DNA of 58,129 bases. It comes from Bdellovibrionota bacterium (lineage in GTDB: Bacteria; Bdellovibrionota; Bdellovibrionia; Bdellovibrionales; JAMPXM01). Shown piece by piece: positions 1 through 58,129 of the stretch. Where the stretch lies: NCBI GenBank assembly GCA_963170185.1, contig CAUJGS010000081.1:1-58129 (forward strand), read 5' to 3'. Position 1 is the stretch's first letter. Each line of letters starts with the position of its first letter. The notes under the pieces are model-generated. The model made no database searches. It was not told the origin of the DNA and worked only from the letters and a program-made list of their open reading frames with translations. Both the position numbers and the translations under genes were made by a program.

Positions 1-147
1 GTGGTTTTGGAAATCACAGGCGGTCTTCGCAGCGGCATGAGCTATGTCAATGCAACGACTGTCTCGGAAATTCGCGAGCGCGCACGTTTCATTGAAATGA
101 CGGCCGCAGGCACCCGCGAATCGGGAGCCCACGGCCTTGGCCATTAA
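1..147 (+). CDS. guaB: IMP dehydrogenase, C-terminal end (partial)
   Basis: The frame is open from the first base to a TAA at 145-147, giving 48 residues. They match the C-terminus of IMP dehydrogenase: GGLRSGMSYV, an 'EIRERARFIEMTAAG' stretch and an RES..H tail. IMPDH oxidises IMP to XMP, the first committed step to GMP. Only the end of the last barrel segment and the C-terminal tail are visible; the catalytic Cys loop lies outside the window. GMP reductase shares the GGLRSGM region, so it is an alternative, but the RES..H ending favours GuaB. The stop codon overlaps the stop of the convergent protease gene. Confidence 0.8.
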   Translation: MVLEITGGLRSGMSYVNATTVSEIRERARFIEMTAAGTRESGAHGLGH

Positions 148-3100
148 TCGATCTTGTACTTGGGGCTGACGGTCTGACTTTGGCCGTCGCGACCGAGGCT
201 ATTCCACAGCGGTCGACCGTTTGGCATCAAGATCAGGAGCGATTCGTTTCCTGCGCCTTTGGCGAAGGAGACGGTTTTTGTTTCCTCGGCACCGACACGG
301 ACGGACTCAGGAAGTTCGACAAACGCCGCACCTTGCGGACGCAGGTTCAACTGGCGCCAGCGCTTGGGGTTGTTGGCCAAGAAGTCGTCCGGCTCGATCG
401 CAGAACCCGTTTGCGCACTTGTTGCGATCCGCACAGCCAAAGTTCCCTGCGAAGTCAGATTCAGGGCTGAAACCGGAGTTTCTAAAACAGCAAGTGTCGA
501 GTTCTCGATAGCTCGCATGTCTTCGAGGGCGACGATCGCCGGAGTGTAGCTCAGTGTCGGAGCAGGCGCCGGTGTTGCTCCCGGTTCAGGAGTCGGCTTG
601 GGCTTGATCACATCGGCTTCGTATTTTGCACGAATCTCGCGAGCCGCTTTCACGTCAAGCAGAACGCTTGCGTAATCTTCGCCGCTAAGACCGCTGACGT
701 ACTTCATGCGAAGTCCTGCCAACTCCTGATCGGCTTCGTGATCGCCATCGCGATCGATGAGAACAGAGACCTCACAAAGATCCCATGTCGTCATCGGCTC
801 GTGCAACTTCACCGCAATTTGCAAAGTCGGCGCGCCATTTTTTTCGATCACGCGATATCCGCTTTCCGCGAGGTCACAAATTTTCGAGCGGAATGGATCC
901 AGTGTCGGGTCTTCTTTTCGAGGGTCTTGCCCGATCTTGTTGAAGACCAAAGCTTCGCCCGGATTTTTAGACGAGTTTTTTAGGGTAAGGTCGACCACCG
1001 CGCCCTGACTGTCCGCCTTGCTTGTCGAGCGAACCAAGAGCGATGTCGCCTGAAGATTCGCGATACGGTTGACGACGGCCAAAACGGGAATGCGAAGGAC
1101 TTCGTCTTCCGATCCGACTTTTTTAAGAACCACGAGCCCCGAAACTTCGGACACCGTGTCCTTGAGGGTCGAAGCGTTCACCGTGAGTCGAAGATCCAGC
1201 GTTTGCGCGTCGCCAGCCTTGAGGCTCACTTGGCTAGGAGATCCGGCGATCGACAGCTCGGGAGAGGCTTCGCGAAGCTCGACGACGTAATTCTCGTCTG
1301 TTGCGATTAAGCTCTTGAGATCGATCTTGCGGCCCATTGTTTTAACGGACTCAACAGCGACTTCGCCGAGTGAAATCGCCGAAGGCATGGCAAGCGCCTG
1401 AGCATTTAAGGCTTTCATGACTTGCACGCGGCCCGCGCCTTGGCGACTAAGAGGATGGCGTTCCCCCTTGGTATCGACAACAGTTTTCGCCGTTCCCATG
1501 GCGACAGCCTTGAGTTCAAGTGGCGAAAGGTTGGGAAACTTCTGCTTCAGAAGCGTCATAACGCCCGCCATGTGAGGGCTCGCCATTGAGGTGCCTGACA
1601 TGCGTGTGCCGACCTTGCCGCCGCCGAGTTTTGCAGAAACGATTTTTTCTCCAGGTGCGGTGATCTCTGGTTTCAAAGCGCCATCGACCGAACGAGGGCC
1701 GCGAGATGAGAAGCTCGTGATCGTGTCGATCAGCTGTGGCTTTTCGATGACGTGCGAGCTGGTCAGCTCGGCTACGACGTCACCCAGTTTCATTTCCTCT
1801 TTGAGCTGATCGGCGAGAGTTTTGGAAATCATGATGCCGGGGATCGCGAAGGGACCGCCGTCGCCGCCCATGACAATCGGATCGCCTTCTTGGTTGTTGG
1901 CCATGACAACGCCGATCGCGCCAGCGTCAGCGGCCCGTTTGATTTTTTCCGTGAACGCGACGGCGCCGCGATCGAGGAACGCGATTTTGCCAGACATCGC
2001 GGCGTTGAGCTCGTCCGAAAAGTCTTTGTCGGCGAGTCCGCCGTAAACGAGTGTCGCTTGGACAGAGCCGCTTTCCGCTAGCGGCTTGGTGACAGCGCCT
2101 TCGATGGCTTCGACAAAGATTTCAGGGTTTGAAGTCGTTTGAAACTTCGCAGCGCGGAACTTCCAGTTGTGATCCATGTCGTCGATGCCGGCCGCGACGG
2201 AAAAAGCTTCGCTTGTAACGCCGGGCGAGCCGACGATGTAAGGGAGATCGCCGCTATTGCCGCCCGCTGCGACAACCATCACGCCACCCATGGTGAGGTT
2301 GCGAACCGCCTCGCCGTAGAGCACTTGCGCGCTACCGTACCCGGAACCCAGAGAAAGATTCACGACATCAAGACGATCGCTTAGATCGCCATCGCCGTTG
2401 GGGTCCGCCGCATATTCGAGAGCCGCAATGACGACCGTGTCGTTGGTCGATCCATCGGCGCCAAAAACTTTCAGGGCATGAAGAGCCGCATCCGGAGCCA
2501 CGCCGTCGTAGGTGTCGACGCCATCGCCGATTCCGGCAACGGTGCCCGCAACGTGCGTTCCGTGTCCACCTTCGTCCATGGGGTTAGCGTCCATGGTTGG
2601 AACCCGGTTAACAAATTCAACCGATCCCGAATCGTATTTCGTGCCTACGAAGTCGATGCCTCCGACGACTTTTTTGTTTGGAAAAGCCGTCGAGGGTTGG
2701 TTCACGTCGACCGCTTTGAATGCGGCCTCGGTGCCTTCGCCGCCAAGCATGGCGTGTGTATAGTCGATTCCGCTATCGATGATGCCGACCTTCAATCCCT
2801 GTCCGCGAATCCCGAGGCCATGGGCTTCGGTTGCGCCGATGAACTTCACCGAATTGCGAGCCGCAAGGGTTTTTGCGAAGGCACGGGTTTCGGTTTCTGT
2901 TTTCGGCAGTTCAGGGCGTGCGAAATGTCCGGCGCTCTCTAGGTGCGAAACTCCTGCGAGGGTTCCGATTTTATCCGCAAGTGCCGTAGGTGCTACGATC
3001 GCAACGCCATTAATCAGCATGCGATAGCGATAGATGACTTTGATTTCCGATGAAAGTTCACCTAGCGCTTTGATCAAGGTGTCTTGCTCGGTGGCGATGG

Positions 3101-3359
3101 CCTTTAAAAGCGCGGCATCGGTTTGCACTTTACCAGTTTGAGTTTTCAACGCCGTGAACAAGGGTGCGGACTTCAGCTTCACCAGAAAAAATGCGTGAGA
3201 GTCTTCAGTCGGTCGCGTGCTGAAGATTGCACTCCAGTCGACGCTCGGCTGAATCAGGCGATACTGGCTGGTCTCGTGGTTTCGCGTGCAGGCAGCGAGT
3301 CCAAGAGAAAGCGAAATGGTTGTCGCGGTCGCGATGGAACGAAGTGATTTGTAACGCAT
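144..3359 (-). CDS. Subtilisin-family (S8) serine protease, lipoprotein, with PA domain
   Basis: About 1071 residues from an ATG at 3359; upstream codons are open, but this start gives a clean lipoprotein signal peptide ending in the lipobox LAAC, so the mature protein should be membrane-anchored on the far side of the inner membrane. An I9-like propeptide region (about residues 40-145) is followed by the S8 catalytic domain with Asp in GIIDSGID, His in GGHGTHVAG and Ser in SGTSMASPHMAG. A PA (protease-associated) domain is inserted before the Ser motif, around the IAFLDRGAVAF stretch. The C-terminal third contains probable beta-sandwich modules and a Pro-rich linker (KPTPEPGATPAPAP). All triad residues are intact. 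Likely an extracytoplasmic protein-degrading enzyme. Transcribed alone, divergent from the histidine kinase. Confidence 0.9.
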   Translation of the reverse strand: MRYKSLRSIATATTISLSLGLAACTRNHETSQYRLIQPSVDWSAIFSTRPTEDSHAFFLVKLKSAPLFTALKTQTGKVQTDAALLKAIATEQDTLIKALGELSSEIKVIYRYRMLINGVAIVAPTALADKIGTLAGVSHLESAGHFARPELPKTETETRAFAKTLAARNSVKFIGATEAHGLGIRGQGLKVGIIDSGIDYTHAMLGGEGTEAAFKAVDVNQPSTAFPNKKVVGGIDFVGTKYDSGSVEFVNRVPTMDANPMDEGGHGTHVAGTVAGIGDGVDTYDGVAPDAALHALKVFGADGSTNDTVVIAALEYAADPNGDGDLSDRLDVVNLSLGSGYGSAQVLYGEAVRNLTMGGVMVVAAGGNSGDLPYIVGSPGVTSEAFSVAAGIDDMDHNWKFRAAKFQTTSNPEIFVEAIEGAVTKPLAESGSVQATLVYGGLADKDFSDELNAAMSGKIAFLDRGAVAFTEKIKRAADAGAIGVVMANNQEGDPIVMGGDGGPFAIPGIMISKTLADQLKEEMKLGDVVAELTSSHVIEKPQLIDTITSFSSRGPRSVDGALKPEITAPGEKIVSAKLGGGKVGTRMSGTSMASPHMAGVMTLLKQKFPNLSPLELKAVAMGTAKTVVDTKGERHPLSRQGAGRVQVMKALNAQALAMPSAISLGEVAVESVKTMGRKIDLKSLIATDENYVVELREASPELSIAGSPSQVSLKAGDAQTLDLRLTVNASTLKDTVSEVSGLVVLKKVGSEDEVLRIPVLAVVNRIANLQATSLLVRSTSKADSQGAVVDLTLKNSSKNPGEALVFNKIGQDPRKEDPTLDPFRSKICDLAESGYRVIEKNGAPTLQIAVKLHEPMTTWDLCEVSVLIDRDGDHEADQELAGLRMKYVSGLSGEDYASVLLDVKAAREIRAKYEADVIKPKPTPEPGATPAPAPTLSYTPAIVALEDMRAIENSTLAVLETPVSALNLTSQGTLAVRIATSAQTGSAIEPDDFLANNPKRWRQLNLRPQGAAFVELPESVRVGAEETKTVSFAKGAGNESLLILMPNGRPLWNSLGRDGQSQTVSPKYKID

Positions 3360-3656
3360 GGTGTGGTGCAAAGAGTCCCCCCTCTGGTCTCTTAATGACG
3401 TTAAACAGCGGTTTGCCACTCAGGCTGACAGTTGAAATGCATTTTCCGTGCAGCCTCAAATCAGCGAAAGTCTCAGCAAATTGTGAAAATCTGGTGGCGA
3501 AAAGCTCCTCGAAATCCGTTGCCAATTAACTATGTCCAGGAGCTGGACCAAAATCGAGTCGAAACGACACCTTGGCGTTCCGCACCAAAGTGTAGAATAG
3601 GGCCTGATTGGCTCGTTCCGCCTGTGTCTTGTCGCGCGGCGGGCGAAAATTGAGGG

Positions 3657-6635
3657 ATGCACGCGTGGGAAGAACTGTCTGCGATCTCGGTCGAGATTCT
3701 CGCTGTTATACGACCGGACTTTTCCATCGAACTCCAAGGACGTCTTTGGAGTGAGCGCTTGTGCGCGTCGTCCCTTCCGCAGGGAAAGACGCTTTCCCAT
3801 CGCGATGTCATTCATGGTGACGATCAAGCGGAATTTGAACTTTACGTTCGGTTGTGTCTGGCTGGCCACCCGGTGGCGCCATTTGAAAGTCGAATTCGGG
3901 CGGAAGGCCAAACGATTTGGGTGCGCTGGAATATTACGAAGTCCGAGCGCGGCGAATACGTGCTTGCGAGTGGCAAAGAGGTCACCGAGGAAAAAAAATC
4001 ACGATCTTATCTCAACCAAATCGAACAGTCGTCGCGTATCGGCGGCTGGGAGATTGACATGCACACTTTGGAGTTGCGCTGGTCTCCCGAGTGTTACCGC
4101 ATCCATGAAGTTGACCCGGCCACTTATCGACCTCGCTTAGAAGACGGCATTTCGTTTTACCTACCAGAGGAACAAGCCACGCTTCGTGCGGCGGTTGATC
4201 GCATGATGGCGACGGGCGAGAGCTTTGATTTACGCCTGAGACTTCGCACGGCGGGTGGACGTCTGCTTTGGGTGCGTGCGATCTCGCGCGTAGAAACCAA
4301 AGATGGACGTGTCATTCGCTGCTTCGGTTCGGTTCAAGATATCACGGATGAAGTTGAGCGCGCGGAAGAGACGCGCAAGGTGAACGAGCGATTCGAGGTC
4401 ATTGCCAACAACATTCCGATCATGCTTTCGCTCTTCAATCAAAAAGGGGAGTTCGAGTGGATCAATCCCAAATGGTTAAATGAATTAGGTTGGGATATAG
4501 AGTCGATGCGCGGCCGAGACATGATGGCCGAGTTCTATCCAGATGCGGAAGTTCGCAAACAGGTTTTGGACTTCATGCTTTCGGCTCGACCCGGTTGGCA
4601 GGACTTTCTCACGCGTCGCCGTGATGGATCGACCTTTTACACTTCATGGGCGAATGTGAAGCTCTCTAGCGGATACTTCATCGGAATCGGTAGCAATATC
4701 GATGAACGCAAACGGTTGAACGATGAACTCCGTTCGGCGCACGACAAGTTGCAACTGGCGATGAAGGTCGGCGGCCTTGGGACTTGGGAACTAAACCCAA
4801 AAACCAAGGGCATTCAATTTAGCGACGAGTGGTGGCAGATGCTGGGATACCCTTCGGATGAGGGGAATCAGGACATCGCGAGTTGGGAAGAGGTGTGTCA
4901 CCCAGACGACCTGAAAGCGGCACACGATCTGATGGAGAAGTGTTTGACCGGCGAACTCCCGGTTTACGACGGGGTTTTGCGTTTACGTCACGCGGATGGA
5001 ACTTGGATCTGGGTTCAATTTCACGGCCAGGCGACTCAGTGGGATGACCAAGGCATTCCTGAGAGAGTGTTGGTGATTTCGTTTGATATCACTCAATCCA
5101 AACAAGCCGAGCTTTTGTTGGTCGAGCAGAATCGTGTTCTTGAGAAGATGAAAGAGCGTCTTGAGCTTGCGATCCGCGCGGGGAAGTACGGTGTTTGGGA
5201 TTGGAATTTAAAAACCGGCGAACTCGTGTGGGATGCTCTCATGTACGAGATCTTCGAGGTCGATCCACTAAGTTTTGAGAGTGACTTCCAGTCGTTCCAA
5301 GCATTGCTTCATCCGGAGGATGCTCTCCGAGTTCGAGATCAGTTGGATTTCACGTTCCGAACGAAAGCGCCCGAGTTTCAAGCGGAGTTTCGTATCATCA
5401 CACCTAGCGGAGACGTTAAGATCGTGGCGGCTCTTGCTAGTTGTTTTTATGATCACCAAGGGGCGATCGATCGCCTTGTGGGAAACAACTGGGATGTTAC
5501 GGAGAGAAGAAACTCGGAAGCGGCTCTGGCCGAAGCAAGGGTAGAGGCCGAGCGCTTTTTCACCATGTCGCTTGATCCACTTTGTGTTGCGGACTTCGAT
5601 GGAAGTTTCCGTCGTGTGAATCCGGCGTTTTTAGAGGTTCTAGGTTACACGGAACGCGAAACTCGTGAGAAGCGTGCGCTTGATTTCGTGCATCCGGCTG
5701 ACATCGATATATCGATCGTGCAACTGCGAAAGCTTGTGGCTGGGGTGCCGACGAATCAGTTTGAAAACCGCGTGCGAACCAAGGATGGCCGCTACAGAAC
5801 TCTAAGCTGGGTCGCGACTCCTGATATGGAAACTAAGACGGTTTTTTGTGCGTTTCGAGACATTACCGACGTTCGTGAAAATGAGCTGAAGCTGTTGCAG
5901 TCCGCTAGGATGGCGACACTAGGCGAAATGGCCGGGGGGATCGCCCATGAGGTGAACAACCCGCTGGCCATCATTCACGGTCGCGCTCGGCAGGTTTTGC
6001 GCTCTCTTGAGCGGGGACTTGTTGATACAGAGAAATTGAAAGCCGACATAGGCAAAATCGAGATGACGGCCGATCGCATCGCGAAGATTATTCGAGGTTT
6101 AAGAACCTTCTCTCGTGACTCTTCCGGTGACCCAATGAGCCGTGAAAGCGTAAAGAGCATGGTGCTCGAGGTGCTCGACCTGGCCCGCGAACGTTTCAAG
6201 AATCACGAAGTGGATTTACAAGTGAATATTCACGAAGAAGTTCATGTCCTGTGTCGGTCGCAGCAGTTTGGCCAGGTTTTGTTGAACCTTGTTAACAATG
6301 CGCATGACGCCGTTTTGAGTTTGACTGAAAGATGGGTTCGCATCGAGGTCGAAAAAGTGGGCGGCGTTGCCCGGATTTCCGTTGTAGATTCGGGAAGCGG
6401 AATCGATGCGCCGGTCGCGATGAAAATGATGAACCCGTTTTTCACGACCAAGGAAGTTGGCAAGGGAACGGGACTTGGACTAAGTATTTCGAAAGGCATC
6501 GCAGAAGATCACGGCGGCCGTCTGGTGTATGACAGCACGGCGCCTCATACGACCTTCATCTTTGAGTTGCCAATAGCGGAAGAACGCGGTGAAACCATGC
6601 CTCTCACAGCAGACTCCTCAGAAAGGGCATCATGA
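3657..6635 (+). CDS. Soluble multi-PAS sensor histidine kinase
   Basis: 992 residues with no membrane segment or signal peptide, so a cytoplasmic sensor. About six PAS/PAC units can be read in order: roughly 1-115, 120-245, 245-365, 365-490, 500-625 and 635-750; several end in the PAC-type 'DITD/DVTER' motif. The HisKA domain carries the phospho-accepting His in GGIAHEVNNPLAI (near residue 770). The HATPase domain has the N box (LVNNAHDAV), G1 (DSGSGI), F box (PFFTTK) and G2 (GKGTGLGLS). The start ATG is preceded directly by GAGGG, which is closer than a normal Shine-Dalgarno spacing. The gene overlaps the following response regulator by 4 bp, so the two probably form a pair. Ligand unknown. 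Confidence 0.92.
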   Translation: MHAWEELSAISVEILAVIRPDFSIELQGRLWSERLCASSLPQGKTLSHRDVIHGDDQAEFELYVRLCLAGHPVAPFESRIRAEGQTIWVRWNITKSERGEYVLASGKEVTEEKKSRSYLNQIEQSSRIGGWEIDMHTLELRWSPECYRIHEVDPATYRPRLEDGISFYLPEEQATLRAAVDRMMATGESFDLRLRLRTAGGRLLWVRAISRVETKDGRVIRCFGSVQDITDEVERAEETRKVNERFEVIANNIPIMLSLFNQKGEFEWINPKWLNELGWDIESMRGRDMMAEFYPDAEVRKQVLDFMLSARPGWQDFLTRRRDGSTFYTSWANVKLSSGYFIGIGSNIDERKRLNDELRSAHDKLQLAMKVGGLGTWELNPKTKGIQFSDEWWQMLGYPSDEGNQDIASWEEVCHPDDLKAAHDLMEKCLTGELPVYDGVLRLRHADGTWIWVQFHGQATQWDDQGIPERVLVISFDITQSKQAELLLVEQNRVLEKMKERLELAIRAGKYGVWDWNLKTGELVWDALMYEIFEVDPLSFESDFQSFQALLHPEDALRVRDQLDFTFRTKAPEFQAEFRIITPSGDVKIVAALASCFYDHQGAIDRLVGNNWDVTERRNSEAALAEARVEAERFFTMSLDPLCVADFDGSFRRVNPAFLEVLGYTERETREKRALDFVHPADIDISIVQLRKLVAGVPTNQFENRVRTKDGRYRTLSWVATPDMETKTVFCAFRDITDVRENELKLLQSARMATLGEMAGGIAHEVNNPLAIIHGRARQVLRSLERGLVDTEKLKADIGKIEMTADRIAKIIRGLRTFSRDSSGDPMSRESVKSMVLEVLDLARERFKNHEVDLQVNIHEEVHVLCRSQQFGQVLLNLVNNAHDAVLSLTERWVRIEVEKVGGVARISVVDSGSGIDAPVAMKMMNPFFTTKEVGKGTGLGLSISKGIAEDHGGRLVYDSTAPHTTFIFELPIAEERGETMPLTADSSERAS

Positions 6636-7012
6636 ATCAGCTCGATGGAATTCGTGTTCTTGTCGTCGATGACGAAGATGAGCTTCGCGAGATTTTCGTA
6701 GACGAATTCCGTTCTGTGGGCGCTGTTGTCTTCGAAGCGAGACAGGGTGTCGAGGCGATGGAAGTGCTTCGCCGCGAGAAGATAGACGTGGTCCTATCGG
6801 ACGTGCGTATGCCTGGCGGCGATGGGATCTCGTTGATGAAAAATATCGACAAAGAGATTCGTCCCAAACCGTTGATGTTTCTCTGTTCGGGATTCTCGCA
6901 GCATTCATCGGACGAGATGAAAGCGATCGGCGTTCTAGAAATATTCGGAAAGCCGTTTGATTGGGATATGATTCTTTCGGCTATTCAGAAGGCCTTGAAT
7001 CAAGCGAGTTAG
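6632..7012 (+). CDS. Single-domain response regulator (receiver only)
   Basis: 126 residues forming one CheY-like receiver domain with no output domain. The acidic pair is D13-D14, the phospho-acceptor is D57 (SDVRMPG), and the conserved Lys lies in FGKPF near the C-terminus. The start ATG overlaps the kinase stop (ATGA), indicating translational coupling. With no DNA-binding domain, it probably passes phosphate on or acts by protein contact. The 3' end overlaps the convergent gene by about 30 bp. Confidence 0.92.
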   Translation: MNQLDGIRVLVVDDEDELREIFVDEFRSVGAVVFEARQGVEAMEVLRREKIDVVLSDVRMPGGDGISLMKNIDKEIRPKPLMFLCSGFSQHSSDEMKAIGVLEIFGKPFDWDMILSAIQKALNQAS

Positions 7013-7646
7013 CGCCTTGATTTCTTAAGCGTCGCAGGAAGCCGTTCACTGTCCAGCGATGCACTCCGGGGGCTCTCGGGATTTCTTCAAAAAGCTGCCG
7101 TTGATAGTTCGGCCACGTCACATGATCGTATTCTCTGAGGTAGCGCTCGCCGGGAATTTCTAAAACGCGTGACTCCTCGAGTGTTCGATTGTTGGCGAAA
7201 TAGGTTTCCACGGGAATACCCGGAATCGAAAAGCGTCCGTTTTCGCTTTTGCCGAGGTCGGCATCGTAGATTCGGCCCCGGTGCTCGACCACCACGTGGA
7301 CATTCCAGGCTTTCAGTCGACTGACATATAGGACGCGCGCACCTTCGAGGTCTTCGCCGGAAGGCTGACCGGTGCTCTTTAAAGAGCGGAGGATGGGAAG
7401 TACGTTCTCAAAGCAAAACGTCCATTCATACGAACAAACCTGAACACGCGGTTGCGGGACGAATATTTTTTCACGTACACGTTGAATCAGATTTGAGAAC
7501 GATCGGACACAATCCGGCGTCGCTTGCGCTGTTTGTAGGGCAAGCGGGCTTGTAAGCAAGGCCGTTAGCGACGCCTGTACGACTAACCGCGTGCTCGTCT
7601 TGAGGACCAACGTCCAGACGAAAGGTCGAGTTGCTCCGGATCCCAT
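6981..7646 (-). CDS. Secreted protein resembling N-terminal glutamine amidohydrolase (NTAQ1-like)
   Basis: 221 residues with a hydrophobic N-terminal region (residues 9-42) ending in AQA, a likely signal peptide. The mature part contains C78 in FCFENV, H117 in WNVHVVVE and D128 in IYDAD. This order and spacing match the Cys-His-Asp triad of NTAQ1, where the motifs are CEEN, W.YHVV and YDLD. NTAQ1 converts N-terminal Gln of proteins to Glu in the cytosolic N-end rule pathway; a secreted version would act on other substrates. A later ERYLREY stretch parallels the family's 'SYLKNF' segment. The assignment is inferred from motifs only; a transglutaminase-like Cys protease is the alternative. Convergent with the response regulator. 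Confidence 0.55.
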   Translation of the reverse strand: MGSGATRPFVWTLVLKTSTRLVVQASLTALLTSPLALQTAQATPDCVRSFSNLIQRVREKIFVPQPRVQVCSYEWTFCFENVLPILRSLKSTGQPSGEDLEGARVLYVSRLKAWNVHVVVEHRGRIYDADLGKSENGRFSIPGIPVETYFANNRTLEESRVLEIPGERYLREYDHVTWPNYQRQLFEEIPRAPGVHRWTVNGFLRRLRNQGANSLDSRPSE

Positions 7647-7708
7647 GCCTCGTCATCGGAGCTTTGGCCGGATGTCTCGAGACCAGAGAGTGGAGACGAT
7701 TGCTCGCT

Positions 7709-8107
7709 TTATTCTCGTACAGTTTCGATGAGAGCGTTGAGGGCGTCGGTTACCGTAAAAATCCCGAGGAAGTCGTCTCCGTCAGAGACCAGAACGCTTC
7801 CGATTTTCTTCTCGGCCATCTCAAATGCAACCGCGTCCAGGGGCGTTGCCGCATCCACTGTGACGGGGTCGGGCGACATGATGTCCGCAGCGGTGACCTG
7901 TACTCGTTCAAGAGCTTTTAGACCTGCGACGACTTTCAAGTCGCGCTCACTCACGATTCCGACGAGTTTTGTGCCATCGAGAATCGGGAGATGGCGAATG
8001 CCATGATCTTTCATGACCCGGGCGAGCTCTTCCACATGGGAGTGCGTCGTCGCCGTGATGGGATTAGGCGTAGTGAACTCTTCGACGGGAACCTTGAATT
8101 TGCTCAT
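7709..8107 (-). CDS. CBS-domain pair protein
   Basis: 132 residues made of two CBS domains (about 10-65 and 72-130) with no other domain. Typical CBS segments are visible: HGIRHLPILDG...LVGIVSERDL, and IGSVLVSDG...LGIFTVTDAL. Such stand-alone pairs bind adenine nucleotides or similar ligands and act as energy or ligand sensors; the partner here is unknown. The start is well supported by AAGGAG five bases before the ATG. Confidence 0.9.
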   Translation of the reverse strand: MSKFKVPVEEFTTPNPITATTHSHVEELARVMKDHGIRHLPILDGTKLVGIVSERDLKVVAGLKALERVQVTAADIMSPDPVTVDAATPLDAVAFEMAEKKIGSVLVSDGDDFLGIFTVTDALNALIETVRE

Positions 8108-8211
8108 ATGGACTCCTTCGCAGTCGTTCTTTGTACAGCCGTCGTATCAGGGGTCGGGGATAGGGTCAAATTTTGATGCTCCGGTTTGGTGCTTTAAGAT
8201 AGGATCTTAGA

Positions 8212-10299
8212 ATGTCCAATTTTTGGCACCGGTCATGGGTCAGTCGAGAAGTGCTCCAGGTGGGACTCTTTTTCTCCCTGCTGTTGATCTTTGAGCACAT
8301 TCTGCCGGTGGATGTTCAATATGCGTCACGTTCTTATTTCGCATTCTACGGTCAGCTCTTCATCTTTGTTGGGCTCGGTTTGGGGCAGGTCGTCGCCTTT
8401 GTCGTCGAGCGATTTTTGGGAAGAAGGCTAGATCTCGACTTTGCGCATCTGGGGCTATGGGTTTTGGCGTGGACGTTGTTGCAACGAGTTTTCCCTGGGC
8501 AAGCATGGATATTTGCAATCTGTGCCTTCTCTGGATTCGGGTTCTATCTTGGTGTGTTATATCGACTTGCTTCTGTTCGACAGATTGTGATCACGGCAGG
8601 GGTAGTTGGCGTGTTGGCCGCCGCCTTGTTCCCTTTGGTTTCGCAGATCGACACGAGGTGGTTGAAGGCGACGGCATTTCCCGCCTTCTTTTTAACGGTT
8701 ACTGTGGGACTGTTTTGGCGGCGCAAACTGATTCGAGCGGCGGGCATGCTGATCGTCATGGTCGCGACGGCCGCTCCGTTTTTGACAGACTGGTCCAGAC
8801 TGAGGCCGCGTGTATTTGATGTTCGCGAGGGAGAGTTCGAATTTGTCGGTAAACCACGCTTCTCGCCGCTACTCCGGACGGAGATCGTTCGCGCCGTAAA
8901 GACGGATTCGTATTTCATTCTGACCAATGGGTCGAGAATGGCTCCTATTCCTACGAGACCAACACGAAACAGGCATTTCACGGACCCTATCGACGAGCTA
9001 GGGGATTTGGCGAAAAATGCGAGAGCTCTTATCATAGGTTCGGCTGGCGGGCGCAACGTGCGTCTTCTTCTCACGACACAAATCGGACACATCGTGGCAA
9101 ATGACATCAATCCGCAGGTGTTCTCTGTTGTCCGGGAGGATTTTGGAGAGCAAACGGGGAACGTTTACGATGACCCAAGGGTTACGACAGTCGCTATGGA
9201 CGCGCGACGGCTCATGCAGATCGACAAAAATTTCTATGATTTCATCTTCATCGAGACACTTGCGACCGGCGCAAGGGCCGGAGCGTTTTCCGGCATGGTT
9301 GAGGCGAGCATGTACACTCTCGAAGCGTTCGAGGATATGTATAACCGCCTCCGGCCCGGCGGACGAATTTACTTCAGCGAGTACAGACACTTGTTCGCCG
9401 CGAACGAAATCGATGAATCATTTGTTCATAAGATGTCGCGAGACCTACAGTGCGTAGCGAAATTCAAGGAAGCCGGGATTCGCACGGAGTCCACGATACA
9501 ATCTCGAGAAACACCGAAGTTCAAACAGCGAGAGCTTGGAGCGCCGAGAGACATATTGATCGTCGAGAAGCCGCGAAACGCTTCGGATGTTTTGAGCCAA
9601 CCGCCGAGAGAGGGTTTAGTCTGTCGAGATAAAATCACAGATGACAAGCCGTTCTTTTTGAATCTCCGCTATGAATTTGAATACATGCGAAAAGTTCTGA
9701 TCGCGGGGACGGCGATCTTTTTCTTGATCTTGGCACTCATTTGGAAACTCAGCTCGCTACCGCCGACCCATGCTTTGGCGGTTATGAGTAGCGGAGCGGC
9801 TTACACGCTCGGCATTTCGGCCTTTAGTGGGATGGTGGCTTTTCACCTAGGTTCGCCGTTTTACATAACGCCTTTCATTTTGGCTTTGTCATTTTCGATT
9901 GGATTTTTCACGTATGCACTTTTCCCATTCGTGGTGAGATCAAATCTGGTTTCGAGACTTCTGTTAGGGGTGTGTCTGACGACCAGTGCCGGCCTCGTTT
10001 TTCACTGGTGGACTGGCATCGACACTTTGGCGATACGGACGACAGTGCTTGTGCTACTGGCGATCGCGCCGATATTTCTTTTGGAATTGCCGTTTCTTTA
10101 CTTCTTGCGGATTTCCGACAAGCGAGCGGACATCGTCGCCTACGAGAATCTAGGGGCGATCGCCGGCGTCTTGGCGGCCTCGAGCCTAAGGGGTGTCGTC
10201 GGTTATTCGAATATGTTTCTCTGGTCGTTGGCGATCGCTTTGTTGTGTTCCATTTATGCGATAGCACTGGCGCGCTGTCGGGTGGAGAACTCGATGTGA
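8212..10299 (+). CDS. Membrane protein with spermidine-synthase-like methyltransferase-fold domain
   Basis: 695 residues. About six hydrophobic segments lie in the N-terminal 190 residues and more in the C-terminal 200. Between them (roughly 200-470) is a Rossmann domain like polyamine aminopropyltransferases: ALIIGSAGGRNVR (glycine loop), VANDINP (acidic residue after strand 2), VTTVAMDARR, and a 'YNRLRPGGRIYFSEY' strand. This is the membrane-fused 'spermidine synthase-like' architecture found in many bacteria; whether it makes a polyamine is unknown. It overlaps the next gene at its stop codon, so it is probably co-expressed with the redoxin/copper-monooxygenase genes. Confidence 0.75.
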   Translation: MSNFWHRSWVSREVLQVGLFFSLLLIFEHILPVDVQYASRSYFAFYGQLFIFVGLGLGQVVAFVVERFLGRRLDLDFAHLGLWVLAWTLLQRVFPGQAWIFAICAFSGFGFYLGVLYRLASVRQIVITAGVVGVLAAALFPLVSQIDTRWLKATAFPAFFLTVTVGLFWRRKLIRAAGMLIVMVATAAPFLTDWSRLRPRVFDVREGEFEFVGKPRFSPLLRTEIVRAVKTDSYFILTNGSRMAPIPTRPTRNRHFTDPIDELGDLAKNARALIIGSAGGRNVRLLLTTQIGHIVANDINPQVFSVVREDFGEQTGNVYDDPRVTTVAMDARRLMQIDKNFYDFIFIETLATGARAGAFSGMVEASMYTLEAFEDMYNRLRPGGRIYFSEYRHLFAANEIDESFVHKMSRDLQCVAKFKEAGIRTESTIQSRETPKFKQRELGAPRDILIVEKPRNASDVLSQPPREGLVCRDKITDDKPFFLNLRYEFEYMRKVLIAGTAIFFLILALIWKLSSLPPTHALAVMSSGAAYTLGISAFSGMVAFHLGSPFYITPFILALSFSIGFFTYALFPFVVRSNLVSRLLLGVCLTTSAGLVFHWWTGIDTLAIRTTVLVLLAIAPIFLLELPFLYFLRISDKRADIVAYENLGAIAGVLAASSLRGVVGYSNMFLWSLAIALLCSIYAIALARCRVENSM

Positions 10300-12203
10300 G
10301 GTTTCTAAGTAGGGTCTATCTTTTCATGGCGATCTCGGGAGCAGCAGTGTTATGGCCTCCGGCCGAGGTGAGAGCTCATAGCGAGGATGATCTGTTCCGG
10401 TCAGAGTCTCGCGGAAAAGAAGAAGTCTTCGCTCGAGAAGAGTGGGAATTCCGACTGCCGTCGAATGAGGTTCGCGGTTACTCCCTTGGCGACTTTCAGG
10501 ATGTGAAACGGGTGGTTCTAGTAGCGTTCCCTTGGGGGGATTGCCCGGATAGACAGTTACGGGACTGGATTATAAGCACCAACAAAATCGGCGGCAGTAA
10601 GTTTCGTATCATCCCGATCGACCCTCACGCTGATAGTCGCACAGAGAACGCTCTCCAAAGTTATCGAGATGTTGTTGGCAGAGAGTGGCGAGGGACGGGA
10701 GTTCGTCACCTCTTTGATTCTCTACAAATAGTTTCCACCTCGCTTCTGTTTATGAACGCCGGGGATTTTGCAGTTTTTGATCCGCGAGGCCCGACACTTC
10801 TACATTCTGGAGAGGTCGAGGAGCTTCGCTCTCCCACATCTCGCCTTTTTGAGCGATATCTGCAGGGCTCGAGGGCGCTTCCGACAAAAATGAGCGAAGA
10901 GAAGTGCGCAATCCGCTACCGCTCGTATGAGGGCCTGAGTTTCGACGATGGTTTTTTGAAACCTTTCTCTCGTGCATGTCAGACGTGCCATGTCCGTTCC
11001 GAAGTTTACGATATGTTTCCCGATCTCAAGAGCGTCGTTGGTTGGCGAGCGATGAGTCTACGGACAATTCGTCTTGGCCGAATGCCGGGAATTCATGATC
11101 CTTACTACAGGCATCCGCGTGAGAGGGGTGTGTCGACAGATGACGTGAGAAAAGTTGTTCACTGGTTGTCGCACGGTCCAGACCATAGCGAGAAGATGAA
11201 CCTCGAATTTGCACGAGACCACGCCGAGCGCGTGCGCCTGGGAGCACAAGAGACGAAGAGTGTTGCCACTCCGGCTCTGAGCCTTTCGGTTGGCGAGCCG
11301 GGCAAACCTCAGATGATTCCGGCAGAGGGAAAGCTTCGGTATTTTCATGTCAAACTGGGCGAGCCATTGAGGGAGGATATAATCCTTCAGGGCATTCAGG
11401 CGAATCTGAATCTCAATGTTATTCATCACGCCAATGTCATGGCGTTTCCTCCGGGTATGTCACCTGCGATCTACGGTTTTGGTCGACCATCAACATCATT
11501 GGGTTCGTTTGAGGACACTATGAGATACTTTATGGGTCCCATCACGATCGAAGGATTTCGAGGACATCTCGACAAGAAGCCTGCCAAATTTGTTCGAATG
11601 TTCGAGCCCATGCTTACGACATTTAGTCGTCGAGCGGGCTTGATCGAGTTTCCAGAAGACAGGGCTTTTACACTTCCGAAAGGAACTCAGCTGGGGTTGC
11701 AGCTTCATATTGAGCCGTCGGGTGTCGTCGAGCCGTTGCTTGCGCAGTTTCAATTCTTTCGCCGAGAATCGAAAGCTCCGTATCAGAACCTGAAGCGGTT
11801 TTCGATTGTGCCGACGAAGGGCTTTGTTCTGCCGGCGGGCAAGAAGTCCTATTTATCCGTGGCAGAAGTGCCATTTTCAAAAAACACGCGAGTACACACG
11901 CTTTGGGTTCATACGCATTACCGTGGGGTGGCGGCACGCATACGCGTTTTGAGGCGGAACGGAAACGAAGTGACGGTGGCATCGTTTCCATTTCTGCAGA
12001 TGAAGATGAATGCGGTCCGGAACTTTACTCCTCCCTTGCAGCTAAATGTCGGTGACAAGATCGTCACGGAAGTCGAATACGACAACTCCAAAAACAATCT
12101 TGCGAATCCGGACCCGACGAAGTCTGTCTTACTCGGGGGGACTACGCTAGAGGACGAAATGCATTATCCGAGATTTATTGTTTCCGAAGAGGGGGGAGAG
12201 TAG
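10296..12203 (+). CDS. Secreted redoxin / cytochrome c / Cu(II) ascorbate-dependent monooxygenase-like fusion
   Basis: 635 residues from GTG 10296, which overlaps the previous stop and has GGAGAA six bases upstream; a signal peptide follows (cleavage near EVRA). The N-terminal part is redoxin-like with one Cys (WGDCPDR). A KCAIRY element and a heme motif CQTCH come next. The C-terminal half resembles the copper type II ascorbate-dependent (PHM-like) monooxygenase fold: HHANV, LQLHIEPSG, HTHYRG, and a terminal LEDEMHYPRF with a candidate Met ligand. The order redoxin, C.I element, CxxCH, PHM-like domain is a recognised bacterial arrangement. An oxidative periplasmic role is inferred; the substrate is unknown. 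Confidence 0.72.
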   Translation: MRFLSRVYLFMAISGAAVLWPPAEVRAHSEDDLFRSESRGKEEVFAREEWEFRLPSNEVRGYSLGDFQDVKRVVLVAFPWGDCPDRQLRDWIISTNKIGGSKFRIIPIDPHADSRTENALQSYRDVVGREWRGTGVRHLFDSLQIVSTSLLFMNAGDFAVFDPRGPTLLHSGEVEELRSPTSRLFERYLQGSRALPTKMSEEKCAIRYRSYEGLSFDDGFLKPFSRACQTCHVRSEVYDMFPDLKSVVGWRAMSLRTIRLGRMPGIHDPYYRHPRERGVSTDDVRKVVHWLSHGPDHSEKMNLEFARDHAERVRLGAQETKSVATPALSLSVGEPGKPQMIPAEGKLRYFHVKLGEPLREDIILQGIQANLNLNVIHHANVMAFPPGMSPAIYGFGRPSTSLGSFEDTMRYFMGPITIEGFRGHLDKKPAKFVRMFEPMLTTFSRRAGLIEFPEDRAFTLPKGTQLGLQLHIEPSGVVEPLLAQFQFFRRESKAPYQNLKRFSIVPTKGFVLPAGKKSYLSVAEVPFSKNTRVHTLWVHTHYRGVAARIRVLRRNGNEVTVASFPFLQMKMNAVRNFTPPLQLNVGDKIVTEVEYDNSKNNLANPDPTKSVLLGGTTLEDEMHYPRFIVSEEGGE

Positions 12204-12776
12204 ATGAGAAACTTCGTTCAGCGCGCCTTGTTGGCGACGGCGATCCTCTCGTTCTCATATATCGGCAACGGTATGGGCGCGACCTCGGAAGAGATCACAG
12301 GTGTCGCATTGCTCGATGAAATGAAGGCAGAGACACGCCTTGTTGTGGCGGTTGCGCACGGTGTTCGCTGTCCTGTCATGCGACAGAACTATCCGGCATT
12401 TTTGAGACTGATCGAAGAGTATGGCACGCGAGGTGTCGGCTTCCTATTCGTGAATGGCGTACCTCAGGATTCGATTGCCGAGATTGAAACCGAGCGGACA
12501 AAGTACGGGACTCCTCACGTCAACCGAGATGAGTCTCAAGCCGTCTTGAAAGGCTTGGGACTAAAGACGGTTGGAGAAACTGTCTTGCTTGAGAGGCGAG
12601 ACGAAAAGTGGATGGTGCGGTATCGGGGAGGTATCAGCGACCGCGTGAACTTCGATCGCGCCTTGTCTAAGGCGCGAAATGAGTTTTTGAGGAATGCACT
12701 TGCCGACACGCTTGCAGGCAAAGAGGTGCGTGTTAAGCGAGGAACAGTCTTTGGTTGTTCGATCAGTTTTCGTTAG
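12204..12776 (+). CDS. Secreted thioredoxin/redoxin-like protein
   Basis: 190 residues starting directly after the preceding stop codon, with a purine-rich RBS inside that gene (GAGGGGGGAGAG). There is a signal peptide (about residues 1-25). The fold looks peroxiredoxin-like with a single Cys in VRCPVMRQ, and the C-terminus ends in GCSISF. It is a stand-alone version of the N-terminal module of the upstream fusion protein, whose equivalent element is KCAIRY, so the two probably act on the same periplasmic process. There is no CxxC motif, so classic disulfide exchange is unlikely. Overlaps the convergent gene by 4 bp. Confidence 0.72.
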   Translation: MRNFVQRALLATAILSFSYIGNGMGATSEEITGVALLDEMKAETRLVVAVAHGVRCPVMRQNYPAFLRLIEEYGTRGVGFLFVNGVPQDSIAEIETERTKYGTPHVNRDESQAVLKGLGLKTVGETVLLERRDEKWMVRYRGGISDRVNFDRALSKARNEFLRNALADTLAGKEVRVKRGTVFGCSISFR

Positions 12777-13489
12777 CGAGACGTTCCGTCCATCTTAAAG
12801 ACAGGCTTGCGTGCGGCGGGAGCTCCGCCACCACCGAACTCGGAGGCGATTACGCCTGCGCTACAGCCGCCACCGGCTGTTGCGATCATTTTTCCTCTGA
12901 GATCCAACGATTGACCGGAATCTTTCGAGCCGATACTGCGCGTGCAGAGACTTGATTCCAAAGCACCGCCGCCGACTTGGATCGATTCGTTTTGCATTGC
13001 TCGCACTTTCCAGTTTTTTGCGAGATCTTCGATTTGAAACTCAAGATAAGGCTTCGAAGCATCGCCGCCGCTGTTCCATGACAGCACTCGAACGGTCTGT
13101 CCTTTAATATCAAGTGCTCCGACCGCTACGCCATTTTTGTCGCGCAACGTGAGGGCATTTTTGTCTTTCGCTGAGATTTTTTCGAGATCTTCTCCGCAGT
13201 ACTCTTTTTTGTTTTCGTAATCGCGACCCTTTGTAACCGTCAGGCAAAGCTTGTCGGACTTACCTTCGCCGTAGCCTTGTCTGAGGCTATAAAAGACGTC
13301 CGCATCGGTCTTCAGTGTGACACCAACGCTGCAATTCACTCCATAGCCGATCTCAACGCTGTTCTCGAACGTCGTCTCTGAGAGCTTGAGCGATTTTGGT
13401 TTTTCTAGGCATGCTTCCGCGCTTGGCGAAATCAGTAGCGCGAAGAGGGACGAAAACAACACCACGAACCCAAACGTGAGCTTTGTCAT
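12773..13489 (-). CDS. Secreted hypothetical protein
   Basis: 238 residues from ATG 13489, chosen because GGAGG lies eight bases upstream; the reading frame is open five codons further. A clear signal peptide (residues 1-27, ending near SAEA) is followed by a beta-rich region with about six Cys residues and a Gly-rich stretch (GGGCSAGV...EFGGGGAP) near the C-terminus. I do not recognise a family. It is the first of three small secreted-protein genes on the minus strand. Confidence 0.75.
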   Translation of the reverse strand: MTKLTFGFVVLFSSLFALLISPSAEACLEKPKSLKLSETTFENSVEIGYGVNCSVGVTLKTDADVFYSLRQGYGEGKSDKLCLTVTKGRDYENKKEYCGEDLEKISAKDKNALTLRDKNGVAVGALDIKGQTVRVLSWNSGGDASKPYLEFQIEDLAKNWKVRAMQNESIQVGGGALESSLCTRSIGSKDSGQSLDLRGKMIATAGGGCSAGVIASEFGGGGAPAARKPVFKMDGTSR

Positions 13490-13605
13490 AAGCTCGACCT
13501 CCAATTGATAGATGAGGGACCGAAGCTTCTATTTTACCGACTGTCTTTCGTGAGATGAAAGTCCAGGAGAGGTCGCGTCTCCTGTGGGGCAATCTGCAGC
13601 CAAAA

Positions 13606-14040
13606 CTACGGGACATCTAGGCAGCTAAGGCTCGTGGGTATCAGGGTATTTGCTGAGTCCAGCCTGTAGCGGAGAAACGTTTGCCCGCATTCGCTGGTTT
13701 GGCCTGGTCGGCAACTGGAAATCATCAGCGTGCAACCCTCTTCCGCTGAGCAGCCGAAAGTCGTTCGGCCAAAAGTCGACGATCCGGGTGCGATAAAGCC
13801 GCGTCCGACTAGAACGTCGGCCGCTGTGCGCCCATCGAGTTCGCAAGCAAAGTTCTCATCTGCGATTGTGGTGTCAGCGCTTTTTAGGAGGGCAATCAGA
13901 GCTTCGTGATCTTTGAGAAGAGGCTCATTCGGCGCCGCGAAGCCGTTTTGAAACCACATCGCGGCGGCACCGAGACAAATACCGAGCAGAACTCCTAGAG
14001 CGAGAAAGCCGTAGCGTCCTTTTGGCGTCTGATCCGTCAT
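13606..14040 (-). CDS. Small membrane-anchored or secreted Cys-containing protein
   Basis: 144 residues. One hydrophobic segment (about 11-29) follows a short polar N-terminus, so the protein is either exported or anchored facing the periplasm. The remainder has at least five Cys residues, including FGCSAEEGCTL and SSCRPGQTSECGQ, which suggests disulfides. No family recognised. It lies five bases downstream of the next minus-strand gene (14046-14381), so these two may be co-transcribed. Confidence 0.7.
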   Translation of the reverse strand: MTDQTPKGRYGFLALGVLLGICLGAAAMWFQNGFAAPNEPLLKDHEALIALLKSADTTIADENFACELDGRTAADVLVGRGFIAPGSSTFGRTTFGCSAEEGCTLMISSCRPGQTSECGQTFLRYRLDSANTLIPTSLSCLDVP

Positions 14041-14045
14041 GACTC

Positions 14046-14381
14046 CTAGTAGAGCCAGATTTCCTGGGGCATGCCATCAGTTGGGCGCAGTGCCACTCCG
14101 GAAAGTTCGTCGCCAACTTTTACGTCGCAATAGCTAGTCTCGACGCCAAATGAGCTGACTTCATCAATATCGAGCGGGCAGATGTAGGACGGATTATAGA
14201 TCCAACGTTGCTCCCACGTGAACGTCACGCGGCACTTGCCTTCGGTTGTCGGTGTGATCGATTTCACGGTTGCCATCATTTGCGCCTCAAGATGTTGGCA
14301 GGCGCTAAAGGCATGAGCGGTAGGCGTTGTTAAAATAGCGATGGTAGCGAGAACTGCGGACGCAAGAGCTTGAAGTTTCAT
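14046..14381 (-). CDS. Small secreted hypothetical protein
   Basis: 111 residues from the ATG at 14381, which follows a long G run (GGGGGGG) acting as RBS; the frame is open further upstream but that part has no signal-like character. The signal peptide ends near AHA, and the mature part has four Cys residues. The sequence reads like a small beta-rich periplasmic protein (VTFTWEQRWIYNP). No family recognised. Followed closely by the 13606-14040 gene. Confidence 0.7.
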   Translation of the reverse strand: MKLQALASAVLATIAILTTPTAHAFSACQHLEAQMMATVKSITPTTEGKCRVTFTWEQRWIYNPSYICPLDIDEVSSFGVETSYCDVKVGDELSGVALRPTDGMPQEIWLY

Positions 14382-14522
14382 ACCCCCCCCCTTTGATTGG
14401 TCGAGGGTGTAACACAGCGGAAGGCCAAAAGACCGTCTGAAAATGGTTAGCAAAACGATAACGAAGTGCAGTTCGGAGCGCTGAAAGCGCGGGCCTTTTC
14501 GTCGGCGCCCTCGCCGACAGTA

Positions 14523-14532
14523 TTGGTGCCCC
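14523..14532. repeat. 10-bp copy of the tRNA-Leu 3' end (possible att remnant)
   Basis: TTGGTGCCCC here is identical to 16847-16856, which is the CCA end and first acceptor-stem bases of the minus-strand tRNA-Leu gene, in the same orientation. The two copies bracket the toxin-antitoxin, MerR and small-ORF patch. Ten bases can match by chance and no integrase lies between them, so an attachment-site origin is only a suggestion. Confidence 0.25.
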
Positions 14533-14566
14533 CTAGTGGACGATCTTCGAACCGCACTTTTTGAGA

Positions 14567-14671
14567 GTTCTCCATAGCTAAGTAGTTGATTTTATTGAGT
14601 CGCAGTCCAGCCCGTGGAGAACAATTATCGGAGGACCAGTACTTGTTCTCCACGACACTATCCGTTCTCCA
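14567..14671. repeat. Cluster of four GTTCTCCA elements
   Basis: The octamer GTTCTCCA occurs at 14567-14574, 14645-14652 and 14664-14671, and inverted at 14616-14623. Two copies form a perfect 11-bp inverted repeat, GTGGAGAACAA (14615-14625) and TTGTTCTCCAC (14643-14653), separated by 17 bp. The cluster fills the gene-free stretch 14382-14729 just upstream of the toxin-antitoxin promoter. It could be an operator array or a recombination site. Confidence 0.6.
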
Positions 14672-14678
14672 TTTGGTC

Positions 14679-14707
14679 TTGATTTTATGGTATACCATTG
14701 GTATACT
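14679..14707 (+). promoter_or_regulatory. Promoter and operator of the toxin-antitoxin operon
   Basis: A sigma-70-like promoter reads TTGATT (14679-14684), 17 bp spacer, TATACT (14702-14707). Embedded in it is the palindrome TGGTATACCA (14688-14697) and a larger inverted repeat GTATACC-ATT-GGTATAC (14690-14706); TGGTATAC also recurs as a direct repeat at an 11-bp step. This is the expected layout for autorepression by the AbrB/MazE-type antitoxin encoded 23 bp downstream. Confidence 0.7.
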
Positions 14708-14729
14708 TAGGGTCGATCTGGAGGAAATC

Positions 14730-14960
14730 ATGATCGCAAAAAAGTTAACCAAAGTTGGCAATACGCAAGCCGTGGTTTTGGATAAAACACTTCTGAGCCT
14801 TGTCGATGCCGACACTGAGAGCACATTCAAAGTTTCCATCGAAGGAAAAAAAATCGTTCTCGAGCCCATGAGCCAAAAAGAAGTGGACCGCATGGCGCTT
14901 GAAGCGAGCGACAAAATTCGAAAGACCCAAAAGAATGTCTTCAAGAAACTCGCAAAATGA
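14730..14960 (+). CDS. AbrB/MazE-family antitoxin
   Basis: 76 residues. The start is fixed by GGAGG five bases upstream (14720-14724). The N-terminal part fits the swapped-hairpin AbrB fold (KKLTKVGNTQAVVLDKTLL) that binds DNA as a dimer, and the charged C-terminal tail (from about residue 50) would wrap the toxin. It overlaps the Doc-like gene by 26 bp. Pairing of an AbrB-type antitoxin with a Doc toxin is known. It probably represses its own promoter through the GTATAC palindromes. Confidence 0.85.
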   Translation: MIAKKLTKVGNTQAVVLDKTLLSLVDADTESTFKVSIEGKKIVLEPMSQKEVDRMALEASDKIRKTQKNVFKKLAK

Positions 14961-15342
14961 GCCCTTCTACATTTCTTTAGAGGTCGTGCTCGAAATTCAT
15001 CAACGCCAGCTGAAAGAATTTGGTGGAGCTGATGGAATTCGAAATCGTTCAGGTCTGGAATCCGCAGTTGAAAGTCCGAAAGCCACTTTTGATGGAAAAG
15101 ATCTTTATCCAACGATTTTTCTGAAGGCCGCTGCGTACGCATACCATATGGCGGAGTCGCAAGCTTTTGTTGATGGCAATAAGCGCGCGGCTCTTGATGT
15201 AGCTTTGACCTTCTTAGCTATCAACGGTTTTGAAATCGAAGACGAGGAAATGGAACTCTATAATGCGATGATTTCTATCGCGGAAAAAAATATGTCCAAA
15301 GAGCAACTGGCCGATCTTTTTGAGCGGTTGGTCGCGAAATGA
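14935..15342 (+). CDS. doc: Death-on-curing (Doc/Fic-fold) toxin
   Basis: 135 residues from ATG 14935; an in-frame TTG at 14899 is a less likely start. Doc proteins phosphorylate EF-Tu and stop translation. The Fic core is clear: AFVDGNKRAALDVALTFLAINGF near residue 80, preceded by the helix KAAAYAYHMAESQ. The usual catalytic His of HxFxDGNKR is Gln here (QAFVDGNKR), a variant I believe occurs in part of this family; whether it is active cannot be told from sequence. Translationally coupled to the antitoxin. Confidence 0.85.
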   Translation: MSSRNSQNEPFYISLEVVLEIHQRQLKEFGGADGIRNRSGLESAVESPKATFDGKDLYPTIFLKAAAYAYHMAESQAFVDGNKRAALDVALTFLAINGFEIEDEEMELYNAMISIAEKNMSKEQLADLFERLVAK

Positions 15343-15379
15343 AGGTTCATCAACACACTCGTTTTAAAAATTCCCTTGA

Positions 15380-15399
15380 GCTTGACCCAACGTCAACCT
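15380..15399 (+). promoter_or_regulatory. MerR-type operator upstream of the MerR gene
   Basis: TTGAC-CCAAC-GTCAA (15382-15396) is a perfect 5-bp inverted repeat, and with flanking bases AGCTTGAC/GTCAACCT extends to 8 bp with one mismatch. Its form matches operators of MerR-family activators, which sit between -35 and -10 with a long spacer; TTGACC would be the -35. It lies 23 bp before the MerR start codon, so autoregulation is likely. Confidence 0.6.
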
Positions 15400-15418
15400 T
15401 TACGCTTTTCGTGAGGTT

Positions 15419-16426
15419 ATGATGAAGGGTTGGCTCACGATCGGACAATTTGCGAAACTGGTATCGCTATCGGAGCGAACTATTCGCGTATATGAAGAGT
15501 CTGGTCTGATAAAAGCTCATACCCGCGGGGAAAATGAATATCGATACTTTACAAGCGGGCAAATTCAAACGATTGATCGAATCAAGCAATTCAAAGCTTT
15601 CGGTTTTTCGTTAGCTGAAATTCGTTCACTCTTAGAGATCGATGAAACATTGGACCGCGCGAAGCTCTGCGCTTTATTGGAAAAACAGCTTGTCACGATC
15701 GAGCAAGAATGCTCGGATCTTGCAGCTGCGAAGATAAAGCTGAAACAAGTCATAACCTCTCTTAAGCAGAATAAACCGGGCCTATCGCCCGAGGATAGGA
15801 GATTTGTTATGAACCGTTTTGAAAAGACATCTGTTATGGTTGGTGGAGTCAGCAATCTTGAATTGACTGCTAATCTGATCAAGCAGCATTTCGAGAAAAG
15901 TGGGAAGAGTGTGCCCGTTATAGAATGGGATGGGAGTGCGGATATTCCGGTTGCCAAGCCATTCATTCTCATCGTCCCAGAGAAAGTATTGATCGAGCAG
16001 CGGGGGCCGAATTCGAAACTGTCGTCTTTCACACCCGATGTCGTTGTTATCAAAGAACTCAGCAAATCTTCTGACGAATTACATCAAGCATATTTGCAGG
16101 TCTATGGCGGAGTTGGGCCTCACATGTCCACCATACTAAATGCAGACGATCGAGCCGTGATTGAATTCGCGGGAAATGAAACTGTACGCAAAGGTAAGAC
16201 CTATTACTTCTCAAAGAATTCCGGTCTTGAAGAGCAGATCGGAAGAATCGGCGGGGTCGTCAGTGACGGAGAAAAAGTTTCGATTTTTGGATTCAACCAA
16301 ACCAAAACGCCGACCGAAATTAATTTGAATCGCATTTTAGGGCATGACGAAGAAATGGCATATCTTGCTTCACTAGCCGCAGTTATGGATTTTGGCTTGA
16401 AGCGAGAAGCTCTTGCACATTCGTAA
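15419..16426 (+). CDS. MerR-family regulator with Mur-ligase-like C-terminal region
   Basis: 335 residues, longer than a typical MerR (110-300). Residues 5-75 are the winged helix (TIGQFAKLVSLSERTIRVYEE), followed by a dimerisation coiled coil (about 75-120). The C-terminal 200 residues resemble the later part of Mur/cyanophycin ligases: PDVVVIKEL, then an STILNADDRAV motif like the family's 'vLNADDp', then a YYFSKN segment. The nucleotide loop expected before this is not recognisable (MVGGVSNLEL), so it may be a ligand-binding relic. The ligase resemblance is an inference from motifs. A MerR-type operator lies directly upstream. Confidence 0.75.
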   Translation: MMKGWLTIGQFAKLVSLSERTIRVYEESGLIKAHTRGENEYRYFTSGQIQTIDRIKQFKAFGFSLAEIRSLLEIDETLDRAKLCALLEKQLVTIEQECSDLAAAKIKLKQVITSLKQNKPGLSPEDRRFVMNRFEKTSVMVGGVSNLELTANLIKQHFEKSGKSVPVIEWDGSADIPVAKPFILIVPEKVLIEQRGPNSKLSSFTPDVVVIKELSKSSDELHQAYLQVYGGVGPHMSTILNADDRAVIEFAGNETVRKGKTYYFSKNSGLEEQIGRIGGVVSDGEKVSIFGFNQTKTPTEINLNRILGHDEEMAYLASLAAVMDFGLKREALAHS

Positions 16427-16442
16427 TCCCGATCGAGACGAG

Positions 16443-16682
16443 ATGCCGGTTTATGACGAATCTATTTTTTATCCAGTAATCGAACGACGCAAGCTTGGCA
16501 TGACTGACGAAGACATGGAATGCATCGTTGAGTTTTTCAGATGGCACATCCAACAGCGAAATCGTCGGACGGATCGCCGACGCATCATCGCGCTTTTGAA
16601 GTTGCGGATAGAAAACCTGATTCATCAAAAGAAGCTTGAGTTATCTCTTGAACTCGAATCGCTCAAAAATTTTGCGAAGTAG
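16443..16682 (+). CDS. Small hypothetical protein
   Basis: 79 residues from ATG 16443, 16 bp after the MerR stop; the frame is also open from a TTG at 16413 that overlaps MerR. It is highly charged and helical (WHIQQRNRRTDRRRIIALL, then a Lys/Glu/Leu-rich helix), with no Cys or signal. No family recognised. A hairpin follows at once, which supports it as the last gene of the unit. Confidence 0.5.
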   Translation: MPVYDESIFYPVIERRKLGMTDEDMECIVEFFRWHIQQRNRRTDRRRIIALLKLRIENLIHQKKLELSLELESLKNFAK

Positions 16683-16722
16683 TTCAAGTCCCCTTCGTGA
16701 TTCGCAGCCTAGGGGACTTGAA
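16683..16722 (+). terminator. Hairpin, probable terminator
   Basis: TTCAAGTCCCCT (16683-16694) and AGGGGACTTGAA (16711-16722) are perfect 12-bp inverted repeats with a 16-base loop, starting right after the small ORF; AATTT follows. The arm also resembles a tRNA T-arm (GGTTCAAGTC), as does a stretch near 16765, which may reflect old tRNA-linked insertions. Confidence 0.5.
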
Positions 16723-16847
16723 AATTTCGAGAGCGCTTTGTTGTTAGTTTCGAACTGAGTGCCGGTTCAAGTCTCTTTTGCCAATTGCAGCTAGTGTTCG
16801 AGTCTACTAGGGATTTTAAAATACTGATTTTACTAGAGAAAAAAGTT

Positions 16848-16934
16848 TGGTGCCCCGGAGAGGACTTGAACCTCCACAACCTTGCGATCACAGGTACCTG
16901 AAACCTGCGCGTCTACCAGTTCCGCCACCGGGGC
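16848..16934 (-). tRNA. tRNA-Leu (anticodon CAG)
   Basis: The minus strand reads a complete class II tRNA: acceptor GCCCCGG pairing with CCGGGGC, a D-arm with TGGTAGACGC, an anticodon stem CAGGT/ACCTG closing the loop TTCAGGT (anticodon CAG), a long variable arm, T-loop GTTCAAGTC and an encoded CCA. A T-run follows the CCA within a few bases, as expected of a terminator. Confidence 0.97.
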
Positions 16935-17038
16935 CCCGATGAAAGAGCGCCCAGATGTAGCGAAACTTCGGACGCGAGTCACCTGATTTGCCCGAAATGC
17001 CCGTTGGATTTCCCTCACAAGCGAGTTAGTTTCTCTCT

Positions 17039-19876
17039 ATGGGACGTCGACGAGGTTCAGACCGCGATTCAAAACCTAACCGCTCCGATCGCTCGGGTGC
17101 GGGAGCTTCAGATTCCGGTTCTGGAAAAAAGATGCAGAATTCGCGGCGTTCGACAGATAGAGATATCAAGAACGGGCGCAGCCTGGGAGATGTGCTCGGT
17201 TCGGCGGCAAGTCGGAATCGCGGCAGCTTCACACCACCGGCTCGCGGGTTTGAACCACCCGGCGACGCCCCGCGTCCGCCTCGGCGCCAGGTTCAATATC
17301 AACCGGTCATGAGTTTCCAGGCTCCGGTGGCTGAAAAGTCGCCCTCGGAAAAACAGGCCTCGGATCGATCGATAGAAAAATCGCGTCCAACTGGATCGGC
17401 GAATTTCCGACCGGTGATGCAGCCCCCGGGTTCTTCTCCGATCCATTCTCCGATCACTCCCAAGGAACAGACTCGCGAAACGCGAAAGCCGAATCCGCCG
17501 CCGCTTGCTCCTGAGAAGTCGATTCGCCCCAATGAGCCAGTCGATCCGGGTTGGCCACGCGCGCGCGTGATTGGAACCGGCATGGCGGCGACGGCTCAGG
17601 GTGTGCGCAGTGGCGAGCCGCGCTTTCGCGAGGCTCGTCGTGAAAACGGTCGCCTCTGGGTCACAGGTACGGTGAAGCGTCACCCAGACGGATTTGGTTT
17701 CTTGATTCCGGAGGATGCAAGTCTGCCGGATATTTATATCTCTCGTCAGTACATGGCGGGCGTCATGACAAACGATCGCGTGGAAGCGGAAGTCTTCCGC
17801 GCTCGTCCAATGGATCGCGGCTCATCCGGAGCGGATCGTCTTTTCGGCGAAGTGAAGCGCATCATTTCTCGCGCTCACTCGCGCATCATCGGTCGCTACT
17901 TGCCGGTGGATCGTCGCTACGGCGTGATTCAAGACGACGGCCGCGGTTGGGGCATGGATCTTCGGATCGCGACGGAAGATTCGATGGGTGCTCACGAGGG
18001 CGATTGGGTTGCGGTTGAGATCATCGATTATGCTTCCAATGATCGTCCGCTCACAGGGCGAGTGATTCGCATCTTGGGCGATGTCGACGATCCTTTAAAC
18101 GATGTGATTCGGGTGATTCACGAAAAAGGAATCCCGGACGAGTTTTCGTTCTCTGCTCGGCGTGAGGCGGCGGCTCTTGGAACTGAGGTTCGTGAGTCTG
18201 ATATGCAAGGGCGCGAGGACTTGCGTGACGTCGCTTTGATCACAATCGACGGCGCCACGGCGCGCGACTTTGACGATGCGGTGTACGTTGAAACTCTCAA
18301 CAGTGGATTCCGTGTTGTCGTGGCGATCGCCGATGTTTCCAGTTACGTGAAGCCCGGAAGCTCGATTGACGAAGACGCCTACGCTCGCGGTACCAGTACA
18401 TACTTCCCGAACTTCGTGGTGCCGATGCTGCCGGAAGAGCTTTCCAACGAGCTTTGCAGTCTGAAGCCTGATGTGAACCGACTTTGCTTTGCTTGTGAGA
18501 TGCATCTTGATTTCCAAGGTGCAATTCGTGAGTACCGCTTCTTTGAAGCCGTGATGAAGTCCAAAGCTCGTGTGACTTACGGCGAGGCGCAAGAAGTTAT
18601 CGACGGCGAGCCTAGTGCACGGCTTGTGGCGCTTGACGGTGTTTGCGAAAACATTCAGCGCTGCGCGGATCTGGCGAAAATCTTGATGGCGAAACGCTTC
18701 CGCGAAGGTTCGCTGGATCTCAATGTCCCGGAGACGCAGGTCGTGGTCGACAATGCGGGCGAAACTATCGATGTCGTGCGCACGGAACGCCTGTTCGCGC
18801 ATCGCTTGATCGAAGAACTCATGCTTCTTACGAACATCGCGACCGCGAAGTTTTTTGAAGACAACCGGATTCACGGCATTTACCGCATTCACGAGGAACC
18901 AGACCCAGAGAATATCAAGACGGTCGAGAAGATGCTTTGGAACCTGCTCGGCCCAAGCCGAGGCGGTCGACTTGGTCAGGGGCCTGGGTTGCAGAAGAAA
19001 CTCACGAAGGCGCTTCAGGTCGCGGCGGAAACGCCCGGTGGTCAGGTGCTTAACGTTCTTACGCTTCGTGCGATGAACCAGGCAAAATACAGCTCGGACA
19101 ACATCGGACACTTCGGACTTGGATTTTCGCATTACTCGCATTTCACGTCGCCGATTCGCCGTTACCCCGATTTGATCGCGCATCGTCTGATCAAGGCGGT
19201 TTTGTACCCGCGCTATCGCAACCAGGGAATGGAAGTCGAAGAGATTCAGTCGGCAGCGACGCATCTTTCGTCTTGTGAGCAGCGGTCGGTGAAAGCCGAG
19301 CGCGCCGTGATTTCAATTAAGAAGGCTCGCTTTATCCGTCGTTACCTTGGCGAAGTTTTGGAAGGTACCGTCACTTCGATTGCGAAGTTCGGAATCTTTG
19401 TCACGCTTCGTGAGTTTGAGATCGATGGCCTTGTGAAGCTTGAGTCGCTTGGCCCTGATCGTTGGGTTTTCGACGATCAGAATATGCGTCTCTACGGTCG
19501 TCGCACGGGTCGAGTGTTCAAGCTTGGCGATGTGCTGCGTGTGCAGGTGCAGGCATCGGACTTGGGCACGGGCAAGATCGATTTCGGACTCGAGGACGAA
19601 GGCACGCAAGTCGAAGAAGCGCTTGTTGTTCTGGGCGACGAAATGGATGTCGAAGAGTTGGCGGAACGCGCCGAAGAGCTCGTGCATCAGAAGTCCCCGC
19701 GCCGTGGAGGTCGTCACAAAGACCGACACGCCAAAGACCGCAAGATGAAAAAAGCTGGTGCCGGTCGCGAGGCGAAAGGCACTAAGAGCGGTACGAAATC
19801 CTCGAAGGGGAATCAGAAACCTAAAAACTCTGCTCCGGCTTCCCGCAAAGGTGGGAAGGGGGGACGTGGTCGATGA
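17039..19876 (+). CDS. rnr: Ribonuclease R (3'-5' exoribonuclease, RNB family)
   Basis: 945 residues; E. coli RNase R is 813. RNase R degrades structured RNA from the 3' end. An Arg/Pro/Ser-rich disordered extension covers about the first 195 residues. A cold-shock domain follows (HPDGFGFLIPED, near 215), then the RNB catalytic domain with the Asp cluster in DGATARDFDDAVY (near 405) and the HFTSPIRRYPDLIAHR motif, an S1 domain (near 770) and a Lys/Gly-rich tail (from about 885). The start has no strong RBS. The stop overlaps the next gene by 4 bp. Confidence 0.95.
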   Translation: MGRRRGSDRDSKPNRSDRSGAGASDSGSGKKMQNSRRSTDRDIKNGRSLGDVLGSAASRNRGSFTPPARGFEPPGDAPRPPRRQVQYQPVMSFQAPVAEKSPSEKQASDRSIEKSRPTGSANFRPVMQPPGSSPIHSPITPKEQTRETRKPNPPPLAPEKSIRPNEPVDPGWPRARVIGTGMAATAQGVRSGEPRFREARRENGRLWVTGTVKRHPDGFGFLIPEDASLPDIYISRQYMAGVMTNDRVEAEVFRARPMDRGSSGADRLFGEVKRIISRAHSRIIGRYLPVDRRYGVIQDDGRGWGMDLRIATEDSMGAHEGDWVAVEIIDYASNDRPLTGRVIRILGDVDDPLNDVIRVIHEKGIPDEFSFSARREAAALGTEVRESDMQGREDLRDVALITIDGATARDFDDAVYVETLNSGFRVVVAIADVSSYVKPGSSIDEDAYARGTSTYFPNFVVPMLPEELSNELCSLKPDVNRLCFACEMHLDFQGAIREYRFFEAVMKSKARVTYGEAQEVIDGEPSARLVALDGVCENIQRCADLAKILMAKRFREGSLDLNVPETQVVVDNAGETIDVVRTERLFAHRLIEELMLLTNIATAKFFEDNRIHGIYRIHEEPDPENIKTVEKMLWNLLGPSRGGRLGQGPGLQKKLTKALQVAAETPGGQVLNVLTLRAMNQAKYSSDNIGHFGLGFSHYSHFTSPIRRYPDLIAHRLIKAVLYPRYRNQGMEVEEIQSAATHLSSCEQRSVKAERAVISIKKARFIRRYLGEVLEGTVTSIAKFGIFVTLREFEIDGLVKLESLGPDRWVFDDQNMRLYGRRTGRVFKLGDVLRVQVQASDLGTGKIDFGLEDEGTQVEEALVVLGDEMDVEELAERAEELVHQKSPRRGGRHKDRHAKDRKMKKAGAGREAKGTKSGTKSSKGNQKPKNSAPASRKGGKGGRGR

Positions 19877-21555
19877 GCTCACGCCGCCATTCTCGACCAC
19901 GAACGCGTCGAGGCGGTTCGGCTCTTCGCAACGCCGCTCGATTGAGAACGATCGCCAGCGTGTTTGCCCGTTACGGGTTTCAAAATGTCGCGGAACGCAT
20001 TCGTCTAGGTAAATTCATCGTTGAACGTCTTAGCGGAATCGATGCCGAGCAGTTTTCGGCGGCAGAACGTATTCGCATGGCGTTTGAGGAGCTCGGCCCC
20101 ACGTTTGTGAAGCTGGGTCAGCTATTGGCAACGCGGCCAGATCTGGTTCCGGAAGACTTCGTCGAAGAGTTCAAGCGGCTTCACGATCGTGTGTCGGCTT
20201 TGCCGTTTGAACGCATGCGGGAAACACTGGAAGTGCAGTACGGCCGCGAGTTCGAATCGATCTTCGCGGAGTTTGATCGTAACCCCATCGGTGCGGCTAG
20301 TATTGGGCAGGTTTATCGCGCGGTTTTGAAAGACGGCACGAGGGTTGTAGTCAAAGTTCAGCGCCCTGGTATTGCTGACGTTATTCGAAATGACATCGGT
20401 GTTTTGTATTTCTTGGCCGAGCGTTTGGCTGCGTTTGTTCCAGAGGCGGCGGCGTTCAACCCAGTTGGCATCGTCGACGAACTCTTTAAGACGCTCGAGC
20501 TTGAAACGAACTTCACGGTCGAAGCGAACAATATTCGTCGTTTTCAACAAAACTTCCGCGATGACCAGTCGGTGAAGATTCCGCATGTGTACTTGGAGTA
20601 TTCAGGCCCGAAAGTGATTGTGCTTGAAACGCTGGACGGCATCGCGCTTTCGCAGCCAGGCGCTTTGAAGCAAGAGGGTGTGAATCGTGACGAGATTATG
20701 CGTTCGGCGATTCATTCGTATTTCCGCCAAGTGTTTGTTCACGGGCTTTTCCACGGTGACCTGCACGCGGGGAATATCTTTATCATGCCCGACAGTCGCA
20801 TCGGTCTGATCGACTTTGGAATCGTCGGACGTCTTGGGCATCGTGTGCGCGATGCGATCGCGAATATGTTCGTCGCACTGTATGCCGAAGACTACGAACG
20901 TTTGGCGTATGAGTACGTCGACCTCGCGCCGTTTAACGACGCAATCGACATCGACGAGTTCTCCAAAGATCTTCAAGGGCTTTTGGCTCCGCACTTCGGG
21001 TTGAATCTTAAGAGTGTGAATCTTGGTCGACTCTTGATGTCGACGACCGCGATCGCGGCGAAGCACCATCTGGTGGTTCCAAGCGAACTCATGCTGTTCT
21101 TTAAATCGATCGTGACAGTGGAGGGGATGGGGCGCGCGATTCAAGACGACTTCGATCTTTTGCCGCATGCACTCGCGTTTACTTCGGAAATCGCGGAGAG
21201 TCGTCTCGATCCGCAGCGTTTGAAAGATGAGGCCCTTGGGTTTGGGCGTGATTCGGCGGTTTTGTTAAAAACATTGCCTCGTCAGGTTCGGCAGTTTGTT
21301 CGCCGAGTGAATCACCCGGACTTCGCGTTTCGCTTAAGCCTCGTGGAACTCGAAGAAGTAAAACGAACGCTCGAGAAATCTTCCAATCTCATGTTCCTGG
21401 GCCTCGTCATCGGAAGCCTGATTCTTTCGGGAAGCGCGACGATGTTTCTTGAGCGCGGGCACTTGTTTGCGGGGATTCCGGTCTTATCGGCGCTCTTTTT
21501 TGGCCTTGCCGGAATCCTAGGTCTTTTGGCTTTCCGCAATTACATTCGCAAATAA
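19873..21555 (+). CDS. ubiB: ABC1/UbiB-family atypical kinase
   Basis: 560 residues. The N-terminal KxGQ motif is seen in FVKLGQLLATRPDLVP, the Ala-rich loop in GAASIGQVYRA, the catalytic segment in HGDLHAGN and the metal motif in LIDFGIVG. Two hydrophobic segments at the C-terminus (about 500-550) anchor it in the membrane. UbiB proteins support isoprenoid-quinone metabolism; the rest of the window points to menaquinone as the quinone here. Overlaps rnr by 4 bp (ATGA). The first 25 residues are unusually Arg-rich. Confidence 0.9.
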   Translation: MSSRRHSRPRTRRGGSALRNAARLRTIASVFARYGFQNVAERIRLGKFIVERLSGIDAEQFSAAERIRMAFEELGPTFVKLGQLLATRPDLVPEDFVEEFKRLHDRVSALPFERMRETLEVQYGREFESIFAEFDRNPIGAASIGQVYRAVLKDGTRVVVKVQRPGIADVIRNDIGVLYFLAERLAAFVPEAAAFNPVGIVDELFKTLELETNFTVEANNIRRFQQNFRDDQSVKIPHVYLEYSGPKVIVLETLDGIALSQPGALKQEGVNRDEIMRSAIHSYFRQVFVHGLFHGDLHAGNIFIMPDSRIGLIDFGIVGRLGHRVRDAIANMFVALYAEDYERLAYEYVDLAPFNDAIDIDEFSKDLQGLLAPHFGLNLKSVNLGRLLMSTTAIAAKHHLVVPSELMLFFKSIVTVEGMGRAIQDDFDLLPHALAFTSEIAESRLDPQRLKDEALGFGRDSAVLLKTLPRQVRQFVRRVNHPDFAFRLSLVELEEVKRTLEKSSNLMFLGLVIGSLILSGSATMFLERGHLFAGIPVLSALFFGLAGILGLLAFRNYIRK

Positions 21556-21559
21556 CGAC

Positions 21560-21988
21560 TTATTGAACCTTCGTCCAAATCGTTGGATCTGCGAAGAACG
21601 GATCTCCGATCACGGAGAGATGGTTGTCATCAATCACTTGGAACGTCATCACGCGGCCGGCGGGAATAACCGCCGAGCATGTGCGGCCGTTGAAAGGAAC
21701 TGCGTTCTTGGTTTCCGCCGCTCCGTTGTTGATGATCTGGTTGTTCACGTATTTTACAGAACCTTCTGTTGAAACGGTTGCGACTTCACCTGTGTCATTT
21801 GCAAAGCAGGTGACGTTGGCGATCATGTTTCGTTGTGCCCGAAGATCCAGTTGAACGATCAGAGTAACGTTTGGCCCGGCTACAAACTTGCCGAACTCCC
21901 ATACATGGCCTTGTGCCGCTGCGAACGCGCTAGAGCCAAATAGACTGCCAAATAGGCCGAGTGAAAGAGCTGCGAGCATCGATTTCAT
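21560..21988 (-). CDS. Secreted hypothetical protein
   Basis: 142 residues with a signal peptide ending near AFA. The mature part is beta-rich with two Cys residues (VTCFAND and GRTCSAVIP). The start has the RBS GGAGGG. No family recognised. It is convergent with ubiB, with only 4 bp between the stops. Confidence 0.75.
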   Translation of the reverse strand: MKSMLAALSLGLFGSLFGSSAFAAAQGHVWEFGKFVAGPNVTLIVQLDLRAQRNMIANVTCFANDTGEVATVSTEGSVKYVNNQIINNGAAETKNAVPFNGRTCSAVIPAGRVMTFQVIDDNHLSVIGDPFFADPTIWTKVQ

Positions 21989-22150
21989 AACATCCCTCCT
22001 GGGTGTAAGTGTTTGGAGAGGGTGCTAGCCGAGCATGTTGCAAGGAACAATGACTCATTGGCTGAGATCGAAATAACGACCTCGTGAGGGGCGTCTCTAT
22101 ATATTTTTCGAATGCTTTCTGTGGATTTCGTGTCGAAAGCGCCCAAAAAG

Positions 22151-22180
22151 AAAGAGGAGGGCGGTGAGGCCCTCCTCTTT
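22151..22180 (-). terminator. Intrinsic terminator of the downstream flagellin gene
   Basis: A perfect 12-bp stem, AAAGAGGAGGGC and GCCCTCCTCTTT, encloses a six-base loop. On the minus strand it is followed by CTTTTTG, and it lies 17 bp past the flagellin stop. Confidence 0.9.
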
Positions 22181-22197
22181 TGTGACTCTTGAATCGT

Positions 22198-23031
22198 TTA
22201 GCTCAAGAGCTTCAGTGCGACGTTGGACATGTTGTTCGCTTGGCCGAGAACCGAGACTCCGGCTTGCAACAAGATGTTGTTGCGAGTGAGTTCCGCGCTC
22301 TCTGCGGCGATGTCGGCGTCACGGATTCGTGAGTTCGCTGCCGACAAGTTTTCATCCGAGATCGCAATATTTGCTGCCGTCGATTGGAGGCGGTTTTGCA
22401 TCGCGCCGAAGTTGGCGCGAATTGCATTCACCGATACCAATGCGCGATCCAGAACATCCATGCTCGTCTGAGCGGAAGTCTTTTCTGCTAGAGACTCGGC
22501 TGAGAGTCCAAGAGCATCGAGACTTGCGTTAGCTGCCGAGGCATTGAACGAAATTCGATCTTTGAAAGGATCGTTATTCGTTCCAACTTGGATGTCGATA
22601 ACGCCGCCAGTTCCATTCAACAGATCGCGTCCGTTGAATTTCGTGACTTCGGTGACTCGCTGGATCTCGGACTTCAGCTGTTGATATTCGACGTCGAGGA
22701 ACTTTCGTTCTGTGTCGCCGATTGTGTCCGACGAAGCTTGAACAGCCAATTCGCGTAGGCGAATGATCATGTTCGAAACTTCATTGAGACCGCCTTCTGC
22801 AACCTGAACGAGCGAGATCCCGTCGTTCGCGTTGCGGTGAGCTTGTCTCAAGCCCCGAATCTGTCCGCGCAGGTTTTCGCTGATCGCGAGTCCCGCGGCA
22901 TCATCAGCAGCTTGGTTGATTCGGAAACCTGAGCTCAAACGAGCCAAGCTCTGATTCATTCCTCGCTGCGTCCCAACCAAGTTCTTCTGTGCGTTCAATG
23001 ACGCCACATTGGTTGAAATCCTCAAACCCAT
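22198..23031 (-). CDS. fliC: Flagellin
   Basis: 277 residues, a short flagellin consisting almost only of the conserved D0/D1 helices. The N-terminus (MGLRISTNVASLNAQKNL) and the C-terminus (NNILLQAGVSVLGQANNMS) are typical; the hypervariable D2/D3 part is nearly absent, as in other short flagellins. It is exported by the flagellar type III system. RBS AAGGAGGG precedes the ATG. A second flagellin gene lies 445 bp upstream; the pair share about two thirds of residues by eye. Confidence 0.97.
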   Translation of the reverse strand: MGLRISTNVASLNAQKNLVGTQRGMNQSLARLSSGFRINQAADDAAGLAISENLRGQIRGLRQAHRNANDGISLVQVAEGGLNEVSNMIIRLRELAVQASSDTIGDTERKFLDVEYQQLKSEIQRVTEVTKFNGRDLLNGTGGVIDIQVGTNNDPFKDRISFNASAANASLDALGLSAESLAEKTSAQTSMDVLDRALVSVNAIRANFGAMQNRLQSTAANIAISDENLSAANSRIRDADIAAESAELTRNNILLQAGVSVLGQANNMSNVALKLLS

Positions 23032-23151
23032 ACTACCCTCCTTGTGTCATCTGCGTTCCTCCTTGATCGCTGCCAACCCTGGCAATGAGACGCATTCTGC
23101 ATCTCGCGGTTTGTTCATTTCTGGTCGCGCGCACCATGCACACTCCCGATT

Positions 23152-23160
23152 TCTCATCGG
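23152..23160 (-). promoter_or_regulatory. Putative flagellar (sigma-28-like) -10 element of the downstream flagellin gene
   Basis: On the minus strand this reads GCCGATGA, close to the sigma-28 -10 consensus GCCGATAA, 121 bp before the start codon. The other flagellin has CCGATGAGA in a similar place. No good -35 match is seen here, so this is tentative. Confidence 0.35.
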
Positions 23161-23290
23161 CATTTGTGAACAAAGAGAAGAGTCCTGAAAAAGTCTGGTT
23201 TTTATTTTTTAGTGGGAAGATGTTTTCGCCATACGAGGCGAGCAGAGAGCGTAGCAAGAGCTTGCGCTCGGGTGGTGCACGAAAGCACCT

Positions 23291-23345
23291 TCAGATATCC
23301 ATGATATCTGAGATCGCGATGTCGGATATCTGATTAGATATCGGA
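23291..23345. repeat. GATATC palindrome cluster between the flagellin genes
   Basis: TCAGATATC-CAT-GATATCTGA (23291-23311) is a perfect 9-bp inverted repeat. It is followed by GATATC-TGATTA-GATATC (23324-23341), giving four GATATC sites in about 50 bp. The gene-free stretch 23032-23476 holds this cluster, a hairpin terminator and the promoter region of the downstream flagellin gene. Confidence 0.7.
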
Positions 23346-23377
23346 TCGCCGTTATGTAGACTGATTCCGCTTTAAAC

Positions 23378-23401
23378 GTGGGGAGGTTAAATCCTCCCCA
23401 C
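23378..23401 (-). terminator. Hairpin downstream of the upstream flagellin gene
   Basis: GTGGGGAGG and CCTCCCCAC form a perfect 9-bp stem with the loop TTAAAT, about 75 bp after the flagellin stop. On the minus strand only a short T-run (GTTTAAAG) follows, so it may be a terminator or an mRNA-stabilising hairpin. Confidence 0.65.
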
Positions 23402-23476
23402 TAGCAGGAAACAGTAATTCAGTCAGTCACTAGAAGGGGCTAACCCCTACTAAGTTTTACGGTTGGTTAGAGTTCA

Positions 23477-24325
23477 TCAACCTTGGAACGTACGGTTCAA
23501 GAGCGAGAGAGCTGTATTCGAGGTTTGGTTCGCTTGCGCAAGAACCGAAGTGCCCGCTTGCAACAAGATGTTGTTGCGAGTCATTTCTGCCGTTTCTTCC
23601 GCAACGTCCACGTCACGAATCCGTGAGTTCGCCGCTGATAGGTTCTCTACCGACACTGCGATGTTACCAATCGTCGATTGCAGACGGTTTTGGATGGCAC
23701 CAAAATCCGCTCGCATCGCCGAAACGCTCACAATAGCTGAGTCGATCGCCGACAAACTATTCTGTGCCGACGCTTTGTCCGCGACACTTGTGAGGTTGAC
23801 GCCGAGAGCTGCGCTGTTTGCATCAGCTTTTGAAGCGTCGAATGAGAGACGATCGATATTTGGATCGTTTCGAGTTCCGACTTGGAAGTCGAGAACCGAA
23901 CCGGTACCTGCCAACAGCGGTGTGCCGTTGAACTCGGTCGCGTCGGCGATACGATCGATTTCCGAGACCAGCTGATCGTATTCCACGTTGAGGAATTGTC
24001 TCTCAACAGGGCCGATCGTGTCTGAAGCGGCTTGGACCGCGAGTTCTCGGAGACGAATCAAGATCGAGCTCACTTCGTTCAAGCCACCTTCTGCGACTTG
24101 TACAAGTGAAACGCCGTCTTGTGCGTTTCGCGATGCTTGCTTGAGACCGCGCACTTGCGCTCTCAAGTTTTCACTGATTGCCAAACCAGCTGCGTCGTCA
24201 CCGGCGCGGTTGATTCGGTAGCCTGACGACAAGCGTTCTAGACTCTTGTCGAGTCCCCACTTAGTCCCCAGCAAGTTTCGCTGGGCATTTAGTGAGGCTA
24301 CGTTGGTATTGATCCGCAGACCCAT
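23477..24325 (-). CDS. fliC: Flagellin
   Basis: 282 residues, again a short flagellin with conserved N- and C-terminal helices (MGLRINTNVASLNAQRNL; NNILLQAGTSVLAQANQTS) and a very small central region. It carries a GAGGAGG RBS just before the ATG. It is a close paralogue of the next flagellin gene downstream on the same strand. Multiple flagellins per filament are common in Bdellovibrio-like bacteria. Confidence 0.97.
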   Translation of the reverse strand: MGLRINTNVASLNAQRNLLGTKWGLDKSLERLSSGYRINRAGDDAAGLAISENLRAQVRGLKQASRNAQDGVSLVQVAEGGLNEVSSILIRLRELAVQAASDTIGPVERQFLNVEYDQLVSEIDRIADATEFNGTPLLAGTGSVLDFQVGTRNDPNIDRLSFDASKADANSAALGVNLTSVADKASAQNSLSAIDSAIVSVSAMRADFGAIQNRLQSTIGNIAVSVENLSAANSRIRDVDVAEETAEMTRNNILLQAGTSVLAQANQTSNTALSLLNRTFQG

Positions 24326-24418
24326 ACATCCTCCTCCTTGAAGTTCCGCCGATCATCCTTGATCTGCGGGATCGAAGCCGTACTTGGTTTCGATCTAGGG
24401 TTCTTGCCTTCCTATATC

Positions 24419-24427
24419 TCTCATCGG
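24419..24427 (-). promoter_or_regulatory. Putative flagellar (sigma-28-like) -10 element
   Basis: On the minus strand ACCGATGA resembles the sigma-28 -10 consensus GCCGATAA, and 15 bases upstream TCAA is one mismatch from the -35 TAAA. It lies 94 bp before the flagellin start. The shared CCGATGAGA with the other flagellin promoter region supports it. Confidence 0.4.
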
Positions 24428-24487
24428 TGTCTCAAGATGAGGCTTGAGGGCAAAATTCTCGGATTGAGATTTTTTGGACCTTGGTCC

Positions 24488-25168
24488 TTAGCGGAACGTA
24501 GAAAGCAGGCCGCGCAGGTGATTGCGCTGCTCGAGGTTGGGACATGTGGTTTCCAGAAGATCTTTGATCGCCTGGATGTAGGCTTCGCGAATTTCTAGCG
24601 TAGGTGGGTCGGAGGCCTTTAGGCGCAATTGGGCTCGGTCAAAACGTCTTTGCAAAAGGACGCACCGAAGCTTGGCTCCGTAGGAGCTTTTTTTTGGGTC
24701 GGAATCGATCATCAAGACACGCTCGGCCTGCGGGTAGACGTAGAGGCTGATGGTGTCACCAATTTCAGGAGCGAAGTCGAGGCCGTCGATATCAGGTAGG
24801 ACACGGGTGGCCGTGAGAGGGATCGTGATGCTCATTTCGCCAGTGATGGGAGAGTTATAGAGCAGGCCCACTTCCAGTGTGCCGCCTCCGCCGAGACTGC
24901 TTGAGCGACGTACGTCAGAGACTTTTGCGATATGCGCCTCGCCGTTCGTCTTAAGAAAATCGAAGAAGAGCTCTCGCCCATAGCGGAGGTTTCCGTAAGC
25001 GATACCTCCCAGAAGGGCACAGACGCCGAAGAACAAAAGCGCCGTATTCACTTTCGCCGAAAGCGAACGCACGGCCCTTCCAAGTAGGACCAAGAGAGGC
25101 AGTGCGATGACGGGGGCCAGTACTGGGAAAAACACAACCCAGCCCCACAACAACACCAAGTTCTTCAT
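24488..25168 (-). CDS. Hypothetical membrane protein
   Basis: 226 residues with two hydrophobic segments at the N-terminus (about 4-30 and 40-60), then a soluble part of about 165 residues. The soluble part begins with a beta-rich stretch (about 75-150) reminiscent of DUF3592-type membrane proteins, and ends in helices with a Cys pair (RCVLLQ and TTCPNL). Family placement is uncertain. It lies just downstream of folA on the same strand. Confidence 0.65.
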   Translation of the reverse strand: MKNLVLLWGWVVFFPVLAPVIALPLLVLLGRAVRSLSAKVNTALLFFGVCALLGGIAYGNLRYGRELFFDFLKTNGEAHIAKVSDVRRSSSLGGGGTLEVGLLYNSPITGEMSITIPLTATRVLPDIDGLDFAPEIGDTISLYVYPQAERVLMIDSDPKKSSYGAKLRCVLLQRRFDRAQLRLKASDPPTLEIREAYIQAIKDLLETTCPNLEQRNHLRGLLSTFR

Positions 25169-25195
25169 GGACTCAGTATACAGGGAATCTCAGGA

Positions 25196-25753
25196 TTAAT
25201 CGAGTTCACCCTTGGGGGCTGTTCTTTCGTAGGTCACAAACTGGTAGGTCGGTAGGCCGTTTGTTCCGCTATCAGCGCCTTCGCGCCGCGAGCGTTCTTC
25301 GAAGTCGCCTTCGTGCCAACGGGGAAAGTGAGCATCGCCGTCGGCCGCAAGGTCGATTTCCGTCAGCAGAATCTTATCTGTCGCCGGTAGCAGGGCCGCA
25401 TACATTTCGCCGCCGCCGATATTGAAGACTTCCGTTCCCCAATCGGACTCGGATTCCAGCAGGGCTTCGGCGGCCGCAAGCGCTTCTTGGACACTTTGCA
25501 CGACAAGGTACTGGTCGCTATCGCCGACGATCGCCTTGGGCGGCATGTAGTCGGAGCGCCGGGTGACGATGATGTGAAAGCGCCCGGGCAAAAGGCCCGG
25601 GAAAGATTCAAGAGTTTTTCGCCCCATGATCATCACGCTGCCTTTCGTCGTTTGACGAAAGAAGCGCATGTCTTCTGGGATATGCCAGGGGAGATCGCCA
25701 TCGCGACCGATGATGCGATTGGATCCCATGGCGGCGATCGCGGTCAGAATCAT
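25196..25753 (-). CDS. folA: Dihydrofolate reductase
   Basis: 185 residues. DHFR reduces dihydrofolate to tetrahydrofolate with NADPH. Characteristic segments: [28 protein letters not shown] (substrate-site Trp and Glu), [11 protein letters not shown] (NADPH binding), IIVTRRSDY and FNIGGGEMY. The start overlaps the thyA stop by 4 bp, the usual thyA-folA coupling: thymidylate synthase makes the dihydrofolate that this enzyme recycles. Confidence 0.97.
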
Positions 25754-26643
25754 ACGGCGACTTCTGCTTTGATTGCGGGGTGTGGATCATATCCGACAAG
25801 TTCAAAGTCTTCGAACTTGAAGTCGAAAAGCGATTTCACATCCGGGTTGAGTTTCATAACTGGCATCGCGCGCGGCTCGCGCGTGAGTTGCAGTTTTGCT
25901 TGCTCAAGGTGATTCGAGTACAAGTGCGCGTCGCCGAGCGTGTGAATGAACTCACCCGGTTGCAGCCCCGTCACTTGCGCCATCATCAGGCACAAGAGCG
26001 CGTAGCTCGCGATATTGAAAGGCACACCCAAGAAAACGTCGGCGCTGCGCTGATACATTTGCAGCGAGAGTTTTCCGTTTGCGACGTAGAATTGGAAGAA
26101 AGCATGACATGGCGGAAGCGCCATCTTGTCGACATCGCCCGGGTTGAAAGCGACGACGAGGTGTCGGCGAGAGTCGGGATTGTTTTTGATCGACTCAAGG
26201 ACATTTGCGATTTGATCGATCGTGCGGCCGTCTGCGGTTTCCCACGAGCGCCACTGTTTTCCGTAAACGGGTCCGAGGTTGCCGTTTTCGTCAGCCCATT
26301 CGTCCCAGATCGAAACTTTGTTGTCGGTGAGATATTTGATGTTGGTGTCGCCCTTGAGGAACCAAAGAAGTTCATGAACGATCGAACGTGTGTGGCACTT
26401 CTTGGTCGTCAGCAGCGGGAAGCCTTTGCTTAAGTCAAAACGCATCTGGTGGCCAAACACGCTGATCGTGCCGGTGCCGGTGCGATCGGACTTCGTCTCG
26501 CCTTCGGCAAAGATGCGGCGGACGAGATCGAGATACACGTTGTCGACGTGGTACTCAGGGCTTGTTTGTCGGATGGTCGATTGAACTCCAGCGGCCGTGG
26601 TCGCGGAGTTGTTTTTTGCCATTTTGGAAGTTTCTGTTTCCAT
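25750..26643 (-). CDS. thyA: Thymidylate synthase
   Basis: 297 residues from ATG 26643, chosen for the AGGAGGGAC upstream; about 35 residues precede the family's normal N-terminus. ThyA methylates dUMP to dTMP using methylene-tetrahydrofolate. Motifs include SDRTGTGT, the catalytic Cys in [29 protein letters not shown] and the C-terminal IKAEVAV. Followed by folA with a 4-bp overlap. Confidence 0.97.
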
Positions 26644-26790
26644 ACATGTCCCTCCTGCTCGCTTCGAGCAGCCGGCACTTTTGCGCACTCGGCTGAGAGA
26701 TTCAATTATCCGAATTGGAAATCCGGCCCGAAGGCCACAAGACCGATGGCCTAACGCGCTGGCTAACACGCGCAGGCCGGTCAGCGGCGT

Positions 26791-27264
26791 CTAGCGAACG
26801 ATTCCAGCGATGCGGAACCACTCGAGCAAGATCGGCTCTTGATCGATCTCGAACATCGTGCGCTCGTAGATGGCGATGTCCACATTCACCAGCGAACGAT
26901 CGGCGTGATAAACCACGACTCGAAAACTGTGTCGTTGGTCGAACCCACCGTAACCATTGAGAACATTTGAAACTTGGTACATCTGGACATCGGCCTGGGC
27001 GACGTCGATTTTCAGCGGCGAAGCCACCGGATAACGCGAGCGGAAGTCGCGATCGAGGAAGTCCTTGATGTCCTGAGGGATGGGCATTCGAGCCGTGAGC
27101 TTCGAAGGTACCTTGAATCCCGGAACCGGTCGACGAGGAGCGGAGATGGGGTCTGTTCCTGGCGGATGGCCAGTCGATGCACCAGACGAAGTCGAAAATG
27201 TGAGCGCCATAAGAGCTGCGGCGACAAGTGAAGTGGCATGCAAAACGCGAGTGCGATGAATCAT
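26791..27264 (-). CDS. Secreted hypothetical protein
   Basis: 157 residues from ATG 27264 (RBS GAGGAAG). The signal peptide runs to about residue 28 (ALTFSTSSGAS), followed by a Pro-rich segment and a mixed alpha/beta C-terminal part (YQVSNVLNGYGGF, then VVVYHADRSLVNVDIAIYE). It contains no Cys. No family recognised. It is divergent from the HD-domain gene. Confidence 0.7.
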   Translation of the reverse strand: MIHRTRVLHATSLVAAALMALTFSTSSGASTGHPPGTDPISAPRRPVPGFKVPSKLTARMPIPQDIKDFLDRDFRSRYPVASPLKIDVAQADVQMYQVSNVLNGYGGFDQRHSFRVVVYHADRSLVNVDIAIYERTMFEIDQEPILLEWFRIAGIVR

Positions 27265-27412
27265 AATTCTTCCTCTCTGGAAAGGGTCCATTATGTGGCC
27301 TTAGCCTAAACCGTTCGCCTCGTGTTTGAGCAACCTGAAACACGGCGTGCAGTGGGTATTTTGCAATGCATCACGCCTGAAATTGCGGCGTGGTTCCGGG
27401 TACACCGTCTCA

Positions 27413-28711
27413 ATGGAAATCAAAGACCCGATTCATGGCTCGATCGTCTTAAGCGAGGTCGAGGAAGCAATCCTCGAGACGCGAGAGTTTCAACGCCTAA
27501 GGCAGATCAAGCAGCTCGGTTTTGCGGAGTATAGTTTCCCCGGCGCTTCGCACTCGCGCTTCTTGCACTCTCTTGGTGTCATGCACTTGGCGGGACGCGC
27601 GTTTGATTCCATTTTCCGCGAATTCAAATTTTCCAATGAGGCTGCCCGCACACGCCTGCGAAGTGCGGTTCGCCTGGGCGCGCTTTTGCACGATATCGGT
27701 CACGGTCCGCTTTCGCATACCACGGAAGAAGTGATGCCACCGGTGGGTCAGTTAAAGATCAAGGCTTACTCCGCGCGTGAACGTGGCTATGCGGTCGACG
27801 CCGCTCGCAAGGCGACGCACGAAGATTACACGATCAAAATGGTGACTGATTCCGACTTGGCGAAATGTCTTGAGACTTCGTCCAAGGAGATTACGGGCCT
27901 GCACGTCGCTTGTCTGATCGACCGGGGCTTGAAAGCGCCGGATGACTTCTTCTTTGATCAGGGGTTGGATTTTCGTCCGATTCTCTCGCAGGTGGTTTCC
28001 AGCGAGATGGATGTCGACCGTATGGATTACCTCGAGCGAGACGCCTACTTTTGCGGAACCAACTATGGACGCGTCGAACTTGAATGGCTGATCGGCAACC
28101 TGACATTCCACGAGTCCAAAGGTCGTGTGCACCTGGCGCTCAATCGCCGCGCGCTTTACACCTTCGATGATTTTTTGATTTCGCGACATCACATGTATCT
28201 GATGGTCTATTTCCATCACAAGAGCATCATCTTCGAGGAAATGCTTCAGCGGTACTTGGGATCGAGTGATTGCAAGTACCATTTGCCGTCGGGAATCGAA
28301 GACTACCTTCGCTGCTCGGATTACTCCTTGTACGAGCATCTCGCGGAACAGAAGAATGAGTGGGCCAAACGCATTGCGGATCGTCGTCCGTACCGCATGC
28401 TCACGGAGATTCACACGACAGAGAAAACCACGCGACCACGCAAGATTTGCGAAGTGCTGGAGGCCGAAGGTATTCGCACGATTCAAAGTGGTTCGGCGAC
28501 TCGTTTGTCAAAGTACCATGCGACTCAAGACCAAGAGGCGTTTCCGATTTTCGTCGTCGACCAATACGATCAGCGCGAAAAGCCGGTGCCGATTGAAAAG
28601 GTCACGCGGGTTTTTCAAAAATACGAAGAGACTCGCATGATCGAGCGTATCTACGTGGCGCCAGAGTCGTTTGCCAAGGCACGCAAGCTGGTTGCCGACA
28701 AAAAGCTTTAG
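27413..28711 (+). CDS. HD-superfamily phosphohydrolase (COG1078-like)
   Basis: 432 residues from ATG 27413; no good RBS is visible, and the frame is open to 27326. The N-terminus (MEIKDPIHG...EFQRLRQIKQLG) and the metal motif LLHDIGHGPLSH (His-Asp pair near residue 90) are typical of COG1078 proteins related to dGTPases. A later MDVDRMDYLERD helix supplies the second Asp. Likely cleaves nucleoside triphosphates or related phosphoesters. Followed by a MaoC-like gene after 24 bp. Confidence 0.88.
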   Translation: MEIKDPIHGSIVLSEVEEAILETREFQRLRQIKQLGFAEYSFPGASHSRFLHSLGVMHLAGRAFDSIFREFKFSNEAARTRLRSAVRLGALLHDIGHGPLSHTTEEVMPPVGQLKIKAYSARERGYAVDAARKATHEDYTIKMVTDSDLAKCLETSSKEITGLHVACLIDRGLKAPDDFFFDQGLDFRPILSQVVSSEMDVDRMDYLERDAYFCGTNYGRVELEWLIGNLTFHESKGRVHLALNRRALYTFDDFLISRHHMYLMVYFHHKSIIFEEMLQRYLGSSDCKYHLPSGIEDYLRCSDYSLYEHLAEQKNEWAKRIADRRPYRMLTEIHTTEKTTRPRKICEVLEAEGIRTIQSGSATRLSKYHATQDQEAFPIFVVDQYDQREKPVPIEKVTRVFQKYEETRMIERIYVAPESFAKARKLVADKKL

Positions 28712-28735
28712 TCGAACTTCAAGGGGAGAGGGTTC

Positions 28736-29152
28736 ATGGGAGAACGTCGCACGTTCAAAGTTGGACAGAAGGAATCTGTTACCGTCACGATCACAGACGA
28801 AATGGTGAAGGCGTTTGCCGACCTTTCGGGCGATCGGAATCCTGTTCACGTCGACGACGAATTCGCTGCCAAAACACGATTCGGAAAACGCATCGCTCAC
28901 GGCATGATTTTGGGTGGGCTGCTTTCGCGTGTGGCGGGGATGCACTTGCCAGGGCCTGGCACGATCATCATCAGCCAAGACATTCGCTACAAAGGGCCGT
29001 GCTACATCGGTGACACGGTGACCGCGGAAATCAGCATCATTCATGTGCGTGCGGATAAGCCCATCATCAAAGTGGCTTCACGCGTGACGAATCAAAATGG
29101 TGAAGAGCTGATCAACGGTGGGGCAATTCTTTACTACGATCCGGTTACATAA
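28736..29152 (+). CDS. MaoC-like (R)-specific enoyl-CoA hydratase
   Basis: 138 residues with a single hot-dog fold. The hydratase-2 motif is clear: FADLSGDRNPVHVDDEFA (catalytic Asp and His), then RIAHGMILGGLLSRV. These enzymes hydrate trans-2-enoyl-CoA to (R)-3-hydroxyacyl-CoA, feeding fatty-acid or polyhydroxyalkanoate metabolism. RBS AAGGGGAGAGG. Probably co-transcribed with the HD gene upstream. Confidence 0.88.
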   Translation: MGERRTFKVGQKESVTVTITDEMVKAFADLSGDRNPVHVDDEFAAKTRFGKRIAHGMILGGLLSRVAGMHLPGPGTIIISQDIRYKGPCYIGDTVTAEISIIHVRADKPIIKVASRVTNQNGEELINGGAILYYDPVT

Positions 29153-29169
29153 ATCCGGCCGAAGCGCTG

Positions 29170-29709
29170 TTAGCTAGTGGCTTTGTCGGTCGACTCGTCG
29201 TTCTTATGGTCGACGGGTTGGTTGCCGTGGCGCTCGGAGAGTTTTAGCGACAGGCGATTGAGATCATTCATGACATCTTGGTAGTCGTCTTTGTTGCGGA
29301 GGCGTCCTTGGATGCCGTACTGCCCTTCGGAGAGCTGCTGAATCAGGCGACGAATTGGAACCATCGGCCCGATCAGGCGGTGCGTGAGAATGATGCCAAG
29401 AGAAACGGAGATCAGTCCAAACAGTGCGCCGACGATGATCGTGGTGAACGTCGCCGTGCGAAGAGAGTCTTGAATCGCGCCGATCACCTCGGGCTCGATG
29501 CGATAGACGACGGCGAGAGTGGAGATCATATCTTCCAGCGAAAGCAGGAACAGCAAGAAGACACCACCCATTGTGATCAGTGTGATGCCGACGAAGTAGA
29601 ACGAGTACTTGAGCTGAAACTCCGGCCTGAGCAGGATGTTTCGCATCGAGCGTTGTTGCTTGAACCCTTTGCTGGGATCTTCTTTAGCGCTGGCAGGGAT
29701 CTCGCTCAT
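29170..29709 (-). CDS. Membrane protein with HAMP-like domain and no output domain
   Basis: 179 residues. Two transmembrane segments (about 36-58 and 87-110) flank a short loop of about 28 residues. A HAMP-like region starts directly after the second (HRLIGPMVPIRRLIQQL) and the protein ends about 50 residues later with a charged tail, without a kinase or methyl-accepting domain. It may be a regulatory or adaptor subunit. Related short HAMP proteins occur in deltaproteobacterial-type genomes. Confidence 0.75.
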   Translation of the reverse strand: MSEIPASAKEDPSKGFKQQRSMRNILLRPEFQLKYSFYFVGITLITMGGVFLLFLLSLEDMISTLAVVYRIEPEVIGAIQDSLRTATFTTIIVGALFGLISVSLGIILTHRLIGPMVPIRRLIQQLSEGQYGIQGRLRNKDDYQDVMNDLNRLSLKLSERHGNQPVDHKNDESTDKATS

Positions 29710-29802
29710 GAAAGTGTGTCTCCTGCCGGATATTCTCGATGTTTTTCGCTAAGTTGCGAAGAATTTCTCATGGGCCGGTACGTGAGACTGGCCCTAGGGC
29801 GG

Positions 29803-30336
29803 TTACAAGCAGAACTTGAAACGTGCTGGGTTGCGTACCGGAGGGTTGAATTTCGCTTCGCGAATTCGTTCTACGGCCTCGGCTTGTGTCATGCGGCCGG
29901 CGTTTACGGCCTGAAAGAGTTCGAGCTCGAGGTTTTTCCTTAGAGCTTTGATAGATTTCGGCTCGGGCCAAAGGTTGTTGGCGCGATTGGTGCCACCGAT
30001 GGACAGAGGGATAAAGTGATCGATGGTGTATTCTTTCCGGCATTTCTGCGAGACGCCGTAGCGCTGATACACTTGATCTTTGTCGGATGAGCTAACCGAT
30101 CGTTTGCAGTAAGGGATCTGCTCGGCGTAGCGGAACTCTTGAAAGTCCGAATCGCTGGTGGTGCAGAGTGAGCCGGTCGTGATGTTTTCGTCCGGCGTGA
30201 AGGGGAAGGCCGAGATCCTGAGGTCGATCTCGTTTCCGAGGAACCATGAGGCGTCGCGGGCCTCCGTCGTGAAAGGTGCGGCCAAAATCGCCAACACCAA
30301 AATCAGGACACGAGACATAAGAATTCCCGAACGCAT
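29803..30336 (-). CDS. Secreted HNH endonuclease-like protein
   Basis: 177 residues from ATG 30336 (RBS GGAGGG). A signal peptide ends near TEA. The C-terminal half holds an HNH-type core: KEYTIDHFIPLSIGGTN with a following NLWPE and a helix. Upstream Cys residues and the terminal FKFCL suggest disulfides. A periplasmic or secreted nuclease that breaks down DNA is likely; specificity is unknown. Confidence 0.8.
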   Translation of the reverse strand: MRSGILMSRVLILVLAILAAPFTTEARDASWFLGNEIDLRISAFPFTPDENITTGSLCTTSDSDFQEFRYAEQIPYCKRSVSSSDKDQVYQRYGVSQKCRKEYTIDHFIPLSIGGTNRANNLWPEPKSIKALRKNLELELFQAVNAGRMTQAEAVERIREAKFNPPVRNPARFKFCL

Positions 30337-30423
30337 AAGACCCTCCATTGGCCTACAGGTGGAAACCGAATCCTGGTCTAAAGCCTACTGACGAGAATCA
30401 TGTGAATGGAAGTAAGAACTCAT

Positions 30424-30443
30424 CGGACTCTGTTAGGAGTCCG
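30424..30443. terminator. Hairpin between the nuclease gene and ung
   Basis: CGGACTC and GAGTCCG form a perfect 7-bp stem with loop TGTTAG. No T-run follows on either strand, so it may be a structured leader or operator rather than a terminator. Confidence 0.35.
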
Positions 30444-30516
30444 TTCGAGCTAGACCAATGACCAGTGGCATAACGGGGTGCGTGGTTGTGGGCGAGTGTG
30501 TTTGGATCTTGTGGTG

Positions 30517-31224
30517 ATGAATTCCACGGCAGAAGTTTTCGCGAAATCCAAAGTTCCTCAAGTCGAAGCCTCATGGCTCGATGTCATGGGTGATGAGTTT
30601 GAAAAACCGCACATGGCAAAGCTTCGCGAGTTTCTGAAGTCCGAGTACGCTGGCGGGAAGACGGTTTTTCCGCAAAAGAATGAGTACTTCACGGCTTTGA
30701 ACACAACACCTTTTGATAAAGTTCGTGTCGTGATTTTGGGGCAGGACCCCTATCACGGCGTGGGCCAGGCGCACGGTCTATGTTTCTCGGTGAGGTCGGG
30801 AGTGGCGCTACCGCCGTCCTTGGTGAACATCTATAAAGAAATGGAGTCCGATCTCGGAATTCCTCGCGCAAAAGATGGCTGTCTTCAAAAGTGGGCGGAT
30901 CAAGGTGTGCTTTTGCTCAACAGCGTTCTCACGGTTCGTGAAAACCAAGCGGCCTCACATCAGGGGCGCGGGTGGGAACAGTTCACAGATCGCGTGATTC
31001 GCGAAGTGGCTGAACGCCGCGAGGGTGTTGCGTTCGTGCTATGGGGTTCTTACGCGCAAAAGAAAGCGGCGTTTGTCGATCGAAAAAAACACCTCGTGCT
31101 TGAGAGCGTGCATCCTTCGCCGCTCTCCGCGCATCGGGGCTTTTTCGGTAGTCGCCCGTTTTCTAAGATCAACACGTACCTCACCGCACGCGGTGAGGCT
31201 CCGATCAATTGGAGCCTTGTTTAA
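30517..31224 (+). CDS. ung: Uracil-DNA glycosylase
   Basis: 235 residues from ATG 30517; upstream GTG codons are open but add no family sequence. Ung removes uracil from DNA in base-excision repair. Family motifs are intact: GQDPYHG (catalytic Asp), PPSLVNIYKE, LLLNSVLTV and HPSPLSAHRGFFG (catalytic His). Its 3' end overlaps the convergent gene by 20 bp. Confidence 0.97.
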   Translation: MNSTAEVFAKSKVPQVEASWLDVMGDEFEKPHMAKLREFLKSEYAGGKTVFPQKNEYFTALNTTPFDKVRVVILGQDPYHGVGQAHGLCFSVRSGVALPPSLVNIYKEMESDLGIPRAKDGCLQKWADQGVLLLNSVLTVRENQAASHQGRGWEQFTDRVIREVAERREGVAFVLWGSYAQKKAAFVDRKKHLVLESVHPSPLSAHRGFFGSRPFSKINTYLTARGEAPINWSLV

Positions 31225-32032
31225 CAAGTGTTCCATCAAAGGCCTCGCCACCTTTGAGACCGCCGAGGTTTCTAAAGTGGAGAGTGAGGCTATCACCCAC
31301 GCGCCATTTGCGAACTTGTCCCGGTCCACCCGTCATCGCTGTGAAATCGAGAGTGATCTGCTCGCCATCGGTATCGGCGTAAGAGATGTACGCGGTGTCT
31401 CCGTCGAGACGTGTGACGGTTGCGGGCAAAGTGTAGCTCTGTGTTCCCCACCAGACGAATCCAAGTGCGCCGGTTGCCGCCGCGCTCACTAGCATCATAC
31501 CGCCTCGGGTTCTTAAAAAGCTTGGCCGGGCGGATTGTTGAACATTGACCGAACGAATCGGCCCAATGCCACGTGCGGATGTGATCGGTTTCCCCTGTGC
31601 CACTGCTGCTGCGGCCGTTGCCATTGCTTGAGTGGCGGCAGCTGTTCCTGTTGAAAGCGGAACGCCGGTAACTGGGTCTGCTGGATTGGCTTCGGCGTAA
31701 TTTTTAAATCGACCGGGCGTCATAAGCGAGGGCTTGCCCGCACCGCACCCAGGGCAGCTGGCCATAATCTGAAACGCCGATGAGTCGCAATATGAGCAAG
31801 TCCAATGTGCGCCGGAGTCCGCGTACTTTTTTGTAACGTCGCCTTGGCGGATCAATGCATCGGTGTAGATCAGATGAATGCGACCAGAAGAATCGGTGAA
31901 ATGTTCGGGGAGAATACGTGGTTCTGATTGATCGTTTTTCGAGTGTGGCTTTCCGCAAGAGGGACACTCTTGGCGGTTGTTTGAATTGGGACGCATCGAA
32001 GCAAGGCTGTCGCATTGCTTACACTGGTACAT
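31205..32032 (-). CDS. Zinc-ribbon membrane protein
   Basis: 275 residues. Two four-Cys ribbons lie in the N-terminal 90 residues (CKQC...CPSC and CSYC...CPGC). An Ala/Thr-rich stretch (about 125-145) is followed by one transmembrane segment (about 178-195). The last 70 residues look like a small Tudor/SH3-type barrel (RLDGDTAYISYADTDGEQITLDF). No family recognised. No clear RBS precedes the ATG. Confidence 0.7.
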   Translation of the reverse strand: MYQCKQCDSLASMRPNSNNRQECPSCGKPHSKNDQSEPRILPEHFTDSSGRIHLIYTDALIRQGDVTKKYADSGAHWTCSYCDSSAFQIMASCPGCGAGKPSLMTPGRFKNYAEANPADPVTGVPLSTGTAAATQAMATAAAAVAQGKPITSARGIGPIRSVNVQQSARPSFLRTRGGMMLVSAAATGALGFVWWGTQSYTLPATVTRLDGDTAYISYADTDGEQITLDFTAMTGGPGQVRKWRVGDSLTLHFRNLGGLKGGEAFDGTLVKQGSN

Positions 32033-32132
32033 ATGCCATACCGTATCGCCCGGTTTGAGGACGACTTCCAGGCGCCCTGTCGAAGTTTTGGATGGCCATC
32101 GATCCTGAGCGCTTTCGTTTCAAGGTGGCAAG

Positions 32133-32177
32133 CCCCTATGGCGAAAGCCGAACCGACGTGTCGGTTGATCCCAGGGG
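32133..32177 (+). ncRNA. Possible structured RNA (three-way junction)
   Basis: CCCCT (32133-32137) pairs with AGGGG (32173-32177). Between them are a hairpin GGC-GAAA-GCC (32140-32149) with a GNRA tetraloop and a second hairpin AACCGA-CGTG-TCGGTT (32151-32166). The stretch 32033-32331 holds no convincing gene; a 61-codon ORF (32092-32277) is open but unremarkable. It matches no riboswitch I know and may be chance. Confidence 0.25.
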
Positions 32178-32331
32178 GAAGAGACGATTTCCGTCAGACA
32201 GCAGGGCGAGAAAGAGCCAGTTCTGCTGTGCAATATTGAGGAGTGTTGACCTTCTAATCTGGCAAGGGGGAATCTAGGGAGTCGCTAAAATCGTTATCAA
32301 ATTCGACCTCAAGATCGAGAGGAGTTGTCCC

Positions 32332-33951
32332 GTGAAATCATCAGGTCTGAAACCATCAGGTTTGGCTGTCGCAATCGTCGGCGCGCTCACATCCTTGCTT
32401 GCTGCTCAAGCGGTATCCGCATCGACATTCGTCTACTGCTCAGAGGGAAGCCCTCGTACCTTCAACCCGCAGATGGGTTCCGACGGTCCGACGTTCAACG
32501 CAAGTTCGCGCACGATCTATAACCGCCTCGTCGATTTCGAAAAGGGCGGAACCAAAGTGTTGCCGTCGCTTGCCGAGTCTTGGACGACGTCGAAAGATAA
32601 ACTGCAAATCACTTTTAAACTTCGTAAAGGTGTTCCGTTTCATACGACATCGTTCTTTAAGCCGACTCGTTCGTTCAATGCGGATGACGTCGTTTTCACT
32701 TTTGGTCGCATGATGAAGAAAGATCATCCATTCCATACCGTAAATGGCGGCGTGTACGAGTACTTCACTTCGATGGAGATGGACAAACTCGTAAAAGAAG
32801 TGAAGAAGGTCGATGACCACACGGTCACGTTTGTTCTTACGCGCCCTGAGACACCCTTCATCGCCAATATGGCAATGGATTTCGCGTCGATCCTTTCGGC
32901 GGAGTATGGTGATCAGCTGCAAAAGGCGAAAACTCTTGAAAAGATCGATCTCGAACCTGTCGGTACGGGACCGTTTAAATTTGTTCGCTACGAAAAAGAC
33001 TCGCAGATCCGTTTTGAGGCCCACGAAGGATACTTTGAGGGCAAGCCAAAAATCGAGCGCCTGATCTTTGCGATCACAACTGATCCAAGTGTTCGCACGC
33101 AGAAACTGAAACGTGGCGAATGTCAATTCGTGGCCGAGCCATCGGTGCTCGATATCCCTTCCATTAAAAAAGAAATGAAGCTTTCGGTTATCGAACAAGA
33201 GGGCCTCAATGTTGGCTATCTCGCATTGAATGTCGAAAAGAAACCGCTTGGTGATCGCCGTGTTCGTGAGGCGATTGCGAAAGCTCTGAACCGAAAAACG
33301 TACCTCGATGCGATTTATCAGGGGCAAGCGACAGTTGCGGTGAATCCGATTCCGCCAGCGATGTGGTCTTACAATAAATCGATCAAAGACATCGACTTCG
33401 ATATAGCTGGTGCCAAGAAGCTCTTGGCCGATGCTGGATTCCCGAACGGGTTTGAAACAACGCTTTGGTATATGCCGGTTTCTCGTCCGTACAATCCCAA
33501 TGCGAAGAAGATGGCGGAGATGATGCAGGCTGATCTCGCGACCATCGGAATCAAAGCGAAGCTCGTTTCTTACGAGTGGGGAACCTATCTGGACAAGGCA
33601 CGCAAAGGTGAACACGACATGCTTCTCATCGGTTGGACGGGCGACAATGGCGACCCTGACAACTTCTTGGGAACACTTCTTGGCTGTGCCGCGATCAAAG
33701 GTGGTTCGAACTACGCGCGTTGGTGCAATAAAGAATTCGACAAACTCGTGACGGATGCGCGCCAGGCTCCCGATCAAGCGACACGCACTCAGCTTTACAT
33801 GAAGGCGCAGGAAGTCTTTAAGAAAGAACTTCCTTGGGTGACTCTCGCACATGCCAAAGCTTTTCGTGCGATGGAAAAACGCGTGAAAGGTTATTCGATG
33901 TCGCCATTTGGTACGGACTACTTCGGCAGCGTTGTTGTCGAGAAGAAGTGA
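32332..33951 (+). CDS. dppA: Dipeptide ABC transporter, periplasmic substrate-binding protein
   Basis: 539 residues from GTG 32332 (RBS GAGGAG). A signal peptide ends near VSAS; the mature start, STFVYCSEGSPRTFNPQ, resembles DppA. It belongs to extracellular solute-binding family 5 (e.g. VGTGPFKFVRYEKDSQIRF and ADAGFPNGFETTLWY). No lipobox is seen, so a soluble periplasmic protein is expected. It is the first gene of an operon with two permeases and two ATPases. Confidence 0.93.
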   Translation: MKSSGLKPSGLAVAIVGALTSLLAAQAVSASTFVYCSEGSPRTFNPQMGSDGPTFNASSRTIYNRLVDFEKGGTKVLPSLAESWTTSKDKLQITFKLRKGVPFHTTSFFKPTRSFNADDVVFTFGRMMKKDHPFHTVNGGVYEYFTSMEMDKLVKEVKKVDDHTVTFVLTRPETPFIANMAMDFASILSAEYGDQLQKAKTLEKIDLEPVGTGPFKFVRYEKDSQIRFEAHEGYFEGKPKIERLIFAITTDPSVRTQKLKRGECQFVAEPSVLDIPSIKKEMKLSVIEQEGLNVGYLALNVEKKPLGDRRVREAIAKALNRKTYLDAIYQGQATVAVNPIPPAMWSYNKSIKDIDFDIAGAKKLLADAGFPNGFETTLWYMPVSRPYNPNAKKMAEMMQADLATIGIKAKLVSYEWGTYLDKARKGEHDMLLIGWTGDNGDPDNFLGTLLGCAAIKGGSNYARWCNKEFDKLVTDARQAPDQATRTQLYMKAQEVFKKELPWVTLAHAKAFRAMEKRVKGYSMSPFGTDYFGSVVVEKK

Positions 33952-33960
33952 TAGCGACGG

Positions 33961-34980
33961 ATGTCACGGGCCTTTAAGTTTGGACAGATTGCGACAACGC
34001 TGTTTGGAATCACGCTTGTCGCGTTTTTTCTGATTCGTCTTGTGCCAGGCGATCCCGTGACTTTGCTGATCGGAGAACGTGGGGCTTCGCCAGAAGCTAT
34101 CGCAGAGTTAAAAGCCCGCATCGGGCTTGATCGTCCCCTTGTCGAACAATACGGCCTCTTTGTTTGGAATGCTCTCAAAGGGGACTTAGGTGTCTCGATT
34201 CTTTCAGGCCGTTCGGTCGGAGCGGAATTCCTAGAGCGGCTTGCCGCGACTGCGGAGCTTGGCTTGACGGCCCTGATGCTTGCAACTCTCGTCGGCGTGC
34301 CTCTCGGGATTTTTGCGGCTCTTCATCGCGGTCGACTCTTTGATCGTCTTTCGATGGGGCTTGCAGTCAGTTTCTATTCGATGCCGATTTTTTGGTGGGG
34401 CCTCATGGCCATTGTAATCTTCAGTGTGAAGCTTGCGTGGTTGCCGGTCTCTGGCCGCATCGGCGTTGAACACGACGTGATTTTGAAGTCCGGACTTTTG
34501 CTCGTGGACTCGTGGTTGATGCCCGGCAGTCTTGCGGAATCATGGGCCGCTTTTAAGAGTGTGATCCACCATCTGCTTTTGCCGGCCAGCGTTTTGGCGA
34601 CGGTACCCCTGGCTGTGATTGCGCGTATGACGCGTTCAAGTCTGCTCGAAGTTTTGGGTGAAGACTACGTGCGCACGGCTCGCGCCAAAGGGCTTTCGAG
34701 ATTTCGCGTGGTGGCTCTGCATGCTTTACGAAACGCCTTGATTCCCGTGGTGACAGTGATCGGTCTTATGCTTGGAACGATTCTAACCGGAGCGATTTTG
34801 ACCGAGACGATTTTCTCGTGGCCAGGCCTTGGCCGCTGGTTGGTGTCGGCCGTGCTTTCGCGTGACTACCCGGTCATTCAAGGTGGAATCCTTATGGTGG
34901 CTGTTGTGGTGCTGACAACAAGCTTGCTTGTCGAGATTTTCTACTACTTCATCTCGCCAAGGTCTCGGGGGCGTGGATGA
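33961..34980 (+). CDS. dppB: Dipeptide ABC transporter, permease 1
   Basis: 339 residues with about six membrane segments. The N-terminus (FLIRLVPGDPV, with the ELKARIGLDRPLVEQY loop) is typical of DppB/OppB, and the EAA loop (RTARAKGLSRFRVVALHALRNALIPVV) contacts the ATPases. It starts 9 bp after dppA and overlaps dppC by 4 bp. Confidence 0.95.
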   Translation: MSRAFKFGQIATTLFGITLVAFFLIRLVPGDPVTLLIGERGASPEAIAELKARIGLDRPLVEQYGLFVWNALKGDLGVSILSGRSVGAEFLERLAATAELGLTALMLATLVGVPLGIFAALHRGRLFDRLSMGLAVSFYSMPIFWWGLMAIVIFSVKLAWLPVSGRIGVEHDVILKSGLLLVDSWLMPGSLAESWAAFKSVIHHLLLPASVLATVPLAVIARMTRSSLLEVLGEDYVRTARAKGLSRFRVVALHALRNALIPVVTVIGLMLGTILTGAILTETIFSWPGLGRWLVSAVLSRDYPVIQGGILMVAVVVLTTSLLVEIFYYFISPRSRGRG

Positions 34981-35855
34981 GAGTGACTCAGGAGGCCTTG
35001 CGTTCAATCCGTCGCAATCTCGGTGGTCCACTTATCATTGTGGCGATGGCTCTGCTCGGCTTGACCACTTTCTTTGCGATCTTCGCTCCGTTGATTGCGC
35101 CCTATGATCCGGCGCGAACTTTCGAGGGAGCATACTCGCTTCCGCCGTTTTTCTTAGAGGGCTGGGATTCGCGATTTCTTTTGGGGACAGACGATGTCGG
35201 GCGCGATCTTTTTTCACGCCTGATACACGGCGCGCGCATTTCTCTTCTGGCTGGTTTTGCCGTGACAGTTTTGAGTCTTACGATCGGTGTCGTGTTGGGA
35301 GCTCTTGCCGGTTGGAAGGGTGGTTTCATTGAAGCCGCGATCTTGCGCCTGATGGACACGATGATGGCTCTTCCTAGTATCTTGCTCGCGATTGTTGTGG
35401 TCACGATCCTGGGTCCAAGTCTCGTGAACGCTGTCATCGCGGCGGCAGTGACGGCTGTGCCGGGAGTTGTCCGCTTGGTGCGTGCGACCATCCGCGAAGA
35501 GAAGGCTAAGCCTTACTCGCTTTCTGCAAAACTCTATGGTGCCGGTGGTTTTCGAATCGTGACGGTCGAGCTTCTGCCAAACTCGCTAGCGCCGATTTTT
35601 GTTCAGGGAACGATGGGTTTTGGAGAAGGCATTCTCAACGTGGCCGCACTTGGTTTTTTGGGCTTAGGAGCAAGGCCGCCCATGGCGGAGTGGGGCACGA
35701 TGCTCGCGGATTCTCGTGCCTACGTCGAAAGTCAGCCATGGCTGGTAACGGCACCAGGTCTTTGCATCTTGATCGTGATCTTGTCGTTCAATCTTCTAGG
35801 TGATCACTTGCGCGACGTTTTTGATCCGAAGCTTAAAACTCGCGAGGAGGCCTGA
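34977..35855 (+). CDS. dppC: Dipeptide ABC transporter, permease 2
   Basis: 292 residues with about six membrane segments. Family features include the N-terminal APYDPARTF stretch, the HLLGTDDVGRDLFSR-type motif (here FLLGTDDVGRDLFSR), and the EAA loop with a LLPNSLAPIFVQ segment. Its start overlaps the dppB stop (ATGA), and its stop overlaps the dppD start by one base. Confidence 0.95.
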   Translation: MRVTQEALRSIRRNLGGPLIIVAMALLGLTTFFAIFAPLIAPYDPARTFEGAYSLPPFFLEGWDSRFLLGTDDVGRDLFSRLIHGARISLLAGFAVTVLSLTIGVVLGALAGWKGGFIEAAILRLMDTMMALPSILLAIVVVTILGPSLVNAVIAAAVTAVPGVVRLVRATIREEKAKPYSLSAKLYGAGGFRIVTVELLPNSLAPIFVQGTMGFGEGILNVAALGFLGLGARPPMAEWGTMLADSRAYVESQPWLVTAPGLCILIVILSFNLLGDHLRDVFDPKLKTREEA

Positions 35856-36832
35856 TGCTTGATGACCGAATGCTTGATATTCGGGGCCTTACATTGGATA
35901 TCCACGGTGCCCGTCCTTTGCGCGAGATCGACCTGGTTTTGAAAAAAGGCAAATCGCTTGGAGTCGTGGGCGAATCGGGATCCGGCAAATCTCTGACAGC
36001 ACTTTCGATAATGGGACTTTTGCCGAACGGGGCTGTGGCTCAAGGCCAAGCCCTATGGAAAGGCCGCGACCTTCTTGCGCTCACGGAAGATCAATATCGC
36101 ACGATTCGTGGTCGCGAGATCGCCATGATCTTTCAAGACCCGATGTCGAGTTTGAATCCATCGTTCACGGTCGGTTTTCAGATCGACGAGGTTTTAAAAA
36201 TCAAGATGGGTATTCGCAATGCGGCCGAACGCCGCGCGCGTGGATTGTCGCTCTTAAAAGAGGTTGGAATTCCGGCTCCCGAAGAGCGTTGGAATTCTTA
36301 TCCGCATCAGATGTCGGGTGGAATGAGTCAGCGTGTCTCCATTGCGATGGCGCTCGCAAGCGAGCCAGAGCTTCTTATCGCCGATGAACCGACAACGGCC
36401 TTGGACGTAACGGTTCAAGCACAAATTCTTGAACTCTTAAGGCGTCTGATTCACGAGCGGCATATGTCGATGATCTTCGTCACTCACGATTTGGCGGTAG
36501 CGGCCAAGGTCTGCGACGAAATTGCCGTTTTTTATGCAGGCGTCGCCGTGGAACAAGGGCCTTCGGAAATGGTTTTTGAAACCCCTCGTCACCCCTATAC
36601 GCAAGCGCTGCTTCGGGCCCGACCGACCAAGATCCAAGCCTCATCAGAAGGCAGGCGCCCACGTTTGGCGGCGATCCCGGGAAGCGTTCCGCGCTCGACC
36701 GAGCAAATTGCCGGTTGCGTGTTTGCCTCTCGCTGCGAGAAAGTGATGGAGTCGTGCTTTACGAAGAGGCCACCTGTTGCAGAGGGGGCAAATTCTCGAA
36801 AGTCACGGTGTTTGCTACAAGGAGATCAGTGA
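35855..36832 (+). CDS. dppD: Dipeptide ABC transporter, ATPase 1
   Basis: 325 residues. Walker A (GESGSGKS), the signature (MSGGMSQRV), Walker B (LLIADEPTTALD) and the switch His (THDLAVA) are all present. A C-terminal oligopeptide-type domain follows, with Cys residues (GCVFASRCEK) of the kind that bind an iron-sulfur cluster in some Dpp/Opp ATPases. The stop overlaps the start of the following coiled-coil gene (TGATG). Confidence 0.95.
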   Translation: MLDDRMLDIRGLTLDIHGARPLREIDLVLKKGKSLGVVGESGSGKSLTALSIMGLLPNGAVAQGQALWKGRDLLALTEDQYRTIRGREIAMIFQDPMSSLNPSFTVGFQIDEVLKIKMGIRNAAERRARGLSLLKEVGIPAPEERWNSYPHQMSGGMSQRVSIAMALASEPELLIADEPTTALDVTVQAQILELLRRLIHERHMSMIFVTHDLAVAAKVCDEIAVFYAGVAVEQGPSEMVFETPRHPYTQALLRARPTKIQASSEGRRPRLAAIPGSVPRSTEQIAGCVFASRCEKVMESCFTKRPPVAEGANSRKSRCLLQGDQ

Positions 36833-37296
36833 TGATGAAGTCTGATAAAAGAATCGATTGGACGATGGCAATTGGTGTCGCGATTCTGCTTTTACTTGCG
36901 GGACTCACGGTCAAAGCCGATGCCGCAAAGTCCGCTAGTGCCGATAAAGTGAAGAAAGAAACCGTGGAAGCGGTTGAAGCGGCGGGCGCTTATGCTGGCG
37001 AAAAACGCGAGGAGTTCGCCAAGCGTATGAAGACCAATATCGAAGAAGTGAATCGCGAGATCGAAACACTTAAGAACGACACGAAGACGGCCTCTAAAGA
37101 AGCCAAAGCGGCCGCGGAAGCACGGATCGCGAAACTCGAAAAACAACGCGATGATCTCGTGAAGAAGTACGAAACTTTTGAAAAGTCGACCGACAAAGCA
37201 TGGACAAAAATGAAGTCGGGCCTCGAAAAAGCTTGGGGTGAAGTGAAGTCAGCGTACACCGACGCGAAGTCGGAACTCAAATCCGCGACCAAGTGA
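36832..37296 (+). CDS. Small membrane-anchored coiled-coil protein
   Basis: 154 residues from ATG 36832, with RBS AAGGAG and a one-base overlap with dppD. One hydrophobic segment (about 12-28) is a signal or anchor; the remainder is Lys/Glu/Ala-rich and almost wholly helical, reading as a long coiled coil (TNIEEVNREIETLKND, AEARIAKLEKQRDDL). No family recognised. Its position between the two transporter ATPase genes is unusual. It could brace or regulate the transporter or link it to the envelope; this is inference only. Confidence 0.8.
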   Translation: MMKSDKRIDWTMAIGVAILLLLAGLTVKADAAKSASADKVKKETVEAVEAAGAYAGEKREEFAKRMKTNIEEVNREIETLKNDTKTASKEAKAAAEARIAKLEKQRDDLVKKYETFEKSTDKAWTKMKSGLEKAWGEVKSAYTDAKSELKSATK

Positions 37297-37324
37297 TCAC
37301 GAAGTAACTACAGTCTGGCGGCAA

Positions 37325-38281
37325 GTGGACGGCGTTATCCTATCTGCATCTGATCTTCAAAAATCCTACGCTGGCGGCGGTGCGGGTCGGTTTGTCCATG
37401 CTGTTCGCGAGATTTCACTCGAGGTGAAGCGCGGGGAAACGCTGGCGATCGTGGGTGAGAGCGGTTGTGGAAAGTCCACTCTGGCTCGTCTTCTTGTGGG
37501 GCTCGAAGCGCCCGACATGGGCGCCATTCAAAACCACTCGGGAGCAAGTATCCCGATGGTTTTTCAAGATTCACTGGGTTCGTTGAACCCGCGTCGTGCA
37601 GTTCGTGATCTCATTGTCGAGCCGATTTTGATTCGCGAGAAACGAATTCGTTCAACGCCTACCGATCACGCGGTCGCACGTGATCTGGCGATTTCGGCAG
37701 GATTGCAGGATGAACATCTGACTCGGCTGCCGCATCAGCTTTCTGGTGGGCAACGACAACGTGTGAATATCGCAAGGGCTCTGGCTGCGGATGCCAAGGT
37801 CCTGGTTTTGGACGAGCCGCTTTCGGCATTGGATGTTTCGATTCAAGCACAGATCTTGAATCTCTTGGTTGATCTCCAGGAGTCTCGAAAGATCTCGATT
37901 GTTTTCATCTCGCATGACCTTTCTGTGGTTCGCTATTTCGCACACCGAACAATGGTCCTTTATTTGGGCCGAGTGGTTGAGTCCGGGAAGACCGACGAGA
38001 TCATGGCTCGGCCCTTACACCCGTATACCCAGGCACTTTTGGCCGCAGACCCTTCGGTGGCTGATTCGGTGGCTGGTTCGGTATCTGTCGCGGAGGGAGC
38101 GTCGGGGCAGTCTCCGCGACTTCAAGGGGAGCCACCATCGCCCTACGAGATTCAACCCGGCTGTGCCTTTGCGAGCCGGTGCTCGATAGCCGATGCGGGC
38201 TGCCAGAAGGCGATTCCGCCCCTTCAGAATTTTCAAAATCGGGCCATAGCTTGTTTCAAGGCCGATCGCACTTTAGGTTAG
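37325..38281 (+). CDS. dppF: Dipeptide ABC transporter, ATPase 2
   Basis: 318 residues from GTG 37325. Walker A (GESGCGKST), signature (LSGGQRQRV), Walker B (VLVLDEPLSALD) and the switch His (SHDLSV) are intact. The C-terminal Cys motif is GCAFASRCSIADAGC. It completes a standard DppABCDF set, split by the coiled-coil gene. Only 5 bp separate it from aroB. Confidence 0.95.
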   Translation: MDGVILSASDLQKSYAGGGAGRFVHAVREISLEVKRGETLAIVGESGCGKSTLARLLVGLEAPDMGAIQNHSGASIPMVFQDSLGSLNPRRAVRDLIVEPILIREKRIRSTPTDHAVARDLAISAGLQDEHLTRLPHQLSGGQRQRVNIARALAADAKVLVLDEPLSALDVSIQAQILNLLVDLQESRKISIVFISHDLSVVRYFAHRTMVLYLGRVVESGKTDEIMARPLHPYTQALLAADPSVADSVAGSVSVAEGASGQSPRLQGEPPSPYEIQPGCAFASRCSIADAGCQKAIPPLQNFQNRAIACFKADRTLG

Positions 38282-38286
38282 GCGCC

Positions 38287-39378
38287 ATGGAAACCATCCA
38301 GCTTTATTTGGATCGTCTGCCTCGTGCTCGAAAACCTGATTTCGATCCCGAAACGACGATCGTGATTTTCGACCGCAAGCTGATGACGGCGGTGCCTGGT
38401 TTTAAACCTTGGGTCACGGCGTTTCCATATCGTTTCCCGGTGCGTTCGGGCGAAGGGCTTAAGTCTTTTAGCTCCTTTCAACAGACTTTGACGAAGATCC
38501 ATAAAAAAGTCGGAGACAAGGCCGGCCCGAAGTGGACAGTTCTCGCCATCGGCGGCGGCAGCGTCGGGGACTTTGCCGGATTCTTTGCCTCGGTTTACAA
38601 GCGGGGACTTCGACTCGTGCACATGCCGACGACGTGGCTCGCGGCCATCGATTCGAGTCATGGTGGAAAGACGGGCCTTAACTTTGGTGGCGCAAAAAAC
38701 CAGATCGGCACGTTCTATCCGTCGGAGATGACGGTGATGGTGAAGTCGATTCTTCTGAGTCTTCCTCGAAAACAAGTTTTGGACGCGTTTGGTGAGTTGA
38801 TCAAAATCGCGGTGATCGACGGCGGTTCGTGGGCGAAGCGCCTTCGGCTTGGTCGCGGTACGAATGGATCACGCGCGGTCAGAAGCACGGCACTCTTGCT
38901 TTGGAAGGCTCTGCCGTTTGCGGTTGAAGCAAAAATGAAAACCGTGCGCCGAGATCCGAAAGAAAAAACGGGTGTTCGGCAGGTGTTAAACTTAGGCCAC
39001 ACGTTTGGTCATGTGATCGAATCGGTGACGGGCCGAAGTCACGGCGAGTCGATATGGCTTGGCTTCCTTTTCGCTATCGAGTTTTCTTTGGCCGAAGGCT
39101 ATCTGAAGATGCGTGAAGCCGAACTCTTAAATGACTGGCTCAAGCTTCAAAGCGAACCTCTAAAAAGCATCAAGAAGTCACAGATCAAGATCAAAACAGC
39201 CGAGGCGCGAAAGCGCCTTCTTCAAGACAAAAAACGCACGTCCGGTTTAGGGCGAAAACAGAAGAACAACGACGAGGTTCGTTTCGTGTTTGTAAGGGGT
39301 CTTGGCAAGACGGTCGTCGAACCGGTTTCCGTAGAAAAGATTTTGAAAGTGGCCCGACAAAACGGGTGGCTCAAGTGA
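38287..39378 (+). CDS. aroB: 3-dehydroquinate synthase
   Basis: 363 residues from ATG 38287. AroB converts DAHP to 3-dehydroquinate using NAD and Zn. Motifs: GGGSVGDFAGFFASVYKRG, PTTWLAAIDSSHGGKTGLN, the metal-binding Glu in AFGELIK, and His residues in LGHTFGH and SHGES. The sequence is rather divergent from enterobacterial AroB, especially after residue 300, where it is Lys-rich. It follows dppF by 5 bp, and its stop overlaps the start of the next gene, so aroB and the shikimate fusion gene are translationally linked. Confidence 0.93.
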   Translation: METIQLYLDRLPRARKPDFDPETTIVIFDRKLMTAVPGFKPWVTAFPYRFPVRSGEGLKSFSSFQQTLTKIHKKVGDKAGPKWTVLAIGGGSVGDFAGFFASVYKRGLRLVHMPTTWLAAIDSSHGGKTGLNFGGAKNQIGTFYPSEMTVMVKSILLSLPRKQVLDAFGELIKIAVIDGGSWAKRLRLGRGTNGSRAVRSTALLLWKALPFAVEAKMKTVRRDPKEKTGVRQVLNLGHTFGHVIESVTGRSHGESIWLGFLFAIEFSLAEGYLKMREAELLNDWLKLQSEPLKSIKKSQIKIKTAEARKRLLQDKKRTSGLGRKQKNNDEVRFVFVRGLGKTVVEPVSVEKILKVARQNGWLK

Positions 39379-42300
39379 TTCGCGTTCAGCGACCGTTCTT
39401 CTTTCGCGGTCGAGTTCCGTTTTCGAAATCCTGGTTGGCGCGTGCCTTGATTCTGCGCTCTCTTCATCCACAGGTGCGAATCCTCGACTGGGAAGCGGGC
39501 CCGATTGATGGCGAAGACGTCGTTTTTTTGGACTCGGCTCTTAAGCATCTCGCTTCGGGCGGAACGGATTTCCATATTGGAGAAAGTGGTACTGGCCTTC
39601 GTTTCTTGTTGGCTAGGCTTTCCGTGCAAAAAGGCGTTTACACGATTGCAGGCAGCGAGCGTCTCTTGGCGCGGCCACACGCGGAATTGGTACGCGTCTT
39701 AGGTCAGGTAGGAGCCAAGGTTGAGCAGATCGCTCCGACAAAACTTAAACTCGAAGCGGCGGGATGGCCGAAGTTCTCGACGGCATCATCTTCGCAGTCG
39801 GAGATCCTTGTCGACGGATCGGAATCCAGTCAGTTTCGCTCGGCTCTGTTGTTGGCATCCTCGCATATTCTAGAACCAGTCGCTCGCCCTCGGATTGTCG
39901 GGAAAAACGAAGTGTCGCGCGGCTACATCGAAATGACGGAAGACTTGGTCGATCAAGTTTTGAATCGCGGTCGTCGGGTTCTGGTTCCGGAATCCGACGC
40001 AAGCTCGATTGCGACGTTGGCCGCGATCGTCAAGGCCGCCGCCCCCATGGCCTCCCATCTCAAAAATGATGAATCGGACTTCCTCAAGCAAGAGCTCGAG
40101 TCTTTGCGAGGGCAAGTTGATGGCACCAAGCAGCCAGACCGAGCATTCTTTCACTTGCATCAGTTGGAAGAGGCGGATTTGACGGATGCACCGGATCTCT
40201 TTCCGTTGCTTGCGGCGCTTGCTAGCTGTGGGTTAGGGCCTCGGATACTTAAGGGTGCTCCTCATCTTCGATTAAAAGAAACCGATCGCATTGCTGAAAT
40301 CGAAAAGCTCTTACGTCTACTTGGCGTCGAATTTGAATCACGACCAGATGGCATCGCGATCACTCCCGTTACTGCGACACAACGAGCGCAGTGGGAAAGA
40401 GGCAGACGAGAGGGCTTCGCATTCGAATACGACCCGCCGAACGATCACCGCTTGGCATTTGCTGCGACCGTGTTTGCGGCTCAAGGTGCTCCGATTCAAT
40501 TTCATGGACGTGGGATGGTCGCAAAAAGTTTTCCGACGTTCTGGTCGATCGTCGAAGGCGATGCTCCGAAGGTCGCCATCATCGGCCATCGTGGAACGGG
40601 AAAAACGGACTTGGCCAGAAGATGGGCCCACTGGCTAGGAGCGCGAGCGACAGCCGTCGACCTGGATCGTGAGATCGAACGGCTTTCCGGTAAGTCCACT
40701 CGTCAGCTTTTTGAAGAAGACGGCGAAGGCGAATTTCGCTTTTACGAGAAGAAAGCGTTTCGCGAAGCGGATGCGGAGTCGCGTTCGCGCGTCGGGGCTT
40801 TTCTTATTTCCTGTGGAGCAGGGTTCGATGTTCGCGAGCTCGACGATTCTTGGCAAAAAGTTTGGGTGCGCCGAGAGACAGACTCAGATGGCCGGATATT
40901 TTTTGGTCGACCACGTTTAGATCCAGAGCTTCATCCTCGCGAAGAGTCGCGGCGGCGCTATGAAGCGAGAACCTCTGGCTATAACGCGGTTGCGGATCGT
41001 GAGTACTGGATGCCGGAAGGCGCAAGTGATCCGGCGGAGCACCTATGGGCGAGAGACCTCTTCGACGAGGATTCCATTTCGTCCATTGGCGGCACGATCA
41101 CACTTTTGCCTAAAGGAAACTTTGTCGCGGCGATCGCGCGCTACCTGAGATGGGGCGTTGCGCGAATCGAAATTCGCGACGACTTGTTTCCACACGATTC
41201 ATACTCTCATCTATGGGAGCATCTCTTGTCGCTTCCGCCTGAGCGACTACTGATCAGTTTCCGTGCCTCGAAAGAAACGATAGCCACGATCGCGCACGTG
41301 AAGCTTCAGATGGCTCGCGCTGAGACGATATCGTTCTTGATCGATTGGTCGTTTGACGGGTCAAAGAGTGCCGATGCGCCAAGTTTCGGCGACTTGCCAA
41401 AGGACTTGAACGATTTGCTGGCCGACGCGCGCCTGGGATTCGTTGCCAGTCGCCATCTGCCTCTCGGTGCAAACGGGCTTGCAGCTTGGGAGAGTCTTGA
41501 GGCCGAACTTTCAAGATCGCGCGAGCAGCTCGGGGTGAAACATACTCCGGTGATGAAGCTTGCACTTGAGACCAAAAACTTCTCGGATCTGAGGGTCTGT
41601 CACGAGTGGATGATGAAGTCGCCATCCACGCGCATCTTTCTTCCCATGTCGCCGGCTCAAGAGCCCCATGCCCGCTGGGCCTGGTATCGGCTTTGGCGCG
41701 GCTCCGAAGTGCCGCAGGCATTAAATTTCTGGCGCGATGGCGCCGGGTCCGCCGTCGATCAACCAAGTTTCTCTAGCTGGTGGCGACGAGAGAGATTCAC
41801 GTCTCGAACGATTGACGGCGAGAAGCGCTATCCGTTTGCAGCCGTTCTCGGTGATCCGGTTCATCACTCGCTCACACCGCTTGAGCACGATCGGTTCTTC
41901 ACCGGATATGAGTTACCGGTTTTTGCCATCTCTGTAAAAAGAGAAGAGGCCGATATCGCACTTCCGCTTCTTGAAGAAATGGGGCTCAAGGCGGCCGCAC
42001 TCACATCGCCTCTGAAAGAAATTGGCGCTCGCTATTTTGCCGGGGACGCTGGTCTTTCGGCAAACCCGCAATCCCTTGCGACAGAGCCGGTGAACACGGT
42101 TGTTCGCGTGAAGTCTGGCTGGAAGGCGATTTCGACGGATGCCGCTGGGTTTGAAGCTCTTTGGAAAGAGGCCGAAGAAGTGATCCAGCAGCTCGAGCTA
42201 CCACGTGACGTGATTGTCTGGGGCGGTGGTGGCGTTTTGCCAGCACTCGACACGGTTCTCTCGCGGGTCGCCTCGGTGGGCGGACGTGTCCAGCACTTGC

Positions 42301-42551
42301 GCGCAAGCCAGCCAGTCGAGCTTAGCTGGGCGCCATCGATTGTGATTTGGGCCAGCGGTGCGCAGCGTGGAGCTTGGCCAGCGGCCTTTAAGCCGCGTCT
42401 GGTGATCGATCTTTCTTATACCGACGATTCTGAAGCACGTGCGATTGCGATTGAGGCAAAGTCTCGCTACATATCGGGGCTCACGATGTTTCGAGTTCAA
42501 GCCGAACAGCAGCGCGAGTTTTGGCTCAAGCATCTGGAAAATAGATTGTAG
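39366..42551 (+). CDS. Tetrafunctional shikimate enzyme: AroA-AroK-AroD-AroE fusion (AROM-like)
   Basis: 1061 residues (GTG 39366; GTG 39375 gives a 4-bp overlap with aroB and is equally possible). EPSP synthase, about 1-397: PFSKSWLARALIL, DGSESSQFRSA, DLTDAPDLFPLLA, LRLKETDRI, NDHRLA. Shikimate kinase, about 400-565: P-loop GHRGTGKT, DLDREIE, GEGEFRFYEKKAF, RPRLDP; the usual GGG is CGAG. Type I dehydroquinase, about 572-812: His in FVASRHLP and the Schiff-base Lys in PVMKLALE. Shikimate dehydrogenase, about 820-1061: GDPVHHSLTP, catalytic Lys in TSPLKE, STDAAGF, WGGGGVLPA. Key residues appear intact in all four. Together with AroB upstream it covers steps 2-6 of the pathway, in the order of eukaryotic AROM. 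No frameshift is apparent. Confidence 0.93.
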   Translation: MAQVIRVQRPFFFRGRVPFSKSWLARALILRSLHPQVRILDWEAGPIDGEDVVFLDSALKHLASGGTDFHIGESGTGLRFLLARLSVQKGVYTIAGSERLLARPHAELVRVLGQVGAKVEQIAPTKLKLEAAGWPKFSTASSSQSEILVDGSESSQFRSALLLASSHILEPVARPRIVGKNEVSRGYIEMTEDLVDQVLNRGRRVLVPESDASSIATLAAIVKAAAPMASHLKNDESDFLKQELESLRGQVDGTKQPDRAFFHLHQLEEADLTDAPDLFPLLAALASCGLGPRILKGAPHLRLKETDRIAEIEKLLRLLGVEFESRPDGIAITPVTATQRAQWERGRREGFAFEYDPPNDHRLAFAATVFAAQGAPIQFHGRGMVAKSFPTFWSIVEGDAPKVAIIGHRGTGKTDLARRWAHWLGARATAVDLDREIERLSGKSTRQLFEEDGEGEFRFYEKKAFREADAESRSRVGAFLISCGAGFDVRELDDSWQKVWVRRETDSDGRIFFGRPRLDPELHPREESRRRYEARTSGYNAVADREYWMPEGASDPAEHLWARDLFDEDSISSIGGTITLLPKGNFVAAIARYLRWGVARIEIRDDLFPHDSYSHLWEHLLSLPPERLLISFRASKETIATIAHVKLQMARAETISFLIDWSFDGSKSADAPSFGDLPKDLNDLLADARLGFVASRHLPLGANGLAAWESLEAELSRSREQLGVKHTPVMKLALETKNFSDLRVCHEWMMKSPSTRIFLPMSPAQEPHARWAWYRLWRGSEVPQALNFWRDGAGSAVDQPSFSSWWRRERFTSRTIDGEKRYPFAAVLGDPVHHSLTPLEHDRFFTGYELPVFAISVKREEADIALPLLEEMGLKAAALTSPLKEIGARYFAGDAGLSANPQSLATEPVNTVVRVKSGWKAISTDAAGFEALWKEAEEVIQQLELPRDVIVWGGGGVLPALDTVLSRVASVGGRVQHLRASQPVELSWAPSIVIWASGAQRGAWPAAFKPRLVIDLSYTDDSEARAIAIEAKSRYISGLTMFRVQAEQQREFWLKHLENRL

Positions 42552-42569
42552 AGACTTAAGGAGCAGTTC

Positions 42570-43697
42570 ATGGCGAATGCCAATCAGACAGGTCAGATCT
42601 TTCGTGTGACCACGTTTGGCGAGAGCCACGGCCCAGCCATCGGCTGTGTGATCGACGGCTGTCCTGCGGGCATCTCGGTTTCTCTAGAGATGATTCAAGC
42701 TGCGCTCGATCGTCGTCGCCCCGGTCAAGCGGCATGGGCTTCAGCTCGTCAGGAATCCGATCAGTTCGAGATCTTATCTGGCCTTCACGAAGGAAAAACT
42801 TTGGGGACGCCGATTGCGGCGATCATTCGAAACCGAGACGCACGCTCTGCCGACTACAAAGATGTCGTCGATGGCACGAAGAAGCGCATCGGTCACGCCG
42901 ACGATCTCTGGCGTGATAAGTTTGGTCACGCAGACTTACGCGGCGGTGGTCGTGCATCTGGTCGTGAGACAGCCACGCGTGTTTTGGCAGGAGCGATTGC
43001 CGAGCAGGTCGTTCGCGCTTTGCTCCCACCTACTCAGGCCTGCGATGTAGTTGCTTACGTGTCGCGAGTCGGAGAACTTGCGCCGACAGCGAAAGAGCTC
43101 GCAGAAATCCATTCTCACTTTGTCGACTTTCCATCAGAAAAGTCATCAGAGTCCCGCAGCCTCCGAGACTTTGTCGATTCATTCGCAGCGCGCTTTCCGT
43201 CGCTCGACGCTGAAAAGTCTCTCAGCCGTCGTGCGGAAGCCATGCTCGTGGACGCGGTGAAAGAGGGAAAGAGCTACGGTGGTGTCGCGGAAGTTTTCGT
43301 CGTCAATCCACCTCGCGGTCTTGGGCAGCCTGTGTTCCACAAACTCAAAGCAGACCTCGCGGGTGCTTACTTAAGTATCGGTGCGACAAATGGCCTTGAG
43401 TTTGGAGAGGGTTTTTCTGCGACCTCTGCCGAAGGCACCGAGTTTCACAAAGCGTCTGCTTCCGAAACTCAAGACACGCGAAACACAGAAGCGCGGTACG
43501 GCGGAATACGCGGTGGTCTTTCTACAGGAGAACCCATCTTCGCACGGGTTGCGTTCAAACCGACATCCACAGTGATGGATCTAGCAAAGCGCGGTCGTCA
43601 CGATCCTTGTATTGTTCCGCGCGCCGTACCTGTACTTGAAGCCATGACCTGGCTTGTTCTCTGCGACCACGTGCTGTGGTCGCGCCTTGATCGGTAG
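42570..43697 (+). CDS. aroC: Chorismate synthase
   Basis: 375 residues (RBS AAGGAG). AroC makes chorismate from EPSP with reduced FMN. Motifs: TFGESHGPAIGCVIDGCPAG, RRRPGQ, the GGGRASGRETATRV segment with catalytic His just before it (FGHADLRGG), and the C-terminal RHDPCIVPRAVPVLEAM. It lies 18 bp after the AROM-like gene, so steps 2-7 are encoded in one run. Confidence 0.96.
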   Translation: MANANQTGQIFRVTTFGESHGPAIGCVIDGCPAGISVSLEMIQAALDRRRPGQAAWASARQESDQFEILSGLHEGKTLGTPIAAIIRNRDARSADYKDVVDGTKKRIGHADDLWRDKFGHADLRGGGRASGRETATRVLAGAIAEQVVRALLPPTQACDVVAYVSRVGELAPTAKELAEIHSHFVDFPSEKSSESRSLRDFVDSFAARFPSLDAEKSLSRRAEAMLVDAVKEGKSYGGVAEVFVVNPPRGLGQPVFHKLKADLAGAYLSIGATNGLEFGEGFSATSAEGTEFHKASASETQDTRNTEARYGGIRGGLSTGEPIFARVAFKPTSTVMDLAKRGRHDPCIVPRAVPVLEAMTWLVLCDHVLWSRLDR

Positions 43698-43797
43698 TAC
43701 CATCTTGTAAGCTGAACTGCCTGACTTCATTCGCGTGATGAGCCAGGCAATCGTTTTTGTACCGAGTCAGATCGGTGCAAATCGCCAAGGGTTTACT

Positions 43798-44166
43798 TTA
43801 CTGGTCATTGCTCGGAACTGTTTGAGCGCCGAACGACTCATTCAATCGTTTCAGCCATTCTGGAACTCCGTAACTAGTTGGGCAAGGACCTTCGATGTCG
43901 CCAAAGAAGCAAGTTTCTTTGGTAGCTTCAGGCTTGCTTGGTTGGCGCACGCGGTAAGTAACTTGATGGCATATATCTCCCGACTCTCCACCGTTACAAA
44001 CTGTCACCGTCACCAACTGACCGACACGAGGACCTCCGCCAGAGCCGCCCATACCCGGGTCTGCCTGCGCGACTCCTGCTTGTAGGACGAGAACGGAAAA
44101 TATATGAAGCGTGGTGAGAATCAGCGCAGCTAGAAGAGAGAGGGCGCGTGTGAGTGCATTTTTCAT
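43798..44166 (-). CDS. Cys-rich secreted protein, copy 2
   Basis: 122 residues from ATG 44166. A signal peptide (to about residue 35, ending near AQA) is followed by a Gly-rich linker and a conserved block of about 60 residues with four Cys: VTVCNGGESGDICHQVTYRVR, KETC, GPCPTSYGVPEWLKRLNE. The same block occurs in the gene at 45161-45457. The start overlaps the stop of the regulator gene (ATGA), so the two are coupled. No family recognised; two disulfides are likely. Convergent with aroC. Confidence 0.8.
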   Translation of the reverse strand: MKNALTRALSLLAALILTTLHIFSVLVLQAGVAQADPGMGGSGGGPRVGQLVTVTVCNGGESGDICHQVTYRVRQPSKPEATKETCFFGDIEGPCPTSYGVPEWLKRLNESFGAQTVPSNDQ

Positions 44167-45035
44167 GAGAGGTCCTTTTTTTGGAAAGAGCATAAATTGG
44201 GATTTTGTTGAGGTAGACCGAGTTTGCGGCGTTCGACCTCGGCATGGTCAACGATCTGTGTAGTGAACGCGCGAATGTCACCGCGGCTCTCTTTTTGTTT
44301 GGCGAGGGCGACCTTTTTTTTGAAAGCCTCGGCGTCGATCGCTAGCCACTTTTGATAAGCTTCGTCGTTCAGCCCAGCCGCATAAAACCCAAGAAAGTTC
44401 TCGCCGGTGATATATGAGTTTTCCGGTTTGAGGTGAGCTTGCGCCATATGTACGGAAACGGTCGCAACTGTCTCGGGTGACATATTGACTTGCATGGAGC
44501 CCCGACAGATCTCACCGCCAGAGAGGGCTTGAAAGATGTGTCGCCGAAGGCCGTTTTCGACAAGTCGCAATCCGAAATCGCCGAAACGCGATTTGATGTA
44601 GCTGAGTTTCAGCGGGCCGGTCGCACAGAGAACGAGGAGTTCCGCCAGTACCGGGTTTGCGCGCATTTCCGCTTCGAGATCTGGTGAATAGGTGGCGTGC
44701 TCTCGGAAGGATTGTGTATTGGCTCGTTTGAGATACTGTGCGACCACGGCGGGAACGCGTTCGAGAACTTTTGCATCGTCGGTTTCGTTTAAGAGGAAAC
44801 GATATATTTTGAAGACGGTTATGTAGGTCGGTTTATTTTCTCGTCTTGCCAAACGACTCAAGGTTTTCTCGTGAATGTTTGTGCGTTTGGCCATGTGCTT
44901 AAGTCGACGACGATCTTCGTTTAAGGGGCCAAGATATTTTTCCAGATCTAGGTAAATGTATTCAGCAGCCGCAGCAGCAATGTCTGTGGTGGGCGTCATT
45001 GAGGTCGGTAGCTCGAACGGCTCATCTCTCAACAT
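44163..45035 (-). CDS. HTH-type transcriptional regulator
   Basis: 290 residues. A helix-turn-helix can be read at about 45-80 (LKHMAKRTNIHEKTLSRLARRENKPTYITVFKIYRF), of the XRE/Cro type. The remaining 200 residues are helical and unrecognised. It resembles the large group of HTH regulators found in Bdellovibrio-like genomes (TIGR02147 type), but I cannot confirm that. It sits between two Cys-rich secreted-protein genes and overlaps the second by 4 bp, which suggests it regulates them or responds to their products. The start has no strong RBS; ATG 44999 is an alternative. Confidence 0.7.
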   Translation of the reverse strand: MLRDEPFELPTSMTPTTDIAAAAAEYIYLDLEKYLGPLNEDRRRLKHMAKRTNIHEKTLSRLARRENKPTYITVFKIYRFLLNETDDAKVLERVPAVVAQYLKRANTQSFREHATYSPDLEAEMRANPVLAELLVLCATGPLKLSYIKSRFGDFGLRLVENGLRRHIFQALSGGEICRGSMQVNMSPETVATVSVHMAQAHLKPENSYITGENFLGFYAAGLNDEAYQKWLAIDAEAFKKKVALAKQKESRGDIRAFTTQIVDHAEVERRKLGLPQQNPNLCSFQKKDLS

Positions 45036-45096
45036 GGGTTTCTCGTTAACACCAAATGAGGCAGCACGCGCGGGACATACGGGGAAAACAAAAAAG

Positions 45097-45121
45097 AAAA
45101 GGGGCCGATCTGGCCCCTTTT
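45097..45121 (-). terminator. Intrinsic terminator after Cys-rich copy 1
   Basis: AAAAGGGGCC and GGCCCCTTTT form a 10-bp stem with a five-base loop, followed on the minus strand by CTTTTTTG. It separates copy 1 from the regulator gene. A second small hairpin, CGCTAA-TTTT-TTAGCG, lies at 45135-45150. Confidence 0.85.
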
Positions 45122-45160
45122 GTACATTTCTACACGCTAATTTTTTAGCGGAAGGAATGA

Positions 45161-45457
45161 TTAGTTGCGATAGAGATCGTCTTGTTCTGGAGCTGTGAAG
45201 CCTGCGCGAGCAAATGCTTCGTTAAGACGCTTCAACCAGCCTGGAACGCCGTATTTTGTTGGGCATGGGCCTTCGATTTCGCCAACGAGGCAAGTTTCTT
45301 TAACAACTTCAGGCTTGCTTGCTGGGCGAACACGGTAAGTAACTTGGTGGCATACGTCGCCAGACTCTCCGCCGTTGCATACTGTTACTGTTTCGTATTT
45401 TGCTGCCATTGCAGTGCTAGAAGCCATCAAAGCGAGAGCTACCAAAAGCTTTTTCAT
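45161..45457 (-). CDS. Cys-rich secreted protein, copy 1
   Basis: 98 residues with a clear signal peptide ending in AMA at residue 18. The mature protein is little more than the shared block: VTVCNGGESGDVCHQVTYRVR, KETC, GPCPTKYGVPGWLKRLNEAF, with four Cys residues. About three quarters of the block is identical to copy 2. It has its own terminator, so it is a one-gene transcript. No family recognised; a secreted peptide or protease-inhibitor-like role is possible. Confidence 0.85.
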   Translation of the reverse strand: MKKLLVALALMASSTAMAAKYETVTVCNGGESGDVCHQVTYRVRPASKPEVVKETCLVGEIEGPCPTKYGVPGWLKRLNEAFARAGFTAPEQDDLYRN

Positions 45458-45596
45458 GTTTAGAACCCCTTCGTTCTTATTTGTTTGATGTTTTCAGGCA
45501 TGCAGCCCGAATTCATCGTTCCCGTTCGTTTGACCCGGAAGATGCTCGCTCGGCGGATTTTTCGCAATTTGAAGACTCAAAAACGGTGGGGTTGTT

Positions 45597-45637
45597 GGGA
45601 CATGTCCAATTTTTTGGGACAAAACCGGGACATGTCC
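45597..45637. repeat. Two GGGACATGTCC palindromes with a half-site between
   Basis: GGGACATGTCC occurs at 45597-45607 and 45627-45637 (30 bp apart, about three helical turns), each containing the perfect palindrome GGACATGTCC; TTGGGACA lies between them. The region 45458-45719 has no convincing gene. Could be an operator or the remnant of a mobile element. Confidence 0.65.
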
Positions 45638-45719
45638 ACGCGGGGTACTCGTAAAATCAACTTGAGCGCGCATTTGTGCGCGCAAGAGCTTCCGCTGTGC
45701 TTGCTCGAGGAAGCGGTAT

Positions 45720-46448
45720 CTATAAAACGCGGGCTTTGTAGATGTAGGCGATGCCGAAGGTGACAGCGCGATATTCAATCGTTTGGAAACGACCAGTAGA
45801 GCGCATCAGTGCGACGAAGTCTTCACGACATGGAAATTGCGCCGACGAGTTCTGTAAGTACTCGTACGCTGATTTCTGACCTGTGAGCAGGCCGCCAATC
45901 GTGGGCAATACCTTTTCTGAATAGAGATTGTAGGCTTTCGCGATGAGATCGTGTTTGGGTTGTCCAAATTCAAGCACCATGACGTGGCCGCCTGGTTTTA
46001 CGACTCGCGCGAGTTCCGAAATACCCTTAGCAGGGTCGGAAACATTGCGAATGCCAAACGAGATGCTCGCGATATCAAACGAACTATCTTCGAATGGGAG
46101 ATTCATGACGTCAGCTTGCGAGAAGCTGACTTCAAGTCCGCGGTTTTTGGCTTTTGCTGGCGCGGGGATCAACATTTCGGCGCAGAAATCGGTACCGGTC
46201 ACTTCGCCTTTTGGCCCAACGACAGATTTAAATTCCAAAGCGAGATCGCCGGTTCCTGTCGCGCAGTCGAGAATTTTGTCGCCAGGTTTAGCGCCTGACC
46301 AGTCGACGAGGTCTTGGCGCCAGAGGTGGTGAACGCCGCCAGAAAGAACGTTGTTCGCAAGATCATAACGACCCGCGATCTGCGAAAACATCGAGCGAAC
46401 TTTTTCCGACTCGGGACGACCGGCAGTGGGGCCATTTACTTCGTTCAT
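45720..46448 (-). CDS. ubiE: Demethylmenaquinone methyltransferase
   Basis: 242 residues. UbiE/MenG methylates demethylmenaquinone as the last step of menaquinone synthesis. Motifs: MFSQIAGRYDLANNVLSGG, SAM loop LDCATGTGDLA, VTGTDFCAEML, and ISFGIRNVSDPAKG. Its start overlaps the aroF stop by 4 bp. The final menaquinone step is thus transcribed with the first shikimate step, divergent from the men cluster. Confidence 0.95.
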   Translation of the reverse strand: MNEVNGPTAGRPESEKVRSMFSQIAGRYDLANNVLSGGVHHLWRQDLVDWSGAKPGDKILDCATGTGDLALEFKSVVGPKGEVTGTDFCAEMLIPAPAKAKNRGLEVSFSQADVMNLPFEDSSFDIASISFGIRNVSDPAKGISELARVVKPGGHVMVLEFGQPKHDLIAKAYNLYSEKVLPTIGGLLTGQKSAYEYLQNSSAQFPCREDFVALMRSTGRFQTIEYRAVTFGIAYIYKARVL

Positions 46449-47380
46449 GTGAGCTTCACTCCGCTAGTGGGTGCATTGGCCAGAGTTTTCGATGTGAACC
46501 CGGAAAAAGAATCCGTCGTGATCAACGGACGGCCGACAGCGTTTGCAACGGCTTCTACGCGCTCGCAGAGATCGGCGAAGTCTTCAAAGCTCAAGGCTTG
46601 GAAGGCATCCGAAAGCGCTTTGTCTGGAACCGGGTGAACTTCGCAGATGAGGCCATCCGCACCAGCCGCGATTCCCGCAAGGGCCATCGGCAGGACAAGT
46701 TCGCGGCGACCAGTGCCGTGCGAAGGATCAACGACAACCGCAAAGTCGGTGTGAGCCTTGATCCAAGCCACGGCATTGAGATCCAGCGTGTTGCGGGTTG
46801 CTGTTTCAAATGTGCGAATGCCGCGTTCGCAGAGAACGACTTGGTCGTTTCCGCCTTTTACGACGTACTCCGCAGCGTGAATCCATTCGTCGATCGTCGC
46901 GGCGAATGCGCGTTTCAGCATGACCGGGCGATCAAGACGTCCGAGTTCTTTTAAGAGTTCGTAGTTGTACATGTTGCGCGAGCCGACCTGAAACATATCG
47001 ACGCTCTCAAGCATCAGGTCGATCTGGCGCGGGTCCGTGATTTCACAAACCATCGGAAGTTTGGCGTCGGTCTTTACCTGACCGAGAAATTCGAACGCTG
47101 GCGTTCCGATGCCTTGGAAACTATTGGGGCTCGTGCGCATTTTGAAAACGCCACCGCGAAGCATAGCTGCGCCGCTGTTTTTTACAGCGTCCGCTGTTTC
47201 GCGAAGGTGTGTTTCGCTTTCGATCGAACAAGGGCCGGCGATCATGACGATCCCTTGGCCGCCGATTACGAGTTCCGGGAGACCAGGCGCAGAAGAGGTG
47301 CCGCCCCCACAGCGAACGCGAACCTGCTTGGTGCGAGGTGAAAAGCGGTCAGAGGCAGTTTTGTTCGGTTCAAAGGTCAT
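46445..47380 (-). CDS. aroF: 3-deoxy-D-arabino-heptulosonate 7-phosphate (DAHP) synthase, type I-beta
   Basis: 311 residues. Condenses erythrose-4-phosphate and PEP, the first shikimate step. Motifs: [57 protein letters not shown] and [13 protein letters not shown], as in the KDOPS-like I-beta enzymes. A short N-terminal extension (about 35 residues) shows no obvious ACT or chorismate mutase domain. With aroB, the AROM-like gene and aroC, every chorismate step is present in this window. Confidence 0.93.
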
Positions 47381-47569
47381 GAGGTCTCAGCTACCATGTC
47401 TTGCGTTGACGGTGTACATCAAATGTCGCCGATCCTCCCATGAAGTCAGGGAACTCTCAACCAAGAAAACTTCACAAATCCTTGAATTTATAAGGCCTTA
47501 GCGCCCTTCGGGCGGGATGAACGGTCACCCAGGTGCAATTCACCGGAATTCACGTTAGTAATTCGCCCG

Positions 47570-50563
47570 ATGCTGGAATGGCTGCGCAATGGTTGGATTC
47601 TGGAGCTACGCGAACCGACTGATCTTTTTTGGATCGGCGGGCACGGCCCATGTCCAGAGGCTCTTAAGAGCGAGCCGCCGGTACCGGCGAAAATCTGGAA
47701 CCCAGATTTTTTTGATCTCCAAGCGACAGCACCCGGCGAGGCGAGTTGGTCGGTGCGGGTCTCGCGTGAAACCTTGGTGCGGTATCTGGAACAAACTTTT
47801 GTGCCAAAGGCTTCGCGGCATCGGTCATCAGTGACTGAATCGACGTTCGGGTCGGCGGCCAAGCCGCCGCGTCTTTTGGTCAGTTGGAAGCCACCTGAGA
47901 AAGCGGGTTTCTTTAAAGCGGTTGAACGCATTCAAGCTGAGGTGCGTGCAGGCACCTTAAAGAAAGCCGTACCGGTTGTTTGTGCCAGCGGCTTTGCGGC
48001 CGTGACAAATATCGAAGAGTTCTTGATCGATCGACTCTTGCACGCCCTTTCGACCTCCGATGGAACGGGCCTTCGTGTGTATGGCCATTGGAGATTGGCC
48101 CAAGAGCTGTTCTCGGGCGTGGTCGGTCTTACTCCAGAAGATCTCTTTCGCATTGAGAGTCAGGAAATCAAAACGATGGCGGTCGCGGGCACGGCGCCGC
48201 TTCCGGCGAAGGCCACAGACGAAGCCGCAGACGAGGCCGCAGCTACGATCACAGCTAAGATCACAGCCGCGCTACTGGGCGATTCTAAAGAACGCGAAGA
48301 GCACGAACTCGTGATCGAAGATATCGCTCAGCGCCTTTCGGACTTTCCCGGCGCTTCTGGTGTGGAGATCGGGGAGACGGGCACCGTTCGTTTCCGGCAA
48401 CTCTTGCATCTAGTCACTCCCATTCGAGCTCGTCTTGCAAGCTCCTCGTCTGACGAAACCGTTCGATCTTTGATTGGACACCTGCATCCGACACCGGCGC
48501 TGGGAGTTGCTCCGCGCGTGGCTGGTCTTTCTCTCTTAAAGCAGGTCGACGATAGCGTGCTCCCGAATCCGCGTGCGGGTTTCGGTGCGCCGTTTGTCGT
48601 GATGGGCAGGGACCAAGCGGAAGCCGTTGTGGCGATTCGTCAGCTACGCTTTAAGAGTGAAGGCGTTTTGAGTGATCGTCTCGAATTGGAGATCCTTTCG
48701 GGATGCGGAATCGTGGCTGCTAGTCAGCCGGAAAAAGAATGGGTCGAGCTTCAAGCTAAGCGTCAGGCGGTTGGCGATGCGCTTGGCCTAAGCCGGGAAG
48801 TGCCCAAGCCCTTGGGATTTGCCAGTCGCGTGATTCGCGAGCTGGTGGCGCGCGGCGTGCGACACTTTGTAGTTTGCGCGGGCGCACGCAATGCCCCTTT
48901 GGTTGTGGCACTTGATCAGTGGAAAAGGCGTTCGGCGGTGAAGCTCACGGTCGAATCGTTTTTTGATGAACGTGCGGCTTCGTTTTATGCGTTGGGAATC
49001 GCGCGTGCGAGCGCTCGTCCCGTGGCTGTCGTGACCACGTCGGGAACAGCGGTGACAGAGCTTCACTCGGCGATGGCGGAGGCGGATCTTTCGGGTGTGC
49101 CGCTGATCGCGCTCACGGCGGATCGTCCGAAGCGACTTCGCTTCTCGGGTGCTCCGCAAAGCTTGCGACAAGATGCGATCTTTTCGTATTTCGCTGGTGG
49201 TTCGCTCGACCTCGAAGAAGGCGACGCGATTTCGCTCCCATCGTCGTTCTCGGATGCTTCCGGCAGCCCACGTCCTTGGCATTTGAATGTTTGTTTTGAA
49301 GAACCACTTCTTGCCGATGCTGAGGATAGCCAGTTTGAGCTTTACTCGGATGTCGGTTCGGATATCGGTGTGGTCGGGCCTGTGCTTAAGTCCACGCAAG
49401 ATATAAGGAACGCTACGGCGAAGCCTTTTACAGAGCGCGATCGCGAGATTTTAGCGAAGTCCCTTCTGCGTCGTTCTCGCTATGGCGGTGTGGCGATCGT
49501 CGGAAAACTCTCCGAAGAAGAACGGGCGCCGGTTCGCGAGTTTCTTTTGAAAACAAAGATGCCGTGTTTGCTTGAGGGCTCGTCGGGACTTCGTGGCGAT
49601 GCCGAGCTTCGTATGCAGGAGCTTTGTTCGGGTGACCGTGTTCTTCAGCAAAAGATTCTCAAGGGTGAAATCAATCAGGCGTTCCGCTTTGGTGGTGTTC
49701 CCACGACCCGTGTGTGGCGCGATCTCGACGATCCGAAGGTGCGAATCTTAACGACTTCGGTTTCGACATTGAGATTTGCAGGGCTTGGTCGTGGTCATCA
49801 CATTCAGGTAGCGGACGGTGCGGCTCTTAAGGCGCTTTTGGCTTCGGTCGAACTGAACAACGATACGACTCGTGACGGGAGTTTGGTTGAAGTTCAGCTC
49901 TTGCGGGCTGATCGCGAACAAGAAGAGAAACTTGCGGCGCTTTTAGAAAGGCTTCCGCATTCTGAACCGGCTTGGGTGCGAGCGCTCTCTGAGGAAATGG
50001 AACACGCCGATCTGGTTTATGTCGGCAATAGTCTTCCGATTCGCTGGTGGGACTGGATGGCGATACGTCGTCGCACGCACGCGGTTGAAGCAAATCGCGG
50101 CGTAAATGGGATCGACGGACAGATATCAACGGCTCTTGGTTTGATGCGTGGGTCTTGTGATTTGGCAGGAGACCGCGGAGCCGGTGGCCTGCGCGAGGCG
50201 TGGATCTTGATCGGCGACCTCACAGCGCTATATGATCTTTCCGGCCCATGGGCGCTACAGTTTGAAGAGCTTCGAAAGAACTGGAAGCTTCGAATCGTCG
50301 TTTTGAACAACTCTGGCGGCCTGATATTTAGACAGGTTTTGAAGGCTGCTCCGTCGGGCTCGGCTCCGTTTGAAAATGCACACGCCATTGGTTTTCAGGA
50401 TTGGGCGAAGATGTGGGGCTTGGGCTACCACAAACTCTCGTCGCAATCGGACCTCGCGGATCGGCGAACACATCTTGAGTCGATGTGTGTTTTGGAAGTC
50501 GTTCCAAGTGAAGCCGAGACGGCGCAGTTTTGGGCGGCGCAGTCACAGGGAGAGATGGCATGA
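47570..50563 (+). CDS. Isochorismate synthase-SEPHCHC synthase fusion (MenF-MenD)
   Basis: 997 residues. About 1-405 is an isochorismate synthase: VGLTPEDLFRIE, TMAVAGTAP, DSKEREEHELVIEDI and LHPTPALGVAPR are the chorismate-binding motifs; its first 100 residues are poorly conserved. About 412-997 is MenD, a thiamine-diphosphate enzyme: ESFFDERAASFYALGIA (catalytic Glu), TTSGTAVTELHSA, LTADRPKRLRFSGAPQ, NRGVNGIDGQIST and LIGDLTALYDLSG. It makes SEPHCHC from chorismate and 2-oxoglutarate in one protein. The start has no clear RBS. Overlaps menH by 4 bp. Confidence 0.92.
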   Translation: MLEWLRNGWILELREPTDLFWIGGHGPCPEALKSEPPVPAKIWNPDFFDLQATAPGEASWSVRVSRETLVRYLEQTFVPKASRHRSSVTESTFGSAAKPPRLLVSWKPPEKAGFFKAVERIQAEVRAGTLKKAVPVVCASGFAAVTNIEEFLIDRLLHALSTSDGTGLRVYGHWRLAQELFSGVVGLTPEDLFRIESQEIKTMAVAGTAPLPAKATDEAADEAAATITAKITAALLGDSKEREEHELVIEDIAQRLSDFPGASGVEIGETGTVRFRQLLHLVTPIRARLASSSSDETVRSLIGHLHPTPALGVAPRVAGLSLLKQVDDSVLPNPRAGFGAPFVVMGRDQAEAVVAIRQLRFKSEGVLSDRLELEILSGCGIVAASQPEKEWVELQAKRQAVGDALGLSREVPKPLGFASRVIRELVARGVRHFVVCAGARNAPLVVALDQWKRRSAVKLTVESFFDERAASFYALGIARASARPVAVVTTSGTAVTELHSAMAEADLSGVPLIALTADRPKRLRFSGAPQSLRQDAIFSYFAGGSLDLEEGDAISLPSSFSDASGSPRPWHLNVCFEEPLLADAEDSQFELYSDVGSDIGVVGPVLKSTQDIRNATAKPFTERDREILAKSLLRRSRYGGVAIVGKLSEEERAPVREFLLKTKMPCLLEGSSGLRGDAELRMQELCSGDRVLQQKILKGEINQAFRFGGVPTTRVWRDLDDPKVRILTTSVSTLRFAGLGRGHHIQVADGAALKALLASVELNNDTTRDGSLVEVQLLRADREQEEKLAALLERLPHSEPAWVRALSEEMEHADLVYVGNSLPIRWWDWMAIRRRTHAVEANRGVNGIDGQISTALGLMRGSCDLAGDRGAGGLREAWILIGDLTALYDLSGPWALQFEELRKNWKLRIVVLNNSGGLIFRQVLKAAPSGSAPFENAHAIGFQDWAKMWGLGYHKLSSQSDLADRRTHLESMCVLEVVPSEAETAQFWAAQSQGEMA

Positions 50564-51357
50564 TCCTCATTGCGCTTCACGGTTTTTTTGGCGTGCCAAG
50601 TGATTGGGACGATATAGGTGAAAAGCATCCGGAGCTTGAGATCGTCACGCCCGATCTTTCGGTGTGGGCGACTCGCAAGGAAGTCACGGATTTTGAAAGT
50701 TTCGCGCGGTCGATGAATCGATCTGTTCGCATGCTTTCGGGCGAGCGTTCGGAACCGGTGATGATCGCGGGGTATTCGCTTGGGGCGAGACTCGCTTCGG
50801 CGTGTATTTTGGCGGACCCCGAACTCTACCGAGCGGCTTTGCTGGTTTCGGTCAACCCAGGGCTTGCAAACGCCGATCGCACGGGGCGGGAGTCGCGTTT
50901 GGATTTTGATCGCGTGTGGGCAGAACGCATGCGAAAGAATCCTTGGGCCGAGACCTGGAAGGCTTGGAACGAACAGGCTGTTTTAAAACCTGGTAGCCGA
51001 GCGATTCGTCACACGGAAATCGTCGGGCGAGAGGACAAGATTTCGCGAAGTCTTGAAGGACGGCGCGAAGCTTGGGCTCGCGCGATGGAAATCTGGTCGC
51101 TTGGGCATCAGCCCGATCAGCGACAGGCGCTTTTGGAATGGTCCATGGCAAGCGGGGCTTTGCAGCGACCGCTTACCGTTATGACCGGAACCGAGGATTC
51201 CAAGTTCACGGAACTGACCCGCTCGTGGTTGGGCCCGGCGGCTTCCGGTGGCGGGCCAGTTCGTCATAGATTGGTTCTAGGAGCTGGCCACAGGGTTCTT
51301 AGCGAAGCATCGGAAGACGTGGCTTCGGAAATTTCCTCACTACTCAAGTCCGTCTAA
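50560..51357 (+). CDS. menH: SHCHC synthase (alpha/beta hydrolase)
   Basis: 265 residues. MenH eliminates pyruvate from SEPHCHC. Alpha/beta-hydrolase features: [12 protein letters not shown], nucleophile Ser in [10 protein letters not shown], and a C-terminal His in GAGHRVLSE. The ATG overlaps the MenF-MenD stop (ATGA), supporting the role. Confidence 0.88.
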
Positions 51358-51410
51358 ACCTGCTAGTGCTTGGCCCACTTCCTGGTCATTTGTTTAAAGG
51401 AGACCTTTCC

Positions 51411-52376
51411 ATGACGAAGCGTCGTACGACGAAGACTAATTCGGCGAATCCTACTTCAGCTAAAACTACTTCGGCTCGAACCGCGGGCAAGAAAAGTGCC
51501 TCTAAGAAAAGTGCGGACCCTGCGATTTCGACGATCAAAGCAGGCGCGAAGTGGAAGCCGATGAAACCGGCGCGCTTTAAGTCTTACTCGGACATTCGAT
51601 TGGAAACAGATGGCCAAGGCATTGCCAAAATCACGATCGATCGTCCCGAAGTGCGCAATGCGTTTCGTCCCCAGACTGTAAAAGAGCTGTTGGACGCGAT
51701 GGACGTCGTTCGTGACGATTCGGAAATCGGCGTGATCATTCTCACCGGCCAAGGCGATATGGCGTTTTGTTCGGGTGGCGATCAGCGCGTTCGCGGCGAA
51801 GGTGGTTACGTCGGCGGCGACGGCATTCCTCGTCTGAACATTCTTGATATGCAAAAAGCCATTCGCTCGTGCCCAAAACCTGTCGTGGCGATGATCGCGG
51901 GTTACGCAATCGGCGGCGGACATGTGCTTCACGTCGTTTGCGATCTTTCGATCGCTGCGGAGAACGCACGCTTTGGACAAACAGGTCCCAAGGTTGGCTC
52001 GTTCGACGGCGGTCTAGGTTCCTCGTACCTCTCGCGCATCGTCGGTCAAAAGAAGGCCCGCGAAATTTGGTTCTTGTGCCGTCAATACAACGCGAAACAG
52101 GCGCTCGATATGGGCCTCGTGAACACCGTTGTCCCTCTTAAGGATCTCGAAGTCGAAACTGTTCAGTGGTGCCGTGAGATGTTGGCGCTTTCGCCAATGG
52201 CTCTTCGCTTCTTGAAAGCCGCTCACAACGCGGACTGCGATGGTCAGATCGGTCTCTTGGACTTCGCGGGCAATGCGACTCTTCTTTACTACATGAGCGA
52301 CGAAGGCTCGGAAGGTAAAAAAGCGTACCTCGAAAAACGTCGTCCTGATTTTTCCAAATTCCCGCGACTTCCGTAA
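51411..52376 (+). CDS. menB: 1,4-dihydroxy-2-naphthoyl-CoA synthase
   Basis: 321 residues from ATG 51411 (RBS AAGGAG). MenB closes the ring of OSB-CoA. A crotonase core begins near residue 60, after a Lys/Ser/Thr/Ala-rich tail that is absent from typical MenB (about 285 residues). Motifs: [36 protein letters not shown] and [14 protein letters not shown] with the catalytic Asp/Gly region. The tail resembles a basic disordered linker. Confidence 0.95.
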
Positions 52377-52401
52377 AAGAAACCGTCTGGTCGAAGCCGT
52401 C

Positions 52402-53733
52402 TTATCGAAGACGCTTTAAGGCGGCTTGACCCTCTTCTGTCTCAAAGACGCGGTAAACTGGGTAGGCCGCGTTTTCGTATGCGCCCATTTGAAATGGAAG
52501 CCCGGTTTCTCTTGTCAGCTGATCGGTGAAGGCTTGGTTGTGGGCCTTCCCCCAGCTTCTCAATGTCGGGTTTGGAACCGAAAGGTTTCGACCGATTTCA
52601 TGAGCCTGATCGAAGTACATGAACGTGTTTTGCCAGAAAGGCTCGACGTTGAAGTCGACGCCAGCCCCGTTTCGAATATCGATAAGAATGAGATCCGATA
52701 CATCAAGACCGTTTGCGACGATGTCGACGAAGCGTGTGTCACTGATGTCGCGAATCAGGATGAGACCGGTTGGTCTCAAGCCGCGATCAAGTTGGATCAA
52801 AAAGTTCTGAGCGTTTGGCGACTCCATCTGAAGTCCATACCGAACTAAGAGGCGAGCCTTGATGGCGCCGATGGCTTCCGCATAGTGCTTTTGCCAGAAG
52901 GCACTAAACTCCATCCCGTTGTGCGCTGCGATTTCTCTTCCGACCCATGGGATCGCAAACGCTGGCAGGTAGTAGTGACCGTCGTCTAGGCGAGAGAGAT
53001 CGCGCAGAAGAAACCCACGCCCTGTGCGTTTGTCGGCAACCGTCAGCGAGTCAAAGAGGATCGCGAAGCTAGGGTCGGGACCAAGTCTCCGGTCGCGCGC
53101 TTGGATGTACGTTGCGCGTGTGATGGCGGTTCCGATGTCATTTTCGGTTCGGATCTTTGCGCCCTCAAGGCCCGGCAGGTTTTCGTGAACAGTGTCCGTG
53201 GGAAGTTTGATCGAATACCGAAGAAACGACCCTTTTTCGAGAACAAGACTTCGCGACGCTGTCGGGCCACCGCGAAGCGTGCCTCGCTTTTCGAGATTTA
53301 AGAACGGAACGTTGGCGCTTTTGTTAAATGGGTGATGTGGCCAGATGACGTTTTCGTCGTGAAAGAGAAATTCGCGCAAGTTTTGCGGAAGATCGCCGAA
53401 GGCACCGATGGTTTGAATATCGACTTCGCTTCGGGCCACGCCGGAGAACGGAATCGCCACTTTGGCTTTGTCGATGCGATGCATTTTCACGTTCGCTTCA
53501 CGCTCCCACTTTTGCCACTGCGCAAACGCATTGGAATCCACGAGGGCTAGTGTCGCCTGGGACTGGGTGATGAAGGCGGATTCGCACGGGCCGAGTTGAG
53601 CCCACGCGCCAGGCGAAATGAAGAGTCCCGTCGAAACCAGCGCGAGCAGGCCCGCTGTCCATGGTTTGGACAGATCGGGAAATAAATTTCTGATCCTCCC
53701 AAGCCGGAGGGGGTATCTCGGTTTCATAGGCAT
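52402..53733 (-). CDS. Secreted protein with IucA/IucC-like signatures, unassigned
   Basis: About 443 residues from ATG 53733 (ATG 53727 is also possible). A long N-terminal region of about 30 residues precedes a hydrophobic stretch ending in GAWA, so export is likely. Several segments recall NIS siderophore synthetases (IucA/IucC): ASRSLVLEKGSFLRYSIKL, and YGLQMESPNAQNFLIQLD followed by ILIRDISDTRF, similar to the family's 'E.H.QN...RD..G' ATP-site motif. Those enzymes are cytosolic, so the likeness may mean a related fold rather than siderophore synthesis. It interrupts the men cluster on the opposite strand. Confidence 0.6.
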   Translation of the reverse strand: MPMKPRYPLRLGRIRNLFPDLSKPWTAGLLALVSTGLFISPGAWAQLGPCESAFITQSQATLALVDSNAFAQWQKWEREANVKMHRIDKAKVAIPFSGVARSEVDIQTIGAFGDLPQNLREFLFHDENVIWPHHPFNKSANVPFLNLEKRGTLRGGPTASRSLVLEKGSFLRYSIKLPTDTVHENLPGLEGAKIRTENDIGTAITRATYIQARDRRLGPDPSFAILFDSLTVADKRTGRGFLLRDLSRLDDGHYYLPAFAIPWVGREIAAHNGMEFSAFWQKHYAEAIGAIKARLLVRYGLQMESPNAQNFLIQLDRGLRPTGLILIRDISDTRFVDIVANGLDVSDLILIDIRNGAGVDFNVEPFWQNTFMYFDQAHEIGRNLSVPNPTLRSWGKAHNQAFTDQLTRETGLPFQMGAYENAAYPVYRVFETEEGQAALKRLR

Positions 53734-53833
53734 TTCGCAAGTCTGTGCGTTGTTTGACCTGAAGGATTGCAAGGACCGTGCGCCTTAGGAATTTGGTTGT
53801 TGATGCCGGAGTGGTCCGCTATCACTGAGGCCT

Positions 53834-54760
53834 ATGACCGCACAGACAAAGCCCCTATCGCCTCCGATGTCATCGTCCCTTTCACACTGGCTGCTTGCCC
53901 TTCGCCCGAAGACCTTAACGGCGGCTCTCGTCCCGATTGTGGTGGCGACAGCGATGGTCAAAGCGCTCGGTTTTCAGGTGTTGTGGTGGGTCTCTGGGTT
54001 AGCGCTTCTGGCTTCGTTTTGTATTCAGATTGCAACCAACTTGATCAACGACGCGATCGATTTCGATAAGGGCGCGGACTCGGAAACGCGCACGGGGCCT
54101 AAGCGGGTGACGCAGTCGGGGCTTCTGACGCGAAAGCAAGTGATGACGGGCGCTGGTCTGTTCTTAGCTGCGGCGTTTGCTTGTGGTGTGCCTCTGGTCA
54201 TGCACGGTGGTCTTCCGATCGTCGTGATCGGAGTTTTGAGTTTGGCTTTGGCTTATGGCTACACGGGAGGCCCGTTTCCGCTAGCGTACTTGGGCCTTGG
54301 CGATCTTTTCGTGATTTTGTTTTTTGGTTTGATCGCGGTTGGCGGAACCTTCTTCTTGCACACGGGGTTTTACACAGATCTTGTTTTCTATGCCGGGCTG
54401 CAGGTCGGATTTCTCGCGACGGTTTTGATTGCGATCAATAACCTGCGTGATTCTCCGGAAGATGCGAAAGTCGGAAAGAAGACTCTGGCCGTTCGATTTG
54501 GCCAAAGGTTCGCCAAGGTCGAAATCACACTTTTGGCATACGCTCCGTTTATCATTGGCATTGCCTACCAAGAGCGTGGTTGGACGTGGGCGGCTTATGG
54601 CCCGTTGATCGCGGTTCCACTGGTCAGTCGTTTGGTACGAGGCATTTGGACGAGCGAGCCTGGTCCGATCATGAATCGCTACTTGGCTTTGGCCGCTGCG
54701 GTTCAAATGCTCTTTGGTATCGCTCTTAGCGTAGGTCTTTGGCTTGGTGCGCGTTCATGA
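53834..54760 (+). CDS. menA: 1,4-dihydroxy-2-naphthoate polyprenyltransferase
   Basis: 308 residues with about eight membrane segments, of the UbiA prenyltransferase family. MenA attaches the isoprenoid chain to DHNA. Asp-rich motifs: NLINDAIDFDKGAD followed by RTGPKRVTQSG, and NNLRDSPEDAKVGKKTLAVRFG. Overlaps menC by 4 bp. Confidence 0.93.
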   Translation: MTAQTKPLSPPMSSSLSHWLLALRPKTLTAALVPIVVATAMVKALGFQVLWWVSGLALLASFCIQIATNLINDAIDFDKGADSETRTGPKRVTQSGLLTRKQVMTGAGLFLAAAFACGVPLVMHGGLPIVVIGVLSLALAYGYTGGPFPLAYLGLGDLFVILFFGLIAVGGTFFLHTGFYTDLVFYAGLQVGFLATVLIAINNLRDSPEDAKVGKKTLAVRFGQRFAKVEITLLAYAPFIIGIAYQERGWTWAAYGPLIAVPLVSRLVRGIWTSEPGPIMNRYLALAAAVQMLFGIALSVGLWLGARS

Positions 54761-55872
54761 TCCATGTTCACCGCTACCATTTGGTTTTGCGGGGAGCTTG
54801 GGAAAAGGCGATCGCACGATCGACTCGTGAAGGCGTGTTGGTTCGGTTTCGCATGCAAGACGGCGTTGTTGGACACGCCGATCTCTTTGCATGGCCGGAA
54901 CTTGGTGACGCTGCTTTGCCCGATCTTTTATCGAAGCTGACGTCGGTTGTCGCAGACGAGTCCGTGGGTAAAAATTCCGGCATCGAGGCTGGTGGGTTTT
55001 CGGAACAAGCGCTTCAATCGCTTCATGAGCGTCTCGAGGCGTTGGCTTCGAAGGATCTAAGCTTTCGTCTTCTGCCCCGGCTAATCGATGCGGCGAAAGC
55101 GGAGATCACAGCCGTTCGCTCCCGGCGACCGGTGGTGCAAGGGTCCGCGCTCAATCACATGACTTCGATTTCTGTTCCGAGTCTTGCGATTGGCGATGTC
55201 ATGGCGGCAAGGCGCGGCGGATTTCCTGCGATCAAGGTGAAGACTCGTGGGTCGGTAGAAGACGCGGAAGCGTTGGCGCGGCTGCAAGGCCATTGGCGTA
55301 TCGGGCTTCGGCTGGATTGCAACGAGCGATCAGACCGCGAAACGTTGTTGCGATTTTTCGATCGGCTACCGATTCGTATGTTGGAGCAAGTTGAATTCAT
55401 CGAAGACCCTTTTCCGTTTTCGGTTGAAACTTGGAGCGAGTTTCATAGGGAAACGGGAATACGATTGGCGCTGGATCGCCCGTCGATGCGCCTGTCTGAA
55501 GAAGAGCTCTTGGCAGTGTTTCGCGATGGCGCCGCGCAAGTGTATGTCCACAAACCGCAGTGGACGAGTACGGATCTGGCGCGAAAGCTTTGCGACAAGG
55601 TTGGCGGTCTGGAAACGGTAGTGACTTCTGCGCTTGGACACCCTGTCGGAAATCTCTATGCGGCGAGCGTCGCGTGCGAGGTTGCACCTGACTCGGTCCA
55701 CGGTTGTATGACTCATCTTGTTTATCGCGATGATGAGATCTCAAGCTCGTTGATTGCTTCCAAGCAAGTGAAGGCTGCTCGCATTTTTGGAAATGGCATT
55801 GGCTATGGCCTTCCGGAGAAATCGCTGCAACAGATTCGTTGGGATGGTCTCTTGGCAAAGGGACGAGGGTGA
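54757..55872 (+). CDS. menC: o-Succinylbenzoate synthase
   Basis: 371 residues from ATG 54757 (4-bp overlap with menA). MenC dehydrates SHCHC; it is an enolase-superfamily enzyme. Catalytic residues can be placed: Lys pair in AIKVKTRG, metal ligands Asp in RLDCNE, Glu in FIEDPFP, Asp in LALDRP, and the second Lys in VYVHKPQW. The N-terminal capping domain is rather divergent. Confidence 0.9.
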   Translation: MIHVHRYHLVLRGAWEKAIARSTREGVLVRFRMQDGVVGHADLFAWPELGDAALPDLLSKLTSVVADESVGKNSGIEAGGFSEQALQSLHERLEALASKDLSFRLLPRLIDAAKAEITAVRSRRPVVQGSALNHMTSISVPSLAIGDVMAARRGGFPAIKVKTRGSVEDAEALARLQGHWRIGLRLDCNERSDRETLLRFFDRLPIRMLEQVEFIEDPFPFSVETWSEFHRETGIRLALDRPSMRLSEEELLAVFRDGAAQVYVHKPQWTSTDLARKLCDKVGGLETVVTSALGHPVGNLYAASVACEVAPDSVHGCMTHLVYRDDEISSSLIASKQVKAARIFGNGIGYGLPEKSLQQIRWDGLLAKGRG

Positions 55873-55877
55873 TTGTG

Positions 55878-57083
55878 ATGACGGAATCAAGCCATCCGCG
55901 CGGCCTTCAGCTAAACCCACGCTTTGCTCCTGAAATGAGAGAGGCTCTTACGCGAGCATGGGATAACCACCGTGAAGAGATCGAAACCCTGGCGCCTGGC
56001 GCGATAGGAATCCTCACCAGCGGTTCGACTCAGTCTCAAGCACACGAAGTGTCGATCGTGATTTTGTCGGCCGAGGCCGTTAAGACCTCGGCGCTGGCGG
56101 TGAATGGTCACCTGGGTTTAAAGCCTGGGCACGTCTGGGGTTTGATGCTTCCGATGTTTCATGTCGGGGGCTATATGATTCCTGTCCGAGCGATGTTGTC
56201 GGGCACTCGCGTGGTGCGATTTGACGAAGACTGGAGACCGGAATCGGCCGTGCGTTTTCTGGCGGAGAACGGAGTCACGCATCTCTCATGGGTACCGACG
56301 CAAGTGTACGACGTCGTGGCGGCGGGCTTGGCGGCGCCGCCAAGTCTTCAGGCCGTCATCGTAGGCGGTGGGCGGCTTGATCCCAGCTTGAAGCGGCAGG
56401 GTCAAGCGCTTGGGTGGCCGCTTCTTGAGTCTTACGGCATGACGGAGTTCTGTTCTCAGATTGCGACTGAACTTGCTGCCCCATGCACGACTGCTGACGT
56501 AAACGGTTGGATGAAGGTGCTTTCGCATGTCGAGGTGGCGACGGAAGATGGCTCTTCGGGGCGCCTCATGGTGCGCAGTGCTTCTTGTTTTAGCGGCCGG
56601 CTGATTGTGGATCTTGTCACGGGCGAATCGAACCTTTTCAAGAGAGAAGGCAAGGCTGACTTCTGGCTCACGCAAGATCGTGTGGAAGTTCGGCGTCAGC
56701 CAGACGGAGCGTGGCTGAAGTTTGTCGGTCGTGTGGCTGATGTTGTGAAAGTTCTAGGGGAAAACGTCGATCTGGCACGCGTTCGCCGATACGTGAACGA
56801 GGCTTTGGCATTTGGTGGCCAAGCGAGCGAAGGCTTAGCGGCCGGTAGTTGGGAAATTGTCGCGTTGCCTGATGCGCGACGAGAACACGAGATCGTGCTT
56901 GTGGTCGAGTCGTCGGAACAAGTGGAGCTTCTAAAGGAATTGCGTCAGCGTTTGGGGGTGAAGCTTCTTCCGATAGAACTGCCGACACGCGTCTGCGTGG
57001 TTCGTGAAATCCCACGCTCCTCCTTAGGAAAAGTGAAGTTTCCGGAACTCCGAGAGCTTCTTACAGAAGCGTCGAAAATCTAG
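55878..57083 (+). CDS. menE: o-Succinylbenzoate-CoA ligase
   Basis: 401 residues from ATG 55878, shorter than typical MenE (450-490) because much of the N-terminal AMP-binding lobe is missing. It activates OSB to OSB-CoA. Visible: the Ser/Thr-rich loop ILTSGSTQSQAHEV, which lacks the usual Gly and Lys, LLESYGMTEFCSQ, the hinge KFVGRVADVVKVLGENVD, and the C-terminal catalytic Lys in SSLGKVKF. Position as the last gene of the cluster supports the role. Confidence 0.88.
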   Translation: MTESSHPRGLQLNPRFAPEMREALTRAWDNHREEIETLAPGAIGILTSGSTQSQAHEVSIVILSAEAVKTSALAVNGHLGLKPGHVWGLMLPMFHVGGYMIPVRAMLSGTRVVRFDEDWRPESAVRFLAENGVTHLSWVPTQVYDVVAAGLAAPPSLQAVIVGGGRLDPSLKRQGQALGWPLLESYGMTEFCSQIATELAAPCTTADVNGWMKVLSHVEVATEDGSSGRLMVRSASCFSGRLIVDLVTGESNLFKREGKADFWLTQDRVEVRRQPDGAWLKFVGRVADVVKVLGENVDLARVRRYVNEALAFGGQASEGLAAGSWEIVALPDARREHEIVLVVESSEQVELLKELRQRLGVKLLPIELPTRVCVVREIPRSSLGKVKFPELRELLTEASKI

Positions 57084-57276
57084 TCAGGCGCATCGGCGAC
57101 ACCGCCTGTTGAAAAAATGTGGAACCCTTGAGGCATCGTCGGTAGTGAGGCGAGACGAGAGTGCTTTAGTTTGAATTTGAGCCGAGATTTTTTGGAAGTT
57201 CGGCGAAACGGAGTTTGGTCCGGCGATTGATTCTAGCCTTGGTCACAACAATTGGATGATTCGTTAGGTTAGGTCG

Positions 57277-57702
57277 ATGGTAGGTCTAAGTCGTATATTT
57301 TTATTGAGTGTCACGTTTCTCATCTCGGGTCTTTCTGAACCCGTGCATGCTACAGAAGGCGCACTAGCGGGCGATGTCGCGACGGTTTCGGAAACGACGT
57401 GTACACGCGCGGATCTCGCCTCGGGGTTGCCGGTTCGTCTACGCTTCAAAATTATCGACGAAAATCAAATCGAAGCCTGGGCATGGGACCGAAAGGACCA
57501 GCCAACACCGGCAATTCGCCTCCAGGCACAAGAGATTCCTTCGCAGCCAGGCCTTGCGCTTTTCAATGTCGCGGGCCAATTGACAGTTTCTGGCGATGCG
57601 AAACTTCTCGTGACTCGCACCGCTCTCAAGTACCGAAATGTCGGTCGACTGCTATTCACCAATCGTACTACTGGCGAACTCAGCACCTACCACTGCCGCT
57701 AA
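57277..57702 (+). CDS. Secreted hypothetical protein
   Basis: 141 residues with a signal peptide ending near VHA. The mature part is beta-rich with two Cys residues (ETTCTRAD and STYHCR at the very end), probably one disulfide. No family recognised. The RBS is weak. It is convergent with the SDR gene, with no bases between the stops. Confidence 0.7.
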   Translation: MVGLSRIFLLSVTFLISGLSEPVHATEGALAGDVATVSETTCTRADLASGLPVRLRFKIIDENQIEAWAWDRKDQPTPAIRLQAQEIPSQPGLALFNVAGQLTVSGDAKLLVTRTALKYRNVGRLLFTNRTTGELSTYHCR

Positions 57703-58129
57703 TTAGGCGAGGCCTTGGTTGACGGAGATGGTTTGCCCCGTGATGCCCGCAGCCAAAGGGCTTGCTAGGAAAGCGATCGTGTTTGAGATCTTTTCCGGGT
57801 CGACCATTGTCGCCCGTGGGTACTGCACTTTTAGTGCGCTCAAAGCCTCGTTGATGGAGCCTTTGCTGGGAGTGTTCGCAGCACCCGAGCCGCGTGCACC
57901 TGGAGCGCCTGGCGGATTTGTCTGTTGAATCAAGAACTCTTCGCTGACGCCATGGCTTACGACGTTGACCGTGACGTTGTTCACGGCAACTTCGCGCGCG
58001 AGGATGCGGGCGAAGTCGCTTAAGCCTCCGCGGGTTGCCGCGAGAATTCCATTTCGTTCAAGACCAAGACGGACGATGTCATGTTGAAGATAGATCACGC
58101 GTCCACGCTTTCGGCCTTCAAGGAACTTC
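57703..58129 (-). CDS. Short-chain dehydrogenase-like protein, partial, degenerate active site
   Basis: The frame is open to the window edge (5' end missing); 142 residues are visible. It follows the C-terminal half of an SDR: GRVIYLQ, NGILAATRGGLSDFARILAREVA, VTVNVVSHG, then a DPEKISNTIAFLASPLAAGITGQTISVNQG ending. In the YxxxK position this protein has LAATR, so the catalytic Tyr and Lys are both replaced, and no Ser is seen at the usual place. It may be a non-catalytic SDR or act with another subunit. Confidence 0.75.
   Translation of the reverse strand, partial: KFLEGRKRGRVIYLQHDIVRLGLERNGILAATRGGLSDFARILAREVAVNNVTVNVVSHGVSEEFLIQQTNPPGAPGARGSGAANTPSKGSINEALSALKVQYPRATMVDPEKISNTIAFLASPLAAGITGQTISVNQGLA

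Follow-up and report, generated by a model that had tools for sequence, protein, structure and literature searches.

The window, by which we mean the whole stretch of 58,129 nucleotides analysed here, belongs to a genome within the Bdellovibrionales, whose named relatives include Bdellovibrio bacteriovorus. It contains an intact open reading frame of 1061 codons, aroAKDE, which begins with GTG, has no internal stop codon, and encodes in order from the N- to the C-terminus an EPSP synthase (A), a shikimate kinase (K), a type I dehydroquinase (D), and a shikimate dehydrogenase (E) domain (Table 1). The gene lies in an operon between aroB and aroC. The fusion GTG at 39366 precedes the aroB TGA at 39376–39378, giving an overlap of 13 bp, and the ATG at 38287 agrees with the homologues as the aroB start better than does the GTG at 38179 of the mechanical list of open reading frames. 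A previous sequence-only reading had described a single 1061-residue protein with this domain order, catalytic residues in each domain, and a separate aroB whose stop overlaps the fusion start, and had likened the locus to eukaryotic AROM split at one joint. The domain order is borne out by the open reading frame, Pfam, residue mapping, and structure modelling, the catalytic residues by alignment to the Escherichia coli enzymes, the separate aroB by the overlap, and the comparison with AROM by the gene order together with the separate aroB. Promoter and terminator scans across the operon gave results at chance level. Upstream, oligopeptide ABC transporter genes (32332–38281, plus strand) run in the same direction, with a stop 5 bp before aroB, and the ATPase gene of this transporter precedes aroB in several close relatives too.

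Table 1. Features of the shikimate operon and its surroundings (window positions).
Feature	Position	Strand	Basis or remark
aroB, 3-dehydroquinate synthase, 363 aa	38287..39378	+	DHQ_synthase 3e-29, DHQS_C 2e-22
aroAKDE, tetrafunctional shikimate protein (functions predicted), 1061 aa	39366..42551	+	single ORF; same architecture in congeners and other lineages
AroA (EPSP synthase) domain, residues 1-398	39366..40559	+	Pfam PF00275 6e-30
AroK (shikimate kinase) domain, residues 399-566	40560..41063	+	Pfam PF01202 3e-10
AroD (type I 3-dehydroquinate dehydratase) domain, residues 567-812, highly diverged	41064..41801	+	residue alignment and model
AroE (shikimate dehydrogenase) domain, residues 818-1061	41817..42548	+	TIGR00507 3e-10, sub-cut-off
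aroC, chorismate synthase, next operon gene	42570..43697	+	Pfam PF01264 2e-102
DAHP synthase, pathway step 1	46445..47380	-	PRK08673 1e-113, TIGR01361 6e-101, both over cut-off
MenF-MenD fusion, 997 aa	47570-50563	+	isochorismate-synthase-like domain; MenD TIGR00173 2e-83, over cut-off

The fusion protein passes only two Pfam cut-offs, those of EPSP_synthase (residues 48–394) and SKI (residues 409–488), and none of the NCBIfam cut-offs. Shikimate_dh_N matches residues 827–886 below threshold (0.0015), and aroA, shikimate kinase, and aroE are all recognised by NCBIfam below their cut-offs. Identity to the E. coli enzymes is 29% for A, 24% for K, 18–19% for D, 20% for E, and 29% for B. In AroA, residues K21, S22, R26, R103, S155, Q156, D277, K304, E305, R308, H361, R362, and K387 align with active-site residues of the E. 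coli enzyme; in AroK, the P-loop GHRGTGKT, D432/D434, R458, G484/G486, and R535 are conserved; and in AroE, S835, T880, K884, N910, D925, and Q1045 align with S14, T61, K65, N86, D102, and Q244 of E. coli. The metal ligands of the separate AroB (E170, H238, H252), as well as K128 and K137, match those of E. coli AroB. The best structural matches of the full-length model were EPSPS structures (Z 32); as the search returned mostly EPSPS chains it is uninformative as to whether the domains are arranged as in AROM, and the pTM of 0.62 is too low for judging interdomain contacts.

Pfam gave no match over the stretch between the kinase and the dehydrogenase. The D domain was established there by mapping its residues, by a structure model, and by a profile that weakly matched dehydroquinases of known structure. 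Residues E602, R604, R633, H697, K731, R775, S795, and Q799 align with E. coli AroD E46, R48, R82, H143, K170, R213, S232, and Q236, respectively. Among the D sequences of 57 relatives, E602, R604, H697, K731, R775, and Q799 are invariant and R633 is kept in at least 90%; E86 of E. coli AroD is not kept across the family, and the window has E637. A profile of these 57 sequences matched the solved dehydroquinases weakly (2ocz, 1e-4). In the AlphaFold2 model of D (pLDDT 87), helices alternate with eight strands, and type I dehydroquinases occupied ranks 1–17 of a Foldseek search with this model and ranks 1–38 with VIA-align (Z 12.7–14.8). By its modelled fold, D is a type I dehydroquinase (beta/alpha)8 barrel. 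PF01487 has no match in the window and is reached by only 3 of the 57 D members at E up to 0.01 (best 0.0021), and routine annotation therefore misses the enzyme. The assignment fills a hole, as the Bdellovibrionales were without recognised dehydroquinases, and for that reason similarity-based annotation and auxotrophy surveys may wrongly call these bacteria unable to make chorismate. In a large survey that used identity thresholds of 30–40%, amino acid auxotrophies were found to be widespread in soil Bdellovibrionaceae (PMC10665431); judged by sequence, enzymes as diverged as AroAKDE may have been missed at those thresholds.

In the window's own genome, which is 95.7% complete, SKI and Shikimate_dh_N match the fusion open reading frame only. 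PF00275 matches the fusion and, strongly and over its full length, one protein on another contig, and this second EPSPS-family protein is most likely MurA, which relatives have too. A profile search of the genome found no AroQ and no Pfam-recognised type I AroD. Because the copies are single and neither AroQ nor a Pfam-recognised AroD was found, the fusion would perform steps 3 to 6 if the cell makes chorismate. The genome also has a second match to the DAHP synthase family, on contig C104.

Matches to the K, D, and E domains of the AroKDE family, mostly in one full-length frame, are present in 97 of the 107 genomes of the class that are at least 90% complete (our own count), and B. bacteriovorus has AroKDE. 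The usual arrangement is aroB, aroA, and aroKDE with overlapping frames and aroC downstream; aroC homologues occur at most of the relatives' loci and lie directly 3' of AroKDE or AroAKDE where read (for example, L002, L031, L033). The window conforms to this pattern, with K-D-E in one chain in an aroB-aroA-aroKDE-aroC setting. Outside the class, most genomes of the phylum lack AroKDE, and five of those sampled have it (G133, G151, G166, G169, G173). Two of the five, G151 and G166 (L053, L072), fall within the Bdellovibrionales on the KDE tree, a placement suggestive of transfer or misassignment. The four-domain AroAKDE is carried by five genomes of the window's genus, in one of which a contig end truncates it, and by G012, G078, G107, L071, and G169, and it occupies at least two separate places in the KDE tree, that is, at least two changes. 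Of the two fusions, AroKDE is the old and conserved one, to which a few lineages later added AroA to give the tetrafunctional form. Beside its AroAKDE, genome G004 has a second, standalone aroA with aroC and an aroB remnant (L209, C21:9000-15000), which may stem from a contaminating contig or represent an old copy.

We think it very probable that the locus is the chorismate operon of the Bdellovibrionales, in which AroAKDE does four steps, was built stepwise, and came most likely by convergence to the order of AROM. In this pathway AroB would supply dehydroquinate, D would dehydrate it, E would reduce the resulting dehydroshikimate, K would phosphorylate shikimate, and A would add enolpyruvate to the product of K, so that AroC could form chorismate after steps 3 to 6 on AroAKDE. 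The analysis establishes the domain identities, the single copies, and the operon, whereas the activities of the enzyme and its dimerisation through D are predictions, and the fusion may also channel intermediates. The assembly would have started from an operon of aroB, aroA, and other genes, passed through an order-wide AroKDE fusion in which a type I dehydroquinase substituted for AroQ, and ended in several lineages with AroA joining AroKDE, at a place where the genes of unfused relatives abut or overlap.

Downstream of the operon, DAHP synthase and UbiE/MenG (45.7–47.4 kb, minus strand) are followed by the MenF-MenD fusion and then by MenH, MenB, MenA, MenC, and an AMP-binding (MenE-like) gene, onward to 57.1 kb. 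The shikimate operon thus has a nearly complete menaquinone cluster and DAHP synthase no more than 15 kb away. In G003 and G004 a DAHP synthase gene likewise lies close to the fusion, and in G007 close to AroKDE. The MenF-MenD fusion resembles the plant PHYLLO fusion. The adjacent cluster hints at what the shikimate pathway offers a group that feeds on prey, the provision of chorismate for menaquinone being a likely reason for its retention.

The domain order of AROM is DHQS-EPSPS-SK-DHQD-SD (PMC6851490), and the order B-A-K-D-E of the locus is the same. AROM is a homodimer held together through its DHQS and DHQase domains and has five activities. What the two have in common is a fused A-K-D-E with a type I dehydroquinase, B adjoining it in the window, and the bacterial fusion resembles AROM in its order and probably also in what it does. 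Whereas AROM carries all five domains in one polypeptide, aroB of the window is a separate, overlapping gene, and no B-A fusion was seen among the relatives' loci examined. Unlike AROM, moreover, the window fusion has almost no A-K linker and occurs in Bdellovibrionota, and its domains have no special sequence kinship with those of AROM. An identical order that does not follow the pathway, expected once in 120 if all orders were equally likely, could point to a shared ancestor, with AROM derived from such a B-A-K-D-E operon or partial fusion, or the reverse. AROM domains are, however, much closer to ordinary bacterial enzymes. With AROM sequences taken from PDB alignments (a yeast Aro1 sequence was used solely as a search query), identities of AROM to E. 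coli and to the window, respectively, are 42–43% versus 27–28% for A, 36–39% versus 25–28% for B, and 27–29% versus 19–22% for E, and the AROM EPSPS is 44% identical to those of Klebsiella and Sulfurovum whereas no stretch from Bdellovibrionota exceeds 35% identity to it. In the AroA, AroB, and AroE trees AROM falls with ordinary bacterial enzymes and is parted from the Bdellovibrionales, to which the branch is long, by well-supported (starred) branches, and the concatenation agrees. The approximately unbiased (AU) tests did not reject a clade of AROM and Bdellovibrionales, with p values of 0.051 for AroA (0.20 without one long row), 0.084 for AroB, 0.111 for AroE, and 0.067 for the concatenation. 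Because the A, B, and E trees group AROM with ordinary bacterial enzymes, convergence appears the most likely source of the AROM-like order, and we regard a shared ancestor as unlikely; a Bdellovibrionales B-A-K-D-E that is a bacterial relative of the arrangement from which AROM arose, its domains diverged past easy recognition, is just as doubtful. The sequence-only reading, which had wavered between an ancestor-like and a convergent form and proposed domain trees as the check, is thus favoured in its second half, while the first loses ground to the identities and to the A, B, and E trees that part the two groups, even if the AU tests leave the joint clade unrejected. The apparently independent replay of the domain order of AROM raises the question of what favours that order.

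One might also suppose that one or more domains, most plausibly D, are catalytically dead scaffolds and that another enzyme does that step, given that D is so little like E. coli AroD (18–19% identity) and invisible to Pfam in most members. The DHQase domain of Candida albicans Aro1 offers a precedent, being inactive, with a substituted site and a type II enzyme present (PMC9074039), so that a fused D is not in itself proof of activity. Candida species with a dead Aro1 dehydroquinase have the type II enzyme Dqd1, and C. glabrata and C. parapsilosis, in which the domain is active, do not (PMC9074039). In contrast to C. albicans Aro1, the window D keeps its site, and no type II enzyme was found in the window genome; furthermore, all 57 sequences share the Schiff-base lysine, the histidine, and most of the residues that bind substrate, and AroKDE genomes have neither AroQ nor a canonical AroD. 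In a scan of 66 genomes of the phylum, the type II enzyme AroQ was present in none of the 35 with AroKDE and in 23 of the 31 without it (Fisher p 2e-11), an exclusion that follows the same logic as the Candida pattern. Within family f15, the AroKDE genomes G151, G166, and G169 lack AroQ, and G123, G154, G157, G178, and G182, which have no AroKDE, possess it. The remaining 8 of the 31 genomes lack both, some of them not being clearly pathway-less. A dead D domain would thus be quite improbable. Five near-complete genomes of the same class (G016, G021, G117–G119) gave no AroKDE profile match and no AroQ, and may have lost the shikimate pathway.

At the A-K junction the window protein reads ...KSFPTFWSIVEG-D-APKVAIIGHRGTGKT (AroA end WSIVEG), with one residue between the profile ends. 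At five relatives' loci (L022, L043, L053, L056, L006) A and KDE are in register, separated by the stop codon of A plus at most a few codons, and other relatives, B. bacteriovorus among them, have the two overlapping in different frames. Judging from these sequences, one substitution or small indel would suffice for the fusion of A and KDE, and the steps of assembly are still visible among relatives, from overlapping genes through a single in-frame stop to the fusion. Apparent AroAKDE proteins in L006 and L022 were rejected for an in-frame stop between A and KDE, as was a long open frame in G007, where A sits in another frame. A false join of separate genes in assembly or sequencing, as might be suspected of carriers that are mostly metagenome-assembled genomes when A and KDE are separate genes in many relatives, can be dismissed, since the same-frame, near-linkerless joint is conserved in several genomes of diverged sequence, with G004 at 54% identity to the window fusion over residues 1–1057, and one carrier (L048/G078) sits on a 3.26 Mb contig. 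Sequencing error, against which the sequence-only reading had cautioned, is excluded because congeners and other lineages share the four-domain open reading frame (G001, G003, G004, G012, G078, and others).

We conclude that this is a real, multi-lineage bacterial protein, tetrafunctional as predicted from its sequence, built upon an order-wide trifunctional one. The shikimate fusions described from prokaryotes are bifunctional exceptions, according to the systematic search of Logotheti and Hartmann (PMC10792529), whereas in the Bdellovibrionales three domains are fused throughout the order and four in the lineage of the window. The closest known bacterial fusions of the pathway have two domains and other orders, namely DHQD-SK of Clostridia (PMC10792529), AroL-AroB of Herbaspirillum (PMC7311316), and DHQase-shikimate dehydrogenase (NCBIfam PRK09310). 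Plant DHD-SDH has D followed by E in one chain, as here, and its structure aligns with the D model at Z 14.3, but unlike the window fusion it is without a kinase or EPSPS domain. We found no description of AroKDE, of a bacterial AROM, or of any bacterial tri- or tetrafunctional form in the open-licence literature. A whole bacterial order would thus possess a trifunctional enzyme, and some of its lineages a tetrafunctional one, where bifunctional exceptions had previously been described. In families f15 and f18, which belong to other classes of the phylum, a different fusion of about 480–500 aa, with AroE followed by AroK in one frame, was observed (L197, L198, L203, L204), adjoining aroA and, where read, aroB.
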